Positions 1 to 64,000 of a stretch of DNA of 64,000 bases are shown piece by piece. How positions within the stretch are numbered: the stretch's first letter is position 1; each line of letters begins with the position of its first letter. A program made the position numbers and the translations under genes. The DNA is from Umbilicaria muhlenbergii (taxonomy: Eukaryota > Ascomycota > Lecanoromycetes > Umbilicariales > Umbilicariaceae). The notes beneath the pieces were generated by a model that was given only the letters and a program-made list of their open reading frames with translations, searched no databases and was not told the DNA's origin. The stretch covers positions 7,802,023 to 7,866,022 of the forward strand of contig KK106981.1 in NCBI GenBank assembly GCA_000611775.1, in the 5' to 3' direction.

Positions 1-1493
1 GGGTAGAGAGGATCGTCGGGCGTGACTAGCCAGCGTTCAGGTAGGAAAGAGGCCGGGTGAGGCCAGTAGCTCGGGTCGCGATGGGTCGTTTCATGATTGG
101 ACCAGACCAGAAAGCCATCTGTAGGGTACTTGCGACCATCACCGTCTGTAATGGAAAATCCAGGTTCCCCAGCGCGGGTAGTCGACGAAGGCGGGAAAAG
201 ACGAAGTGTTTCTTTGATAATGGCAACAGTGAGAGGGAGCCGATTTAGTAGCTGAGGATTCTCTGTAATGGTAGAGGTTGTTTGGCTGGTATCAGAGCCG
301 AATACATCGTCATGCTCGGTGCAAACGCGATCAAGGACAGAAGGATTGCAGGAAAGAAGGTGGAACATATAACAAATAGTCGAACTAGTTGTATCGTGAC
401 CAGCGAAGATAAACAACTTGATTTGCGACACTAAGAAGGATTTAAACGTAGCATCTATCCCTTTACTAGTGTCTTTTGAATTCGTCTCCGCTAGAAATGT
501 TTTCAACGCGAGATCGATGATCGATCTGCTAGGTCCCAGCTCATCGGGCGTCCGCATATTTTTTGGATCGATGAAACGATCTTCGAGCTCTCGAGATATA
601 TAGCTGTTCATCTGGCGGGTGTTGTACCACTGAACGAGTGGGCGTAGCGGATTATATCGATCGAAAGGATTGAATTCAACGCCGAACGACAACCATGGTA
701 TCTGTCTGCGAAGGGCAGAGACCATTACATTGTTTGACCGCTGCGAATTCAATCGAGTATCCCTATGTTTCCGTCAGGATTTTCTTATATATTGACATCA
801 TGCAACGTGATACCCACAGAACAACTCTGCCGATAACATCCATCGTTAGGTTATCTGTTAATTTCTTCAAAGGGGTTATGTCCTTTTTTCCCTCGTGCTC
901 TCGCAGGATTTCGCAGAAGGTCGTAGTCTCTTCCAATATAGCCGATACGAAGCTCATGAGATGGTTTGGACTGAAGCCAGGGTTGAAGATGCTCCTCCAC
1001 TTCTTCCACATATCGCCTTCCATTGTAACGAGATCATATTCGCCAGTCATAGGACGCAAGAACTTCCGCATTGCGTGAAATTTAGGAAGTGAGTGTTCCT
1101 GAGTCATTTGAAATAAGCCGTTGGGAGAGGTCACGACAAGCATTTGAGGTCCAAACGGCCAAAGGTCAAGGTAGAAGATCGGGCCAAGGCTAGGCGTCGC
1201 AGCTTTGACTTGACGTGGAATATAGTTGCCACGTGCATCCGGAGGGAGTTTGGACATGGCGGCCTTGACCGTTAGTAAATGACCGAAAAAGGTATTGTAC
1301 GGCGGCATAGCCTGGTGTTGATTAGCAATGGAAATTTTGGGATGAGCTTAGTGGAGGAAGATACCAGGCCTTGCTTCTGCAACTCGATCATTCTACATCG
1401 CGCCTTGTAGAGCTTGGTGAGAAATGTTACAACGAGCCCCGACGCAAGCACGGCAAACGTGCCAAGTATTGGGTGAAAGCTCAGAGACGACAT
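1..1493 (-). CDS. Cytochrome P450 monooxygenase, 3' end cut by window edge
   Basis: Heme-thiolate monooxygenase anchored in the ER membrane. The start at 1493 gives MSSLSFHPILGTFAVLASGL, a hydrophobic N-terminal anchor. Exons read 1365-1493, 814-1311 and 740 to beyond position 1, with 53- and 73-nt introns. The second exon carries the P450 C-helix motif WKKWRSIFNPGF. The third holds the I-helix oxygen-activating motif FAGHDTTSS and the ExxR motif KETLR, followed by the PERW motif near position 30. The heme-binding Cys loop lies outside the window. The overall pattern resembles CYP59/AflN-like enzymes of fungal secondary metabolism (inference by eye). No biosynthetic backbone gene is visible to the right, so a role in a cluster could only be supported by sequence further left. 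Substrate unknown. Confidence 0.92.
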
Positions 1494-2216
1494 TGTCGAA
1501 ATAAAGGTCAACGGCACTTGTAGACCTCCTGCAAACAGTAGGAATGGTTTTGCACGAAAGTTGGTTGAGCCAACGGAATATATTTTGGGGGCCAAGCCAA
1601 CTTGATAGAGGCGTTAGGAGTAGAGGACAGCCTGAGATGCGGCACTTTGGCACAAGGAGACTGCTAATAGCCTAATGATAAGCATGCACACTTGATTGAG
1701 TATGCGAGTGTGCGGCATGCCTGGAGGGTGCCTAGAGTGTGCAGTGTTTGTATAACATTCCAGCAATTGCGGTCGGATGTATGCAGCAGCATCGTATGAT
1801 CAACACAGCTGTAGAATTTGTATGTCACCAGTATAAAATCCTTCGGACCCCAATGAATGCGGAGCTTGCGTCAAGGCCCCTGTGCATGAAAGCCATAGGC
1901 TTGCATAAATGCCTCACTACATACTCTATCCAATCAGTATTCACCAAGCTCGCGGTCACTGAACGCTTTGCCGTCACTACTCCGTAAACACTCTGCTGTC
2001 GCTCTGCTTGCCCCCTTTCGTCTGTCGTGCAATCTGCGATCTCTGGGCTCAGTACGCTAGTGAAGTTGGCAGAGGTCCTGTCCGGCGATGATGCCCAGAA
2101 TGGTGATCAGGTCCTGCGTGGTGATGGCAAAGTGTTGTGCATTGATGAAACTGGCAATCTGCATCCGGGCCGGGAATTCCCCCGGGACAATCACGTAGGA
2201 GTATAAAATTCTCAGG
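1494..2216. other. Intergenic stretch, no gene recognised
   Basis: About 720 bp upstream of the P450 start with only short overlapping frames and no family resemblance. It must contain the P450 promoter. A minus-strand frame at about 2057-2200 reads smoothly for some 45 residues and may be a coding relic, but I cannot name it. Confidence 0.5.
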
Positions 2217-2484
2217 TACGGAGCCGTACACCATAAGTGATGACTCGCGCCTCGGTAAGGTGCTGCATGTGTGACTGCATGCATGTGCCACACGCATGAA
2301 CCCGCCACCTTACCTTAGGGCAGCTGCCTCGCTGTCGCCGCCGTCCCCGCCTCACTGCCGGAAAATTCACGCCTCTGCTCTCCCTTATCTCTGCCCTACT
2401 TCCTGCAAGCCCCCTGTAGCCTACCTGTTTGTGGCGCCTGTAGTATCAAGGCGCGAGTCATCACTTATGATGTACGGCTCCGTA
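2217..2484. repeat. Short inverted-repeat (MITE-like) element, 268 bp
   Basis: The 35-bp segments at 2217-2251 and 2450-2484 are reverse complements with two mismatches (ends TACGGAGCCGTA and GGCTCCGTA). They enclose about 200 bp with no conserved open frame. Both outer ends finish in TA, the target duplicated by Tc1/mariner-type transposons, so a non-autonomous mariner-like element is plausible. The repeat is seen directly; the family assignment is inference, because only one copy is present in the window. Confidence 0.6.
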
Positions 2485-3029
2485 AGCCTTGCGCTGTTTG
2501 CTCACAAGTGAACGAATCTTGCCTCTTGTGCCTCATCAGATCCCAGTACTACTTTTCACTATAGCAGGGATTTACTCCGTTGGAGAAGCTTCTACTCTCT
2601 GTATGCTCAGCTCGTATGTTCCGCCTCGGCATTGCAGAAAGTCGTTGCTTGGACATTGACTCACAATCAACTTGTGCCTATATCATCTAGATCGACTATG
2701 AAGGATCTACCGCATCACTCACGCTCGCGCGACGGTCACCCGCGTCGCGCGACGATAGAGCGGCGCTCACCCGATTCCCAATGAGGGGAATGAGGGGTGA
2801 CGGGAGGCGGATTTCGGGTCTTCTTGGCAAGCGGCGGAAGTTTGGCGATTGGACAAGCCGGTACATGGCCGATTTCAAAGCTTCCGCAAACCTACAACAT
2901 GGACCCCCTACCTATCTCTACTCAGCACCACCGCTCTCGCCCATCCCCAAACAGGCCTCAAGCGTCAGGACACGTGTTGCAAGTAACCCTCAAACGCACC
3001 ATCCGCGCCGCACCCCCGTCCCCGCCACC
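2485..3029. other. Intergenic stretch, no gene recognised
   Basis: No supported gene. The last 100 bp are C-rich and presumably include the CCS1 promoter and 5' leader, ending in a good start context (GCCACCATG) at 3030. Confidence 0.5.
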
Positions 3030-3914
3030 ATGACNNNNNNNNNNNNNNNNNNNNNNNNNNNNNNNNNNNNNNNNNNNNNNNNNNNNNNNNNNNNNNNNNN
3101 NNNNNNNNNNNNNNNNNNNNNNNNNNNNNNNNNNNNNNNNNNNNNNNNNNNNNNNNNNNNNNNNNNNNNNNNNNNNNNNCACTAACCCCCTCCAGGAATC
3201 CACCACCTCTCCTTCTCCCTCCCCCTCCAAACCCTAACAATCCACGGCACAACTCCCCCCTCCCTCATCGTCCGCGCCATCCAGGCTACCAACCGCGACG
3301 CCATCCTCCGCGGCACCGGCGCCCCGCACACCGCCGCCGTCTGCATCCTAGAAACGCATTCGCCCACCGTTGGCCCGGCGGCCAGAGTGCGCGGCCTAGT
3401 GCGCATGGTGCAAGTAGCCCCTCGCATGACGATTTTCGACATCACGGTCAAGGGGTTGCGGGAGGGGACGTACTGGGCCAGTGTGAGGGAGACGGGGGAT
3501 GTGTCTCGGGGGGCGGCGTCGGTGGGGAGGGTGTGGGGGGGCCGGGTTGGTTCTGAAGCGCCTGGTGAGAGTGATGCGGAGGAGGGGACGCAAAGCCCGG
3601 AGATGGAGGGGATGATGAAGAAGGGGATACTGGGGACGCTCGAAGTCGGCAAGTCCGGGGTCGGGAGTGTTTTCTTGGATCGGCCGGTGCAGATCTGGGA
3701 GATGATCGGAAGGAGTATGGTTGTTTCGAGAGTAGCACCGGAAAGGGAGGGAGAGGGGGGGAAAGAGGTGTTTGAGAAGGAGGATGGGGATACGGTGGTG
3801 GGGGTGATTGCGAGGAGTGCGGGGGCCTGGGAGAATGACAAGACGGTTTGTTCGTGTTCGGGGAAGACGGTGTGGGAGGAGAGGGAGGAGCAGAGGGGAA
3901 AGGGCATGTTGTGA
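3030..3914 (+). CDS. CCS1: Superoxide dismutase copper chaperone (sequence gap in N-terminus)
   Basis: Delivers copper to Cu/Zn superoxide dismutase in the cytosol and the mitochondrial intermembrane space. The start codon at 3030 is followed almost at once by the 145-N gap, so the MxCxxC copper-binding domain cannot be seen. After the gap, CTAAC...CAG at about 3182-3195 looks like an intron end. The frame then reads IVRAIQATNRDAILRGTG and AAVCILETH, the hallmark junction of CCS proteins. A SOD-like domain follows (RGLVRMVQV, VFLDRPVQIWEMIGRS, VVGVIARSAG). The C-terminal CSCSGKTVWEER carries the CxC copper-transfer motif of domain III. The stop at 3912-3914 fits the usual fungal end (GML). 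Family assignment is firm; the gene model through the gap is not. Confidence 0.9.
3035..3179. other. Assembly gap (145 N)
   Basis: A run of N replaces the first part of CCS1, including its metal-binding domain and probably an intron. Frame readings across it are not meaningful. Confidence 0.99.
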
Positions 3915-4158
3915 GGAGTGGAGGAGGGGGGTTGGTGGTGTATATAGCTTGGGATTATGGATGAAATATAATGTTTGAAGCACATTTCGGCTACTTTGGA
4001 CTTTGACAGGTTATGGTTATGTGGATCTTTTATCATAGGCTATGAGGGACGACCACTGTCATCGACGCCTTTCTGTCCACATCGATGACTTCGAAGCACT
4101 CAACGGAAGAGAGGAAGCGCTGATCACGAATGGCCGCTCTAAGCGGGTGTATTGCGCT

Positions 4159-5491
4159 CTAGATCTTGCCCTTCGGGATGCCAGCAGCTCGCTTGGTCAT
4201 TTCCCTTTCGAACGCATGTACCAAATCCAAGGTCTTCGTATCTCCTGGCGGAATCACTTGACTCGCGTACAGCGCGCAGAGGTCGGTCTCGGGATCAATC
4301 CACTACCCATACCATTAGCCCAACCATTCAGCTCTTCGGTGTGAGACTTGGGGACAACCAACCCAATATAGATTAGGCATACCACCCCATGCCAACGAGC
4401 CCTTCCTCCTGCCCTCCTCCGTATCCTCTTCCACCAAAAATCCACCCAACCCCCAATTGACGCTCGTACCTATTTTCAATCCTCCGGTCAATACGTCGTT
4501 CAGCTCTGGTGCCGTCAGAACTTTCTGAAACGTTTCTTTCGCCTGCGGTGATAATTGTGGCTTGAACATCTCCTCCACAGTCTGCTTCTGCAACAATTTC
4601 CCGTCATTCCGCAAAATCGAAGCTAGCACTTGGATGTAGTCTGGAGCGCTCGACCACGAGCCCGCACCACCCAGATCGTCCGGCACTGGGTGCGGCATCA
4701 CGTGCCCAGGAATATATGTCAGCTCACCCGTCGGCGTTCTCGCGGACATATCTGACAATCTTGCTTCGACGTCCGCCTTATCTTCCAGATGAAAAGTGGT
4801 GGAATTCATACCGAGGGGATCCCAGATATGCTTGCGCATGTACTCGCCGAGCTTGATGCCGTCGTTTGCACGCTCGACCATCATGCCGGTCCAATCGATT
4901 CCGACGGAGTACTCCCAGCCCTCGCCTGGTTCGTAAAGTAGTGGTACTTGACACCCTTTGATCAGGTCTCCGCATAGGCTCATCGGAACTTCGCCGCGTG
5001 TTTTGCGCCATTGAATCAGTGCGGGATTGAATACATCGTAGCCAATCCCGCTCGAGTGCGTCAGCATTTGACGCAGGGTGAATTTCTTGCCAGCTTTCTT
5101 GGTGATGGGAGCGCCCTCGGATGCTGCATCGAAGCCGGTAAGAATCTCTGCATCGGCCATCTCCGGGATCAGACGCTTTACATCTTCGGAAGAGTCGAGA
5201 GAGAAGAGACCCTTTTCAACGCATTGCAAGGCGCAGATCGTGGTCATCAGCTTGGTACACGAGGCGACCCAGTAGGTGCTGTCCAGTTGTAGAGGTTTGG
5301 AGTCTGGTTTCAGACCGCCCATACCAAAGACTTCGGCATAGTTGAAAGTCCCTAAAGGTTGGTTAGAGGCAGATTCGCGCAGCGCCTGTACGAGGGCTTG
5401 ACAAGCCTGCTTTGTTGGTTGCGACCAGCACTGCTCCCGGAACGACCTTGTTAGCAACGGCATCTCGCATCAACTCTTCGAAGTTGGCCAT
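4159..5491 (-). CDS. Class-C beta-lactamase-like serine hydrolase / transesterase
   Basis: Member of the serine beta-lactamase-fold family that in fungi includes LovD-type acyltransferases and EstB-type esterases. Exons 5407-5491, 4363-5351 and 4159-4302 give about 405 residues. The nucleophile motif SxxK is SCTK (Ser about 59, Lys about 62). The second catalytic motif is the YSxG type (YSVG), and the C-terminus ends with MPNLYWWID, as in the fungal family. No signal peptide, so probably cytosolic. The first intron (5352-5406) gives a seamless protein (NKAGTFNYAEVFG) only with a GC donor. A GT donor nearby would leave just 40 nt. The second intron is 60 nt. Substrate cannot be inferred; no polyketide or peptide synthase is nearby. 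The gene is divergent from ISA2. Confidence 0.88.
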
Positions 5492-5883
5492 GGCGGTTCC
5501 TTCAAGACTGTACGGTGTAGAGACAACGGGTCCGATGGAGTGGCAGCCCCTGGCGGACATAGAGCAGAAGGACCTCCATTATTTATGTTAACGCAGGCTT
5601 GGAAATCCAATTTCTTTCTCCACCACTGAGGCGCCGAGGGTGCGTGCCAGGTATGGCGCCAGTGCGCACGAGCAAGTCAATCATCTCCAGCTTCTACTGC
5701 TACGCCGGCAGGTCCCAGTGGTTCCCCACTACCCCCCTCCGCCGCTGCAGCCGAGGCCTTGGCACGGAATGTACCCGCGTGCCGCCGTCGAGAACTGATT
5801 GCCAAGCCCCATCCACATTGCCACATCCAGGCGGAAGGTCAACTGCCATCAACGCAGGCGACTCGAACCGCTCACATATCAAC
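5492..5883. promoter_or_regulatory. Divergent intergenic region between lactamase-like gene and ISA2
   Basis: 392 bp between two start codons facing away from each other, so both promoters must lie here. An open plus-strand frame runs through 5599-5883 into ISA2, but its composition is that of an untranslated leader. No specific operator recognised. Confidence 0.45.
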
Positions 5884-6561
5884 ATGCCAGCTCAAAGGTG
5901 CCTCCGTTCCGCTCCTCGCGCGATCAAACATGCCGCGACCTGCACTCCACCAAAACCACCATTCCCAACCCCGAGCCGAAATCTCACCACCCTCCGCCAC
6001 GACAGACACCACCGCACGGCCCATCATCCGCCTCTTTTCGACTTCCTCCTCCCAGCGTTCACCTCGTCCACTCGCTTCCCATCTCGTCGACCTTCTCCAT
6101 CCTCACCATCCATCGCACCCGGCAATCCACCTCCCCGCCAACCCTTCTCCACCACCCCCCGCCCCCCCGCCACAGTCGTGACCGCCAACCCGCGCAAAGA
6201 CCCCGACGGCAACCCCATGACCATCACCATAACCCCCCGCGCCACCCGGCGCCTCCTCGAAATCATGGCCAAAGACGCCAACCCCTCCCTCTGCCTGCGA
6301 ATCACCGTCGAAGCCGGCGGCTGCCACGGTTTCCAATACCTAATGTCTTTAACCACCACGTCCGCCATCTCCCCCGACGAGGACACGGTGTTCGAAGCGG
6401 GCGGGGCAAGGGTGGTGATGGACGAGCCGAGCTTGGAGCTGTTGAAGGGGAGCAGTGTGGATTATTCGATGGAGTTGATTGGGAGCCAGTTTAAGGTCGT
6501 GGGGAACCCGGCGGCCACGAGTAGTTGTGGGTGTGGGACCAGTTTTGATGTTAAAGTGTGA
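5884..6561 (+). CDS. ISA2: Mitochondrial iron-sulfur assembly factor, ISA2/HesB-like
   Basis: A-type Fe-S protein that acts late in mitochondrial 4Fe-4S cluster assembly. The start at 5884 gives MPAQRCLRSAPRAIKHAA, an Arg-rich presequence typical of matrix import, followed by a long Pro/Ser/Arg-rich linker. The HesB fold begins near MTITITPRATRRLLEIMAK. The three cluster-binding cysteines are seen as GGCHGF and SCGCG near the C-terminus. About 225 residues, uninterrupted. ISA2 rather than ISA1 is chosen from the DEDTVFEAGGARVVMDE and VDYSMELIGSQFKVVGNP stretches; this is by eye. Distance to CCS1 is a coincidence as far as the sequence shows. Confidence 0.9.
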   Translation: MPAQRCLRSAPRAIKHAATCTPPKPPFPTPSRNLTTLRHDRHHRTAHHPPLFDFLLPAFTSSTRFPSRRPSPSSPSIAPGNPPPRQPFSTTPRPPATVVTANPRKDPDGNPMTITITPRATRRLLEIMAKDANPSLCLRITVEAGGCHGFQYLMSLTTTSAISPDEDTVFEAGGARVVMDEPSLELLKGSSVDYSMELIGSQFKVVGNPAATSSCGCGTSFDVKV

Positions 6562-7061
6562 AAGGGGCTGGGCTGGGTTGGAGGGACCGGGGTTTTGGGG
6601 GCCCGGGAAGGGCTGGCTTGGAGAGTGAAAGTGGGGAGGGGCGTGGGTCCTTTGCGGGTATTGGGGCAGAGATGGCTTCTGAGGGAGAACGAATCTCGAG
6701 GAGGCCTTCTGAGCGGTGGCTAAGCTACGCTAAATGCCATTCTGCAGCCTCCGGAATTGTACCTCTCCTCTTCCGTTCCTGTTTTTCATCAATCAATACG
6801 GCCTGAAGGGCTCCGTCAATGCGGACGAGGTGAAGAGGGAGGTTTGTCTATGGTGGCTGGAGGTGGAAGGTGAACGTGTGGCGATATTGATGGTCATCGG
6901 AAAGAGTTGGACATGGTGGAAGATGGATGAAGTTGGCCAAAGAAGTGGGTTCTGGCTGATGGCTGGGCAATCGTTTGGGATGCACACTTCTCACATTCTG
7001 AGGTAGTCAGCGCCTAACAGATCGGTCTCTCCGTGGTCTGAAGATATTTCAATACATCATT
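6562..7061. other. Convergent 3' intergenic region
   Basis: 500 bp between the stop codons of ISA2 and kynureninase. Only short frames; nothing recognised apart from the expected 3' untranslated ends. Confidence 0.5.
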
Positions 7062-8744
7062 TTACTTGATTTCACTCCAACCACCTTTCTCATCCTTTCC
7101 ACCCTCAATCATCACACTGCCCCCACCTGCCCCTTTACCCCCTTTGACCCGTTCACAAGCCTCTCTGAATATCTTGACGAACTCCCACACCTCCCCATGT
7201 GTGTTATACAACGGTGCCGGTGCCACTCTGACCACATCCGGTTTGCGCTCATCTACCACGACACCTTGAATTTCGAGCTCTGCCATTAGTCCTTCTAGCA
7301 GTCCGGGCAAAAGTTTGATACTGAGTTGCGCTCCACGCTCTCCTGGCGAAGAGGGAGTGATGATAGAATATGACAGTTCATTCGGATGGGCTTTAGAGAG
7401 GGAAGAATGAGAAGAGGAGGAAGAAATTGGGAAGGTCTCTAGAAGGAGTAGATGCTCGAGATAGGACGTCAGAGAAAGCGACTTCGTCCGAATGGCGGAC
7501 ATAGATGTCATTGCAAAAATCTCAAGCGATGCGGCCAGAGCAGTCAGGGCTAATGCAGAGGGATTGCCGACTTGAAAGCCAGCCGCACCGGGAATGGGTA
7601 CAAAGTCTGTAACGGTCAGAACTCGGCAACGGCTGGTACCTAGAAGGCAGCTTACGGTTATCCATCTTGAAGCGTGTAGCTTTATCGCCGCCCCACCAGC
7701 CGCTCAGACGCGGCTGGAATCCCCTTTCACCCCGAGATTCAGCGCCCATGTCCACCTGACCGTGCATAGAATGCACGAAGAGACCAGCGATGGCACCCGG
7801 TCCTGCATTCAGGTACTTGTAGTTGCACCAAGCAGCGAAATCAACGTTCCAGTCGTGAAGTTGTACGTCAATGTTGCCAACTGTGTGGGCAAGATCCCAG
7901 CCGATCAATATGCCTTTAGAGTGTGCGTAGGCCGTGATGGTTTTGATGTCAAAGTATTGACCAGTGTAATATTGGATGCCGGGAAGCATGATCAGAGCGG
8001 TAGTGGCGGCATGAGTCTCGATCGTGTTAAGTACTTCAGAGGTTGTGAGAGTGGAACTGCCAGGGGAGGGTGATATAAGAATCATAGCGGAAGCGGGATC
8101 GAGGCTGTGATGACGGATTTGGGATTCCACTGCGTACTAAGCCGGCACATGTTAGATCTCGTTGGCGAGGGGCATCAGCTGAGCAGGCCTACATGATCAC
8201 TCGGAAACGCCTTCCCCTCAATTATGATCTTATACTTTTCCTTAGTTGGTCGATAGAAGCTTGCCATCAGGAAGTGTAGGTTCGCCGTCAAGGTCTCCAT
8301 AACGGCGACTTCACTCCTCGAGGCCCCAACAATGGGAGCCATTTGCTCGGCCGCAACATCGTCAACGTGTAGGAAAGCAGGGAGAGAAGAATCTTCATGC
8401 ACGGCGAAGTGGCCAAGGACACCTTTGGTTGCCCATGCCGAGAGGTGTGAGTTAACGCGGTCGGGAGTGCGCCGGGGTTGCAGACCTAGGGAGTTGCCGC
8501 AGAGGTAGATGCATGGCTCTTCGGGGAGTTCGTCATTCTGTACATGTAGTCAGCAAACGTTGTCAGTTGAATGGTAGTGCCCGTGGAAATCAAGACACAC
8601 ACTTGTTTTGGTCAACGTCTTGCGCTTGAGATCAGCTTTGGTAGGTATGATGAATTCATTGCGGAACTCTCTCAGCGGATCTTGCGCATCGAGATGATCA
8701 GCGTATTGCTTGGTGTGAGCATCTTTCCTGTCTTGGTGCTGCAT
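7062..8744 (-). CDS. BNA5: Kynureninase
   Basis: PLP enzyme of tryptophan breakdown and de novo NAD synthesis; cleaves kynurenine or 3-hydroxykynurenine to anthranilate or 3-hydroxyanthranilate plus alanine. Exons 8601-8744, 8193-8537, 7656-8136 and 7062-7606 (introns 63, 56 and 49 nt) give about 504 residues. Family motifs: [11 protein letters not shown] near the N-terminus, [19 protein letters not shown] across an exon junction, [10 protein letters not shown], and the PLP-lysine region [12 protein letters not shown]. These are followed by GWWGGD and [21 protein letters not shown]. The last about 100 residues are Ser/Gly-rich and less conserved. Fungal genomes often carry two paralogues; which one this is cannot be told here. 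Confidence 0.95.
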
Positions 8745-9488
8745 TTGAAGGAATGCGGCGAAGGCAGTTCGAACAGGTCGATAACCTCATCGGAAGACTC
8801 CACTGAGCTCTGCTTCCCCACACTATTCTTGAAACGACCTAGCGCTGCTGAAGCCCTACCTCGGTACTTGCGAATTTGTCCGGAGATAAGGTAGGAGATA
8901 GGTCTTTAGCAGGATATTTAGCGCAGAAAACGCTGGCGGGTGCTTGTACTCTAGCAGTGTCTGAGTATCTTTATGTGACTCCCGGCTTCCTAGGTGTGCC
9001 AGGTGTTCTATAGTGTTTTAGGAGTGACCCTCGCACTGGCCGCGATAGCCGTTTGCCTGGCTTAGTTAGCTCATGTGTTGTGCCATTATCCAGTTTCTCC
9101 AGGCACACCAGGACACATTATTAAGGTAGCCAATTGACCGTGCATTGTTCAAAGCTGCGGTATGTCCCGCATAAGATAGCTCAACCCCGCGCTCACCTCG
9201 CTTCGCTTGACTCGCAGCAGGGTCCTGCAGTACTGAAGCTGTGTGCAGGACAACTGCGGGTGCATGCTTGAAAATGCTTCAACAGTATTCAATCACACAG
9301 CCCTGCTTCTTCACGATTTGACCCTGTGAGAGTTTACACGGTGTATCTAACAGTATTATAGCTGGTGAGCAGCAGTGAAATTCGAGTGCACAGGTTCAAT
9401 GAGCGAGGATATGAGGGTTGTCAATCGAAGAGGCTGATTCAAGCGCCTGTGAATTCTTCTTCGATTCTCCTCCAGCCTGCACCCATGT
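8745..9488. other. Intergenic stretch, no gene recognised
   Basis: 744 bp between the kynureninase start and the stop of the NmrA-like gene. Short frames only; presumed kynureninase promoter on the left and 3' untranslated region of the NmrA-like gene on the right. Confidence 0.5.
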
Positions 9489-10525
9489 TCAACCCCAGCT
9501 CACCTCCTTCGATCTTTGGATCGCAGCCTTTGTAGCCTCATCGATATCCTCCTTGGGCAGACCCAGCAGGTCGTTGATGGTTCCTTTGGTCTTCTCGTAG
9601 TTGCCACAGTCGTCAGGGTAGAAGACCCTCGAATACATCATCTTTACAAAGCCCACCCGATCTCCCTTCTGCATCGCCTCTATTCCTTCAGTATAACGCT
9701 CCTTGCTTGGTTCCTTGGTCACCTTCCAGTCCTCGAGGCCAGTCTGGGTCACACGCAGGACGGAGTCTAGTATGTCTTTCTGACTGACGGTGAAGGACGA
9801 CACGTACACCTGACTGTTCTTGAATCGATCAAGACATCGATCTTTGTCCTGTCCCTCCGGGTGAATTGGGAGGCTCAGCAGACTGGCGACAGCGCGGCCG
9901 ACTTGCGGCCAGGTGGACATGCTGGTCTTGGTCTCGCCATCGTCAAACAGGGTGACGGCTCGATTGGTAAAGTCAAAGCCGTATGCAGCGCTGATCGCAA
10001 GGCTCCATTCGTACCAGAAGCCAGTTGTGACGGCGATGAAGGAACTCTTTCCCAGCTTCGCGATGAGCTCGCGGGCCTTTGACTGTGTTTGAAATGCGAA
10101 CACGTCCTTCACCAATGCCTCATTGGTAGAATCAGGAGACCATTCATTCGGGAGGACCCAGGGGACGCCTGCGTCTGCAGCAGCCTGGATGAGCTTTGAC
10201 TGTTGATCTGGAGGCGCCATTACGCCCATGGTAATGACCAGAGCATCTTGGCCTTGAAGAGCCTCCACGAGCGACGACTGGTTGCCGTAGTCGACCTTCT
10301 TCACCTCCACGCCTTCCGGCAGCGGACTGTTGCTATCGATGCGGGTGACGGCTGTGACAGTATGCTTGCCGGTTTTGAGCAAAGCCTCTGTCATATATTT
10401 GCCGCTGTTGCCGCCGGCCTACAACACGCAGGTTAGTATATGACGACAGTGAGAGACAAGCTGAGGAATCCCTGGAAACGAACCCCAACTATGGCGACCT
10501 TCTTGATGTAGTTGGCGCTTGCCAT
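9489..10525 (-). CDS. NmrA-like / isoflavone-reductase-type NAD(P)-binding protein
   Basis: Atypical short-chain dehydrogenase of the NmrA/isoflavone reductase group; such proteins act as reductases or NAD(P)-sensing regulators. Exons 10484-10525 and 9489-10418 (65-nt intron) give about 323 residues. The glycine-rich dinucleotide motif is created exactly at the splice junction: KKVAIVGAGGNSGKYM. Further family signs are VTAVTR after the second strand, the block DALVITMG, and VPWVLPNEWSPD. There is no signal peptide, so the protein is probably cytosolic. Whether it is an enzyme or a sensor cannot be decided from sequence. Confidence 0.9.
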
Positions 10526-10635
10526 TCTGTGAGAAACGGGAAAACTTCGGAAGATGTGCTGTTTGCAGGCGAATGCGACGGGGCGGGCACTTTGTCTGGC
10601 GCAAAGCGAGGAGCGTGGGGAAAGGAAGCCTCACA

Positions 10636-10662
10636 CCCACACACACATATATATATACACTA
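10636..10662. repeat. AC/AT microsatellite
   Basis: Short run of CA repeats passing into TA repeats upstream of the NmrA-like gene. Confidence 0.7.
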
Positions 10663-11129
10663 GGTAGGCAGGTGCGGGTGAACCTTGGCCCGGCGGGACT
10701 GGCCGGCGACAAGCACACGTTGCTGGTCCTGGACCAATGTGGTGCTGATTGCCATTGCGCCAAACGGGCCAGCTATCTCGGCGAAAGTTCATCCTTAGGA
10801 GCATACAGCTGTTCTGCCTACAACGTGAAGGAGCATCTGCCCTCCAGGCAAGAGCAGCCGGGGAGAGCTACAGTCCCGCTTGAAGCATCCACTAACCTCG
10901 CGTCGTATCAAGAACCCGGCCCGGCATCCCGTGATCGCCCCGGACATCTGCATCCAGCAACCACGTCGCTCACCTGTGAAACGCCTTGTGATATCGGCGC
11001 CCGCGCAATCGTGGCTGCATGATTGCATCAATATGTCCAAGGTCGCTTTGCTTCTCGTTTGTGTTCAGCGGCAATCGCCGTGAATTTCCACCAACTCGCC
11101 TTGACCACCGCTGGGTACGCCCTCCAACA

Positions 11130-11300
11130 CATCTGCCATAATTCGTTCACGAAGGACTCGGTGAGCAGCTCACTGGAGCCATCGCGCGAGCTATGAAGCC
11201 TACAAGCAAGAGACTCCTGATCTAGGTGGGCGTCTTGCCATGGACATGACCATGCTGCAGATGCTCAACGCTCAGGAGAAAGGTGCGAAGCATGGCACGA
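11130..11300 (+). pseudogene. Possible O-methyltransferase relic
   Basis: One frame reads GAIARAMKPTSKRLLI and another, directly after it, GGRLAMDMTMLQMLNAQE. Together they recall the AMxPGxSRLLI...LDMTMMxMLNxxER segment of fungal SAM-dependent O-methyltransferases, split over two frames. The surrounding sequence gives no SAM-binding motif. Host-type gene fragment at best; a chance resemblance is possible. Confidence 0.3.
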
Positions 11301-12534
11301 TATGGCTACAGTCGCAATCCTCCCTATCTAGGACTGCATGTGCGACTACTTGTCTTTATCAGACCGAAACACGGCGACAGGTTCTGGATGCGAACGGCAG
11401 GAGTCTCTTCTATCTCGCCATCATAATGTCCGCCTGCGCCGGCTCGTTCGAGACCAGTACCATTCCAGAACAATTTATTGTGCTGCCCTTTTAATAGCCA
11501 AATACTAACATAGGGGGCATTCTAGCATTAAGCAAAATATGCTGAACAACATATGTTTGGTTGCCGATGGCGATGGAGGGTTCTTAATAACATTATTGTG
11601 TGGTGTGAAGAATAGCTTTTTTTGTCTACAGAGTGATCTCACGACGACAAATCAGGTGGACGTTGAAGCATCAATAACCACCATACTCTCTGGCGTAGCC
11701 GAGGCGGTCAATCTTGCCCCAGGACATTCCTTAAAGAAGATGACTGCCATGAGACGAAAGCGAGGGGCCAAAAAAATCATATCCAAGGATGGATTTGTCC
11801 TCTTCATGGATTACTCTCAGACGGTAGTAACAGCTCATCCGAGTCCAAGGATCCTGTAGATGTAAGCCTAGAACAGCGCCATGAGCCACCGCCAGCTTGC
11901 CCACAACAAGCTCAGCTCAAGAATGCTCATGAGAGATTTGGCCTCTGCATCACTGAAGGTGTCAAAACCAAGCAGAACGGCATCATCAGTGATGGTACGA
12001 GGTACTCCCTGACTACCTATGAGTTCTGGTTAGTATACCCCTCGGTACTTTGGATTCTTAGGGAACCGTAGCAGCCTGACAGTCAAAGGTACTTATCGCG
12101 ACCGAGCTGCTACAACTGCCGTCCCTAGCTGCTGTAGGCAGGTACCGTATGCAGCAAGATAGCCACCCCACGGTCGAGTGGGATGGCTTAGATGCTTGCG
12201 ATGGTGGTCGAGGCGGGGACCGAGAAGCTTGAATGAGCTTAGCTGTTAGCCCCCCACGGCCGAGTTCGCAGCCACCGGCGTCTCCATCATGCTGTCGCAA
12301 AGCTTCTGGTCCACTGTGTCTTCAACGTGCTCCACTTACAGAGCAGGCCATACCGAACGTAGTGGCAATTCCATGATGGTCATCATGCTAACCACCACGT
12401 TTTCGTCTTCCCCGCATGGCATGACGATTGTCTGCACTACCTCCCCTGGTCCTGGCTACAACTAGTTATATAGTGACCCTCTCCCATGTCGCGACCATGG
12501 CAGCTTTACCTTCTCTCTCTGTCAATCGGTCAAG

Positions 12535-14218
12535 ATGCGCTCACTCGTTACTGTTTCCTTACTTCTCGCTGCTGCACATGCTAACCCTGCTCCCAACATC
12601 CGGCGGCAGGCTGTGCCATCTGCTAGCCTCTTAACGGATATAAGCACTATCTCCCAGTACTGGGGCCAAATCTCTCCATACACGGACAACCCCGAAAGCT
12701 ATTTTGGCGTTGTTGATGTCGGACTTCCTGACGGCTGTCAGATTGAGCAGGCACATTCGCTCCAACGTCATGCCAACCGTTTCCCTACTGGCGGAGACGA
12801 TGATGGGGGGAACGATCAGCGTTTCGCCCAAAAAGTCATGAACTTTACTACGGCGAACCACTCGAGCTCCTTCACTGGACCCTTGGCCTTCCTCAACAGT
12901 TACGAGTACATAATGTCGCAGAGCTATCTCACCGGTCTCGGCGCGTCGACTGAGTTCATGGCCGGTGTTACTTTCTGGAATCGATATGGACGAACTCTTT
13001 TCAACGCCTCCCTTGGCCAGCTAGCCTATAACGCCAGCTTCCCCAACGGTACTGCAAGGCCCAAGCCTGTTCTGCGAACCACCGGTCAGTCTCGTATTGA
13101 GAACAGTGAGATCAATTGGGCGTTGGGCTTCTTCGGCCCAAGCTTCCAAGTCGTTCCAAACCCAACCCTTGCCAATGCGACCTCACCTTTCAACGTAGTC
13201 ATTATCCCTGAGGGCGGCACCGAGAACAACACCCTTGCTTCCTATGACAGTTGCTTCAATGACAACGATGATGCAATTGGTTATCTTGGAGATGATGATC
13301 TATTCAAGTACATTCCTCTGTACTTGGCAAATGCCACCGCTCGGATGCAGCAACATGCTCCAGCCGGCTTCACTTTCAACACCAACGATACGTATGCCAT
13401 GCAGAGCATCTGTGCGTACGAGATGGGCTACATTGGCATGTCCGACTTTTGCACCCTATTCACACAGGACGAATGGGACGGGTTTGAGAACACTCTTGAT
13501 ATAGAGTACTTTTATGATTATTCCTTTGGGAATCCAACCGGTCGTGCTCAGGGTATTGGATATGTCCAGGAGCTTCTCGCTCGTCTGCAACACCAGTTCA
13601 TCACTTCATCTAATTCTTCGGTCAACTCCTCCATTGACAACAATGCAGCGGACTTTCCTCTGAATCAACCGTTCTATGCGGACTTCACACATGACGATGT
13701 AAGGATCCGACTCAAGTACCTATGTTCAATCATTGATTACGACTAATACTTGCTCGCAGATAATCGTCTCCGTCCTCACTGCTCTCTCCATGGACTATTT
13801 CCGCAACCCTCCAACCCTAACCAAATACCCTCCAAACCCCAACCGTCCCTTCATCCTCTCCCACATGACCCCCTTCGGCGGCCGTCTAATCACCGAAGTA
13901 ATCGGCTGCTCAAGCAGCAACCCCACCCCCGTCACAGCCCACAGAACCCAATACTACCCGACGCAATACGGCTACAACGCGGCGAACGCAACTAACAAAT
14001 TCATTCGTATGCGCCTGAACAATGGCGTCTTGCCCTTGAACACCATCCGTGGAGGACTGTGTGAGGGCCGGACTGACGGCTTGTGCGCGATGGACAGCTT
14101 CATCAAGAGTCAGGCTGGTGCTTATGCTTTGTCGAACTATAACTTTGCTTGTTTTGGGAATTACTCCATTCCGGACCCGACAAACGGGGAGGATTTTGAT
14201 GGGACGATTTCGGCTTGA
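12535..14218 (+). CDS. Secreted histidine acid phosphatase (phytase-like)
   Basis: Branch-2 histidine phosphatase; members release phosphate from phytate or other phosphomonoesters outside the cell. Exons 12535-13698 and 13760-14218 (61-nt intron) give about 540 residues. MRSLVTVSLLLAAAHANPAP is a clear signal peptide and IRRQ could be a processing site. The active-site motif is RHANRFPT in place of the usual RHGxRxP, so the glycine is alanine. The catalytic HD pair is seen as DFTHDD at the splice junction. Many N-x-S/T sites (such as NHSS, NASL, NATS, NNTL, NDT and NSS) fit a heavily glycosylated secreted protein. Conserved cysteines remain. Substrate preference is not readable. Confidence 0.9.
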
Positions 14219-15361
14219 GTACAAAATATAGATACGTGGGGATGTAACTCCACCTTATTAGATAAGATACAAAAGAAGAACAAGTTCCATATTCTACTCG
14301 GATGAGGCACATCCGGTGTCTTCTAGTGCTCTCCGGGCTTTTCCCGGGGCTGCTCCCGGTAAATCCCAGACTGGTGCATAGCAGTTTGCTATTGTTATGC
14401 AATAAAGACTTGTAAAAGCTGATCTAGCAAAGCCAATCTTGCAAAGAGGATTGCAAGAGCGACGGGTGGGCGTGACCTACCGTATCCCCTGTTGCCGATC
14501 AGCCCTATCGTGGCACCAAGGCCAGTTGCGACTCTCCCATTACAAGGGCTCAAGACCGCTAGACCGGAAGTGGATGAACATCTAAATTGTGTTGTAACCC
14601 CAATCCTTCAGCCATACTAACTCAAAGACTTCATATACACTCGAGATGTTTCCAAAGACCGATTACAATTGCACGGAGAGATGACAATATAGAGCCAGAA
14701 TAGCGTATGTTATGGTTTTCAGCTCGCTCTAGACCCGGGGACCTTTTGGGATTGGGCTTCTGGCGCAACAATTTCTTCACTCATGTTTTCATTGGACAAT
14801 GCAGTTCGTTGTTAAAGTGTTTGGTCATCGTAACGTGTACTTGAGTGAAGTGAATAGGTCATGGGTCACAATTAGCAAACAGTATCTACAATTCCTTCGG
14901 TCTAAGCGTCAATTCTCTGTTACTTCATCTAATGAATCAGACGAACAGTGAACATACCTACCTTATCGCGTTTCAGAGCAAAGAATCCTGAATACTCAAT
15001 CTTATTAATCTTGTCGATCAAAATGTATCGTTACCGTCGAGTATCATCCTGCGTTGCCGCTCGGAGTATTCCAAGCCTCTCGAGATATCTCAAGAACACC
15101 CAGTCTCATTGAAAGCTCTTCCGCAGCCAATTGTAGTCAGCACGGAGGTGTCGTAGCTTAGCTCCTTATACGAGAGCATTGTTCAGCTTTCTTCGTCTCG
15201 AGAAAGCTCTTGGGGGGTACGGGCTGATGTAATTGTTTGTGGAGAGCATTTGGAAGTTATGGATTTGCAGGACTACGCACCCACTGATCCCTCCTCTGAC
15301 TAGTCACGAGCTCGTTCTCTTATTTGGCCCCCGGGACCATCTCTCCCAATGAACCTCTCCT
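14219..15361. other. Intergenic stretch, no gene recognised
   Basis: About 1.1 kb without a supported frame; presumed 3' end of the phosphatase and 5' region of the PARP-like gene. Confidence 0.5.
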
Positions 15362-16999
15362 ATGATTTTAACTCCAAAGACACCCGTGAAGCTTGCTGCA
15401 ATTCATTCAAGCAATGCCATCCACCTCTTCGTCGGCGATCGACAACTATCTGGAAACCGAGAATGCAGAAACAGACATGCACATCCGCGACAGATTCGTC
15501 GATTTTGTTCTGCTGCGGAACCTAGAAATCAAAGGGCTTTTGGGACTTATTTGCCTCCAGAGGTCGAGGAATGGGACGGCTCATTACAGGATGGCTTCAT
15601 CGCCTTCAAGTACCCTGAACTCGTTCTTCGAATCGGCACTAGAGCACACGGCTGGAGTGCTCCACAGCAGGAGATTGTCGACCGAGAATTATCACGCAAG
15701 GTCGTTGACGCGCTGAGAGCCTCCTTACGGGAGATGGCAAAGGAAGCTAGCGATGCCCAGCTGAATGCGCGGACGCTGTTCGGTATTCGTGATCTCACCA
15801 TGCTCGTATTGCAACTTGTCGACAAGACCACCTCGTGTATCCGGGCTTGGAGGTCCTCACAGCTCAAAGCTAAAGATGTCTCCCAACGTGGTTGGAACGT
15901 AAAGGAAGCCAAGCATTGGAAGGAAGTCACAGAGAACGAATTTGGCGTGGACCTAGACAGTGTGGAAGATACTGCTTCTGATATCATAGGCAAAACCCCA
16001 AAGGAGATCTGCGAGGATATCTTGCCCGATTACCGTGTCATTCACTGCGAGACGGTCATGAGAAAGGACTTACTGAGGCAATTCAAACAACGGCAGCGCA
16101 AGCTTAGAGAAAATCTACTCAAGCAACGGCTCGATGCTCTTAAGCAGTGTGTTCCAATTGAGCACCGTCGTGACAAAGGGGAAGGAGAAGCTCAGAAGGA
16201 ACAACTCGTTGACTACCTTGTAATCCCTCGTCTCACTTTTCACGGAACACGCAAGGACCTGGTTGCCTCTGTCGTCCAGTACGGCTTTTTGAAACCCGGA
16301 GATATCCATCCTGCCACTGGTATTCCCTTGCCAATTCGGTGTGGTAGTACATACGGTCGAGGCATCTACACATCTCCCGACCCCAGCTTTTCACTCCAGT
16401 ATTCCGGCTGGGCTGCTCGAGCCTCCACGTCCTCAGAACTCTCCGAGATGAAACTAATTGTTTGCGCGACCATGATGGGCCGTAGCGCTCAAATGCTGAG
16501 GGACGACAATTGGCGAGAATAGAGCGAACCTTATCCGGGTGCGGACTCCCACGTATCAAACAACTAGTATGAGTATATCGTATTCGACTCTGCGCAAGTC
16601 CTCTCATGTTACGTCCTCCATGTGGATCTGAAGGTAGAGGACGCCGAGGAGTTCCTCAAAAGCCAGCTCAACAACAACCGAAGGGATAAACCCACCCACG
16701 TAAAGCTCCGCAAAGAGATCCTGTCCCCCGGAGACGCTCAGCGCCTGAAGGAAGAAAAGATCGCACGAGCGGCCAAAATCTTTGCTTATGGCTTCGGTCC
16801 GGTTTCCGGAAGCAATATTATGATTGAAGAAATCGGAGACATCGAAGAAGATGACGAGGAGTACGGCGAGTATCAAGAGAATCGGCTCGAGGGCGAGAAA
16901 GAAGAAGCGGATATCTGGAATTGGGGACCTCTCTCGGGGAGGACTGCTTTCGACGAGTACGCTAGGGCTCGGAAATCGAAGGCGAAGAATCGAGGATGA
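15362..16999 (+). pseudogene. PARP-catalytic-domain protein interrupted by two in-frame UAG codons
   Basis: ADP-ribosyltransferase-like protein of the PARP group. The frame from 15362 contains LPPEVEEWDG...FKYPELVLRIGTR, then a long charged helical region. The catalytic fold follows: TFHGTRKDLVASVVQYGF (first strand His) and CGSTYGRGIYTSPDPSFSLQY (the Tyr strand). In the same frame TAG stops fall at 16520-16522 and 16565-16567. Yet the reading continues after them with YEYIVFDSAQVLSCYVLHVDL, the typical last strands of a PARP domain, then an acidic tail to 16999. The first about 40 residues read better in another frame (MPSTSSSAIDNYLETENAET, from 15414), so a further frame change near 15530 is likely. 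Either a decayed host gene or one needing recoding or mRNA editing. NAD-site residues His and Tyr are present; the third position is unclear. Confidence 0.8.
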
Positions 17000-18150
17000 G
17001 ATCGCTGTATCAGTGTCTCTGAATGCCTCTAGAAGCTATCTAGCAAATAATGAAAGCTCGACATCATTGAGACAACAATCTGTGTTTATGCGTCTGAGCC
17101 AATTCGGGTCAATCTGTACCTTGACTTGACCTGACGTCCAATTCCCCGAGAGAGTGAACGCTTCGCCATTCCTTTTCCATTCGCTGGTCCTGGGAAGATC
17201 AACGATATGTAGGGCTCACAATCTCCCTAACAACCTCGTTGCCTATTGGAGAGCCTGAAGCCCCTCCTGGCGACCACTGCAAATGCGAGCGATGACACCC
17301 AATAACACAGTACTGCAGGAAGGGACTTTACGGAGCATGTATCCCAACAGCGAAAGAGACTGCGTATCGAGCGGATAAAAGCCCTGCTTGCCCGCCACGT
17401 GGGTTTGTGGCGCTGTATGGCTGCGCTTAAAGCAACCACACCTCGGAGCGAAACTGCAGGAAGATCGAACGCCTTACGGAACAAAACCGTGTGAAGAAGT
17501 TTCACAAGGACAAGGATCCAGGCACACCGGCTGCAGCTTGCTAGGTGCTTACCGGGCAAGCTTAGGGGACGGACTGGCGCCAGTCGGGATGAACTACAGA
17601 AAACGGGGACAGGGCGAGCAGATACTGCAACCAATGCGAACAACCCGGTTGCCTAGCGCTAGCAAACCCGGTGTTCCGCGTGCTTAAACCCTGTCCTGAC
17701 ATCCTCTTAACGTACCGTAGCCTTAGTGGCTCGATATGCAGTACGGAGTAGAGTACAAAACTGCCATGCCAATGGGATGGGGATCGCCTGCAAGTGGCTG
17801 CACACTTGCTATGGGGTGCATTTCGCAGTGTTCTTCCCCTCTTCCTGTCGCGGGTTTGTGCGTTCCTTTTCTCTGCTCTGCGTCCGAACCTGGGACTTTC
17901 GAGGCCCAAAGTCTTCTCTGGCCCCACGCTTTGCTTGCGCTTCTGCTTGTGATTTGCTACCGGTTGGTAACAAAGTAGCCACGGGAATCACTCCGCTTCT
18001 ATTATTCCTTGTATTTTCATGCGGTAGCTGCACTGACAGCACTTCAATTGACCGGAGTATTCGTAAAGCCGCAAGTTGATTCCTGCCGTCTGGTGAGATT
18101 TACTTGAGGCGGTCCTCTGCTGTTTAGATCCCACCGTACAGACAGCGAGG
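17000..18150. other. Intergenic stretch, no gene recognised
   Basis: About 1.15 kb with only overlapping shadow frames and no family resemblance. It should contain the promoter of the transporter gene. Confidence 0.5.
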
Positions 18151-20099
18151 ATGAAGGAGGTTTACCACTCTGCTGTTGGGCAATTCGACTCTTTCGAGGG
18201 TACCACCGAACACGATGAAGCCTTCGTCCATGGTGCGGGTGCCGATGTCTTTGGCGACGATGCGAAGCATCAGGTCGGTTTCATCCGAGCAGACGTCGAA
18301 AGATACCCTCCCGCTAATCCTATCCACGAGCCAGATTCAATACCGAACTTTGACATGGCCGCTCGTTGCCGTCCTGATGATCACCGAGATTGTCACCTAC
18401 GGAACACTCTCCCTGCCCTCAGCACTGGCTGTCGTAGGTATTGTTCCGGGAGTCGTCCTGATAGCGTTCCTCGGGATATTCGCGCTGTACACCAGTCTGG
18501 TGCTCATTCAGTTTAAGCTCAACCACTCAGATGGTACGTGGAGCAGGACGGGTAGCTGATGGGAACCAATGGCTAATCAGTGTTAGTCCACAATATGGGG
18601 GACGCTGGAATGATCCTCTTTGGACCCATCGGCCGAGAAGTCTTAAGTTTCGGAACTGTGTTGTTCGCTGTCTGTAAGAAGAGCAACTATACCCTTGAGT
18701 AAGGGAGGTTAGAATCTGACAACAGCATAGTTGCCGTCGGAGGCCAGCTGCTTGCGGCACAAATCGCTCTCGGCGCGCTCTCAGACAATAAGCTCTGTCT
18801 CATGTGGTATACAGGCATCTTTGCGATCCCGACCCTGCTTCTTAGCCTACCGCGGACGCTGAATTTCAGTCTATCATGGATGAGCATTCCGGCCGTCATC
18901 TCTATTCTGATATCCTGCGTCGTTGCAATGGCAGGCGCAGGCAAAAATCCAACACCAGGGAGGACTGTCCAGGTCTCCGTCGGCTCCAACTTCTATACGG
19001 CCTTCATTTCCATTACTTCGCCAGTCTTCGCCTATGCAGTCGGTTCCTCCATTTTCAAACTGTTATGCGTGATTGCTGATTTATTTTCAGGGCCACTTCA
19101 TGTTTTTCCCCCTGGTGTCGGAAATGAAGCGGTAAGACATGCATTACCCTAAAGCCCCCTCTTACAAGAAGGTATCTTATGGTCCGATGCACAGACCTCA
19201 AGATGCGAGGAAGGCAGCGTGGGCTCTTGGGTCATTCTCCACCCTGTTCTACATTCTTTTCGCCGTTGTCATGTATGTGTATATCGGGGACAAGGTAGCA
19301 AGCCCAGCATTCTCCAGTCTGCCAGTGAAGTGGCAGAAAGCGGCTTACGGGCTAGCGCTTCCCAATTTGCTTGGTGGGTTTCCATGCTTCCTCATTCGAT
19401 GACTGCCAGGCGCAGGACCGGAGAGTGGCAGTCCCCAGCGTGAGAACTCCTTGATGATTCAACACGAAGGCTGTGTCCAGAGATTCCCAGTGCCATCACC
19501 GTAGAGCTCGATGGCTCTCAAGATCTGTACATTGGATTTTATAGCGCTCGCCTTTCAGTGTTGAGTTATCGATAGGGGTCCCACGCTGGGAACGCCACAC
19601 ATCTTGATCCTGATCCCTTGAATTGGATCGTGACCGTATCCCTACTGATGCGGAAGCAGTTGCGGGCGCCCTCTACAACCACACGGCAGCCAAAATCATC
19701 TTCATCCGCTTCTTCCGCGACTCGCCCCATCTGCATTCGCACACAATGACCGGCTGGTTCTGGTGGACCTTCCTCGTCGTACTCGCCAACGGCGCAGCCT
19801 TTGTCCTCGCCATCGGCGTCCCTATCTTCTCCTACCTTATCGGCATTGCCGCGGCGCTCTTCGCATCCTGGTATACGTACGGTCTCGCAGGTGCGTTCTG
19901 GATCCATGACACGTACGTACTCAAGGGTGGGATGAGGGCGTTGAGACAGCGGCCGTTGATGTTTGTGGTCAATATCTTGACACTTCTAGCTGGGGCATTT
20001 ATCTGTGTGGCGGGGTTGTATGCGATTATTAAGGCGATTGTGGTGGCTTATGATACCAATTTGGTTGGCAAGCCTTTTAGTTGCGGGGTCGGCGTATGA
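18151..20099 (+). CDS. Amino-acid transporter, AAAP/Aa_trans family
   Basis: Proton-coupled neutral or amino-acid permease of the plasma membrane or vacuole. Seven exons: 18151-18273, 18335-18533, 18587-18673, 18731-19038, 19091-19131, 19195-19373 and 19660-20099. They join in phase to 458 residues. The short hydrophilic N-terminus leads to LTWPLVAVLMITEIVTYGTLSLPSA (TM1), then VHNMGDAGMILFGPIG, LFAVFAVGGQLLAAQ, FAYAGHFMFFPLVSEMKRPQDARKA and LPNLLVAGALYNHTAAK. About eleven membrane segments are seen. This is the usual length for Mtr/AVT-type fungal members. Five introns are 52-63 nt; the sixth (19374-19659) is 286 nt. Specificity unknown. Confidence 0.9.
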
Positions 20100-21102
20100 G
20101 TTGATAAGGCTAGGAGTGGCTCTTGTCAGCTGGACTGGGACAGGTTTCATAACCTATACACTATATAGATACGATCGTTGGTTCTAGCTGTGCGGGTAGG
20201 GACCGCCTTTCAGATCCAGTCCTCTACCTTATTCCGTCTTCTAAGAAGCCATAGTATCACCGTGGGGTCTCGCATCAATAACTCAATAAGAACGAAATGT
20301 GATAGAGTGCTCACAATTTGCAGCTGTCAGGATTGTATATTTTGGTGTTGCCAGAGATTCCACACTGAATGCCCTCCGAGATCTCCGTGCGATTATTAAT
20401 CGTTTGCGGCAGTGTCTCAGTCGAGCGTTGCCAGTTGTTGCGTTGCAGTCCACGAGCTTCTGTGTCCAAGCAAGTCGACCCGAATGGATCTGGCTATATT
20501 TATCTGTGACATTCCTGCATGTGTGATGAGGAGCCATATCCCGGTTTAAACTTCCCGGGCCGGGCCGCAGTTTCAGAAGCGAAAGTTCCCCCTGAGCCCT
20601 GGCGGAGGAGGCGTGGGTATGAAAAAAACAAAGCAGCCGTCTCCTCTACCCTGCGGTTGTACCACAGATCTATATTGAGCTTCAACGTGCAAGCTTCAAC
20701 GTCCAGATCTTTCGTTACTGTACGGCAAAGCATCTTGAGACAGAGATACCTGGTCTTATAGGTCATCATTGCCCAGACGAATGTGTATGGATTGCGCCGG
20801 TTGCCTCCTTCATGTCCCGCTGTAATGGAGGCGTCTTCTGCCTCTGCCGTGCACATACATGGTTTATCAGGCTTACTGGGTGAACATCCTTCTCTTTGCT
20901 GGTTTCTACTGTTAGGCCTCCGTCTATATACCGAAGCAGCTGGTACGCATTGGCCCGGATAGCCTTAAGCCTTATGCCTACTTAGCTAAGTGGTGTATCA
21001 ACTCCCTTCCTTTACTATACCTATAATTACTATACGATTATCTGTTGAGTTTTGTGGAGCCCCCTCTCTGCATGCGGCCTCGACTGTTCATCCGTCTGCA
21101 TC
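20100..21102. other. Intergenic stretch, no gene recognised
   Basis: 1 kb with short frames only. An additional upstream exon of the following membrane protein gene could hide here. Confidence 0.45.
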
Positions 21103-23227
21103 ATGCTCGTTGATATTATTGCAGTCAGCACCAGCGGTGTTCACACATTGGACGCAGCAATGGTCCCGATCCAGACCTATTTCCTCTCCCAGTTATTTCC
21201 CAAAACCTCCTTCTCAGGGAACCTCCCGCTATACTCTTCTGGCTGTGTTGGAAAAGTTGGAGGTGTCAATTGCGCGGCCGCTTGCAAGAATCCGGAACAG
21301 ACATTTAGCAACGTGTATACATTGGCAAATTGTCTCGCATATCCTTTCATATCTATGCTTGTCTCTGCCGAAACCCTTACTACTGACGGCCTTGCTATTG
21401 CTGAAGCATTCAATGTCTTGAGCTATACATCTAATTCGGTAGACCTAACCGCAATCCATGAGGTTCAGGGAGACTGCTTCGCTCAATGGAAGAAGGTCGT
21501 CAATTACGACACGTCAAAAGAATACTTGCCAGTGAATGCACAAGTTATTTTTAGCTTCTGCGATTCAGGTTGCCTTGAAGGAACGGCTTCCACGGACATT
21601 GGAGGCATCGGAGTAATGTCCACATAACTTATATTATCAATCGAGACTAACTCGCAAATTTGCAGATCTACACATCTTCTTGGATGCAAAGTGGCATCGT
21701 CATCAGTGCTTTCTTACTGGTACAATGTTTGGATTCCTGGATCTACTGTTTAAGCCTCACTGGTCTGCGTTGTGTGAAGAGGCTGGGCCTGAAAGCAGCA
21801 AAAGAAGAGGCTACTGAATTCCAGAAGAATTGGATAGATCGGCATCTGAAGATCCTCCTGATGGCACTGGTTGAGTTTCAAAAGGCGCAATGCTTCTTTA
21901 TTCTTCCAGTACAGGCTGCTGCGCTAGTAGCCATATCAGCGCCGGCGACAATTCTGGCCCCTACTACCCTGCAGCAATCTTCGAACAATCTTTTGCTGAT
22001 TCAGCTTATTGGCGTCAGTGGTATGCTTCCTGTGATGTGCACACTTTTCTCTCTACATGGCGCCAGGCAGAAGTCATGGTATGTGCTAGGAATGTCTACG
22101 ACCGCTGTCGCGATCTCTGCAGTTACCATATTCAGAGCAGGGGCGCTCAACCCAGCACCGGAACTGACGCTAGACACAAGATATTCAGCTTGTGGGAATC
22201 ATGATCCTAGTGCCTGTTGCTTATCCAAAATTCAAAGTCTCGGAAAATCACACGTTGTTGCCTTTGGACTTGCAGCTGGTGCTCCAAGCATAGCGGCATT
22301 ATCGATGCTTGAGCTTTTCATCCTAATATTGGACTTTCCATGGAACCCTGAGAAACCAATATTTGTTCCGGTTAGGGACTGGCTTATCCAGTATATCCGT
22401 AAACAGAAACTCAAACATGCATATCACCCGGGGCTATCGACTGGCGAATTGACAACTCCAAGTAAGCTCGAACGATTTCAGCTCAAGCTGGGAAGGGACT
22501 GGGTCGAAAAATTTGTTCGGGGAGTCTTTGCACTGTTTTATCTGGTCGTGTGGCTCTGTTTTTTGATCAGCTTCCTCCTTTTCATGCTCATTCTGTCCTT
22601 TCTGGCCTCTGCAAATGCTATAGACACCCATACTTGGACCTTTGGTCAAATTGTGGCCATCATGGTTTGGATAGCCCCTTTGTGCGAGTGGGTATACCTA
22701 GAATTCCGTAAGTATTTCTCACCATTACTTGGAAGCAGACTGTTGACTTACTTATTTTAGGTGGTCTGGAAGAAGGCTCCAAATATCGCATCCCAAAGCC
22801 CTTCAAGGTAATCGAAGAAGCTGACCGCGAAGTCATAGTGCAGCATCTTGAGAGAGATGGCTCACTACCCAAGTCTGTGGCACAAACTCTATTGAGGAAG
22901 CATGGCTGTTTCGGGGGTTCGTCATCTGGCAGCACAGATCACAATCAGTCTGCGAACAGCACTGGGGATGTTGCTCTCCAACCTATGGGAGCGGCGGCCA
23001 ACTCTAATACCCCACCCGACTCACATATACAATCTTCGGCCTCTCAAACACAACCTCCCGGCTCTCAAGCACAACCTTCCGGATCTTCAACGCAAGCTTC
23101 CTGCTCTCAAACACAACCTCGCGGCTCACAGACACAACATTTGAGCCAATCCTCTGAAGAAGCGGTACAACGGAAGATCGCGCTAGCAATCCGCAAAGGG
23201 TATTCGGAACAGGCAACATTCTATTAA
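21103..23227 (+). CDS. Multi-pass membrane protein of unknown function
   Basis: Exons 21103-21612, 21666-22707 and 22761-23227 (two 53-nt introns) join in phase to 672 residues. The N-terminal third looks extracytoplasmic and cysteine-rich (GCVGKVGGVNCAAACKNPEQ, CFAQWKK, CDSGC). It is followed by about six hydrophobic segments, among them the region VFALFYLVVWLCFLISFL. The segment WTFGQIVAIMVWIAPLCEWVYLEFRGLEEGSKYRIP is typical of a family of uncharacterised fungal membrane proteins known to me only by pattern. The cytoplasmic tail is Gln/Ser/Pro-rich with a tandem repeat. The start at 21103 has no signal peptide, so an upstream exon may be missing. No function assigned. Confidence 0.75.
23041..23145 (+). 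repeat. Coding 21-bp minisatellite, 5 units
   Basis: Five tandem units of exactly 21 bp starting at 23041, 23062, 23083, 23104 and 23125. They encode variants of the heptapeptide SQTQPxG in the tail of the membrane protein. Because the unit is a multiple of three, copy number could change without breaking the frame. Confidence 0.85.
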
Positions 23228-24085
23228 TGCTCATGATTGAAAAGGTGCTGGTTCTGGAAGAGTATCCGGCAATGGAAGAGTTATAGGGGTCATGGGGTTT
23301 GATTTTGCCTTTCTTTGGACCTGAGGGGATTGCCAGAGGTCAAGGGACAGACCAATTTGTTGTAGCGGTCAATTATGTCTGGGAATGCGAGATTGAGATG
23401 GTGTTTGGGGGGGATAGGTGTGGCAGGATAAGTTTTCTCAAGGCATTGCAAGGTACCTTTTTAGAACTGGCAGGTGTACGGTTAAGACAAGTGGCAATCT
23501 TCAGCAAGGGGGTCTCTTCATCTATTCCAAAAACCAAAACCGATTTCGAGGCCTGTTTGACAGAGAGATGCTAGAAGCCATCAATTTCTACAGTAACCAC
23601 TTGAGGATTCGTACATATTTCTTTTGTCGTCACCCTATTGAAAGGGTACTCAGCCGAGAAATGCCACGTATTTTCTTCTTACACACCTGCCCTCAGGTGC
23701 ATCATCAAGATGAGTGGCAGTACTAAGAAGTAAAATCTGGGGCCGTCCTCGACAGCAGATAATAACGGAAAGCATATCGTCGAATCAGTCATTTCAAGAC
23801 TGCAGATGGTCGAGCTCAGCGGTTTCTGCTTCTGTACTAGGATATTAATGGGCCTTCCGGTCTCCAGATTGCCACTTATGTTAACGGTGCATGGGCAGGC
23901 ATCAGGAGAGTCAAAGGTAACCAGGATTTTTGTTTTCTGCCGCTTGTTGGGAACCAGGGGATCTTCGGATATTAGTGAACATCGTTTTAGCAGTCAAGGA
24001 CATTTGGAAGTACAAGGTTGAAACTGGGTCCAGGAGGACAGGTGCGACGGAACAGAGCTCCTCTATGCATTATAAGGTAGTAAGA
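23228..24085. other. Convergent intergenic region, no gene recognised
   Basis: About 860 bp between the stops of the membrane protein and the enoyl-CoA hydratase. Only short frames. A 17-nt stretch near 23708 resembles a stretch in the last hydratase intron, possibly chance. Confidence 0.45.
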
Positions 24086-25301
24086 CTACTCGTGTGACCA
24101 TTCCGGCTTCTTCTTTTCTGCAAACGCAGTCATTCCTGTATGAACTTGTCAGCAGTCATTCGAGAGATCACTAAATACCGGTATGAGGAGCAGGGTTAAG
24201 AAAGTTGCATATCTCCTTGAGGCCCTTTCCACAACTATCAGACCCAACGGATAGAATTGGGTGTTGAGTTTTTGAGGAGGCCCACAGTGAAAACTGCCAC
24301 TCGTCTTGACTCCGCATCTGGTGGGTAGACCTACCAATCTTTTGATCCTTGCTCCCAAACAAACTGTGGAACACCTTCCTCTCATATTCCACCCCTTCCC
24401 TCAAACTCAATTCCTGACTCTTGTTCACCACCTCCTTCGCCGCCCTAACGCTCACCCTCGACATCTTCGCAATCTTCTCAGCAGTCTCCACCGCCCCGTC
24501 CACACACTCTTGCGAACTGTCAAACACCCTAGCCGCCACACCCCATTCGCCGGCCTCTTTACCGCTGAAATTCCTCCCCGTCAGTATCAGCTCCATTGCC
24601 CTGCTCTTCCCAACCGCCCGAGTCAATCTCTGACTCCCGCCCGCGCCGGGAATGGTGCCGAGCTTGATCTCCGGCTGGCCGAATGTGGCGGAGCTGGAGC
24701 AGTAGAGGATGTCGGCCATGAGGGCAAGTTCACAGCCCCCGCCCAGAGCGTATCCGTTTACGGCGGCGATAAAAGGGGTGCGGATTGTGATTGTGGTGGA
24801 GGACCAGGAGGCGATGAAGTTGGTATTGTAGGCGGTGCTAAATGTGAGGTCTTTCATTTCTTTAATGTCCGCGCCGGCTGGGTGGGGTTGTACGGGTCAG
24901 CATTAAGGATGTCTTATAGTATAATTATTGGCACAATCATGTACCTGCAAACGCCTTCTCGCTCCCCGTCAAAACAATAGCCCCAGTACTCGTGTCCTCG
25001 TCGGCCTTGCGGAGGGCATCATTGAGCTCGGTGAAAACAGCCGAGGAAAGGGCATTCAGGGCTTTGGGGCGGTTGATTGTGACTGAAACGACACTGGCGT
25101 GTCAGAAGATGTGTGTAGATCGAATGATATTGCCATTGATAGGAATGCGAGCATACTGAGGGTAACTCCGGGCTTTGGCAATGAAACCAAGAGGTGCTCG
25201 TAGGATGACGCCGTCGCGGCGGAATAAGAACGGACTATACGAGGTAAGGAAGTAGATGTGAATTTAGTGGCCAGCGGCCTTACAAAGCGTAATGAGTTCA
25301 T
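24086..25301 (-). CDS. Mitochondrial enoyl-CoA hydratase (crotonase family)
   Basis: Hydrates 2-enoyl-CoA in beta-oxidation and branched-chain amino-acid breakdown. Exons 25157-25301, 24945-25082, 24335-24877 and 24086-24135 join in phase to 291 residues, the normal ECHS1 length. [26 protein letters not shown] is a mitochondrial presequence. [29 protein letters not shown] (oxyanion hole), [17 protein letters not shown] and [20 protein letters not shown] carry the two catalytic glutamates. The last exon restores the usual C-terminus [15 protein letters not shown]. The final intron (24136-24334, 199 nt) is long for this genome. Divergent from RER1. Confidence 0.95.
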
Positions 25302-25610
25302 TGTTGAGAGCAATATTGGAGACGACTCTGCAATCCAAACGACTGAGAAACCCGATAGGGCCAAAAACGTGGGGAAGCTCCGGCGGCTCAAAACTCGCCA
25401 AGGCTGGACCAGCCGAATCCAAGCTAGCGTGCGACCCTGAACTTTTTTCGGGCATTCCATACCTGTCCAGTTCACCGGATTCCAGCCAACGAGATCCCCA
25501 GGCATCGGAGCGTCTGCTACACCCCATCGTTACCCGCGCAAACCTGTCTGTTCCTGCTGGGAGATACCGAAGCACCAAAGGTCGCGTGTTGACGCCATAG
25601 ATCGCCTATC
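25302..25610. promoter_or_regulatory. Divergent promoter region, enoyl-CoA hydratase / RER1
   Basis: 309 bp separate the two start codons. No specific binding site recognised. Confidence 0.5.
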
Positions 25611-26419
25611 ATGGACGCCCCAGAACCCGAGCAGACCCCTTTCGCAGCCGTGAGCGCGCAAACATCGAGATTTACAAGAGTATGCCATACCCAGGGAGAA
25701 CGCACACTCTAATACTTCGGTATTACTCTACCGAATCGTTTGCAGTTCGCTGACACTGGCGCAGCAATACCAAGCATACCTCGACAAATCCACACCCTAC
25801 ACTACCTACCGCTGGATCGGCACCGGCGTCCTTCTATTACTGTTCCTCGTCCGCATAGTCATCGCTCAGGGCTGGTACATCGGTACACACTCCTTACTCC
25901 TACCATGCCACCCGCTGTCGCAAGTTTTTGGGGGAACTAATCCATCACAGTGTGCTATTCACTCGGCATCTACCTCCTCAACCTCTTCCTCGCCTTCCTC
26001 CAACCAAAATTCGACCCCTCCCTAACCCAAGACGAAGGCATCGAAGACGGTGCGCTACCCACAAAAGCCGACGAGGAGTTCCGCCCTTTCATCCGGAGAT
26101 TACCGGAATTCAAGTTCTGGTACTCAGCGACGAGGGCGATAGCGATCGGTTTTGTGTGTACGTGGTTTGAGTTGTTTAATGTGCCGGTGTTCTGGCCGGT
26201 GTTGGTGGTTTACTGGATCATTCTCTTCTGTTTGACGAGTAAGTTGCTTTGAGCGCTTCTGAGAGCGTGATCCCCTTAAGGGGGAAAAAAACGGTCTTGG
26301 GGGGTTGCTGTGGCTAATGATTGGAAATAGTGCGGAGGCAGATTCAGCATATGATCAAGTACCGCTACGTACCTTTCACGTTCGGTAAAGCCCGGTACAA
26401 CAGCCGCAGCGGACATTGA
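25611..26419 (+). CDS. RER1: ER retention/retrieval receptor
   Basis: Golgi membrane protein that returns escaped ER membrane proteins through COPI vesicles. Exons 25611-25679, 25765-25882, 25951-26238 and 26331-26419 give 187 residues, the normal length. [13 protein letters not shown] is the usual filamentous-fungus N-terminus. [62 protein letters not shown] and [16 protein letters not shown] are near-invariant family blocks with four membrane segments. The first intron could use another acceptor 27 nt upstream, but that changes the frame, so the one at 25764 is chosen. Confidence 0.96.
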
Positions 26420-27424
26420 GATTCTACGAGGGCTTGGACGCAGATTTCACGGCTTATTGACAACTGAGGCAAATGGCCGTAATGGGGAGTCTAGCACGAA
26501 CGGAGAAAAAGCGCTATGTGTTTGTTCGTATAGAGACTATATTAGGGAAGAACATCATGTGTACAACAACAGGCTAGGGTTCTGGTTGCATCGCTGGTGT
26601 ATCACGGCAGGAAACTTTTTGATGCATCCCGAATATTTCGTTTCGCCACTTGGTGGTCCATGGTCATAGATGAGAACGTGAAGCATGACGGCCCGTAATC
26701 ATGGACGAGTTTGATGGCGAGAGGAGGGCTTGTATATTTCAGTCCATATTATCTGCTGGACACCAAAGTGGTCAGTATAATACATGCACACAGCGCTGTT
26801 GTATGAGACTGCGGTTAGGCGCATAATTTAAGAGCTACAAGCAAGCTTCGTCGGCGAAACACAGGGTTATCACATAGGTGGTGATAGGGCTTTCCTAGCA
26901 TTATTTGGAGAGGAAGAACAGTGTTTCATATACAACACCCTCGCAAACACATCTGCTCCTGCCTACATCGCCCCCAAGGTCGCTGAAGATTGGGATGCAA
27001 GCCCTAGGTTCCTTTCACTTACCTTCTTCCCCAACAGGGACGTGGGCATGGGGGTCTTCGCAGACAGGTCCTGGAGTGACCTTAGGTTGCAAGGGCAAGC
27101 AAGCCAGCGACGTCTATGTGTTCCGCGTACAGCAGAGCTCAGCTAAAAGTATAGGTAATTTGGTGAATAAACCGCCTGGCTTACTCTGGCATGGTGGCGA
27201 CGACAATTAGGGATAGAACTTTGCAATTGGTAGGTGTGGGAAACGAGGTAAGGGGTCTTATTGAACGGACGATTGTTTCAATCCCGCTGTGGGACTATTC
27301 ATTTGTCTCTCATAACCCACGATTTACAAGTTTGACATAGCTCCCTACCAACCGTGTTTCCCACTCTAACCCGGGTCCAGGAACCCTCAAACTCACGATA
27401 CCCCAATCATACGCCTAACAAGCC
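26420..27424. other. Intergenic stretch, no gene recognised
   Basis: 1 kb with no supported frame; RER1 3' end on the left and the F-box gene promoter on the right. Confidence 0.5.
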
Positions 27425-28825
27425 ATGGCGTCCATCCTCTCCCTCCCCAACGAATTAATCCTCCACATCCTCCACTCCCAACTTCCCCCCGACCTCTACC
27501 GCTTCTCCCAAACAAACCGCCGCATCCACACCCTCGCCACCCCCCTACTCCAAGAAGGCCGAGAAATAAAGTCCTACCTGTCCAGCCCCTCCTCAGGTCA
27601 TTACATAGATCTCCTCCGGCACGTCTTGAAGAACCCGCGGTTTGCGCTCTATGTAACCCACTTGCGCATCATGAAACGCTACGACAACTGGGAGAGGTCC
27701 TTCTCGACAGGCAAGCCGTTCATGCCGAGTTTTGTCCCGCTTTCTAGCAGCGTTTTGAAGCGCCTCCGGGCTGCATTCAAGGAGTTTGAGGGCGTGTTCC
27801 GCGAACGCGATTGGAAGGCAGAGGAGTTGATGCCACGACTTGCACGGAGGTACCAGGATGTTGCGTTGATGCTCTTGTTATGTTTGCTGCCGGAGTTGAG
27901 GAGTGTAGACGTTATGGACAATGCGATCTCCGGAGAGGTTTATGGATTTGTCAGGCTTGCTGCTGCTGCTGCTACTGCTGCCGGTGGTCCGGACACCCCG
28001 TCTCCCGTTGCTTTGACGAAGCTGGAAAGCGGATATTTCCAACACGGAGGCCAGGAGAATGGCGTCTCGCTTGAGTCCATAATGCCGTTTGCTACGTTGC
28101 CTGCTATGCGGACGATTGGCTGCCGGATACTGAGTTAAGAGACTGACGTGAGGGATGTCTCAGGGTCGTCTCGCCGCTTGTGTCTCACGGATTTGAGGCT
28201 TGAATACTCGTGGCTTGAGCCCTCAGCGCTTACGTACTTCCTCGAACGCGCGAAGGGTTTGAGACGTTTCTACTATGAGTACGGCGGCGCTGAGTTAGGT
28301 CTTGCGGACTTCATCCCTTCAGAATTCCGCGATGCTTTGTTATTGCATTGCAAGAGCACGCTGGAACATTTGACGCTGGCTATTGTCTACAATGAGACGT
28401 ATGGCTACGGCGGCAGAAGGTTTGCGGGTTCTTTGCAGAAGTTTGAGGTTTTGAAGACGGTCGATATGCCGTTTGAGATGCTGGTCGATACTGATGAGAA
28501 CGAGCTGGATTCGGATTGCGATTGGATCGTGAGCGACACGCCCAGGTTGGAGAAACTAGCGGATACTTTATCAGCTTTCCTCGAGACTAATAGGATCCCT
28601 AGGCCCTTTCGAGAAATGGATGAATTGGTGCATCAGTTGTTAGACTTGCTGGGGCGGAAGGAAGAGAATCAACCTAAGCTAACCAAGATAGCTATTGGTT
28701 CCGTGGACGAGCTTGGAGCATCACGGCGCGGGCCTCTGGAGGATGCTTGTAAAGCCGTGGGTGTGTCACTTGAAGAATGGAAACCGGAAGCAGGTCATCA
28801 ATGGCCGGACAATCCTGCCTGGTGA
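27425..28825 (+). pseudogene. F-box-like protein with one in-frame stop
   Basis: MASILSLPNELILHILHSQLPPDLYRFSQTNRRI is a fungal F-box-type N-terminus (SCF substrate adaptor, binding Skp1). The frame runs without introns to a TAA at 28136-28138. It then continues in the same frame for about 228 further codons (VRDVSGSSRRLCLTDLRLEYSWLE, RAKGLRRFYYEYGG, ...WPDNPAW). The sequence on both sides of the stop fits one continuous protein of about 466 residues, so this looks like a recently stopped gene. A sequencing error, or two separate products, cannot be excluded. A C-to-T change at a CAA codon would explain the stop. The Ala-rich tract near 27960 comes from GCTGCT repeats. Target unknown. Confidence 0.75.
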
Positions 28826-29458
28826 GATCGAGCACGGAGAAGCGTTATTCTTTGATCTGTGCAACAGTTAAAACCAACCCTAATCGGGACTGTTGCCATT
28901 AACCGCTATCTTCAACAAATAAACCTTTCCTGATAGCATGGTCTGATCGGCGGCCAGACACAGGGTCAGAATTAGTGACTTTTCAGTGTGGGCAGCCTTC
29001 TATTACTCAATAGCTGGAAGAGAATTTGTCCAACATTGGGGGTCTCGGCCCTGGAAACCGGCGATATTTACAATATATCTCCCAAGGATTTTAGCATAGT
29101 TCTAAGATCGGTGACAAAAGGTGGCCGGGTTAGAAAATACTATATTAGCAGTCCTTCGTGCTTGTAACGGAATTTTGGGCAGGAAGAGTAACAAGAGACA
29201 TCCTGTTACGGAAAATCAAACAGCCGCATTGTGGGTAGAACGATGGGCCGTAGACTGCTGGTTTAGGCAAGTCATTTTCAACAACACAGGATCAGACGAT
29301 TGTGTCACCATTTCAAGGTACTTAAACGATGACGGTTGGTGGAGAAATAGAAAATGATAGTAGACATAGAATTCGTAATCACATCATGAAGGAGAACACG
29401 GAAAGGATATGCGCCGAACATACTCTCCCCGCGGATTCTTCTTCCCGCCTTACGTCTA
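28826..29458. other. Convergent intergenic region, no gene recognised
   Basis: About 630 bp between the F-box-like gene and the end of the AAA ATPase gene; short frames only. Confidence 0.5.
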
Positions 29459-31129
29459 TTAATGCTTTGATCTTCTAAGCCTTGCCGGCGGCTCCATTTC
29501 CTCCTCCGTTCCATCCTTAATATCGTCCTCCTCGTTACCACTATCTTTGGAGTCCTCGTCATCGGAGGAGTCTGACACCCGCGGCACAGATGACCTGCCC
29601 GGCTGTACAACAGCAACACCTTGGTGCCTCGAAGTGGATACTTTCGCATTGGGTGTTTCTGCGCGCTGGTCTGCACGTTCCTCCGTACGACGTGCTATGT
29701 CGGAATCGCTTTGACCGCCCCAAGTCCGTCTAAGATACATGTCAAAGTCTCTGCAAGCTATCGCGACTTGCTCGAAGTGTTTTGCCTCTAGGTGAACTTT
29801 TGCATTCTTGACGCCATGCATCTCGTTGATTCTGAAGCTATCGTATTCGGCCAAGGCTAGTGCGGTTTGGAAAGCATTGCGAATCTGACGTCCGTTCCAG
29901 ACGGACTTCTCCTGTTCTAGTCCCTTGTAGTGAGTCTTTGCCCACTTCTTGATTTCCTTCGTGTCAATCATCAAATCGGGCTCAGCTTTGGCGATTCGAC
30001 TGATATGCCAGTCCCAAATCTCTTTTGTAATCCTATGTGAGAGCATAGGGTAGTAGAGACTCAGGTGAATGCGAGATTTGAATGCTGGATCAAAGGTGCC
30101 GACTCTGTTGGTAGTCAAAAACAAGATGCCAGAGTAGTACTCAAGTACTCGAAGGAACACGGAAACGATCGAGTTGCGCTGAAGGTCCGTCTTGTTACGA
30201 CGTTGCAGGAAAATATCAGCCTCATCTAGTAATAGGACACACCCCTAGTAGTCTGTTAGGTGCAGTATTGTTCACTAGATTCGCTATCTGACGTACCCAC
30301 TTGTGTGCCAGTTGGAAGTTATTCTCCAGGCGGGTTTCAACTCTTTCTGCTGTTTCGCCAATATCACCGCCTGCTGAACGAATTAGAACCATAGTCCGAG
30401 TTAAGGCATACCTTACAAGTGATAGGGAATAATGGGCGCTTCGTGTGCGCTGCAATACATTCTGGTATCCTATGTTCGTAAACATCCTCCTAAGACCGTA
30501 CTGTAATGCGTACCTGCCGTAGTGGTCTTCCCTACGCCCGGTTCGCCATGTAGAAGGATGATGAGGCCTTTGCCTGTGCGGAGCTAATCAGTGGTCTTCA
30601 TCTGCTTTGGAAAAAACCAACAGTCCACGTACCTTTGCCCGGTATAAGATCGGCTTGGTCGGCTTCTGCCCCTCCAAAGGTTGACCGGGTATCCCGAGAG
30701 TGGTTCTTGACTAAAGCCAGCAATGTATCCGTATATGTAGGCGGGCTAATTTAATAGAGACGTTGTGTAAGTCACCCTGAGTTCTGATGAACAAGAAGGA
30801 ATCGGACAGCAGTGTAGTGGAAGCCGTCTTAAATAGCCTGTATGCAGCACAACATTACGGCAGGTAGCCTTTCCAAAGACTTTGTGATCCAACATCGGAA
30901 TGTCATGAGATTTACAGCTTAAGTGCATCCAATCCAGCATCAAGAGACTTCATGTCTTGCACCTTAGTAACGTCTAAGCAAGCTGCAGAGTACACTTAAG
31001 CCGAAGAAGAACAAGGAGAATAGAACTGGTTGCTTCGGTACCCCATCTACGGCTGCGAAGGACAAAGCCGTAAACACGGGACGGAAGCAGCATCCGCTCC
31101 TCGTCAGTAAAATCTTCAATGGATTCTGT

Positions 31130-31573
31130 GTTGAATTTATTCAACGGATTGACTAGATTTCGATTGCTACGAAAAGTGGTGCGAATATATAGAGGGGGGA
31201 TGCCAAGCCACTAAGCAGGCGACAGTGAAAACTCAACAACAAAGGTGGCCATTCCACTTCGGAAGTCCTCCACAGAGAGGCATCCACAGAAGTCCTCCAC
31301 AGAGAGGCAGTCACGGAAGTCCTCCACGCAGAGGCATTACGGGCCTACAAGGCACTTATCGGAAGCCCACAAAGGTGGCCATTCCTTTGAGAATATAGGG
31401 ACTTGGGTGAGAAAATGAGGTTGTGGTTTTAGGGTCATGGGGGAGCAGTCGCAGTGAGGGGGAGTGTTGAGTTTTCACTGTCGCCTGCTTAGTGGCTTGG
31501 CATCCCCCCTCTATATATTCGCACCACTTTTCGTAGCAATCGAACTCTAGTCAATCCGTTGAATAAATTCAAC
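31130..31573. mobile_element. Non-autonomous DNA transposon (MITE) with 108-bp terminal inverted repeats
   Basis: 31130-31237 and 31466-31573 are reverse complements over 108 bp with a single mismatch. The flanks carry a 7- or 8-bp direct duplication, ATTCTGT(G), at 31123-31130 and 31574-31581. The element lies in a coding exon of the AAA ATPase gene. Removing it with one duplication copy restores the reading LQPTESIEDFTDEERMLLPS without frame change. The 228-bp centre has no transposase, but contains three 27-bp repeats and a 17-bp direct repeat at 31239-31255 and 31369-31385. Long repeats with a 7-8 bp duplication suggest a hAT or Mutator-like family (inference). Near-identity of the arms points to a recent insertion. 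Confidence 0.92.
31257..31337. repeat. Three 27-bp tandem repeats inside the transposon
   Basis: Units containing GAAGTCCTCCAC(A/G)(G/C)AGAGGCA begin at 31260, 31287 and 31314, exactly 27 bp apart. Subterminal repeats of this kind can be transposase-binding sites, which is inference here. Confidence 0.85.
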
Positions 31574-33643
31574 ATTCTGTGGGTTGAAGAGCTTCCCTCT
31601 GTTCTTCCATGAAATTTTGACTACGTTGGCTGTCGAGCTTGTAATCCTGGTGAATAAAATCGTTATCTGTGTGACTCAGGGGAGACGGTATCAATATCGT
31701 TTCTATCCACAATAGAGATGTGGTTAGAATACTGTCCACGTACCACAGCACTCTGGCTCTTTACATGGTTTTGCTGAATGTAGCATCCAGGTAGACTCTT
31801 CGTATGTCTCTCGGGAGTCAGATTCAAGGGGAGATCTGAGGCCCAGCGTGACCGTCCATTGCCATCGCGGCTCGCGCGCCGAGTTCTTTTGAAGGGCTAG
31901 AGCGAAGTCAATCATGATTTGAGAATCGATCTCTTCCCTTGGGTAGTCTAAACTTTGGCCTGTATACTGCATGTGGGTAACTGAGGATAAATCGCCGAAT
32001 CTCCTTCCTTGCTGGACGAAGTCGTTCGTCGCTCTAGCAGCATCGATGCCGAACTTTATCGGAAAGACCTCGAGGGTTGTGATAGGAATCTCTCCGTCGT
32101 AGGATCGGATTCTGAAAGTCCATTCTTTCGGCCCGTACCGTTTTCCGTCGAAATCATAAGAGAAACACTGGATGGTGAAAGGATTTTCCGTCTCGAGACC
32201 TTGGACTAGGTATTGTGTATGGTCTTCTCCGTCATCATCGTCCCCATCATCTCTTACAGCAGCGATACGCCGCCTGTCACTCAAATATTCTCGACCGTCA
32301 ATGAAATACAGGACACGGTAGGCTTGTGTACACTCTGGAGTACAAACTACATCACCAGGGCTGAACAGGTGCCATAAGTCCGCAAATGCGATCATTTTCG
32401 CCGTACCGTCTTTGGATCTGTTGTCGCAGGTCAAACAGTCCTTTGAGGTCAAAATCAAATACCTCTATTAGGAGCTGTAGATCACGTAATGCTCCCTCCG
32501 ACTCGGTTGACTCGTCCTCAACATCTTCGAGTAGTCGGTTGTCATTCCCATTGGTAGCCGCTTGGAGTACCCTTGGGCTAATGCTGTGGTCTGTCTTTCC
32601 ATCTGCATGACCTGATTTGTTCCCTATCCCTTCTGCAGCTGCGGCCTTGTATTTATCGGCCAGCTGTGTAGTGTAGTTCCTGATTTCTTGCTCAAACTGT
32701 ACGAACAATTTGAAAGGCCGAAGGAACACCAATGGCCACACGCAACGGTCTCGGAAAATACTGGTGAACTTTGCTTAGTGATACGTTCCAGCGTAAGCAA
32801 CAGAAAACTGGAGTTGATTCGAATACGTTGTGGGATCTGTGCTAGCACATCAGGTTTAGTTGGCGTGGTTGGGTAATCGGCATGTTCGGATGCTGAGAAG
32901 ATGGCATGCCGATGTTTCTTTGTCTTTCCACGATGGTTGTTGCTGACCTGTGCTTCGCTGACAAGGATGTCAATGACATGAGTATAGAGAACAGATTTTC
33001 TCGAAGATCTAAGCCGGTATCGTGCTCTTCTATAAACTATACTATATTTCAGAAAAACTGGCTCTTCTTCCTTGAAACCTTCTCGACCGACACGGTTGAC
33101 CTTCGCAATCAGTGAAGAAAATGAAAGCTTCACAGTTTCTTCATCATCAGAACGAGAAAGTTGAGTGTCCGTATTTAGGTGCTTTGATTTCAACAGTCGA
33201 ACCGATTTCTCCAAAGACGTTATCCGATCTTCAACAAGTGAAACATAAAGGCCATGTTGCATAAAGCGCTTTCCTTTCTTCTTTACCCGATCCTTGAGCT
33301 TGTCTTCATCGGAGGCTCCGAAGACAGTGTCAATAATTTCTGGCATGTATTCTGCGTATTCTGCTTCGGAACTATCGTTGCTTTCATAACCGCCCGCATC
33401 GAGTTTCTGCTTGTGACCGGTAGTGGCTGGAGCGACCTTAGCCTCGCCGATGGGCTCTGGCACAGGCTCGTGAGGTAACATACTTGATCCGGTCATGGCT
33501 GGGGTGTCCGGAGATTATGTCACTTCTCCCGTGATGCCCGGGCTATGGTATAAGGGCAAGTTGATGACAGGAGAGGACAGATTGCTCGCAGTGGACATGC
33601 CACTTCCCACATCCTCATGGGTGTCGTTTGAGGCTTTCGCCAT

Positions 33644-34349
33644 CCTGAAAGATAGCCAGGGAAAAAGAGTGAAACCTTAGTGGTAAGAAATGCGATTGTT
33701 CTGGTGTGTCAAGACTTGAAAAGGTCTGAAGGTATACTTGTTTGATCAGGTCTGTCCTGCATCCTGGAACCCGCCCAAGCAATCTCTGAGCGTCAAAGCT
33801 CTAACCATGACTAGTAACCCCTTCCTTTCGAATTCGCTGGAGACTCTCCTCATCTCTGTGCGCGTCATAAATGATTCGTACTACGGTGAAGCCCCACCCG
33901 TCACGCGCAGGTAGGACAGTCTGCAAGTTATATTGCTAAGGACCGTGCAGATACTACCTGGCTGCCTGAATGTTGTGTAGCACAGCCTATACCAACCAGT
34001 GAAGAGGGCTGTGACGATCATACGGAGGAATGGATGTCGGCGTCAAAACGAGGGAAAGGCATCTCGAGTCGGTACCACTAATACGTTAAACCTTCGTGGT
34101 GAGGCATAATACTGTTGCAGAAGCTAAAACGCGGTTGCCAGTGACTTGTAAGGCTTTGTCCATCAGTTACGACCATAACTGCTCCTAACCGATATGGTCG
34201 CATAGAAACCCTATACAATTTGTAGGCGTCCCGACATTTGGATTAAACCCGGTTCGACTGGCGAGAATTGCCGCTGTGATACATACTTCGCTAGCCAATG
34301 CAAGGCTGCTGAGAGGGAATAATAGCTTGAGCTCCTCATTTGGTAGCAT
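33644..34349. other. Intergenic stretch, no gene recognised
   Basis: About 700 bp between two accessory genes pointing away from each other; no supported frame. Confidence 0.45.
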
Positions 34350-36781
34350 TTGTTGTACGACCGGGACTGGCCTGTTTTGCACAACTTTCTGAATAATCGT
34401 CGGCGTAGCCTGGTACATTTCTGGAGGGCCAAGAAGCACTTGCATGATGCTCTGAGCCATCTTTCAGTGTACCTGATCCGCTTGCATATCGACATTTGCT
34501 ACATCGAGCTCCTAGATATCATGACTGCTAATCATGTTTTGAATAACTCTTCTATACGCCTCACTAATGCTCCCGTGGAATTCATTGAAACTCGTTTGAC
34601 TGCGGAATTCCATACAGCCTTCGGTGACCCATCGATCGAATACGTTGTGGACATTGATCGGTTTGGCGATGAAGCCGACATGAAGGATTTGGGAAAGTAA
34701 TCGTGACTGTCTTCATATGAAGGCACCCATAACGCTGATCGCTTGAAGGCTAGAACTCTGGAAAGAAGCGAGTGAAGAGGGGAAGAATCTGTTCGAAGCT
34801 ATGGAGACGTACGAGCGAAAGAAGGTGAAACCGGAACACAGGATTCGGAGAACAGAACACTCCTGGGAACAGGTCATGGCCAAGGTAAATCAGGCAAAGG
34901 AGCGATACCAGAATAAAGGAAAGGTCTGTGAATTCCTACGAAAACTCGGTGACAACGCGGCCAGCTTCCAAGAGTGGCTAGCATTGCTTCCGAGTGGGGA
35001 TTATGGAGGTCCTATTTGTGGAGCCTTCAAAATCGTGCTGAAGGTAGAGATAAGCGCGACCTTCTTTTCGAGAAATTGGCAGATATTCCCGAGAAGATAC
35101 ATAAAGCCAAACGATATCTAGATATATACAGACATCACCGAAAAAAGGAATTGGTTCGGGCAACAGCGAGGTTGTACGCGGCCATTGCAGTAGCGTTGGG
35201 ACAGATATTTGAGTACCTCACCAAAGACTCCATAGGTGCAAATTACAACATCTTCTGCAACGTTACGTACTAATACCATACCACAGGCAAAATGGTCGGC
35301 GCCATAGCACGCGGTAGTAATTATGAGAAGAAGCTTAAAGGGAGCTTGGACGGCGTGAGCAATGCCATCAGAATTGTGGAAGATGAGGCCAACATGTGCC
35401 TCCATGAGGTGAACGAGAAAATACGAAGGGCGCAGGATGTCAACGATCAACAAAGTACGGTCCTCAAGCTTGCGATAATTCGAGCGGGTCTGACATATCA
35501 AGAATAGGGCGTTGCAATGATGCAGCGACAACAAGAGCCCTTTCCGATGAATTCTGGACTCTTGCAAAGTCCAATGATGTCCGAGAGTTGAAAGCTGTGG
35601 CTAACGAGATATACAAATTACTTGTTAGCTCTCAGAATTATGATCTCCTTGTTGGAGGACGTTAGTCTTTGTTCTCACCGCGTTCTCTCGAATCAGCTGA
35701 CAGAGCTAGTGAGACGGTTCCCAAACCTCAAGATAGAAGATTCGTACCCCGACCAAACAATACCTCTTGCTATTCGTGAAGGTAAGCTATTTACTTCAAT
35801 TCACCTCATTTAAACTTACTGCACTCTACTATTTCTTTTCACCACGTCCGAAGCTCGAAACGCTTCGGACCTCGAGCGTTAATACGAGAGATAGATGTGC
35901 GCCCAGAGCAGATACTCAAATATCTTGGCGTTCGACCAGAGATGTGTTACCAAGATCTGGAAGATGGTCTCCGAATGGGGAGCACCCTTGAACTTTCCGA
36001 TCAAGGCCGCGTGATGTGTATTATGAAACAAAGCAAATTTCGAGAGTGGCTAACGGCCATTGCGACCCCGGGCACCTTGCTGATCAACGGAAATTCTTCC
36101 TGGGACGAAGTTGACGGGCCTTTGTCCTTCATAAGCGCAAAAGTCGCACGCACTTTGCTATTCTTGAAGCCTATCATTACTCTATACCACTTCTGTGGGT
36201 TGCATGGAGACAAGAGCGGCGATGCAGAAGCAAGCTTTCGGGTGATGATGAGCCACCTACTTTGCCAATTGCTCCACCAAGCGAAATCAAGCATTGAGCT
36301 TTCATTCTTGGATGACAATGCTATCAGAAATCTTCGAACACGAGATCCAAAAACGCTTCGCACAACCTTGGTTACATCGATCGCGAAACTACCACCAACG
36401 GTAGCGGTCTTCTGCATCATCGACGGTATTTCCTTCTACGAGGACTCAGTACGTGCCAACAATACTATCAAAGTGGTCCGGCAACTGGTGCGCCTTGCTA
36501 GGAAGTCGACAAGCACAAGCTCCAATGGCCCTATCAAGCGCAATAAGGCATCCGCGTCCGCATCTACTTCCTCATCAGCTCCGTCCAAGTTGCTGTTGAC
36601 TTGTCCTGGTAGAAGCTCCTATACCAGGGAGTACGAACTTGAGGAGAGGGAAGTCTTGGATATTGATGAGGACTTGGTCGATGATGATGGACAGGGTTAC
36701 AATGACGCTGTTTGGCACGAGGATATCGACCCAGAACTGCGCCACGTCGACGTTGAACACCAAAGGGTCAACCCTTTCTAG
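34350..36781 (+). pseudogene. DUF7708 / STAND-like protein, degenerate
   Basis: Resembles the N-terminal half of fungal NACHT or STAND proteins. Exon around 34500-34692, intron, then LELWKEASEEGKNLFEAMETYERKK and HSWEQVMAKVNQAKERYQNKGKV...FQEWLALLPSGDYGGPICGAFKIVL, matching the DUF7708 pattern. At about 35040 the reading must change frame to continue with RDKRDLLFEKLADIPEKIHKAKRYL. Further exons give KMVGAIARGSNYEKKLKGSLD (35290 on), FWTLAKSNDVRELKAVANEIY (about 35550) and the long terminal frame 35897-36781. That frame holds TPGTLLINGNSSWDEVDGPLSFISAKVARTL and a Ser-rich then acidic tail. I see no typical Walker A (GKS/T). Because of the frame change and weak exon joins I treat it as decayed; an error or unusual splicing could mimic this. 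The exact start is unknown. Confidence 0.6.
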
Positions 36782-36948
36782 AATGCATTCGTGACGGGTC
36801 GAGCTACATCCAGATACCAAAGGCGTAGTATTTCTTCGGAAGTCTGCCTTTCGTTATCGACTAGTCGAGCAAGAGCCCTGTTGAAGACTGCCATTACTTT
36901 TGGCCCTGCGCTACTCATCGCCGGTTAGGTCTAATCTGAAATTTGTGA

Positions 36949-38004
36949 TCAGTCTTTCACCCATAGCCAACTGGTGGCACAGCCAGCACTTATGCCTATA
37001 ATCGCACCGGAGTCCACGGGGTACTGCAGCGTGACGTTATTCCAACGCTCTTTGACATCGCCATTTTCATCCATGACTGGTCCACAGTTTCCATGCTCGC
37101 CCCAACCCCACGCTAAAAGTTCTCCAGATCCTGTCAGGGCCAAACAGTGCTCGCTTCCAGCAGCAACTTGTTCGATCGAAGGTAGATCCTTTGGAGCAAT
37201 TTGACCATGGTCATTACGTCCCCAAGATCGTACTGAGCCCGTAGTAGTGAGGACAAAAATGCTTCCCCAGCTTGCCCATATATCTTTCCACTCAGGAACA
37301 TAGCTTGGAGCAGAGGATATGACATTCCACTTGTCCGATCCGAGAACGGCGTGTTGCTTGTCCTTCGGGTCGCTCACTAAATACGTGAATTCCCTGCCAC
37401 ACACAGCGCGAACAATTTTAAAGTGTAACCCGTTGATCTTCCTGGGAGACCATACGATCTCCGGGGGTTCGCCGAGCTGCCCTTTGCGACCGTTTCCCCA
37501 CGCATAAGCTTCACCGTTAGAAAGTACCGCGACGGTGTGGCTGACAGAGCTCGAAAGATCCACAATCGCAGTACCAACAGGAGGAAAATCGGCAAGCTGT
37601 TGTGGATTCGGCGATGTCTTCAAACCGATACCTTGACCAAGTTCACCTTTGTTCCCCACCCCGCAAGTATAGATGTTGCTATTTGTTGTTGCCAGAATAG
37701 AAGCCTCCCATGTAGCTGAACAGGACCTGAATTTGCAATCTTTCTCTGGTAGTGGCACATAGTTAAACGAATCAGTTGCCTCCAAAGACTGTGGTAAGCC
37801 TGTTCGTCCATGGCCATTTGATCCAGTAGCATACACATCACCCGTTGACATGAGTACTAGGGTATGATTCCCTCCAGCCATGACTCTTAACGGCAGCCCT
37901 GGAACATCCGACTCATCGTACACGCACCGCCTTGGCAAGGAAACATCTTCCGTACCATTAATGCCAAGCTGGCCAGATCCATTGGATCCAAATGCAAAGA
38001 GCAT
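36949..38004 (-). CDS. ATS1: RCC1-repeat protein, ATS1-like
   Basis: Seven-bladed propeller protein; yeast Ats1 interacts with Kti11 and acts with Elongator in wobble-uridine tRNA modification. Start at 38004 (MLFAFGSNGSGQLGINGTEDV) because this is where the first RCC1 repeat begins; the open frame extends further upstream but that part is shared with the divergent promoter. 351 residues, intronless. RCC1 signatures: FAFGSNGSGQLG, YATGSNGHGRTG, YTCGVGNKGELGQG, YAWGNGRKGQLG, RSWGRNDHGQIA, LAWGWGEHGNCG. Length fits the Ats1 group rather than the nuclear Ran exchange factor. Confidence 0.88.
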   Translation of the reverse strand: MLFAFGSNGSGQLGINGTEDVSLPRRCVYDESDVPGLPLRVMAGGNHTLVLMSTGDVYATGSNGHGRTGLPQSLEATDSFNYVPLPEKDCKFRSCSATWEASILATTNSNIYTCGVGNKGELGQGIGLKTSPNPQQLADFPPVGTAIVDLSSSVSHTVAVLSNGEAYAWGNGRKGQLGEPPEIVWSPRKINGLHFKIVRAVCGREFTYLVSDPKDKQHAVLGSDKWNVISSAPSYVPEWKDIWASWGSIFVLTTTGSVRSWGRNDHGQIAPKDLPSIEQVAAGSEHCLALTGSGELLAWGWGEHGNCGPVMDENGDVKERWNNVTLQYPVDSGAIIGISAGCATSWLWVKD

Positions 38005-38219
38005 TCTAGAGTGAGTGGCTTGTCGAAGTTGAATGATGTAGTTATGGAGTACTCGCAATTGAATCGACCGCTCTTGGCGAGGTCCGCTTACTAAGCATCC
38101 GCGTCGAACCCTTGGCCCACACAGGAATTTCCGAAAATCCCAGCAGAGCCGCCATCGCAAAACCACATCGACAACGACATCTCATCGACACGCCATCTGC
38201 GCGAGCCGTTCGATCACCA
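38005..38219. promoter_or_regulatory. Divergent promoter ATS1 / RPS16
   Basis: Only 215 bp between the two start codons, so a strongly expressed ribosomal protein gene and ATS1 share one control region including both leaders. Confidence 0.55.
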
Positions 38220-38818
38220 TGGCTTCCACGCAGAGTGTGCAATGCTTCGGCAAAAAGAAGACTGGTAAGTTGCTGACATCCGGAAGTTTAAGTGACTGAG
38301 ATCTGACGAGCAACCAGCAACGGCCGTGGCACACTGCAAGGTAGATTTACGAAATATCGCAACGTCCATTAGCTACGATCTAACTAACAAACCATCATCC
38401 AGGCTGGTAAAGGTCTCGTGAAAGTCAACGGAAAGCCTCTCGCCCTTACTCAACCAGAAATCCTCCGGTTCAAGGTAGCCTCTGACAATCTTTCCGTCTC
38501 TCGCACAGTTTGACACCCGTTGACTAGGTCTACGAACCCCTCCTCATCGTCGGTCTTGACAAATTCGCCAACGTCGACATCCGTGTGCGAGTTACTGGTG
38601 GTGGTCACACTTCGCAGATCTACGCCATCCGACAAGCAATCGCCAAATCGATCGTCGCCTACTACCAGAAGTACGTTGACGAGTACGCGAAGAACCAGCT
38701 TAAGCAGGCTTTGGTGCAATATGACAGGACTCTTTTGGTGGCCGACAACCGGAGATGTGAGCCCAAGAAGTTCGGTGGTCCAGGTGCAAGAGCAAGATAC
38801 CAAAAGTCGTACCGTTGA
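38220..38818 (+). CDS. RPS16: 40S ribosomal protein S16 (uS9)
   Basis: Small-subunit protein whose C-terminal tail reaches the P-site tRNA. Exons 38220-38265, 38318-38340, 38403-38474 and 38528-38818 join in phase to 143 residues, the exact family length. [25 protein letters not shown] at the start, [42 protein letters not shown] and the invariant end [17 protein letters not shown]. The second exon is only 23 nt. The first intron (38266-38317) carries a GTAAGT donor. Its promoter is shared with ATS1. Confidence 0.98.
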
Positions 38819-39059
38819 GGTGGATGCTTGTCGTGGGGACCCGATGGGGATGTGGCTGGTTTTGATCTATGTTATGCTAGGCTTCAATGGCTTATGGTAG
38901 CATGGAACTCCCACTAGAAGACTTCATTTTCATGGCATGATGTTATGGGCCAGTAGGCGCAAATGGTATAACCCGGGGCGCCTGCCAACACCTTCGCTAT
39001 GCTTCGGCCTGACAAGTGTAAGACACCGATGGAAAACACGCCGCAACAGTCATACCGTA

Positions 39060-40271
39060 CTAGTCCAACTCCACTATGACTGGAGCATACTCCCCCCTTT
39101 CGTCCTCACCTTCTACTTCATTCATTTCCATCTCCACTTGTTCCCCATCTTCCAGCTCAAGCATCCCTCTTCTAACATATGAATCACTCAAGTTCCATCC
39201 ATATTCCGTCTTCAAGAAAGCTTCCAGCTCATCAACCTCCTCTTTGACCTCAACGCCATCATCTGCATTCTCAAATATTTCCTCGAGTATCCTCTTGAAC
39301 CCCTTCAGAAGCCGTTTCAGCAACGTACTACCCTCATCACTGAAATCGAACAAACCCCCCTCAACGTCCTCGCACCGCTTCAACTGCTTCCTCAGCAGCC
39401 CCACCACCCCCGCAAACCACTCCTCCCTTTCCGCAACCGCCCTCTTGCACGTAAATATCAACCCCAAAATCCTCTTCCACTGCTCCATACACGAATAATT
39501 CGCCAGCGTCAGAACCATCAAAAAGCACACCTGCAGCTCCCCCACCACCTCTACCCCCCACTCCTCCCCTTCTCCAGTAGCACTCCCCCTAACCACCTCC
39601 TCAAGCGCCCAACTCCGATCCGTTGCCCCCTCCGTCCTCTCCCTCCCCACAGCTCCCTCCCGCCACGTCCGCATCAAATCCACCTTCAAAAACCCTAATT
39701 CCTTCTCTTCACCCAACACGCTCTCCTCGGCGCTCAACCCGGGAATCTCGTCACGATCTTGCTTCGCGCAACTCGCGGACGTGAGCGTCCAGTACGCGGG
39801 GTCGCTGCTACCCGTTATGCGCGAGAGAAGTGCCGGCGTAACATGCGACGTTAACTCCGCCCAATCCCCCAATTCCTCACCCACTGCCCCCTCCTGCCCT
39901 TCTCCTGCCCTTTGACCTTTCGCCGCTGGAGCAGCAGACTGTCGATATGGCGTTAAACCCTCTTTCCACAGCGAGCCCACATTCGCACCCCAGCGCAGTA
40001 GTGCCGCTTCGTCGGTTTCAGGGACGAGCTCTTCGCGGGAGGTATCCCATTTGCGGACGAGGAGCGGGGGCGGGCTGGAGTGGGCGGGGATATGGAACCA
40101 GAAGCCGTGGCGGACGGAGAGGGAGGCAGTGGCGCCGGTGAAGACGAAGTGCCAGCCGGGGGGTAGGTCTTTTATGCCTTGGAAGCGGGGGGAGGTGGTG
40201 AAGGAGAGGAGGTCGATGCCGCAGAAGGTCTTGGGGGGAAGGCCGAGGAGGAGGATGGCAGGAGTGGTCAT
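39060..40271 (-). CDS. AAR2: U5 snRNP assembly factor AAR2
   Basis: Binds Prp8 during cytoplasmic U5 snRNP maturation and keeps Brr2 off. One exon, 403 residues. The N-terminal domain shows ILLLGLPPKTFCGIDLLSFTTSPRFQGIKDLPPGWHFVFTG and SLSVRHGFWFH, diagnostic for the family. The C-terminal helical domain contains LQVCFLMVLTLANYSCMEQWKRIL. Between them lies a low-conservation acidic linker. Convergent with RPS16, 241 bp apart. Confidence 0.95.
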   Translation of the reverse strand: MTTPAILLLGLPPKTFCGIDLLSFTTSPRFQGIKDLPPGWHFVFTGATASLSVRHGFWFHIPAHSSPPPLLVRKWDTSREELVPETDEAALLRWGANVGSLWKEGLTPYRQSAAPAAKGQRAGEGQEGAVGEELGDWAELTSHVTPALLSRITGSSDPAYWTLTSASCAKQDRDEIPGLSAEESVLGEEKELGFLKVDLMRTWREGAVGRERTEGATDRSWALEEVVRGSATGEGEEWGVEVVGELQVCFLMVLTLANYSCMEQWKRILGLIFTCKRAVAEREEWFAGVVGLLRKQLKRCEDVEGGLFDFSDEGSTLLKRLLKGFKRILEEIFENADDGVEVKEEVDELEAFLKTEYGWNLSDSYVRRGMLELEDGEQVEMEMNEVEGEDERGEYAPVIVELD

Positions 40272-40791
40272 GTCTTGGACTCTAGGGGGGCTTGACTTGG
40301 AGTGTCTAGTTTGTTGCGGAGATTATTTTCAATATTCTGGAGTGGCCATTGGCCGGTGCCTGGGATTCGTTTGGAAAATTGTCGATCCCACAATTGATCG
40401 AAGAACACCCTCAATGGTGGGAGAGCTTCTAGATGAAGTCATGGTGCGATACGCGATGAGTGAGTCGAGACCATTGCATACTTTTAACGATAGTAATGGG
40501 TTACGAACGAATAGGGTTGTCATGATCCGAAGGTTCTGGGATGGTGCTTTTCTGGCATGTGAAGGTTAGACCGTGGCGGCAAGAGCACTTAAACCGGAGT
40601 ATACAAATATCGTGCCAGCTGCACATCTATCATTTCGAGGAATTTAAACGTGAATTTGCACTAATCCTTGATTTCTTTGTAGCATGATTAGGCATATGAT
40701 GAAGACCAGGCAAAAGCCGTTCCTCGCGTTTGTTCCTCCACTCCTTTTCACCCGTCAAAGCCAAATATCCACAACCATATGCATATTGCTC
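40272..40791. other. Intergenic stretch, no gene recognised
   Basis: 520 bp between the RPS14 stop and the AAR2 start, both on the minus strand. Contains the AAR2 promoter and the RPS14 3' end. Confidence 0.5.
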
Positions 40792-41430
<639 letters not shown>

Positions 41431-41735
41431 GTTGGCGTATGTTAGTTGTCGAACGGTTGTTGGATTTTCTTTCGTTGCTCTTGCTCAAGCCGCTCGAACT
41501 GAACATCGCGAAATCTTTACCGAGTGTGCCCTAGGCTAGCGCATTAGCGGCGGAACATGCCGGCGAAGCGAGCTCGAGGCTTTTCGCAACTCTCAGATTT
41601 CTAGCTTTTCATTTTCTCAATTCTCTCGTCTTCACTGCTTGTGATACAGCATGTTGGCCAGGCCGAATTGATTGGCAACATTGAGGAGCTCAATGGTGAT
41701 GGTGGCCGAACATTGTCTAAAGAGGTGAAAACTCT
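41431..41735. promoter_or_regulatory. Divergent promoter RPS14 / TYR1
   Basis: 305 bp between the starts of a ribosomal protein gene and an aromatic amino-acid gene. No named site recognised. Confidence 0.5.
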
Positions 41736-43903
41736 ATGAAGGTCGTAATGATGAAGGGCGCTACCCTCGGAATCATTGGGATGGGCGACATGGGGAGGAT
41801 GTACGCAAGGAGGATTGGCGACGCTGGTTGGAGGTAAAGCATCTCCAGCATACAACCTGTGCTCAAAGTACTTGTTAATACAGACCTTTCGTAAGTTTAC
41901 GCCCCAGCTTCTTTGATCCTCGTTCATGTCCAATGATGACTTGAGTGCATTTGGCTCGAGTACGGCTCGTTGGTCAACTTGGGCACCATCTTGGTGTCTC
42001 TGTTGGCTGGCAAGTCGTCGATGATGTAAAATCTCAGCTACCTAATTATCATTTGTCTGAAAGCTCCTTTTCCGCTTCTATTACTCAGACGCTTAGCTAT
42101 AATTGTTCCTGCAATGCGCTAATGTTTATCTGCCTAGGCCCTCATCAACCTATGCACCATGTTCCATGGCAAGCTCAACCTTGTGGCACACTCGCTGATT
42201 AGACGGTTTATGTAGAGTTAATGCGTGCGATCATCCGGAAAAGTACGAAACGCTGCAGGAGCAGTTCGCCGGTAGTGTAAATTATGGCTCTGTAGTAGAG
42301 ACTACGACACAGTAGCTAAGCTTAGATAGAGCAATGTACACATATACCCAAACGGCCACCTCGTATCCAGATCAAGCGATTATATTATTTACAGCGTGGA
42401 GGCGGAAGCGATCGATGCCGTTGTTGCATTATATGGACCATGTACGACATTGTCATCGGTCCCTTCAGCGGACGGCCGTGAAGCTGACAACTGCAGCGAC
42501 CAAGCAGGGCGCTATAGTAGGCGGGCAAACATCATGCAAAGCACCGGAGATGGCCGCTTTCGAGAAGCATCTGCCCTCTGATGTCGAGATCGTCTCCTGT
42601 CACTCCCTGCATGGACCCAATATCGACCCAAAAGGCCAGCCCCTGGTACTTATCAAGCACCGTGCCTCTCAGCAAAGCTTCGACCTTGTGGAAAACATAC
42701 TCTCTTGTCTAGGGTCACGGCACGTCTACCTCACAGCGGAGAAGCACGACAGCATCACGGCCGACACTCAAGCGGTTACCCATGCTGCTTTCTTGAGCAT
42801 GGGTACAGCATGGTGTGCCAACAAGCAATTTCCCTGGGAGATCGCCAGATATGTTGGAGGGATCGAAAATGTTAAGATCAACGTCACGCTTCGGATCTAC
42901 TCCAACAAGTGGCACGTCTACGCCGGCCTCGCCATACTCAATCCATCTGCCAAAGCCCAGATCAGGCAGTATGCCGAATCTGTAACGGAACTGTTCAAGC
43001 TCATGCTGGGGGGTCATCGTGAAGAGCTTGAGAACCGCGTCAAGACTGCGGGTAGAGCGGTCTTCAAAGCTAGTAAAGACGACCAGGACCTTTTGCTGAG
43101 AGACGAGGTTCTTGATCAGTTCTCACTTGGAAAGGTTCCGAAAGAGAGGACGCCGAATAATCATTTGAGCTTGTTGGCGATTGTCGATTGTTGGTGGAAA
43201 TTGGGGATCGTGCCGTACGATCATATGATATGCTCGACACCGGTAGGCAACTTCACCCTGTGGTGGAAAATATGACAGCTTCTCGGAGCCCTAGCCCTTG
43301 GGTGAGTGAGAAGGTACACTGACAAGAGGACTTTCTATCACATATAGTTATTTCGGCTGTGGTTAGGAGTGACCGAGTATCTGTTCCGCAAACCAGCGCT
43401 TCTTGACGAAGTCATCCATACATCCATTGAGGACAACACTTTCCGCTCTGACGATTTAGAATTCACGTTTGCCGCCAGGGTAAGCCTACTGACTGATTTA
43501 TTTGCTACGTGCTTCTCTCTTCGAAGTCGAGTGGCTTTCTGCACCCCCTACCACCTAGCATTCTCGGCCACATGACTCGATTTGTCTGCTTATGCTTCTG
43601 ACGCCTCCGTTTGTGCCTTCACATGTTTTCCTGCTTTTCTATGTGCTCAAACTGGTCGCTACCAATCATGCCGTGGTGATCGTTTCTTTCTATCGCCTCT
43701 TCACGGGTCTAATATCCCAGTACATGCCCATGCTAATCCATTGCCACCAGGGCTGGTCCGATTGCGTCTCGTTCGGAGATTTTTCTTCTTATCGTGACCG
43801 TTTCGAGAAGATACAGACCTACTTCGCGCCACGGTTTCCAGAGGCGACAAGGGTGGGAAACGAAATGATCAAGACAATCTTAGAGAAGACGGGGAAGAAG
43901 TAA
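41736..43903 (+). CDS. TYR1: Prephenate dehydrogenase (NADP+)
   Basis: Converts prephenate to 4-hydroxyphenylpyruvate in tyrosine synthesis. Six exons, 41736-41833, 42216-42276, 42330-42441, 42497-43242, 43348-43479 and 43751-43903, join in phase to 433 residues. The dinucleotide-binding motif GIIGMGDMGRMYARRI is in exon 1. VNACDHPEKYETLQEQFAG, NGHLVSRSSDYIIYSVEAE, AIVGGQTSCKAPEMAAFEKHLP, SCHSLHGPNIDPKGQPLVLI and NHLSLLAIVDCWWKLGIVPYDHMICSTP follow. The start is ambiguous (in-frame ATG at 41736, 41748 and 41751). Introns 1 (382 nt) and 5 (271 nt) are much longer than the local norm. Confidence 0.94.
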
Positions 43904-45532
43904 TTGATCGATACGCTTCTCAACCTGCTAGCTCTGATTTCACTACGTCACATGATTTCCATGGAGTTGCGGCTTTGTATTATATTGTAGTTCAGTTAGG
44001 AGCTGGCGAACAGAATACAACATTTTGAGCTGGGGCAAGCTCACCAGAGCGCCTGTTCATGTCTCTAAAGAGTAAGTTGGCACACCCACGGATGTCATGG
44101 CATTGCATACAACATGGAATGAAGCCAGTTCCATCCTAATAATAATCATGCTGACATATAGCCTCGATCGTAGTTGGTATGGAAGTAAAAGACAAAAGTG
44201 GACAGATATTGATAACAAAACCGAATGGACTCAAGGCTTCGTATCATGGAAAACACTGCCGCAAAATAATGATGGAAAAGTAGAAACGCCGCATAGGAGC
44301 GGACATATTCCCCTTGGAGTGAGCGTACAACCTATGATAAACGAAGGCTTGACGGAATTGTCTGGATGTTCCTCGACCCGCTCAGAGCTCTTCAGATACC
44401 CTTGACAAGGGAGCATCTGCATCATATCCTCAAAAAGAACACAACCCCAAAATTCGTAAAGCAGCCACGTCAGTAATGATGCCAGGACTTTGATATAAGA
44501 ACGGCGCTCAGGAAGGGACGCTTCATCTGAGAATAAAACTGGCCTTGTCTGTGCCAATAATATTCGCGCCGTACGTGTGCAGTCAACAGCTGAAACTGGG
44601 CGTCTTCGACAAATGACAACATCACCGGCGTCGTCAGACCATGCCACAGACCTATCCAAATAAGTCTACACCGAGTCGACGGAACAGAGCACTGCCGACC
44701 ATGCAATTGCCCGTTGCCGACCTCGACATGGGTTTCCACCAGGGTCATACCAAGCTTCAAACCGATGCAGAAACGGTGAATTCTTGATGAAGAAAAGCTC
44801 GTTTGCCAATCCGAAAACTCCTACCCAATTAGGCCGTGGATCTGGTATCACATCATTTGGCGTCGATCGGCCACAGACAAAGCTCCACGTCAAGACTCGA
44901 GACAAGTAATCGTGACGTCCACGACGGCCCGAATACGGCATCGTGAGTGGAATTAGCGTTGGGTCCTTCCGGCAGATCCAAGATCGTGCGCGCCAATCGG
45001 GACGCGCCAGGATCATCGCCTCCAACCTCTGGCTGCCTTGGTGTGGATCTAGCTATTTCCAAGTGGAGCATTTTCGAAGCTTGAATCTCATCTCTGACGG
45101 TTTCGACAGAATCTTAGCCTCATTCTTTAAAGCTTACTCTGGACATGGCAATGCTCAATGGGAGTATTGGCTGGCACGTGCAGAGTAGGATTATCTTGCT
45201 GCTCAGCAGGATGGAAGTCCCTGCGGGATATGCCCTGTGCTTGTCGACGACCTGTAACTAAACACACTCTGGGATATGCTAGGTCGCTGCGGCTTTCTGG
45301 TCTTTGGGATTCCTATGACGATGTGACTAGTTTTTCTCCCTTTGACCTTGTCTTATGCGCCCCAATCTCGCAATTCTTTATTCAGATTATTCGCAACACT
45401 TGTCTTTTGGATGAATTGTTTCCCTGTAAACAAGACAGCATAGCATTTTGGTTCTCCCCTTTTGCGTGTCGGCGCCCAGCAACCATCCATCACTCTCTTC
45501 CCAGCCATCTCATTCGAATTTCAGCAGCAGAC
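43904..45532. other. 1.6-kb intergenic region
   Basis: No recognised gene. On the minus strand two adjoining frames (44231-44659 and 44666-45025) read fairly smoothly, for example NWVGVFGLANELFFIKNSPF, and could be exons of an unknown gene, but I see no family. The 45158-45532 stretch is an open leader-like frame ahead of the b561 gene. Confidence 0.4.
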
Positions 45533-46388
45533 ATGAAGCTCCCCACCCTCGCCTGCATCCTGGGTCTCGGTATCTCCACCTCCCCCTCCCCCCTCTCCAC
45601 GCTCCTACCAACTAACCCCCCCGTCATAGTCCTCACCGTCCGCGCCGAGGGCGGCCTCACCCACAAAGCCATCATCGCCCACGGCATCCTCATGAGCCTC
45701 GCCTTCCTAATATTCTTCCCCCTCGGCGCCCTAACCGTCCGTTTGTTCTCCTTCCGCAACCTAGTCTGGTTCCACGCTGGCGCGCAAGTTTTCGCCTACT
45801 TGGTCGCTCTCGCCGCTTTCGGATTGGGCGTCTGGATCGCGGTCACTACAGACCAGGTATGCTATTCATGCTCCGCCTCCCACGGCCTGGACCCCAACCC
45901 CCCCACCCCAAAAGAAAGAACCCCTTGTTTTGTCCAGGCCCCTCTCAAAACCACAAGCACAAAAACTAACGCACAACCCCCAGCTCAACACCTACCACCC
46001 CATCATCGGCATCGTCGTCATCGCCCTCCTCCTCTTCCAACCCATCCTCGGCCTAATCCACCACTACATCTACGCCCGCTCCCACCGGCGCACCTTCTGG
46101 GCCTGGGCGCACATCTGGTTCGGTCGGTGCCTGCTTATCCTCGGCGCCATCAATGGCGGCTTAGGGTTGCAGTTGTCTGATAATACCGTCAAGGGCGAGA
46201 TCGCGTATGGCGTGGTTGCTGGGGTGGTGTTTTTGTTTTATGTCGCGGTGGTGGGGGTGAGTTATCTGAGGCAGAGGGGGAGGGGAGGGCAAGGGGAAGG
46301 GGAGACGGGGGAGAAGTTTAATGCTGGGTCGGCGGGGTCGAATGGGAGTGCGGGGGATAGTCAGACGGAGATGAGGGGACGGTATTGA
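45533..46388 (+). CDS. Cytochrome b561-domain membrane protein
   Basis: Di-heme transmembrane electron carrier of the b561 family, probably in the secretory pathway or plasma membrane. Exons 45533-45856 and 45984-46388 (127-nt C-rich intron) give 242 residues. A hydrophobic N-terminus is followed by five further membrane segments. The heme-ligand histidines are recognisable in AIIAHGILM, VWFHAGAQ, NTYHPIIGI and AHIWFGRC. There is no DOMON domain ahead of it, unlike many fungal b561 proteins. The tail is Gly/Glu/Ser-rich. Confidence 0.88.
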
Positions 46389-47012
46389 GGCGGGGGGCGC
46401 GCAGATGGTGGGTGAGGTGATGGTGGAGAGCGTGGGCTTGAGGGGAAGTTAACTATGATTCTTTTGTGCTTGGTCAGAAGCGCGCGTTATACTCACCCCT
46501 GCATGCATCAAGTGGTTTGCTGCGGTTGAGCGCTTAGAGTTGGATTACTCCTAATAATCTATATTTGCACAGATGTAATGAGTCCAGCTGTGAGTTTGTG
46601 AGGCACAAGAGCAGCGTGACGAGAGTGTTCCGTAATATGCAGAATATGGAGAGTCTTTACCGCGCTCGTGCCTCAGGGTGACAAAAGGCTTATGCGAACA
46701 TTAGAACAGGGTCGATGAGATTTGCGGGGAATTCCTCATCGTTGGCTCGGACAATGCTAAATTTCCGTCTCTCAATGTAGCTATGGCGTATTTCGTGACG
46801 CGCAAAAGGCTTGAACTAGTGGTAAAGTAGAGGTGCATCGAGACTCTGAGAGCGTGTACAGCTTATAGGTAAGGTGTCGTCAGCTGAGCAATACTACACA
46901 ACGGTCACACGCCGACCTGCTCCTGGTAAACTCACCAACAGCCAGACCTGTTGTACTTTAGGTGCTTTGCCAGCCTCGGGGCTATTGCAACTGGGAAGTC
47001 GACTTGAGCAAG
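46389..47012. other. Convergent intergenic region, no gene recognised
   Basis: About 620 bp between the stops of the b561 gene and RAD9; no supported frame. Confidence 0.5.
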
Positions 47013-48711
47013 TCAGTCATCGAATATGCCACGAATCTATCTGCAGTTAGGATCTTTCTTGAGTGCCAAGGTCAGTAAATTATTTACCTGTGAGATCCGT
47101 TGCGTGGGCGCAATCCTCTTATCGTAGTCATCGGCCGCGGATTCATAAGGCCGTAGTCGCGAAGGAACGTGGTCACCAAGCGTGTTGCGTGAGCCTGTCG
47201 CCATGGCAGCCTATACGAGCATATCAATACCATAGATCTTTCGCTGCAAGCAAGGCCAACACTAACATGGTCAGCACTTGCATCCCAACCCAGCGTGTCC
47301 TCCTCGTCCTCCTCGTAGTTCTTCTCATCCCATCGTCGATCGTCATCTTCGCCAGCCGGGAGAAATAAGCTCTCTGGATCCAAGCTTGCCTGCGGTGGCG
47401 GCGGAGATGGCCTACGCGGTCGCTGACTTGCAGATTCTCGAGCGAAGCTGCGAGAGGCTGGCTCAATTGGCGGGGCCATGGCTTCAGCCACTGGACGGGG
47501 CCGGGCTGGGGCTGAAGGTTGCACCGATGCTGGCCTTTCAGCTGGCCTCGTGGAGATTTCGCGAGTCGCAGCAGGCGCAGGAGTAACAGAGCCACCGCGA
47601 TAGTCGCCGATGGTCATGAGGGTGAACTCGCATTGCATTCCTTTCTCTTTGTAGGCGAGCTGCAGGGGGCGGGTTGGATGGGAGTAAGACGCTGTGATGC
47701 TTGCGTTGAGGGTATCGGCATGCGTAACGATAGCTTTGAAGTCTTTGACGCTGATGCCAATGTGGAGCCGATCTTCGACGGTGAACTCATCGAAATCTAG
47801 GGTATCTAAAGCCACAGATGTTTGCAGGGGTTGCTTCAGTATCTCTGTGTAGCGTTAACCATGAGCAAGTCTGTCACAATACTTGTTTCAAACCTTTCCC
47901 ATCCACAATCTTTTCTGTATAGCTCGTAAAGATCGCCTTTCCATTTTCGGAATATATGTCTAGCTGCTCAGTCTTGGGTCCGAAGTGCTCGCCAAAAGAC
48001 CGGAGGACGCTCGCGCTGATGCTCCACCGATTCCTTGCAGCACTTCTATCGAACAATGCATGCATGATTTCCATTGACTCATAGGTGAGCTTATAAGTTT
48101 TGATTACCCCTAAAGGCACGAACGTGTGAATGCCACATAAACTAAACGTGTGCGAGTAAACATACCATGTCTACAAACCATCTTGACAATCAGGCGACAT
48201 TCAGTCTTGTCTGGTTGATCTTGGATAGTCACTTCGCAGCGCTCAATCGAAGTGTCCCTCTCTCGTACATCGATCAATCGCCCCTTGAAGACTGAAAGTA
48301 GTGCCTGACCTCAGGTGTTGGTTCAGAGGCAGAAAGAAAACAGATAAAGAACAGATGATGTACTGGAGATGGTCTACCTTGTTATATATCTGGCAGGTAA
48401 ATCGGCCTTCGCCATCACTACTGGAGCGCTGGTCCCTGGATATGTTGGGAGAGAAGTTGTATTTCTCAAAGAAGACATTGCTTTCAAGACCAAACGATGC
48501 ATATGCTGACTTTGAAGAATTCAACGCAGTCAAGATGAGCTATTAGAAGTTTACATTAATGCACAATCCAGGAACAGAAGCGCCTCAAATCACCCACTTT
48601 GTTGCGGTGTGCCTCGAGAGAGACAGTCTCACTGAACTTAGCCAGGCAAAGGATGGCATCGTGCATGCGGACAACACCTTCTGGTGAGAGAGTGAAGCTC
48701 AATACAGGCAT
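47013..48711 (-). CDS. RAD9: DNA damage checkpoint clamp subunit Rad9
   Basis: Subunit of the 9-1-1 (Rad9-Hus1-Rad1) PCNA-like clamp that activates ATR-type kinases at damaged DNA. Seven exons: 48598-48711, 48378-48539, 48166-48304, 47894-48109, 47267-47844, 47088-47210 and 47013-47036. They join in phase to 451 residues. The clamp half shows VLSFTLSPEGVVRMHDAILCLAKF, LILTALNSSKSAYASF, FTCQIYNKALLSVFKG, KTECRLIVKMVCRHGVIKTYKLTYE and GMQCEFTLMTIGDYRG. The C-terminal tail is disordered, Pro/Ala/Arg-rich and acidic (DDRRWDEKNYEEDEEDTLGWD), the part phosphorylated and bound by TopBP1-type proteins in the family. The last exon of 24 nt gives IRGIFDD. Confidence 0.93.
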
Positions 48712-48984
48712 GATGTTTTGAATAGGTAGAATTCATGTTAGGGCTGGGTTTGGGAGATGTTTCGCCCTCGGCTTCAATCAAATCGCGAACGCGTGCGTTG
48801 CGGATTCGAACTATGACGTCACCACGCGTCTGCAGGTGCTCGCCACCTGCATGCAGCGACTTGACAGGCTGACCGCCTTGTGGAGGGTAAGGGTTCTGTA
48901 GAAGGATCACCAACTGTATTATTATACAGATGTCCCCAGAACAAACGTCAAAGACGAGCGACTTGGTCAACAAAGCTGTACAAG
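48712..48984. promoter_or_regulatory. Divergent promoter RAD9 / F-box-LRR gene
   Basis: 273 bp between start codons. The left part is a smooth frame on the minus strand but has no continuation into RAD9. No damage-response element recognised with confidence. Confidence 0.45.
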
Positions 48985-51002
48985 ATGGCTGCTTCACTAC
49001 CGGATGATATCCTGCATCTTATATGCGTCCAACTATGGCATCAACGCGACTTCGACACCCTTTACAGCTGCGCGCAAGCGGGCAAACAGCTTGCCACACC
49101 AGCACTGGCTAATCTCTACCGGTGGGCAACGACGAGTCATCCTTTGGCGCTATAGAGGCTGATAACCCTAGCATGCACGAGGTAGCTCCCGTGACTAACG
49201 GTGGGAGTGACGAGGTGGAATTGTCCAGGCAGGGCAGGCCTGGCGACCAGGACTTTGAACGAATTGTATCCAAGTGGGCGCTGCTGTGGAAGTCGATCAT
49301 TCTATCAAGTATGGACATGACGTTGTATCCCTACTGCCGTTACATACGAGCCTTGAATCTCCGGGATCTGAAAGAATTGTTGGAGGACTTCAAGTTCAAA
49401 ACCGCAGTTAGCAAGTACATACTACTTACCAGTGTCAAAACGTTGTCAATGCCTGACCAAAAGTAGGACCTTTTTTAGAGGCGCCCTCGCTCAGTTCAAC
49501 GTCGAGATGGACACACCAGTGAAGCTCAGTAGCAAGGCCAAAGGGCCCCGCAGATTGAATGCTGTTGCAGCTTTAAATGCAATAGGAGAAGGTAATTTCA
49601 AGACTCAAGAGACTGTGGTATGGTAATTGACTGTTTGAGCAGCCGTTACGGAGCAGACACCACTGCTAGAAGAGCTATCGGGCGAGAGTATGTATGCCAA
49701 AGTGTATTCGGCTATAGGGCAAGAGACTGAAAGGCGTTCTCTACAGTCCTAGCGAGTGCACTGTCACGATGGATACCCAGACTTCCCAGACTGCAGACCA
49801 TGACACTTTGGCGTGGTGCAGCGTTAGCAGACGGCGCCGGAGGTCTGATACATACCTACTGCCAATCCTTTAAAGGCCTGTCATTCTATGAGTGGTAAGA
49901 GCCCCTCATAACAGTTGACAAAGCAATCACTAAGTGCGCCAGGTCTGGGTCCGATGCCGATCATCAATTCGCAACGTTCCTCAATGACCTACGGCCTCAG
50001 TCCCTTGAGACTTTCGAGGTCATCAGCTATTCAGATATCGGAGCCGAGAGTTTTCTCGCACTCAATTGCCACCGCGAGTCCCTGACGGAGCTAAAGATCA
50101 ACAACATCAAGGCAGAGGCAATGTCGGCATTGTCGATGCTCAGCGGCTGCACATCCCTGACTACGCTGGTGCTTACCGAAGCCACTGGCACAACTGATCT
50201 TGAGAAGACACAGCATGATGTATTTTTGGAAGTCATTGCTTGGTTACGAGAATGTAAGAGTTTGGAGAGTGTCACATTTGGGAAATTCATAAGCGCACCG
50301 GCGATAATGACGCCTTTGCTCTTGGAACACGACATCCACCTCACTAAGCTGGAGGTGGAAGGATACTCTATGAAAGATAGTCGAGACTTCCATCAAGCAC
50401 TAGCTCACCAAGAGTCCTTGGAACGTGTTTGGCTCAAGGGAGACGGTGAAGAGGTTGTGCGCGATGACTTGGATGTCCTGGTCGAGGCATTGAGCAAGCT
50501 TCACCATCTCAAAGACTTGCGGCTGAGGGACGTGTCGGACTACTTCAGAGACGAGCACATTCGCCAACTAGTACGGAGCCTGCCCGAGCTTGAAGAATTT
50601 TTCACAAGCGGTTACGGAATTACAGACGCTATCTGGGACGATGTAGCCTCGCTCAAATTCTTGCGGAAACTGGACCTCAACGCCATGACTAGTTTCACAT
50701 TAGACGGTATACTCGAATTTATATCTAAGCTCGGACCTGGAAATAGGGGCTTGCTTCTCGCCGTGATGATGGCCGACGCGGATAGCAATCTCACGGACGA
50801 GGAACAGACGCTAATTCGAGAAAGCCTGGCCGCCAAAGTGGAAGGACGGTTCGAATTCACACTGATGAGAGGTAACAGCTATAGCCTCCACAGAAGGTAC
50901 GACGACGCATACACTGACGCGAGAGTCAGATCCGGAAATGTCAGAATTCGAAGGCGAGTCCGATTAGGTCATTCAGCATTTGAGCGGATCAGGATCTTTT
51001 GA
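48985..51002 (+). CDS. F-box / leucine-rich-repeat-like protein
   Basis: Probable SCF ubiquitin-ligase adaptor. Six exons, 48985-49121, 49172-49414, 49467-49591, 49643-49687, 49747-49894 and 49943-51002, join in phase to 585 residues. MAASLPDDILHLICVQLWHQRDFDTLYSCAQAGKQL is the F-box. WSGSDADHQFATFLNDLRPQSLETFEVISYSDIGAESFLAL and repeated patterns such as LTTLVLTEAT, LTKLEVEG, LKDLRLRDVSD and LRKLDLNAM form leucine-rich repeats. The region HSAFERIRIF ends the protein. This general architecture is frequent in plant-associated ascomycetes. Substrate unknown. Shares its promoter region with RAD9. Confidence 0.88.
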
Positions 51003-51255
51003 TGTGCAGGAGTATCAAGGAATGTTGCGAGGAGTACCGGCGACCATGTTAAAAGATGTTAAAAAGCACGTTGTTGGGCTCAATGTCTTGTCACAAATCA
51101 CAGACTCGTTTTCATCTTATGACGTCTGCCTTGAGCTTGTTGGGCGCTACGCCAATCGTTTCTCTCCGCTAGCGCCACTTTATTTGCACCTCCGCTTCTC
51201 TCTAGCTAAGACCCTCGAACCGTTGATCGTTTGTTATAACTGTTATAAAAAACAA

Positions 51256-53500
51256 ATGGATCGGCGGCGAGTCTTGGTCATCGCCGGCTCGGACAGCTCC
51301 GGCGGCGCGTGAGTCCTTGTTGGTGAATACAAATTGTTTTTCGTACTGATTTCTGCTATCAGCGGGCTTGAAGCGGATCAAAAGGTCATCGCCGCTCATG
51401 GGTGCTATGCTATGACGGCAACTACAGCTTTGACTGCACAGAACACTCAAGGCGTTATTGGCATTCATCATACGCCTCCGCAATTTGTGAAGAAGCAGAT
51501 AGATGCTTGTATCGACGATATCGGTATAGATGTAGTCAAAACGGGTGCGATTGATATGCAACATTCCAGCTACCCTCTACCTACCTATGGCACTGTCTGA
51601 TTCAATCAAGGGATGCTGGCTTCGGCGGAAACTGTGGATGTTGTAGCAGGTGCTCTCCGAAGACATGGATCCCCATTGTCCGTGATTGACCCAGTACAGT
51701 GCCTATGCATTCCCCATTATTCTACCACATCTAATATATCCAGGTTATGGTGTCTACGACCGGAGCACAGCTACTGTCAGAGGACGCAGTGCGTAATCTA
51801 CGTGAAGGGATACTTCCACTTGCTACTGTCTTGACGCCAAACGTTCCCGAGGCAAAGCTTCTGCTGCGAGATGCCGGACACGATATTTCAGACCCTCAAA
51901 CCTTTGAAGATGTTGTTGACATTGCAAAAGCCGTTCACCGCCTGGGGCCCAAGTATGTGCTGCTGAAGGGAGGGCATCTACCTTTGACCAAGGACCGCAA
52001 GATCTCAAGCCGCGACGCTGATAGGCATACCGTTGTTGATATACTGTACGATGGAACCACAACTACCTTGATCGAATCAGACTATGTAGACTCGAAAAAT
52101 ACGCATGGCACAGGATGTTCCCTCGCTTGTAAGCCCCTTAGGCTGATCTGCCCTCAAGGGTGGCAATCGCTAAATATTGCCTATAGCTGCAATTGCCTCC
52201 AACCTCGCTCTCGGCCAAGACGTCACTCAAGCAGTGCGAAGCGCTTGTCGATACGTAGAGGCCGGGATCAAAACCAGTGTAGCACTAGGCAAGGGAAATG
52301 GGCCCATCAACCACTTCCATTCGACATACACCCTACCCTTCGCACCGTCCGTTACAACCCACCTATTAGTGTAAATTGCCACCTCACAAACTGACCGCAC
52401 TGCAGTGGCGGCTTCCTCGAATACCTCCTGAACCGAAACGACGTCAAAGATGCATGGCGCGCGCACACCGAGCACGAATTCGTCCAAAGAATAGCAGACG
52501 GAACCCTACCCGTCGAGAAATTCAAATACTACCTCATCCAGGATTACTTATTTCTTGTCCCCCCCCCTTATCCCCTTCCAGCAAGCCCATCTTATAACAA
52601 ACCCAGCTAACAAGCCTCACAGGTGCAATTCGCCCGCGCCAAAGCTCTAGCCGCCTATAAAACAAATTTCATCGATGACATCGCAGCAGTATAACCTTCC
52701 CCCCCCTCCTCCTGAACGCATCCAACTAAACAGGTTGTTCCATGCACCAGGCATCCCACGACATCCTGCATATCCAGCGGGAAATGTCCCTGCACCTAGC
52801 CTACTGCGAGGAATTCGGGCTTTCGAAATCAGACATCGAGGCCTGCGAAGAACACCAAGGTCCGCACCCCGACATAACCACACCCCAACAGTTCCCCAGA
52901 GCAAGCCCCATCCCCATCCCATCCCAACCCGTATGCTCATGCCCATGCCCATTCCCACCATCCCTACTATTCCTCACTCTATTTCTAACCCCCCACCCCC
53001 TTCCCCAGCCTGTACAGCATACACCCGCTACGTCCTCGACATTGGCCATTCCTCCGACTGGTTCGCGCTCCAGATCGCCTTCGCGCCCTGCCTCGTCGGC
53101 TACGGCATGATCGCCGCCCGCCTTGCCAACGACCCCAAGACGGTGCGAGAGGGGAACAGGTATTGGAAGTGGATTGAGAATTATGTGGCTGATGATTATA
53201 CGGGGGCGGTGGGGGTGGGGAGAGGTTTGTGGGATCCTGTTCCGTGGGGTTGATACGCTATTGTGGGGGTGATGGGGGTTATCGGTTTGGGGGTTTGAGG
53301 GTTGGGCTGACGAAATGTGGGATGTAGATGTGTTAGAGAGGCACGCGGTATTGCAGTCGCCGAGTCGGATTGAGGAGTTGGTGGGGGTTTTCGTGCATGC
53401 GACCAAGGTCTGTTGACTCGATTGTGGTGGTTCTTGCCTGGGGGGAGTGCTAATGGTTTTGTAGATGGAGACGGGGTTTTGGGATATGGGGTATGGATAA
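51256..53500 (+). CDS. THI20: Bifunctional HMP/HMP-phosphate kinase and TenA-type thiaminase II
   Basis: Thiamine biosynthesis and salvage: an N-terminal ThiD-like kinase phosphorylates hydroxymethylpyrimidine twice, and a C-terminal TenA domain hydrolyses aminopyrimidine precursors. Eleven exons: 51256-51308, 51363-51544, 51611-51693, 51744-52128, 52187-52346, 52406-52556, 52623-52688, 52751-52859, 53009-53224, 53328-53407 and 53465-53500. They join in phase to 506 residues. Kinase motifs: VLVIAGSDSSGGAGLEADQK, AMTATTALTAQNTQGV, VIDPVMVSTTGAQLLSEDAV, TPNVPEAKLLL, DSKNTHGTGCSLASAIA (anion hole and catalytic Asp region). TenA motifs: FVQRIADGTLPVEKFKYYLIQDY, HLAYCEEFGL, CTAYTRYVLDIG, and the C-terminal MNETxFWxM-like METGFWDMG. 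No TPP riboswitch core seen upstream. Confidence 0.93.
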
Positions 53501-53575
53501 TGGCTATGGGTGAGGCTGTTGAGGTTGGGTGGCATTGGGATTTGGCAGGAAGAGGTGCACGGAAGTGGGTTCTTG

Positions 53576-53710
53576 AAGTATTCAGAGTATTCAGATTGTT
53601 CTAAAAGTTCCCAGAGTGCTCAGATTGCACAGAGTTCTTAGAATTCTCAGAATTCTTAGAGTACTTAGTTTTCTTGAGCGCTTAAAACACTTAGGGTTCT
53701 TAGAACTCAT
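53576..53710. repeat. Degenerate short tandem repeats around TTCTTAGAG
   Basis: About 135 bp of imperfect 9-10 bp units such as ATTCTTAGA, GTACTTAG, ATTCTCAGA and GTTCTTAGA, between the convergent THI20 and eIF3l genes. No gene and no element ends seen. Confidence 0.65.
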
Positions 53711-53909
53711 GAACTTCAAAACTGGATCATCGCCAGCGAGTCTGCTCAAGAGGTCTATATTGCGAGGATCATAGCCATGCAATCAAACAGCCCCAATGAA
53801 CCATATCTTACTTTTCTGTTCTTCCCCGCGCATGTGAAGAAGATGCCACGAAGACAAACCTTGCGCCTACTCAACCACAGAAGCACGTTCCCTCCATCTA
53901 TCCACTCAT

Positions 53910-55402
53910 CTAGTAGGTCCTGGCCAAATTCCTCAGATACCAATCCACCAGCCTCCTTCCCACCTTAGCCTCGCTGATGTGGATCAGATCCCCCTGCATG
54001 GCATAGTCCAAATCATTGCTGTTGACTACATCCCCATCTAACAAGCCGCCCTCACTCCACCGCACCTGCCTACTTCGCTGCTTATTGACCAGTAACCAGC
54101 CCCTCAATTTCTCCGGCTCAACTTCCAAGAAGCCAGCGAGTTTCTTGAGGTCCATGGTCGTATAGAGCTTGAGATATGACTTCACAGTGGGCGACCACAT
54201 GTTATTTTTCACTTCTTCCATGAAGATCGCTAGATGGTGCTCTACGGGGTCAACGTTGATTTCTGGGTTATCGAAATCGGGAGGTGTGGGCGAGATGAAC
54301 TTGGGGCAGGCGCTGCGGAAAAGTTCCTCGAACAGCGGCAGAGCTTCTGGGCCGCCCCTTTGTAGCCTTGTGAGCTGGTCACCGTACTTTTCTCGCAGAG
54401 CGGTGTGAATGGTGTCGTCGAGTTTGGTAGGGTTGAAGGCGACGCAGATGGCGATGAGCGCGTACATCTGGTCGTTCTTCTTCGTGATGCTGTCGTATTG
54501 GGCGTTTTTCTGAAAGTTCTTGGTCCGTGACACGTAGACGAGAATGTGGCCGAACATGCGGATGGCGTCGGCATACCGCCTCATCATCATGTAGCTGAAG
54601 CCGACGTAGTAGTAGGTGGTGAAGTGGGCGGCCATGACGCGGGCAAACATGGCTTTCTTGTTCAATTCAATGTCGTCGAGGGTTTTGAGAGCAAGGCTGA
54701 AGTCGCCAAGTAAGCAGTGGACACGTAGAAGACCGATGATAGAGAAGTATCCCAGCATGCGGTTCAGAGGGCGAGTGCCGTATTCGCCGGCGACAGACAT
54801 TGGATCTTCATTGCGTTTCATAACTGCGAGTTGTTCGTTGATTTGAGAGCGTTGAATGAGGGAGTAGAGGACGTTGAGGACAGAATAGCAGCCCCAAGTG
54901 TTTGGGTTGTCCCGGAGGAGTTGGGCTTCTTCGTCGGTAGGGCTGGTTCTGGCTACGCGGTTGCGGTACCGGCAGAAGGACTCGAACTGGTAGATGAATT
55001 CATCGATAACGTCCCAGGCCCAGTAGTACTTTTATAGAAATCAGTATCAACCGTTTTCTGGGCCAACAAAGGAGGAGAGCTCACCGAAGGCACTTCCAAA
55101 TCCACCGGTCCATCTGAGTTCAGGATGTAGTGGAAAAGACTGCAGTAGTTGTCGTAGCTTGCGAACTTTGTCTCCAACGTGGCCTGGTACTCTAAAGGCG
55201 TCGCTGCAGCTGCTAGTTGGGCTTGCATATCTTGCACTCCTCCACCGCCTGAAGTCACTTGGGCCAGGTCGCTCATTCCATCGTCAAACTGGACCTGCTC
55301 CTTGTAGTCGTTGACCAGCGCTTCTTCCTCCTGATCCGACTCATCTTCCATGATCTGCTGCGGATCAGCCGTTGAATAGGGCGCTCGTTGGTAGAGTGCC
55401 AT
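53910..55402 (-). CDS. eIF3l: Eukaryotic translation initiation factor 3 subunit L
   Basis: PCI-domain subunit of the eIF3 octamer core. Exons 55085-55402 and 53910-55028 (56-nt intron) give 478 residues. ETKFASYDNYCSLFHYILNSDGPVDLEVPSYYWAWDVIDEFIYQFESFCRYRN spans the splice junction. GTRPLNRMLGYFSIIGLLRVHCLLGDF, VGFSYMMMRRYADAIRMFGHIL and NDQMYALIAICVAF are family blocks, followed by the PCI/winged-helix region TTMDLKKLAGFLEVEP. eIF3l is absent from budding yeast, so its presence fits Pezizomycotina. Confidence 0.95.
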
Positions 55403-55685
55403 CTTCGCTGTTGTCCTGTCCTTGCTGGTGGGCCCTCGCCTTTGGTCGAAGACGAAGTTCTTGAGGGCTTTCGCTTCCCTCAGCCCTACAAGAGTAGTGT
55501 ATCTTAGCGCGATCCGATAAGCTAATGCGATTAAGTTGATCAAGTTGCTGGAGGAGAGCCTACTCTCATACATGACCCAGGTATTCAGTCGCAATGGCCG
55601 CTGCACCGCGATCGAACACTTTTCCGTACGAGATTTGTTAGCATGATGGTATTTACAGTGCACCTCCAGGGTCCTTCACGTCACA
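55403..55685. promoter_or_regulatory. Divergent promoter eIF3l / RWD gene
   Basis: 283 bp between start codons; no named element recognised. Confidence 0.5.
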
Positions 55686-56630
55686 ATGGCGGATGAACTA
55701 GCTGAGGAGGCCCAAGCAATTAACTCGATATCTGGGGAGAAAACACTGCAAAGTACAGAGGAGCCAGACATTTACATTTTCAGCATCCCTTCTCCTGAGG
55801 TACTACCAACCTTACGGATCTCATTTCCGCCCGCGTATCCGGAAGAGCAACCCAAAATCCTTGGAACACAAACCTCTGCTGGCGAAAAGGGTCAGGGCAC
55901 CAGAATCGTTCAACTGGCTAGAGATGTTCTTGCTCGAGTCTACATTCCGGGCACGGTCGTCCTTTTTGACCTCGCTGAGGAGCTGGGAAAGATTTTGTCG
56001 AAAGAGCATGAGCAGCAAGAGCATTCGGGCTCGGAAGTTGAAAGCAGTGAGGCCAATTTCCATCGTCACGGCGCAGACGGATCAGCTGAGCAGGCACAGA
56101 AACACGATGACGAGCAAGGTCTTGAGGAGGCCCTAAAAAGTGCAACAACAGCACCTGAACCATCCAGCGGCTATTTGCACCGAGCAGGGCAGAAGAAGCA
56201 GTCTGGCGATACCAATACCATGTATCACTGCATCTTATATTTCCACCACATTTACTCAAAGAACAAAATCAGACATCTACATGAGTTGTCACAAACATAT
56301 AATTTGACGGGTATAATGAAGACCACTCGACCCGGGTTTCTCTACGCGCAAACACTCCCTGGAATTGAAGAAGACTTTACGAATTCTGCCAAGGATTCCT
56401 TGGAGGCCTTTGTGAAAGAAGTCAAACAGATGAGGTGGCAGGAGGTGCACCTGAAGTCTCTTGGTCCATTGAAGGATGGGGAGAATGGACCCGGGAACAA
56501 GGCAAGCACAGGGCGGCAGGAGGATAAAAAGCGACCCGGTTTCGAGCAGGTAGAGAAGATGAGCGAGCTGGGGAGCTGGATGCATGAAAGGCAACTTGGC
56601 GACATACTCAAGGAGGGTGTTGGCAGATAG
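55686..56630 (+). CDS. RWD-domain protein (RWDD2-like)
   Basis: Single exon, 314 residues. N-terminal RWD domain: ELAEEAQAINSISGEKTLQ, then YIFSIPSPEVLPTLRISFPPAYPEEQPKIL with the YPxxxP motif. After an acidic linker comes a second domain, YHCILYFHHIYSKNKIRHLHELSQTYNLTGIMKTTRPGFLYAQ, matching the C-terminal domain (DUF1115 type) of RWDD2 proteins. The role of this family is poorly known; RWD folds mediate protein binding. Confidence 0.88.
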   Translation: MADELAEEAQAINSISGEKTLQSTEEPDIYIFSIPSPEVLPTLRISFPPAYPEEQPKILGTQTSAGEKGQGTRIVQLARDVLARVYIPGTVVLFDLAEELGKILSKEHEQQEHSGSEVESSEANFHRHGADGSAEQAQKHDDEQGLEEALKSATTAPEPSSGYLHRAGQKKQSGDTNTMYHCILYFHHIYSKNKIRHLHELSQTYNLTGIMKTTRPGFLYAQTLPGIEEDFTNSAKDSLEAFVKEVKQMRWQEVHLKSLGPLKDGENGPGNKASTGRQEDKKRPGFEQVEKMSELGSWMHERQLGDILKEGVGR

Positions 56631-57038
56631 ACAAGGGGCGGCTATCAAAAGTGTATCCCTTATAGTAATATTGAACCTAACCACTTGAACAAATACTTCG
56701 AGAGCCAGAGGCGCCTCCCGAGCTGGAAATAACGAAGCAATTCCAACCCAATCACTTGTGCTGGAGTAGAATACATATACGAGTAGACCTCCTCTGCACA
56801 GGAAGGCCGCCCGCGGACGGCTACTCCGTCTCCGGGCTAGAGGATGCCGGGTCGACGATAAACGATAAACGATAATATTGCCCAGAAAGGAAGCCGGAGA
56901 CAGAGACAACTGTAGATAAACTAAGCGAACAGTGGAGGCAAGAGCACAACTACTGTACGACGGTAGGAGAGTAGTACATCTCCTCAGCTCAACTCCTGAC
57001 GATGGGCTGACATCTTCCCTCCTGGAGGCCATACAACC
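56631..57038. other. Intergenic stretch, no gene recognised
   Basis: About 410 bp between two plus-strand genes; contains the direct repeat CGATAAACGATAAACGATAA near 56855. A long minus-strand frame across this region is a shadow of the RWD gene. Confidence 0.5.
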
Positions 57039-58134
57039 ATGGCTCCAGTCTACAAAATCGCTGTGATCCAGCTTCACCCGAAGGTCCCATCACCTCCATC
57101 TCCTCTCCCCCACTTCTGCCCTACCAAGATCACCCCTCACTAACCCCGCGCCAGCCGATGCAAATAGAAGCCAACTTCAGCAAAGCCGCCTCCTTCATCG
57201 CCCGCGCCGCATCCCAAGGCGCGCACCTCGCCGTCCTCCCCGAATACCACCTTACAAACTGGCTCCCCGAAGACCCCGGTTTCATCCCCCTCTGCGCGCA
57301 ATGGGAAACCTACCTGCGCAAATACCAAGCCCTGGCCAAAGAACACAACATCTGCATCGTGCCCGGCACAATCGTAGAATGGCACCAAGGCGCAGAGAAA
57401 GACGAGGATAAACTGATCAACGTCGCCTATTTCATCGACAACAACGGCGACATCCTAGGCAGTTACCAGAAGAAAAACCTTTGGTACTCCCCTCCTCCCT
57501 GCCCTGCCCTGCCCCATCCCCCTCCATCCCACTCCCCCGTTCCCTCCATTCTCCCCCAATCAATTAAACCCCAACCAGGCATCCCGAACGCCCCCACCTC
57601 ACCTCCTCCTCCCACACCCCGCACACCCCGATCCCCACCCCCCTCGGCCCCGTCGGCCTCCTCATCTGCTGGGACCTCGCCTTCCCCGAAGCCTTCCGCG
57701 CCCTCGTCCGCCTCGGCGCCAAAATAATCATCATCCCCACCTTCTGGACCCTGTCCGACTGCTCCCCCTACGGCCTATCCCTAAACCCGCGCGCGGAGGC
57801 GCTCTTCTTGGAAGCGACGCTGACGGCGCGGGCGTTTGAGAATACGTGCGCGTGCGTGTTTGCGAATGCCGGGGGGCCGGTGAAGGATGGGAAGGAGGGT
57901 GGGGGTCATTATGCGGGCATGAGTCGGGTGGTGTTGCCGTTTGTGGGGGCGTTGGGGGAGGAGACGAAGGAGAGGGCGGGGGAGGGGATGAGTGTGGTGG
58001 AGGTGGATATGGAGGTGTTGGAGGAGGCGGAGGCGCAGTATAAGGTACGGGAGGATCTGGGGAGGGAGGATTGGCATTATGGGTATCGGCATGGTGAGGA
58101 GGGAGGTGGGAAGGGGGTTAAGGGGAAGCTGTGA
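57039..58134 (+). CDS. Carbon-nitrogen hydrolase (nitrilase superfamily)
   Basis: Cleaves a non-peptide C-N bond (amidase or nitrilase type). Exons 57039-57083, 57155-57483 and 57579-58134 join in phase to 309 residues. MAPVYKIAVIQLHPKPMQIEANFSKA opens the fold. The catalytic triad is seen as Glu in LAVLPEYHL, Lys in YQKKNLWHPERPHL and Cys in LLICWDLAFPEAF. Introns are C-rich (71 and 95 nt). The C-terminal part is strongly Gly/Glu-biased. Close to fungal CN hydrolases of unassigned substrate. Confidence 0.9.
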
Positions 58135-58668
58135 GGGAGGGGGGGAGGGAGGGGAGACCACGATTGTTGAGCTGCACGAATAATCTACCAGGCGCGAGAT
58201 TGTCTAGCGGCAGCTCTCAGTTGGAAATCTCTTTGTTAACTCAGCCGACATATCATGTAGATTGGATGACTCAACCGATAAAACAAGTGGACAGCAGCAC
58301 CCGCTCAGGATATTCCAGTCAGAGGTGATCCTTGATGTCGCAATATTGAATAGCTCGCATTGCTTGAATGTATCTACCGAGCGACTTCGAGCGAACATGC
58401 GTAACAAGCAAACACGGTGGGGTATCTGTACAAAAGTCGCTCCAAACGGCGTGCAAGTTAGAACAAGGAACGACCTGCCCCTTGCGCCACCGACACCTTG
58501 AAGAAGTCGTAAAGTCATACTACTCCGGACTTCTTGAAGCGCTTCCAGCCTTCTGACCGTACCCGTAACGCACAAAAGGAGAAAGATGGGAAGTGGCAAA
58601 TCGTCAAGGCGTGTAAATCGACAGACAGCCGTAACGCCGAACTGCAGTGGATGAACAAGCCAACATTT
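58135..58668. other. Convergent intergenic region, no gene recognised
   Basis: About 530 bp between the stops of the hydrolase and the RRM gene; short frames only. Confidence 0.5.
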
Positions 58669-60316
58669 TTACGCCGCGACAGTTGGAGCCCAGCTCAAAC
58701 CCGAGTTCATCGGCTTGTAACCGGTTAGAGGTTCGTCGTCATCGTCTTCGGATCCGTCCTCTGTCCCATCCAGGTTGAGCATCTGAAAGCGGTTGACAGT
58801 GGTGCTTGGCTTTTTGATGGGTGGTGCCACATTCTCCTTCTTTGCTACGTGCTGCGTCTTCGGCAACGGCTGAGCACACTCGTCGGCATACCACTCGATC
58901 CTCATACCCTTGTACACCGCTCGAGACATCATGCAGGTCCTGGAAAAGAGCGAGTTGTGCACAGAATTGAGAGAGATGTGAGCGTTGCCGTTCTGGAAGG
59001 ATATGTCGATGACTATTAGGTTATGGATATGGTCGAGATCCTCCCGGATGCGATCGGCGGTAATGTTTGGGTGAACGTTGCGAATGATGAGGTTACGAGT
59101 GGCTCCGATGCCTATCTTGTTCGCAACGTGACCAGGAAGGATGAACTGCCGGTCGTTCCAAGCGAACTCAACCTAGAATTACTAATTAGCAGTTGTGGAG
59201 GATATACACAGCTTGTCGACCTACTCTCTTGCCGTGGATGTAGATGTCATTCCGCTTTGCATAATTCATGAAATTCTGGGCGGCGGTGCCCTCAACAAAC
59301 GAGATGCTTGCAGTCCGCTCATTTGCCCGTAGGTAGATGTCCAATAGAGGGCCTCCGCGGATGATATCAACAATGTCCTTGTGCGTTATGCGTTCTGATA
59401 GGTTCTTGAGCACAAGCGTCCGTTGTTCCGCTCTTGCATATTGCTGCTTCTCATTTCTGGGTTCAGGCAGGCACTGGTCATCTCTATCGGGATCTGAAGG
59501 AAACGATGTGTCATCCTGTCCGAAACTAGGTCGATGGTTTGGAAGCGCAGATAGATCTCTCACGTTGCCATTGCCGGAGGTGTTTCTTGAAGGCCATTGG
59601 AAATGAGAATGCTGATCGGTACCGTTGGCAGTGGGTACTGAGAGGTTTGCTGCTCTTCGCTCGGCACGACCAATCGCAACACCTCCGTTAATGTCTTCGT
59701 CGTTATCTGCCCACTGCTGTGTTCGTGGTTGTACGGTTGCATCGCCCTGGATCAGGACCTTGTATGTATTGTCAGCGTCATTCATGTCTTCACTAAACGT
59801 AACGCTCACTTCAAGAGTTTCCTCTGCAATGCCCCCACGGTATAGTGCGTCCCTGAGAGAAGCTGGTCGAAAAGTTAGCGTCGGTCCCAGCTCGGTTTTC
59901 TCCAGCAATCGATCATGGTGGGATTCCACGCGTTGTGCAGAGTCGAGAATCTTGAACAGACGTACTGTACTCTCTGGCCATCCGTAGCTAGAACGAATAT
60001 GGCATTAGTCAAACGATAATGACGATCCATCGACAAACAACGGGGCGTCTAAACTTACAAGGTTGTCATGATCGACCTTAGGTATTGTCACGGTTGGTAG
60101 GTTGAAGGGAGTAGTCAGATCTTTCCCCGAGATATGCTATAAGAGTAGTGAGCTCGTCTCAACTGAAGGTCACTAGACAGAGGATGGACTGACGAATTCG
60201 GCGCTTCACCAATGTTAGCCGTTTCGCCCCAAATATTGTAGATAATCCAAACTGATGTCTCACCGGCGGCGTAAGGTCTCAAAGTAAATTTGGTCAACAG
60301 TCACTGTCGCGGCCAT
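58669..60316 (-). CDS. RNA-recognition-motif protein, multi-RRM fungal type
   Basis: Post-transcriptional regulator by family. Proposed exons: 60264-60316, 60059-60136, 59966-59987, 59225-59852 and 58669-59172, about 428 residues. The N-terminus MAATVTVDQIYFETLRRR and TTPFNLPTVTIPKVDHDNLLRMAREYRDALYRGGI fit a conserved fungal head region. One RRM: RTLVLKNLSERITHKDIVDIIRGGPLLDIYLR...ASISFVEGTAAQNF. A second: TRNLIIRNVHPNITADRIREDL...AHISLNSVHNSLF. The C-terminus is acidic. Exon 3 is only 22 nt. Exons 2-5 join in phase, but exon 1 and exon 2 are one base out of phase with the best-looking splice sites. So the first intron is wrong or there is a sequence error. Confidence 0.8.
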
Positions 60317-60752
60317 GATGTCTTGTGGCACAAACAGCAGAACAGATGGAGGACTGACTGGATGCTGGACGAACAAGTGTTGATATCGAAGCTTATCACC
60401 CTATACTTTTCGCGTCTGGTAGGGCTGGCCAAAAGTTTCAGGGTCCAGATTCCCCTACCTAGTATTCGGGCGTAGCTCGCTTAAAGCTTGTTTTCCGTCT
60501 CCACTGTCACTGGCTGTGTGGCTGAGGACCTGTAGGGCAGGAGGGCAAAGCCAGCATGCTCTCTTGACCCAATTCAGATATCGCCAACATACGCCTCAGT
60601 TTTACTCGTCTTGTAAGCAAGGTTTGGCTTGAGGGTTTCTTATGCTATGTCTTGGAATGTTCGAACGCTTCGTAGCTGCAGAACATAGAGCTCACAACAG
60701 TAATGTAGCTACAGCTGTCTCACGGCACAACCCCTTAGCTCCAGAAAACAAC
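60317..60752. other. Intergenic stretch, no gene recognised
   Basis: About 435 bp between RPL7 stop and the RRM gene start, both on the minus strand; holds the RRM gene promoter. Confidence 0.5.
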
Positions 60753-62339
60753 CTAGTTCATCTGCTTGATCAAGGCGTTGATCTTGTCTTCCCGATTTCC
60801 CAAATCACCACCCTCAACAAAGTGCTTGAACTTCCTCGTCCGGAATCCACCAGTCGGGTTGCTCAACTTGAATGGCCACAAGAAGTTGCTCGCCTGCTTG
60901 AAGTTGGGTCCGACTGTGAAGATTTCGTGGATCAGGTCCTCCATACAGACAATACCATACTTGCCCAGGTTGTCTTCGATAAGCTGGTTGTCGGTGAGAG
61001 GGATGCGCTGCTTGTCGATCTTGCCGTATCCGCGCTTGTAGACAAGCTCGCGGACGGTCTTTAGGTTGGGGTAGCCGTACGCAATCCAAGGCTCGACAAC
61101 TTTAAGCATCTCACCGGTGGCTTTGGTTAGGCGGATAAAGACACCATTGTTGATCTGGAGAAGACGGAGGAGTTGGAGGATTTTGCGGGGCTTGGGTGCG
61201 ATCTTATTGATACTGTAGTGCGCACGATGTCAGCCGGTTCATACAAAGCTTGTAAGGTAAGTGTAGACATACCCCTTGATACGGACAACAAAGACCAGCT
61301 TAGCCTCAGCAGGGACGTAGTAAGAGCCTTCTTGCTTGCTCAGGCGAGAGAGGCGGATCTTCTCCCGCTCTGCATCGCGGTACTCCTTAACGTAGGATTC
61401 GGCACGCTTGAAGATGACGCCACGCTTCTCCTTGTTAGCCTGCAGTGACAAGCAGTCAGCGTGTGTTTCTTTTATAGATTTTACGTAGCTCGACAGATTT
61501 AATTTGCCGATTCAGACCCGAAAGATGGTTAATGTATGCGACAGCATCGACCCTGAGGTCTAGTCGCGTGGTTGGTCGTTATCATCACCATCGTCCACCA
61601 TTCCCTCCATCTAAAGCCACAAAGACGGAGTGTGGAATTTCATGCATACCTTCTTCTTCTTCTCAACCTCGGCCGAACGCTCCTCACGCTGCTTCTCCTG
61701 GCTCTTGCGCTTCTTCAGAAGGGTTTCCGGGACGAGGATCTGGTCTTCGGTTGGCACGCTCCTGCAGTACCAAAAAGAAGGAATGTCAGTATAGTCTGTC
61801 CGCATGAAAAGTAGAATAGATACGCCGAGTTCAGAATTGCAGCTTAAGCGCGGCATTCTCGGACTGGAACATAGACTCGACGAAATGGATTTGATCGGTG
61901 AGACTAGCCAACCTCCTACTTGACTGTGCTTTCGTAAAGAACCAAACAGCTTTTCAAAGGTTAACCATTGTCTCATCCGACAAGACCTCAAGCAAAGCTC
62001 GAGAAGTATGCACGCACATGCTCAGGAGCAAGCGGCATCAGCAAGCCTTGGGACAAGCTGAGCATTGCATACTGAGTGCGGCACTGGTTTTCAAGGTGAA
62101 AACTAAAGCCTTCAACCTCAAGACCCCATTGTCTGATCCCTAAGAGCTAAGCGTGACGACCAGCAAGTAGAGAAAGAACTATAGGATGAATCGAGCTGGC
62201 GCCGACACCTTTTGTTGCCTCGAGGTGTGGCATCCCCAGCGAGCAAAGACCATGACTATAACTGAAATCCGAGCAACAACTATGGCGATGGGAGGGGCAG
62301 AGAGAATGCGTACGTCTTGGCCTGCGCTTTGTCGGACAT
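60753..62339 (-). CDS. RPL7: 60S ribosomal protein L7 (uL30)
   Basis: Exons 62314-62339, 61650-61761, 61273-61439 and 60753-61212 join in phase to 254 residues. [117 protein letters not shown] and [20 protein letters not shown] are near-invariant. The first exon is 26 nt. Introns are 552, 210 and 60 nt; the first two are far longer than the local norm. In yeast, RPL7 introns host box C/D snoRNAs, so these are candidate hosts (inference). Divergent from SNF8. Confidence 0.97.
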
Positions 62340-62621
62340 CTTGACGGTTGGACGAGTGTCAAGGTCTTGTTGAAGTCGTTGATTATCGTCGGTCGAGGTT
62401 ACAGAGACGAAGTTCTCACGACTGAAAATGTTTGTGGGAAGCTGAGGGCTCTCCCGGGGCTCTAGCCTTGTTGGGTATTAGCGTATCCGTGTGAGGTTCT
62501 CGCTCATGGCGGGGCATCTACCCAAGACCTACTTTTGTTCTACTCGTGTCGGAGATGAGATAACATAGATACGGACGTCCTGGCTGTGCGCACCGTCGTA
62601 TCACTATACTGGGTAGCCATA
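62340..62621. promoter_or_regulatory. Divergent promoter RPL7 / SNF8
   Basis: 282 bp between the start codons of a ribosomal protein gene and an ESCRT-II gene. Confidence 0.5.
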
Positions 62622-63461
62622 ATGTCCACCCGTCGCCCCGTAGGTCTCTCCGCCTTCCAAAACCGCACCTCCCTCTCCACCTCCTATGCCACCCATGGCG
62701 CCACTCTCCGCTCGACACACGTCTCCTCCCTGCAAACCCAACTCTCCGTCTTCCAATCTCTGCTCCACACCTTCGCGCTCTCGCATGCCGAAACCATAAA
62801 GTCAAATCCGCAGTTCCGCGCCGAGTTTGCTCGCATGTGCAATGCGATCGGCGTGGATCCTTTAGCAGGTAGTAATGTGCGAAAGGGCGCGAAGGGAGGG
62901 AAAGGGAGTTGGTGGGCGCAGATATTGGGGGGAGATGTCAATGACTTTTACTTCGAGCTGGCTGTTAGGGTGGTGGAGGTTTGTAGGGGGACGAGAGGTG
63001 AGAATGGCGGGTTGATTGGGGTGGAGGAATGTAAAGAGAGGGTACAGAAAGGGAAGGGGATCGGAGGCGGGATGGAGGTTAGTGAGTATGTGATGTATCT
63101 ACCATCGTATACATGTAGACATGGACTCATTCTATTGATTGCTAGTGATGACATCCTGCGCGCCGTCAAGTCCCTCAAGCCGCTTGGATCAGGCTTCTCC
63201 ATTGTGACGGTGGGAAGTAAGCAGATGATAAGGTCAATACCAAAGGAACTGAACACGGATCAGTCCACAGTACTCGAAGCTATACAGGTGCTCGGATATG
63301 TCACAGTATCTATGCTGCAGGATAATCTGAACTGGGAATCCGCAAGAGCAGAGACTGTCATTGAAGATCTCTTGTCCGACTCCCTTCTATGGGTAGATGC
63401 TCAGGTCCGCGAGAAGGAGTACTGGTCACCCGCTTTTATGCACGACGCTGAAGATACTTGA
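62622..63461 (+). CDS. SNF8: ESCRT-II subunit Snf8/Vps22
   Basis: Endosomal sorting of ubiquitinated cargo into multivesicular bodies; also part of Rim-type pH signalling in fungi. Exons 62622-63085 and 63146-63461 give 259 residues. VGLSAFQNRTSLSTSYATHGATLR, LQTQLSVFQSLLHTFALSHAETIKSNPQFRAEFARMCNAIGVDPLA, VNDFYFELAVRVVEVCRGTRGENGGLIGVEEC, then DDILRAVKSLKPLGSGFSIVTVG and DNLNWESARAETVIEDLLSDSLLWVD (winged helices). The 60-nt intron is a multiple of three with no stop, so skipping the splice would add 20 residues; the GTATGT donor and the restored VSDDDILRAVKSL show it is an intron. Confidence 0.95.
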   Translation: MSTRRPVGLSAFQNRTSLSTSYATHGATLRSTHVSSLQTQLSVFQSLLHTFALSHAETIKSNPQFRAEFARMCNAIGVDPLAGSNVRKGAKGGKGSWWAQILGGDVNDFYFELAVRVVEVCRGTRGENGGLIGVEECKERVQKGKGIGGGMEVSEYVMYLPSYTCRHGLILLIASDDILRAVKSLKPLGSGFSIVTVGSKQMIRSIPKELNTDQSTVLEAIQVLGYVTVSMLQDNLNWESARAETVIEDLLSDSLLWVDAQVREKEYWSPAFMHDAEDT

Positions 63462-63616
63462 TTGACGGACCCATTCTTTCTGAAGAGTGTTCGCATGATC
63501 TATTCCTTTTTCCTTATTCCCCATGCATGAAGCATAGCATAGCGCCGGATTTTGCTAGTAAACACAGTGGTCTTAGACAGTAATGGGAACGAGAACATGA
63601 GATGCGTTTGAACCCA

Positions 63617-64000
63617 TCATGCCTTGATTGCACTACCAAGTGCACCTCCACCAAATTGCTGTCCACCTCGTGTCCTTTCCCCTGTACGACCGCCTCTCTG
63701 ACCTCCTCTACCCCCTCTACCACCACGACCTCCTCTACCGCCCGGACCGCTCTGCCTTTCGAATGCGTTAGCAGTGCCCTGAGTTCTCTGCTCTAAAGTT
63801 CTTTCGTTCGCCTCGATCAATCCACTAGCCTTGTCACTCAGAGTCAGTGCCAAGCTTTGCAACCTCGACAGTTCCACACCCTTCCTGAATATGATGGCAC
63901 TATTGACTTGGTCCAATGCTGCCGCTAGCTCTTCGTGTGAGATCATCTTGCTGACGACCGCCGCAACTCTCCTCTCCGGCAGCTCGAACATTGACGAAAG
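63617..64000 (-). CDS. NIP1: eIF3 subunit C, C-terminal part (runs off right edge)
   Basis: Core subunit of eIF3. The visible about 128 residues include [79 protein letters not shown], the C-terminal end of the PCI domain. [12 protein letters not shown] tail and the stop at 63617 follow. The rest lies beyond position 64000. Convergent with SNF8, 155 bp apart. Confidence 0.93.

Follow-up and report, generated by a model that had tools for sequence, protein, structure and literature searches.

TRIMs have been described from plants and animals. In fungi they have already been annotated in Venturia (PMC4646964) and in genomes of the Boletales (PMC5689174). According to one source copia is primed by a half tRNA, and the title of a study cited there names the anticodon stem-loop of the initiator tRNA as the primer of Ty5 (PMC5371799). 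Among fungal copia elements, according to a survey, GalEa is devoid of a primer site and FunCo1 carries a tRNA-Lys site; the word 'initiator' does not occur in the main text of this survey (PMC5445492). Abnormal insertions of LTR elements have been described in Triticeae, where template-switching complexes with multiple LTRs lie in a single 5-bp duplication and are attributed to aberrant reverse transcription preceding integration; the main text of that study does not use the word 'inverted' (Sabot and Schulman, 2007; PMC1950507). DIRS-1 normally has inverted LTRs. This element encodes a tyrosine recombinase and its circular intermediates are integrated (PMC5633606). In the open-access literature searched the term 'inverted LTR' was used for DIRS-1 and for neighbouring LTRs in yeast, and an inverted-LTR insertion of the kind described below was not found there, which is weak evidence of absence.

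Here we analysed a stretch of 64,000 nucleotides of Umbilicaria muhlenbergii (C1:7802023-7866022), hereafter the window, and searched the genome (34.8 Mb, seven contigs) for relatives of a 446-bp element at window positions 31129-31574. The family of this element shares with TRIMs short direct LTRs, a primer site, a polypurine tract, a 5-bp target duplication and solo LTRs, and it has no room for a polymerase. Unlike the TRIMs compared it carries arrays of 27-bp and 76-bp units which vary in copy number. The window copy departs further: its left LTR is inverted and its primer site is missing. As in Drosophila copia and yeast Ty5, the primer site of the family complements the anticodon stem-loop of the initiator tRNA, a complementarity which suggests priming at this site, yet unlike both the TRIM is without a reverse transcriptase. 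The Triticeae complexes, as far as described in the source above, contain three LTRs and two complete cores, whereas the window copy has one inverted LTR and a joint at its exact terminus. With the described state of DIRS-1 the window copy shares inverted LTRs; membership in DIRS was rejected because all ten normally paired copies of the family have direct LTRs and 5-bp duplications. Short and with inverted arms, the window copy also resembles a fungal MITE, but a class II origin is contradicted by the same ten copies. We consider the element to be a rearranged copy of a copia-kind TRIM which would be mobilised in trans, with a probability of roughly 0.85. This figure covers the class, the mobilisation in trans and the rearrangement; the route of inversion is left out of it. 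The TRIM family itself is new.

The arm of the window element is an LTR elsewhere in the genome

The first-pass annotation, made on the window alone, had called the element a MITE and proposed to search for its terminal sequence elsewhere in this genome. When the genome was searched with the window element, at least 137 matching stretches were obtained, and the end pattern gave at least 56 sites. This excluded the absence of other copies. From the search lists 42 loci were grouped and examined together with the window (43 loci; 62 arm hits, 50 of them complete). In the 42 other loci the arm acts as an LTR. Arm pairs were defined by a script as one arm followed by the primer site (at most three mismatches) and another preceded by the polypurine tract (at most four). 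All ten pairs found in this way were in direct orientation, and all ten were flanked by exact 5-bp duplications. Short direct terminal repeats with TG..CA ends (the 110-bp LTR) were thus present in every paired copy, whereas those of the window copy are inverted. Four further pairs of neighbouring arms had no matching flanks (the first pair of L024, two in L013 and one in L017); those of L017 are two separate arms, each with its own duplication.

The primer site, GGTTATGAGCCCGG, follows 12 of the 50 complete arms at the above threshold, and the polypurine tract precedes 17, among them the right arm of the window copy. Neither neighbour was present at 21 complete arms, one being the left arm of the window copy. 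Fifteen of the other 20 lone arms possess exact 5-bp duplications, i.e. they are solo LTRs. The flanks of L025, L015, L042 and L026 match at four of five letters, those of L023 at one of five. When the flanks of all 21 lone arms were shuffled, the mean number of exact duplications was 0.77 and the maximum was 5 in 2000 shuffles.

Full TRIM copies (ten) are 533 to 992 bp long and, judged by this length, too short for a polymerase. The differences in length lie largely in tandem arrays of 27-bp and 76-bp units, which reach 13.9 copies in L027 and 7.3 copies in L048, respectively. The triple 27-bp repeat, which had been noted as distinctive for the centre of the element, is indeed there (its units are 100, 89 and 74% identical to the first unit). 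It is not a fixed property of the family: L011, L037 and L047 are without it.

The arm is therefore an LTR, as evident from direct pairs, solo LTRs, 5-bp duplications, primer site and polypurine tract, and the designation as MITE had to be abandoned. Consequently, a transposase-bearing relative with the same ends is not to be expected. Inverted arms are peculiar to the window copy, and its MITE-like appearance is an illusion created by a single copy. Only in the window copy do two inverted arms have outer flanks that match; the inverted pair of L013 sits in a nested and duplicated locus. A second copy of the window type was not found among the 43 loci. As a separate observation, L032 (3556-4202) contains a TRIM whose 5' LTR belongs to a third type. 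This LTR had no match among the sampled copia loci, and no matching duplication was seen by eye.

Structure and insertion site of the window copy

Table 1. Features of the window copy and of the gene around it (window positions).
Feature	Position	Strand	Remarks
Host gene, AAA core and fungal AAA lid	29462..30244	-	PF00004, E 3.8e-6; AAA_lid_13, PF23232, E 2.8e-19
Probable host-gene open frame spanning the site	30977..31760	-	111 codons after subtraction of 451 bp
Left target-site duplication	31124..31128	.	TTCTG
Left arm, complete inverted LTR	31129..31238	-	110 bp; U5 end outward, U3 end (..CTCAACA) abuts the interior
TRIM interior, 3' part	31239..31464	+	226 bp, 97.8% to L041
Three 27-bp tandem units	31262..31342	+	array of variable copy number in the family
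Polypurine tract	31454..31464	+	GTGAGGGGGAG, immediately 5' of the 3' LTR
Right arm, 3' LTR in normal orientation	31465..31574	+	110 bp; TGTTGAG...TTCAACA
TATATAT within the LTR	31512..31518	+	possible promoter element, judged from the motif
Right target-site duplication	31575..31579	.	TTCTG
Host gene, DUF7025 domain	31727..32464	-	PF22942, E 2.8e-23

The arms of the window copy are 99.1% identical. The single mismatch reported previously was confirmed; the arm length given with it, 108 bp, fell short by 2 bp. The difference is at position 30 of the left arm, and the T found there is private, i.e. absent from all 44 places matched by a scripted pattern in loci L011-L052. The insertion looks young because the right arm is identical over its 110 bp to seven other arms listed. 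Arm identity would date this insertion only if both arms had stemmed from one cycle of reverse transcription. Compared with the canonical copy L041 the window copy is devoid of the first 142 bp of the interior, including the primer-binding site.

The element is flanked by GGATTCTG and TTCTGTGGG, which defines a target duplication of 5 bp, TTCTG. It seems longer because the TG...CA ends of the element itself add matching letters. This explains why 7-8 bp, ATTCTGT(G), had been assigned to a duplication which as such is real. A length of 5 bp agrees with the duplications across the rest of the family.

The insertion site falls between the DUF7025 and the AAA domains, all on the minus strand. As these domains flank the site on one strand, insertion into the ATPase gene is well supported. 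This upholds the first-pass view of a single, apparently recent insertion event into a gene, accompanied by a target duplication. It had further been claimed that the insertion is inside a coding exon since the reading joins in frame once the element is subtracted. Subtraction of the element and of one duplication copy (446 + 5 = 451 bp, not a multiple of three) did leave an open frame across the site. However, a second frame across the rejoined site is also open (86 codons), and 464 of 1000 random cuts of 451 bp in the window left a minus-strand frame of at least 111 codons. In-frame rejoining is therefore no proof of an exon and was dropped as such after this control: the placement within the gene stands on the flanking domains, that within an exon does not. 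Further frame changes in the ATPase gene look like putative short introns. A genome search for another copy of the ATPase segment found none, and neither Rfam nor tRNA scans of the window gave a hit. The odds of the routes of inversion discussed below are unaffected by the weakened exon claim because these routes do not rest on an exon.

Primer site, initiator tRNA and possible copia partners

The primer site is complementary to CCGGGCTCATAACC, the anticodon arm of the initiator tRNA of the host. The sequence GGGCTCATAACCC was found once in the genome, inside an initiator-tRNA gene. CAACA followed by the primer site gave 68 genome matches at up to two mismatches, 38 of them exact; part of these were inspected. 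The copia reverse transcriptase, RVT_2, had 55 matches in the genome, two of which are without an in-frame stop in the matched stretch. Several RVT_2 matches have a primer-site match about 3.3 kb upstream. In two copia families the LTR ends with CAACA and is followed by the same primer site as in the TRIM: the 267-bp LTR of CopA (L053) and the CopB-like LTR in L068.

A chimera connects the TRIM with one of these families. L035 (1154-2024) consists of a CopB-like 5' LTR, the TRIM interior and the TRIM 3' LTR, all within one CCATA duplication. The 5' LTR is 82.7-87.8% identical to five CopB LTRs over 244-262 bp. L013 holds the same order, CopB LTR, primer site and TRIM interior. The structure of L035 implies that one cDNA bore the LTRs of two families and thus points to joint reverse transcription with copia. 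On the simplest reading, plus-strand strong-stop DNA of CopB would have moved onto minus-strand DNA of the TRIM by way of the primer site, which is identical in both. This transfer would need CopB and TRIM RNAs in one particle.

Against mobilisation by these families speak the sampled reverse-transcriptase regions of CopA and CopB (L057-L060, L063, L064, L066 and L067), which all contain in-frame stops, as do most of the RVT_2 matches. L056 (C3:352855-353574) has a copia-type open frame of 1505 codons with RVT_2 and SH3_retrovirus domains, which is possibly that of a live or conserved element. As a helper of the TRIM it was discarded: among the matches listed its protein is 26.2-42.2% identical to the other copia copies, and the primer-site match upstream adjoins a CopB-like LTR. 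A TRIM copy apparently within a copia element was seen in L050 (C5:949658-950245). Its flanks are 68-77% identical to copia DNA (L053), and a primer site is upstream and RVT_2 downstream.

The host initiator-tRNA gene is the most surprising observation of this work, above the element itself. Only one was found, at C4:1007223-1007401 on the minus strand (L069, 1647-1469, minus strand). Two GT..AG intervening sequences, GTAAGT..CAG and GTGAGT..CTAAC..CAG, interrupt its 5' half. By their motifs these look like putative spliceosomal introns. Removal of both results in a complete 72-nt cloverleaf of tRNA-Met(cat). A genome search with the spliced tRNA returned this locus only, matched by the last 50 bases. 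Searches for an initiator tRNA by a guessed pattern or with the yeast initiator tRNA sequence gave no match in the genome. In the literature searched we found no tRNA gene split in this way; a review calls non-canonical introns in eukaryotic genomes supposedly rare (PMC4090602).

How the left LTR may have been inverted

A normal member of the family would be a Ty1/copia kind of TRIM without a polymerase of its own, built as LTR (110 bp), primer site, interior, polypurine tract and LTR. Transcription would start from the LTR. Reverse transcription would be primed by the anticodon arm of the initiator tRNA, as the complementary site suggests, and copying would be carried out by proteins of resident copia elements, as is made probable by the primer site in common with copia and by the chimera of copia and TRIM. 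Integration would then generate the 5-bp duplication seen around the normal copies.

The joint in the window copy deviates from this scheme in a precise manner. The inverted LTR stops exactly at its U3 terminus and ACAAAGG follows directly. The two sides of the junction do not overlap (C precedes ACAAAGG in canonical copies, and the base directly past the U3 terminus is also C). Both outer ends of the copy are U5 ends, and they lie within one exact TTCTG duplication. Exact LTR termini are the product of integrase. Because the U3 terminus at the junction is exact, integrase probably joined this U3 end to the interior of a TRIM. This may have happened among cDNAs prior to insertion, or within the chromosome by insertion of one element into another. 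The lack of a shared base at the junction fits joining by integrase, and the outer duplication is exact.

Tentatively, at just short of even odds, we favour aberrant joining of cDNAs as the origin of the window copy. Two sister cDNAs would take part: integrase would insert one of them by its U3 end into the interior of the other, a TRIM cDNA, and the ATPase gene would receive the resulting molecule with two U5 ends as a single unit. The left LTRs, two in tandem, would finally recombine and leave one inverted LTR; LTR-LTR recombination is common here as judged from the many solo LTRs. More tentative still is the specific proposal that the window copy represents a single integration, in which copia integrase would have taken the two identical U5 ends of a self-integrated molecule, LTR(-)-interior-LTR(+).

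The joining may also have taken place in the chromosome. A normal TRIM would have been inserted at TTCTG, and a second, inverted TRIM at ACAAA within the first. A deletion between the two LTR-start sequences TGTTGA would then have removed the original LTR, the primer site and 142 bp, and the product would be an inverted LTR which seems to own its duplication. We regard this as a serious contender, somewhat below an even chance. A deletion by microhomology is possible since the starts of normal and inverted LTRs share six bases in five of six copies compared, and ten in L041. A precedent for nesting is L013 (1543-3622), where a chimera of CopB LTR and TRIM is inserted in a TRIM and parts of the locus are duplicated in inverted and direct orientation. 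Its inverted arms extend over 398 bp and are 98% complementary. L013 was considered as another instance of the window type and rejected as such because an exact CCTCT duplication at both junctions identifies a chimeric element nested in a TRIM; as a nested inverted element it favours the chromosomal route for the window inversion. Yet this route demands two insertions and a deletion whose breakpoint restores a perfect LTR end exactly at the duplication, and neither the second ACAAA copy nor the first LTR has left a trace.

An improbable alternative to joined cDNAs is a flip of the 5' LTR in place through its own ends TGTTGA/TCAACA, together with a separate deletion of the primer site and the adjacent interior. 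The LTR ends are indeed short inverted repeats, but 6 bp are short for an inversion, and the second, independent deletion must end exactly at the LTR terminus. A loose scan of the 43 loci for a flipped LTR joined to the primer site returned 15 matches, of which 14 were ordinary U5 ends and the fifteenth, in L049, was the flank of a solo LTR, four mismatches off. A true MITE, i.e. a DNA-transposon derivative with terminal inverted repeats, is very improbable: the 110-bp inverted arms and the flanking duplication which suggest it belong to the window copy alone. Against it, all ten of the other paired copies have direct arms together with the primer site and the polypurine tract, lone arms are flanked by 5-bp duplications, and there is a chimera with a copia LTR.

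Implications

Reading a single copy in isolation can make an LTR element look like a MITE. The present data add a fungal TRIM family and, with L035, direct sequence evidence that it was reverse-transcribed jointly with a copia family. If integration of a molecule with two U5 ends is true, the window copy would be a chromosomal record of a product otherwise studied as abortive self-integration. In that case, some of the annotated fungal 'MITEs' could be flipped LTR elements.
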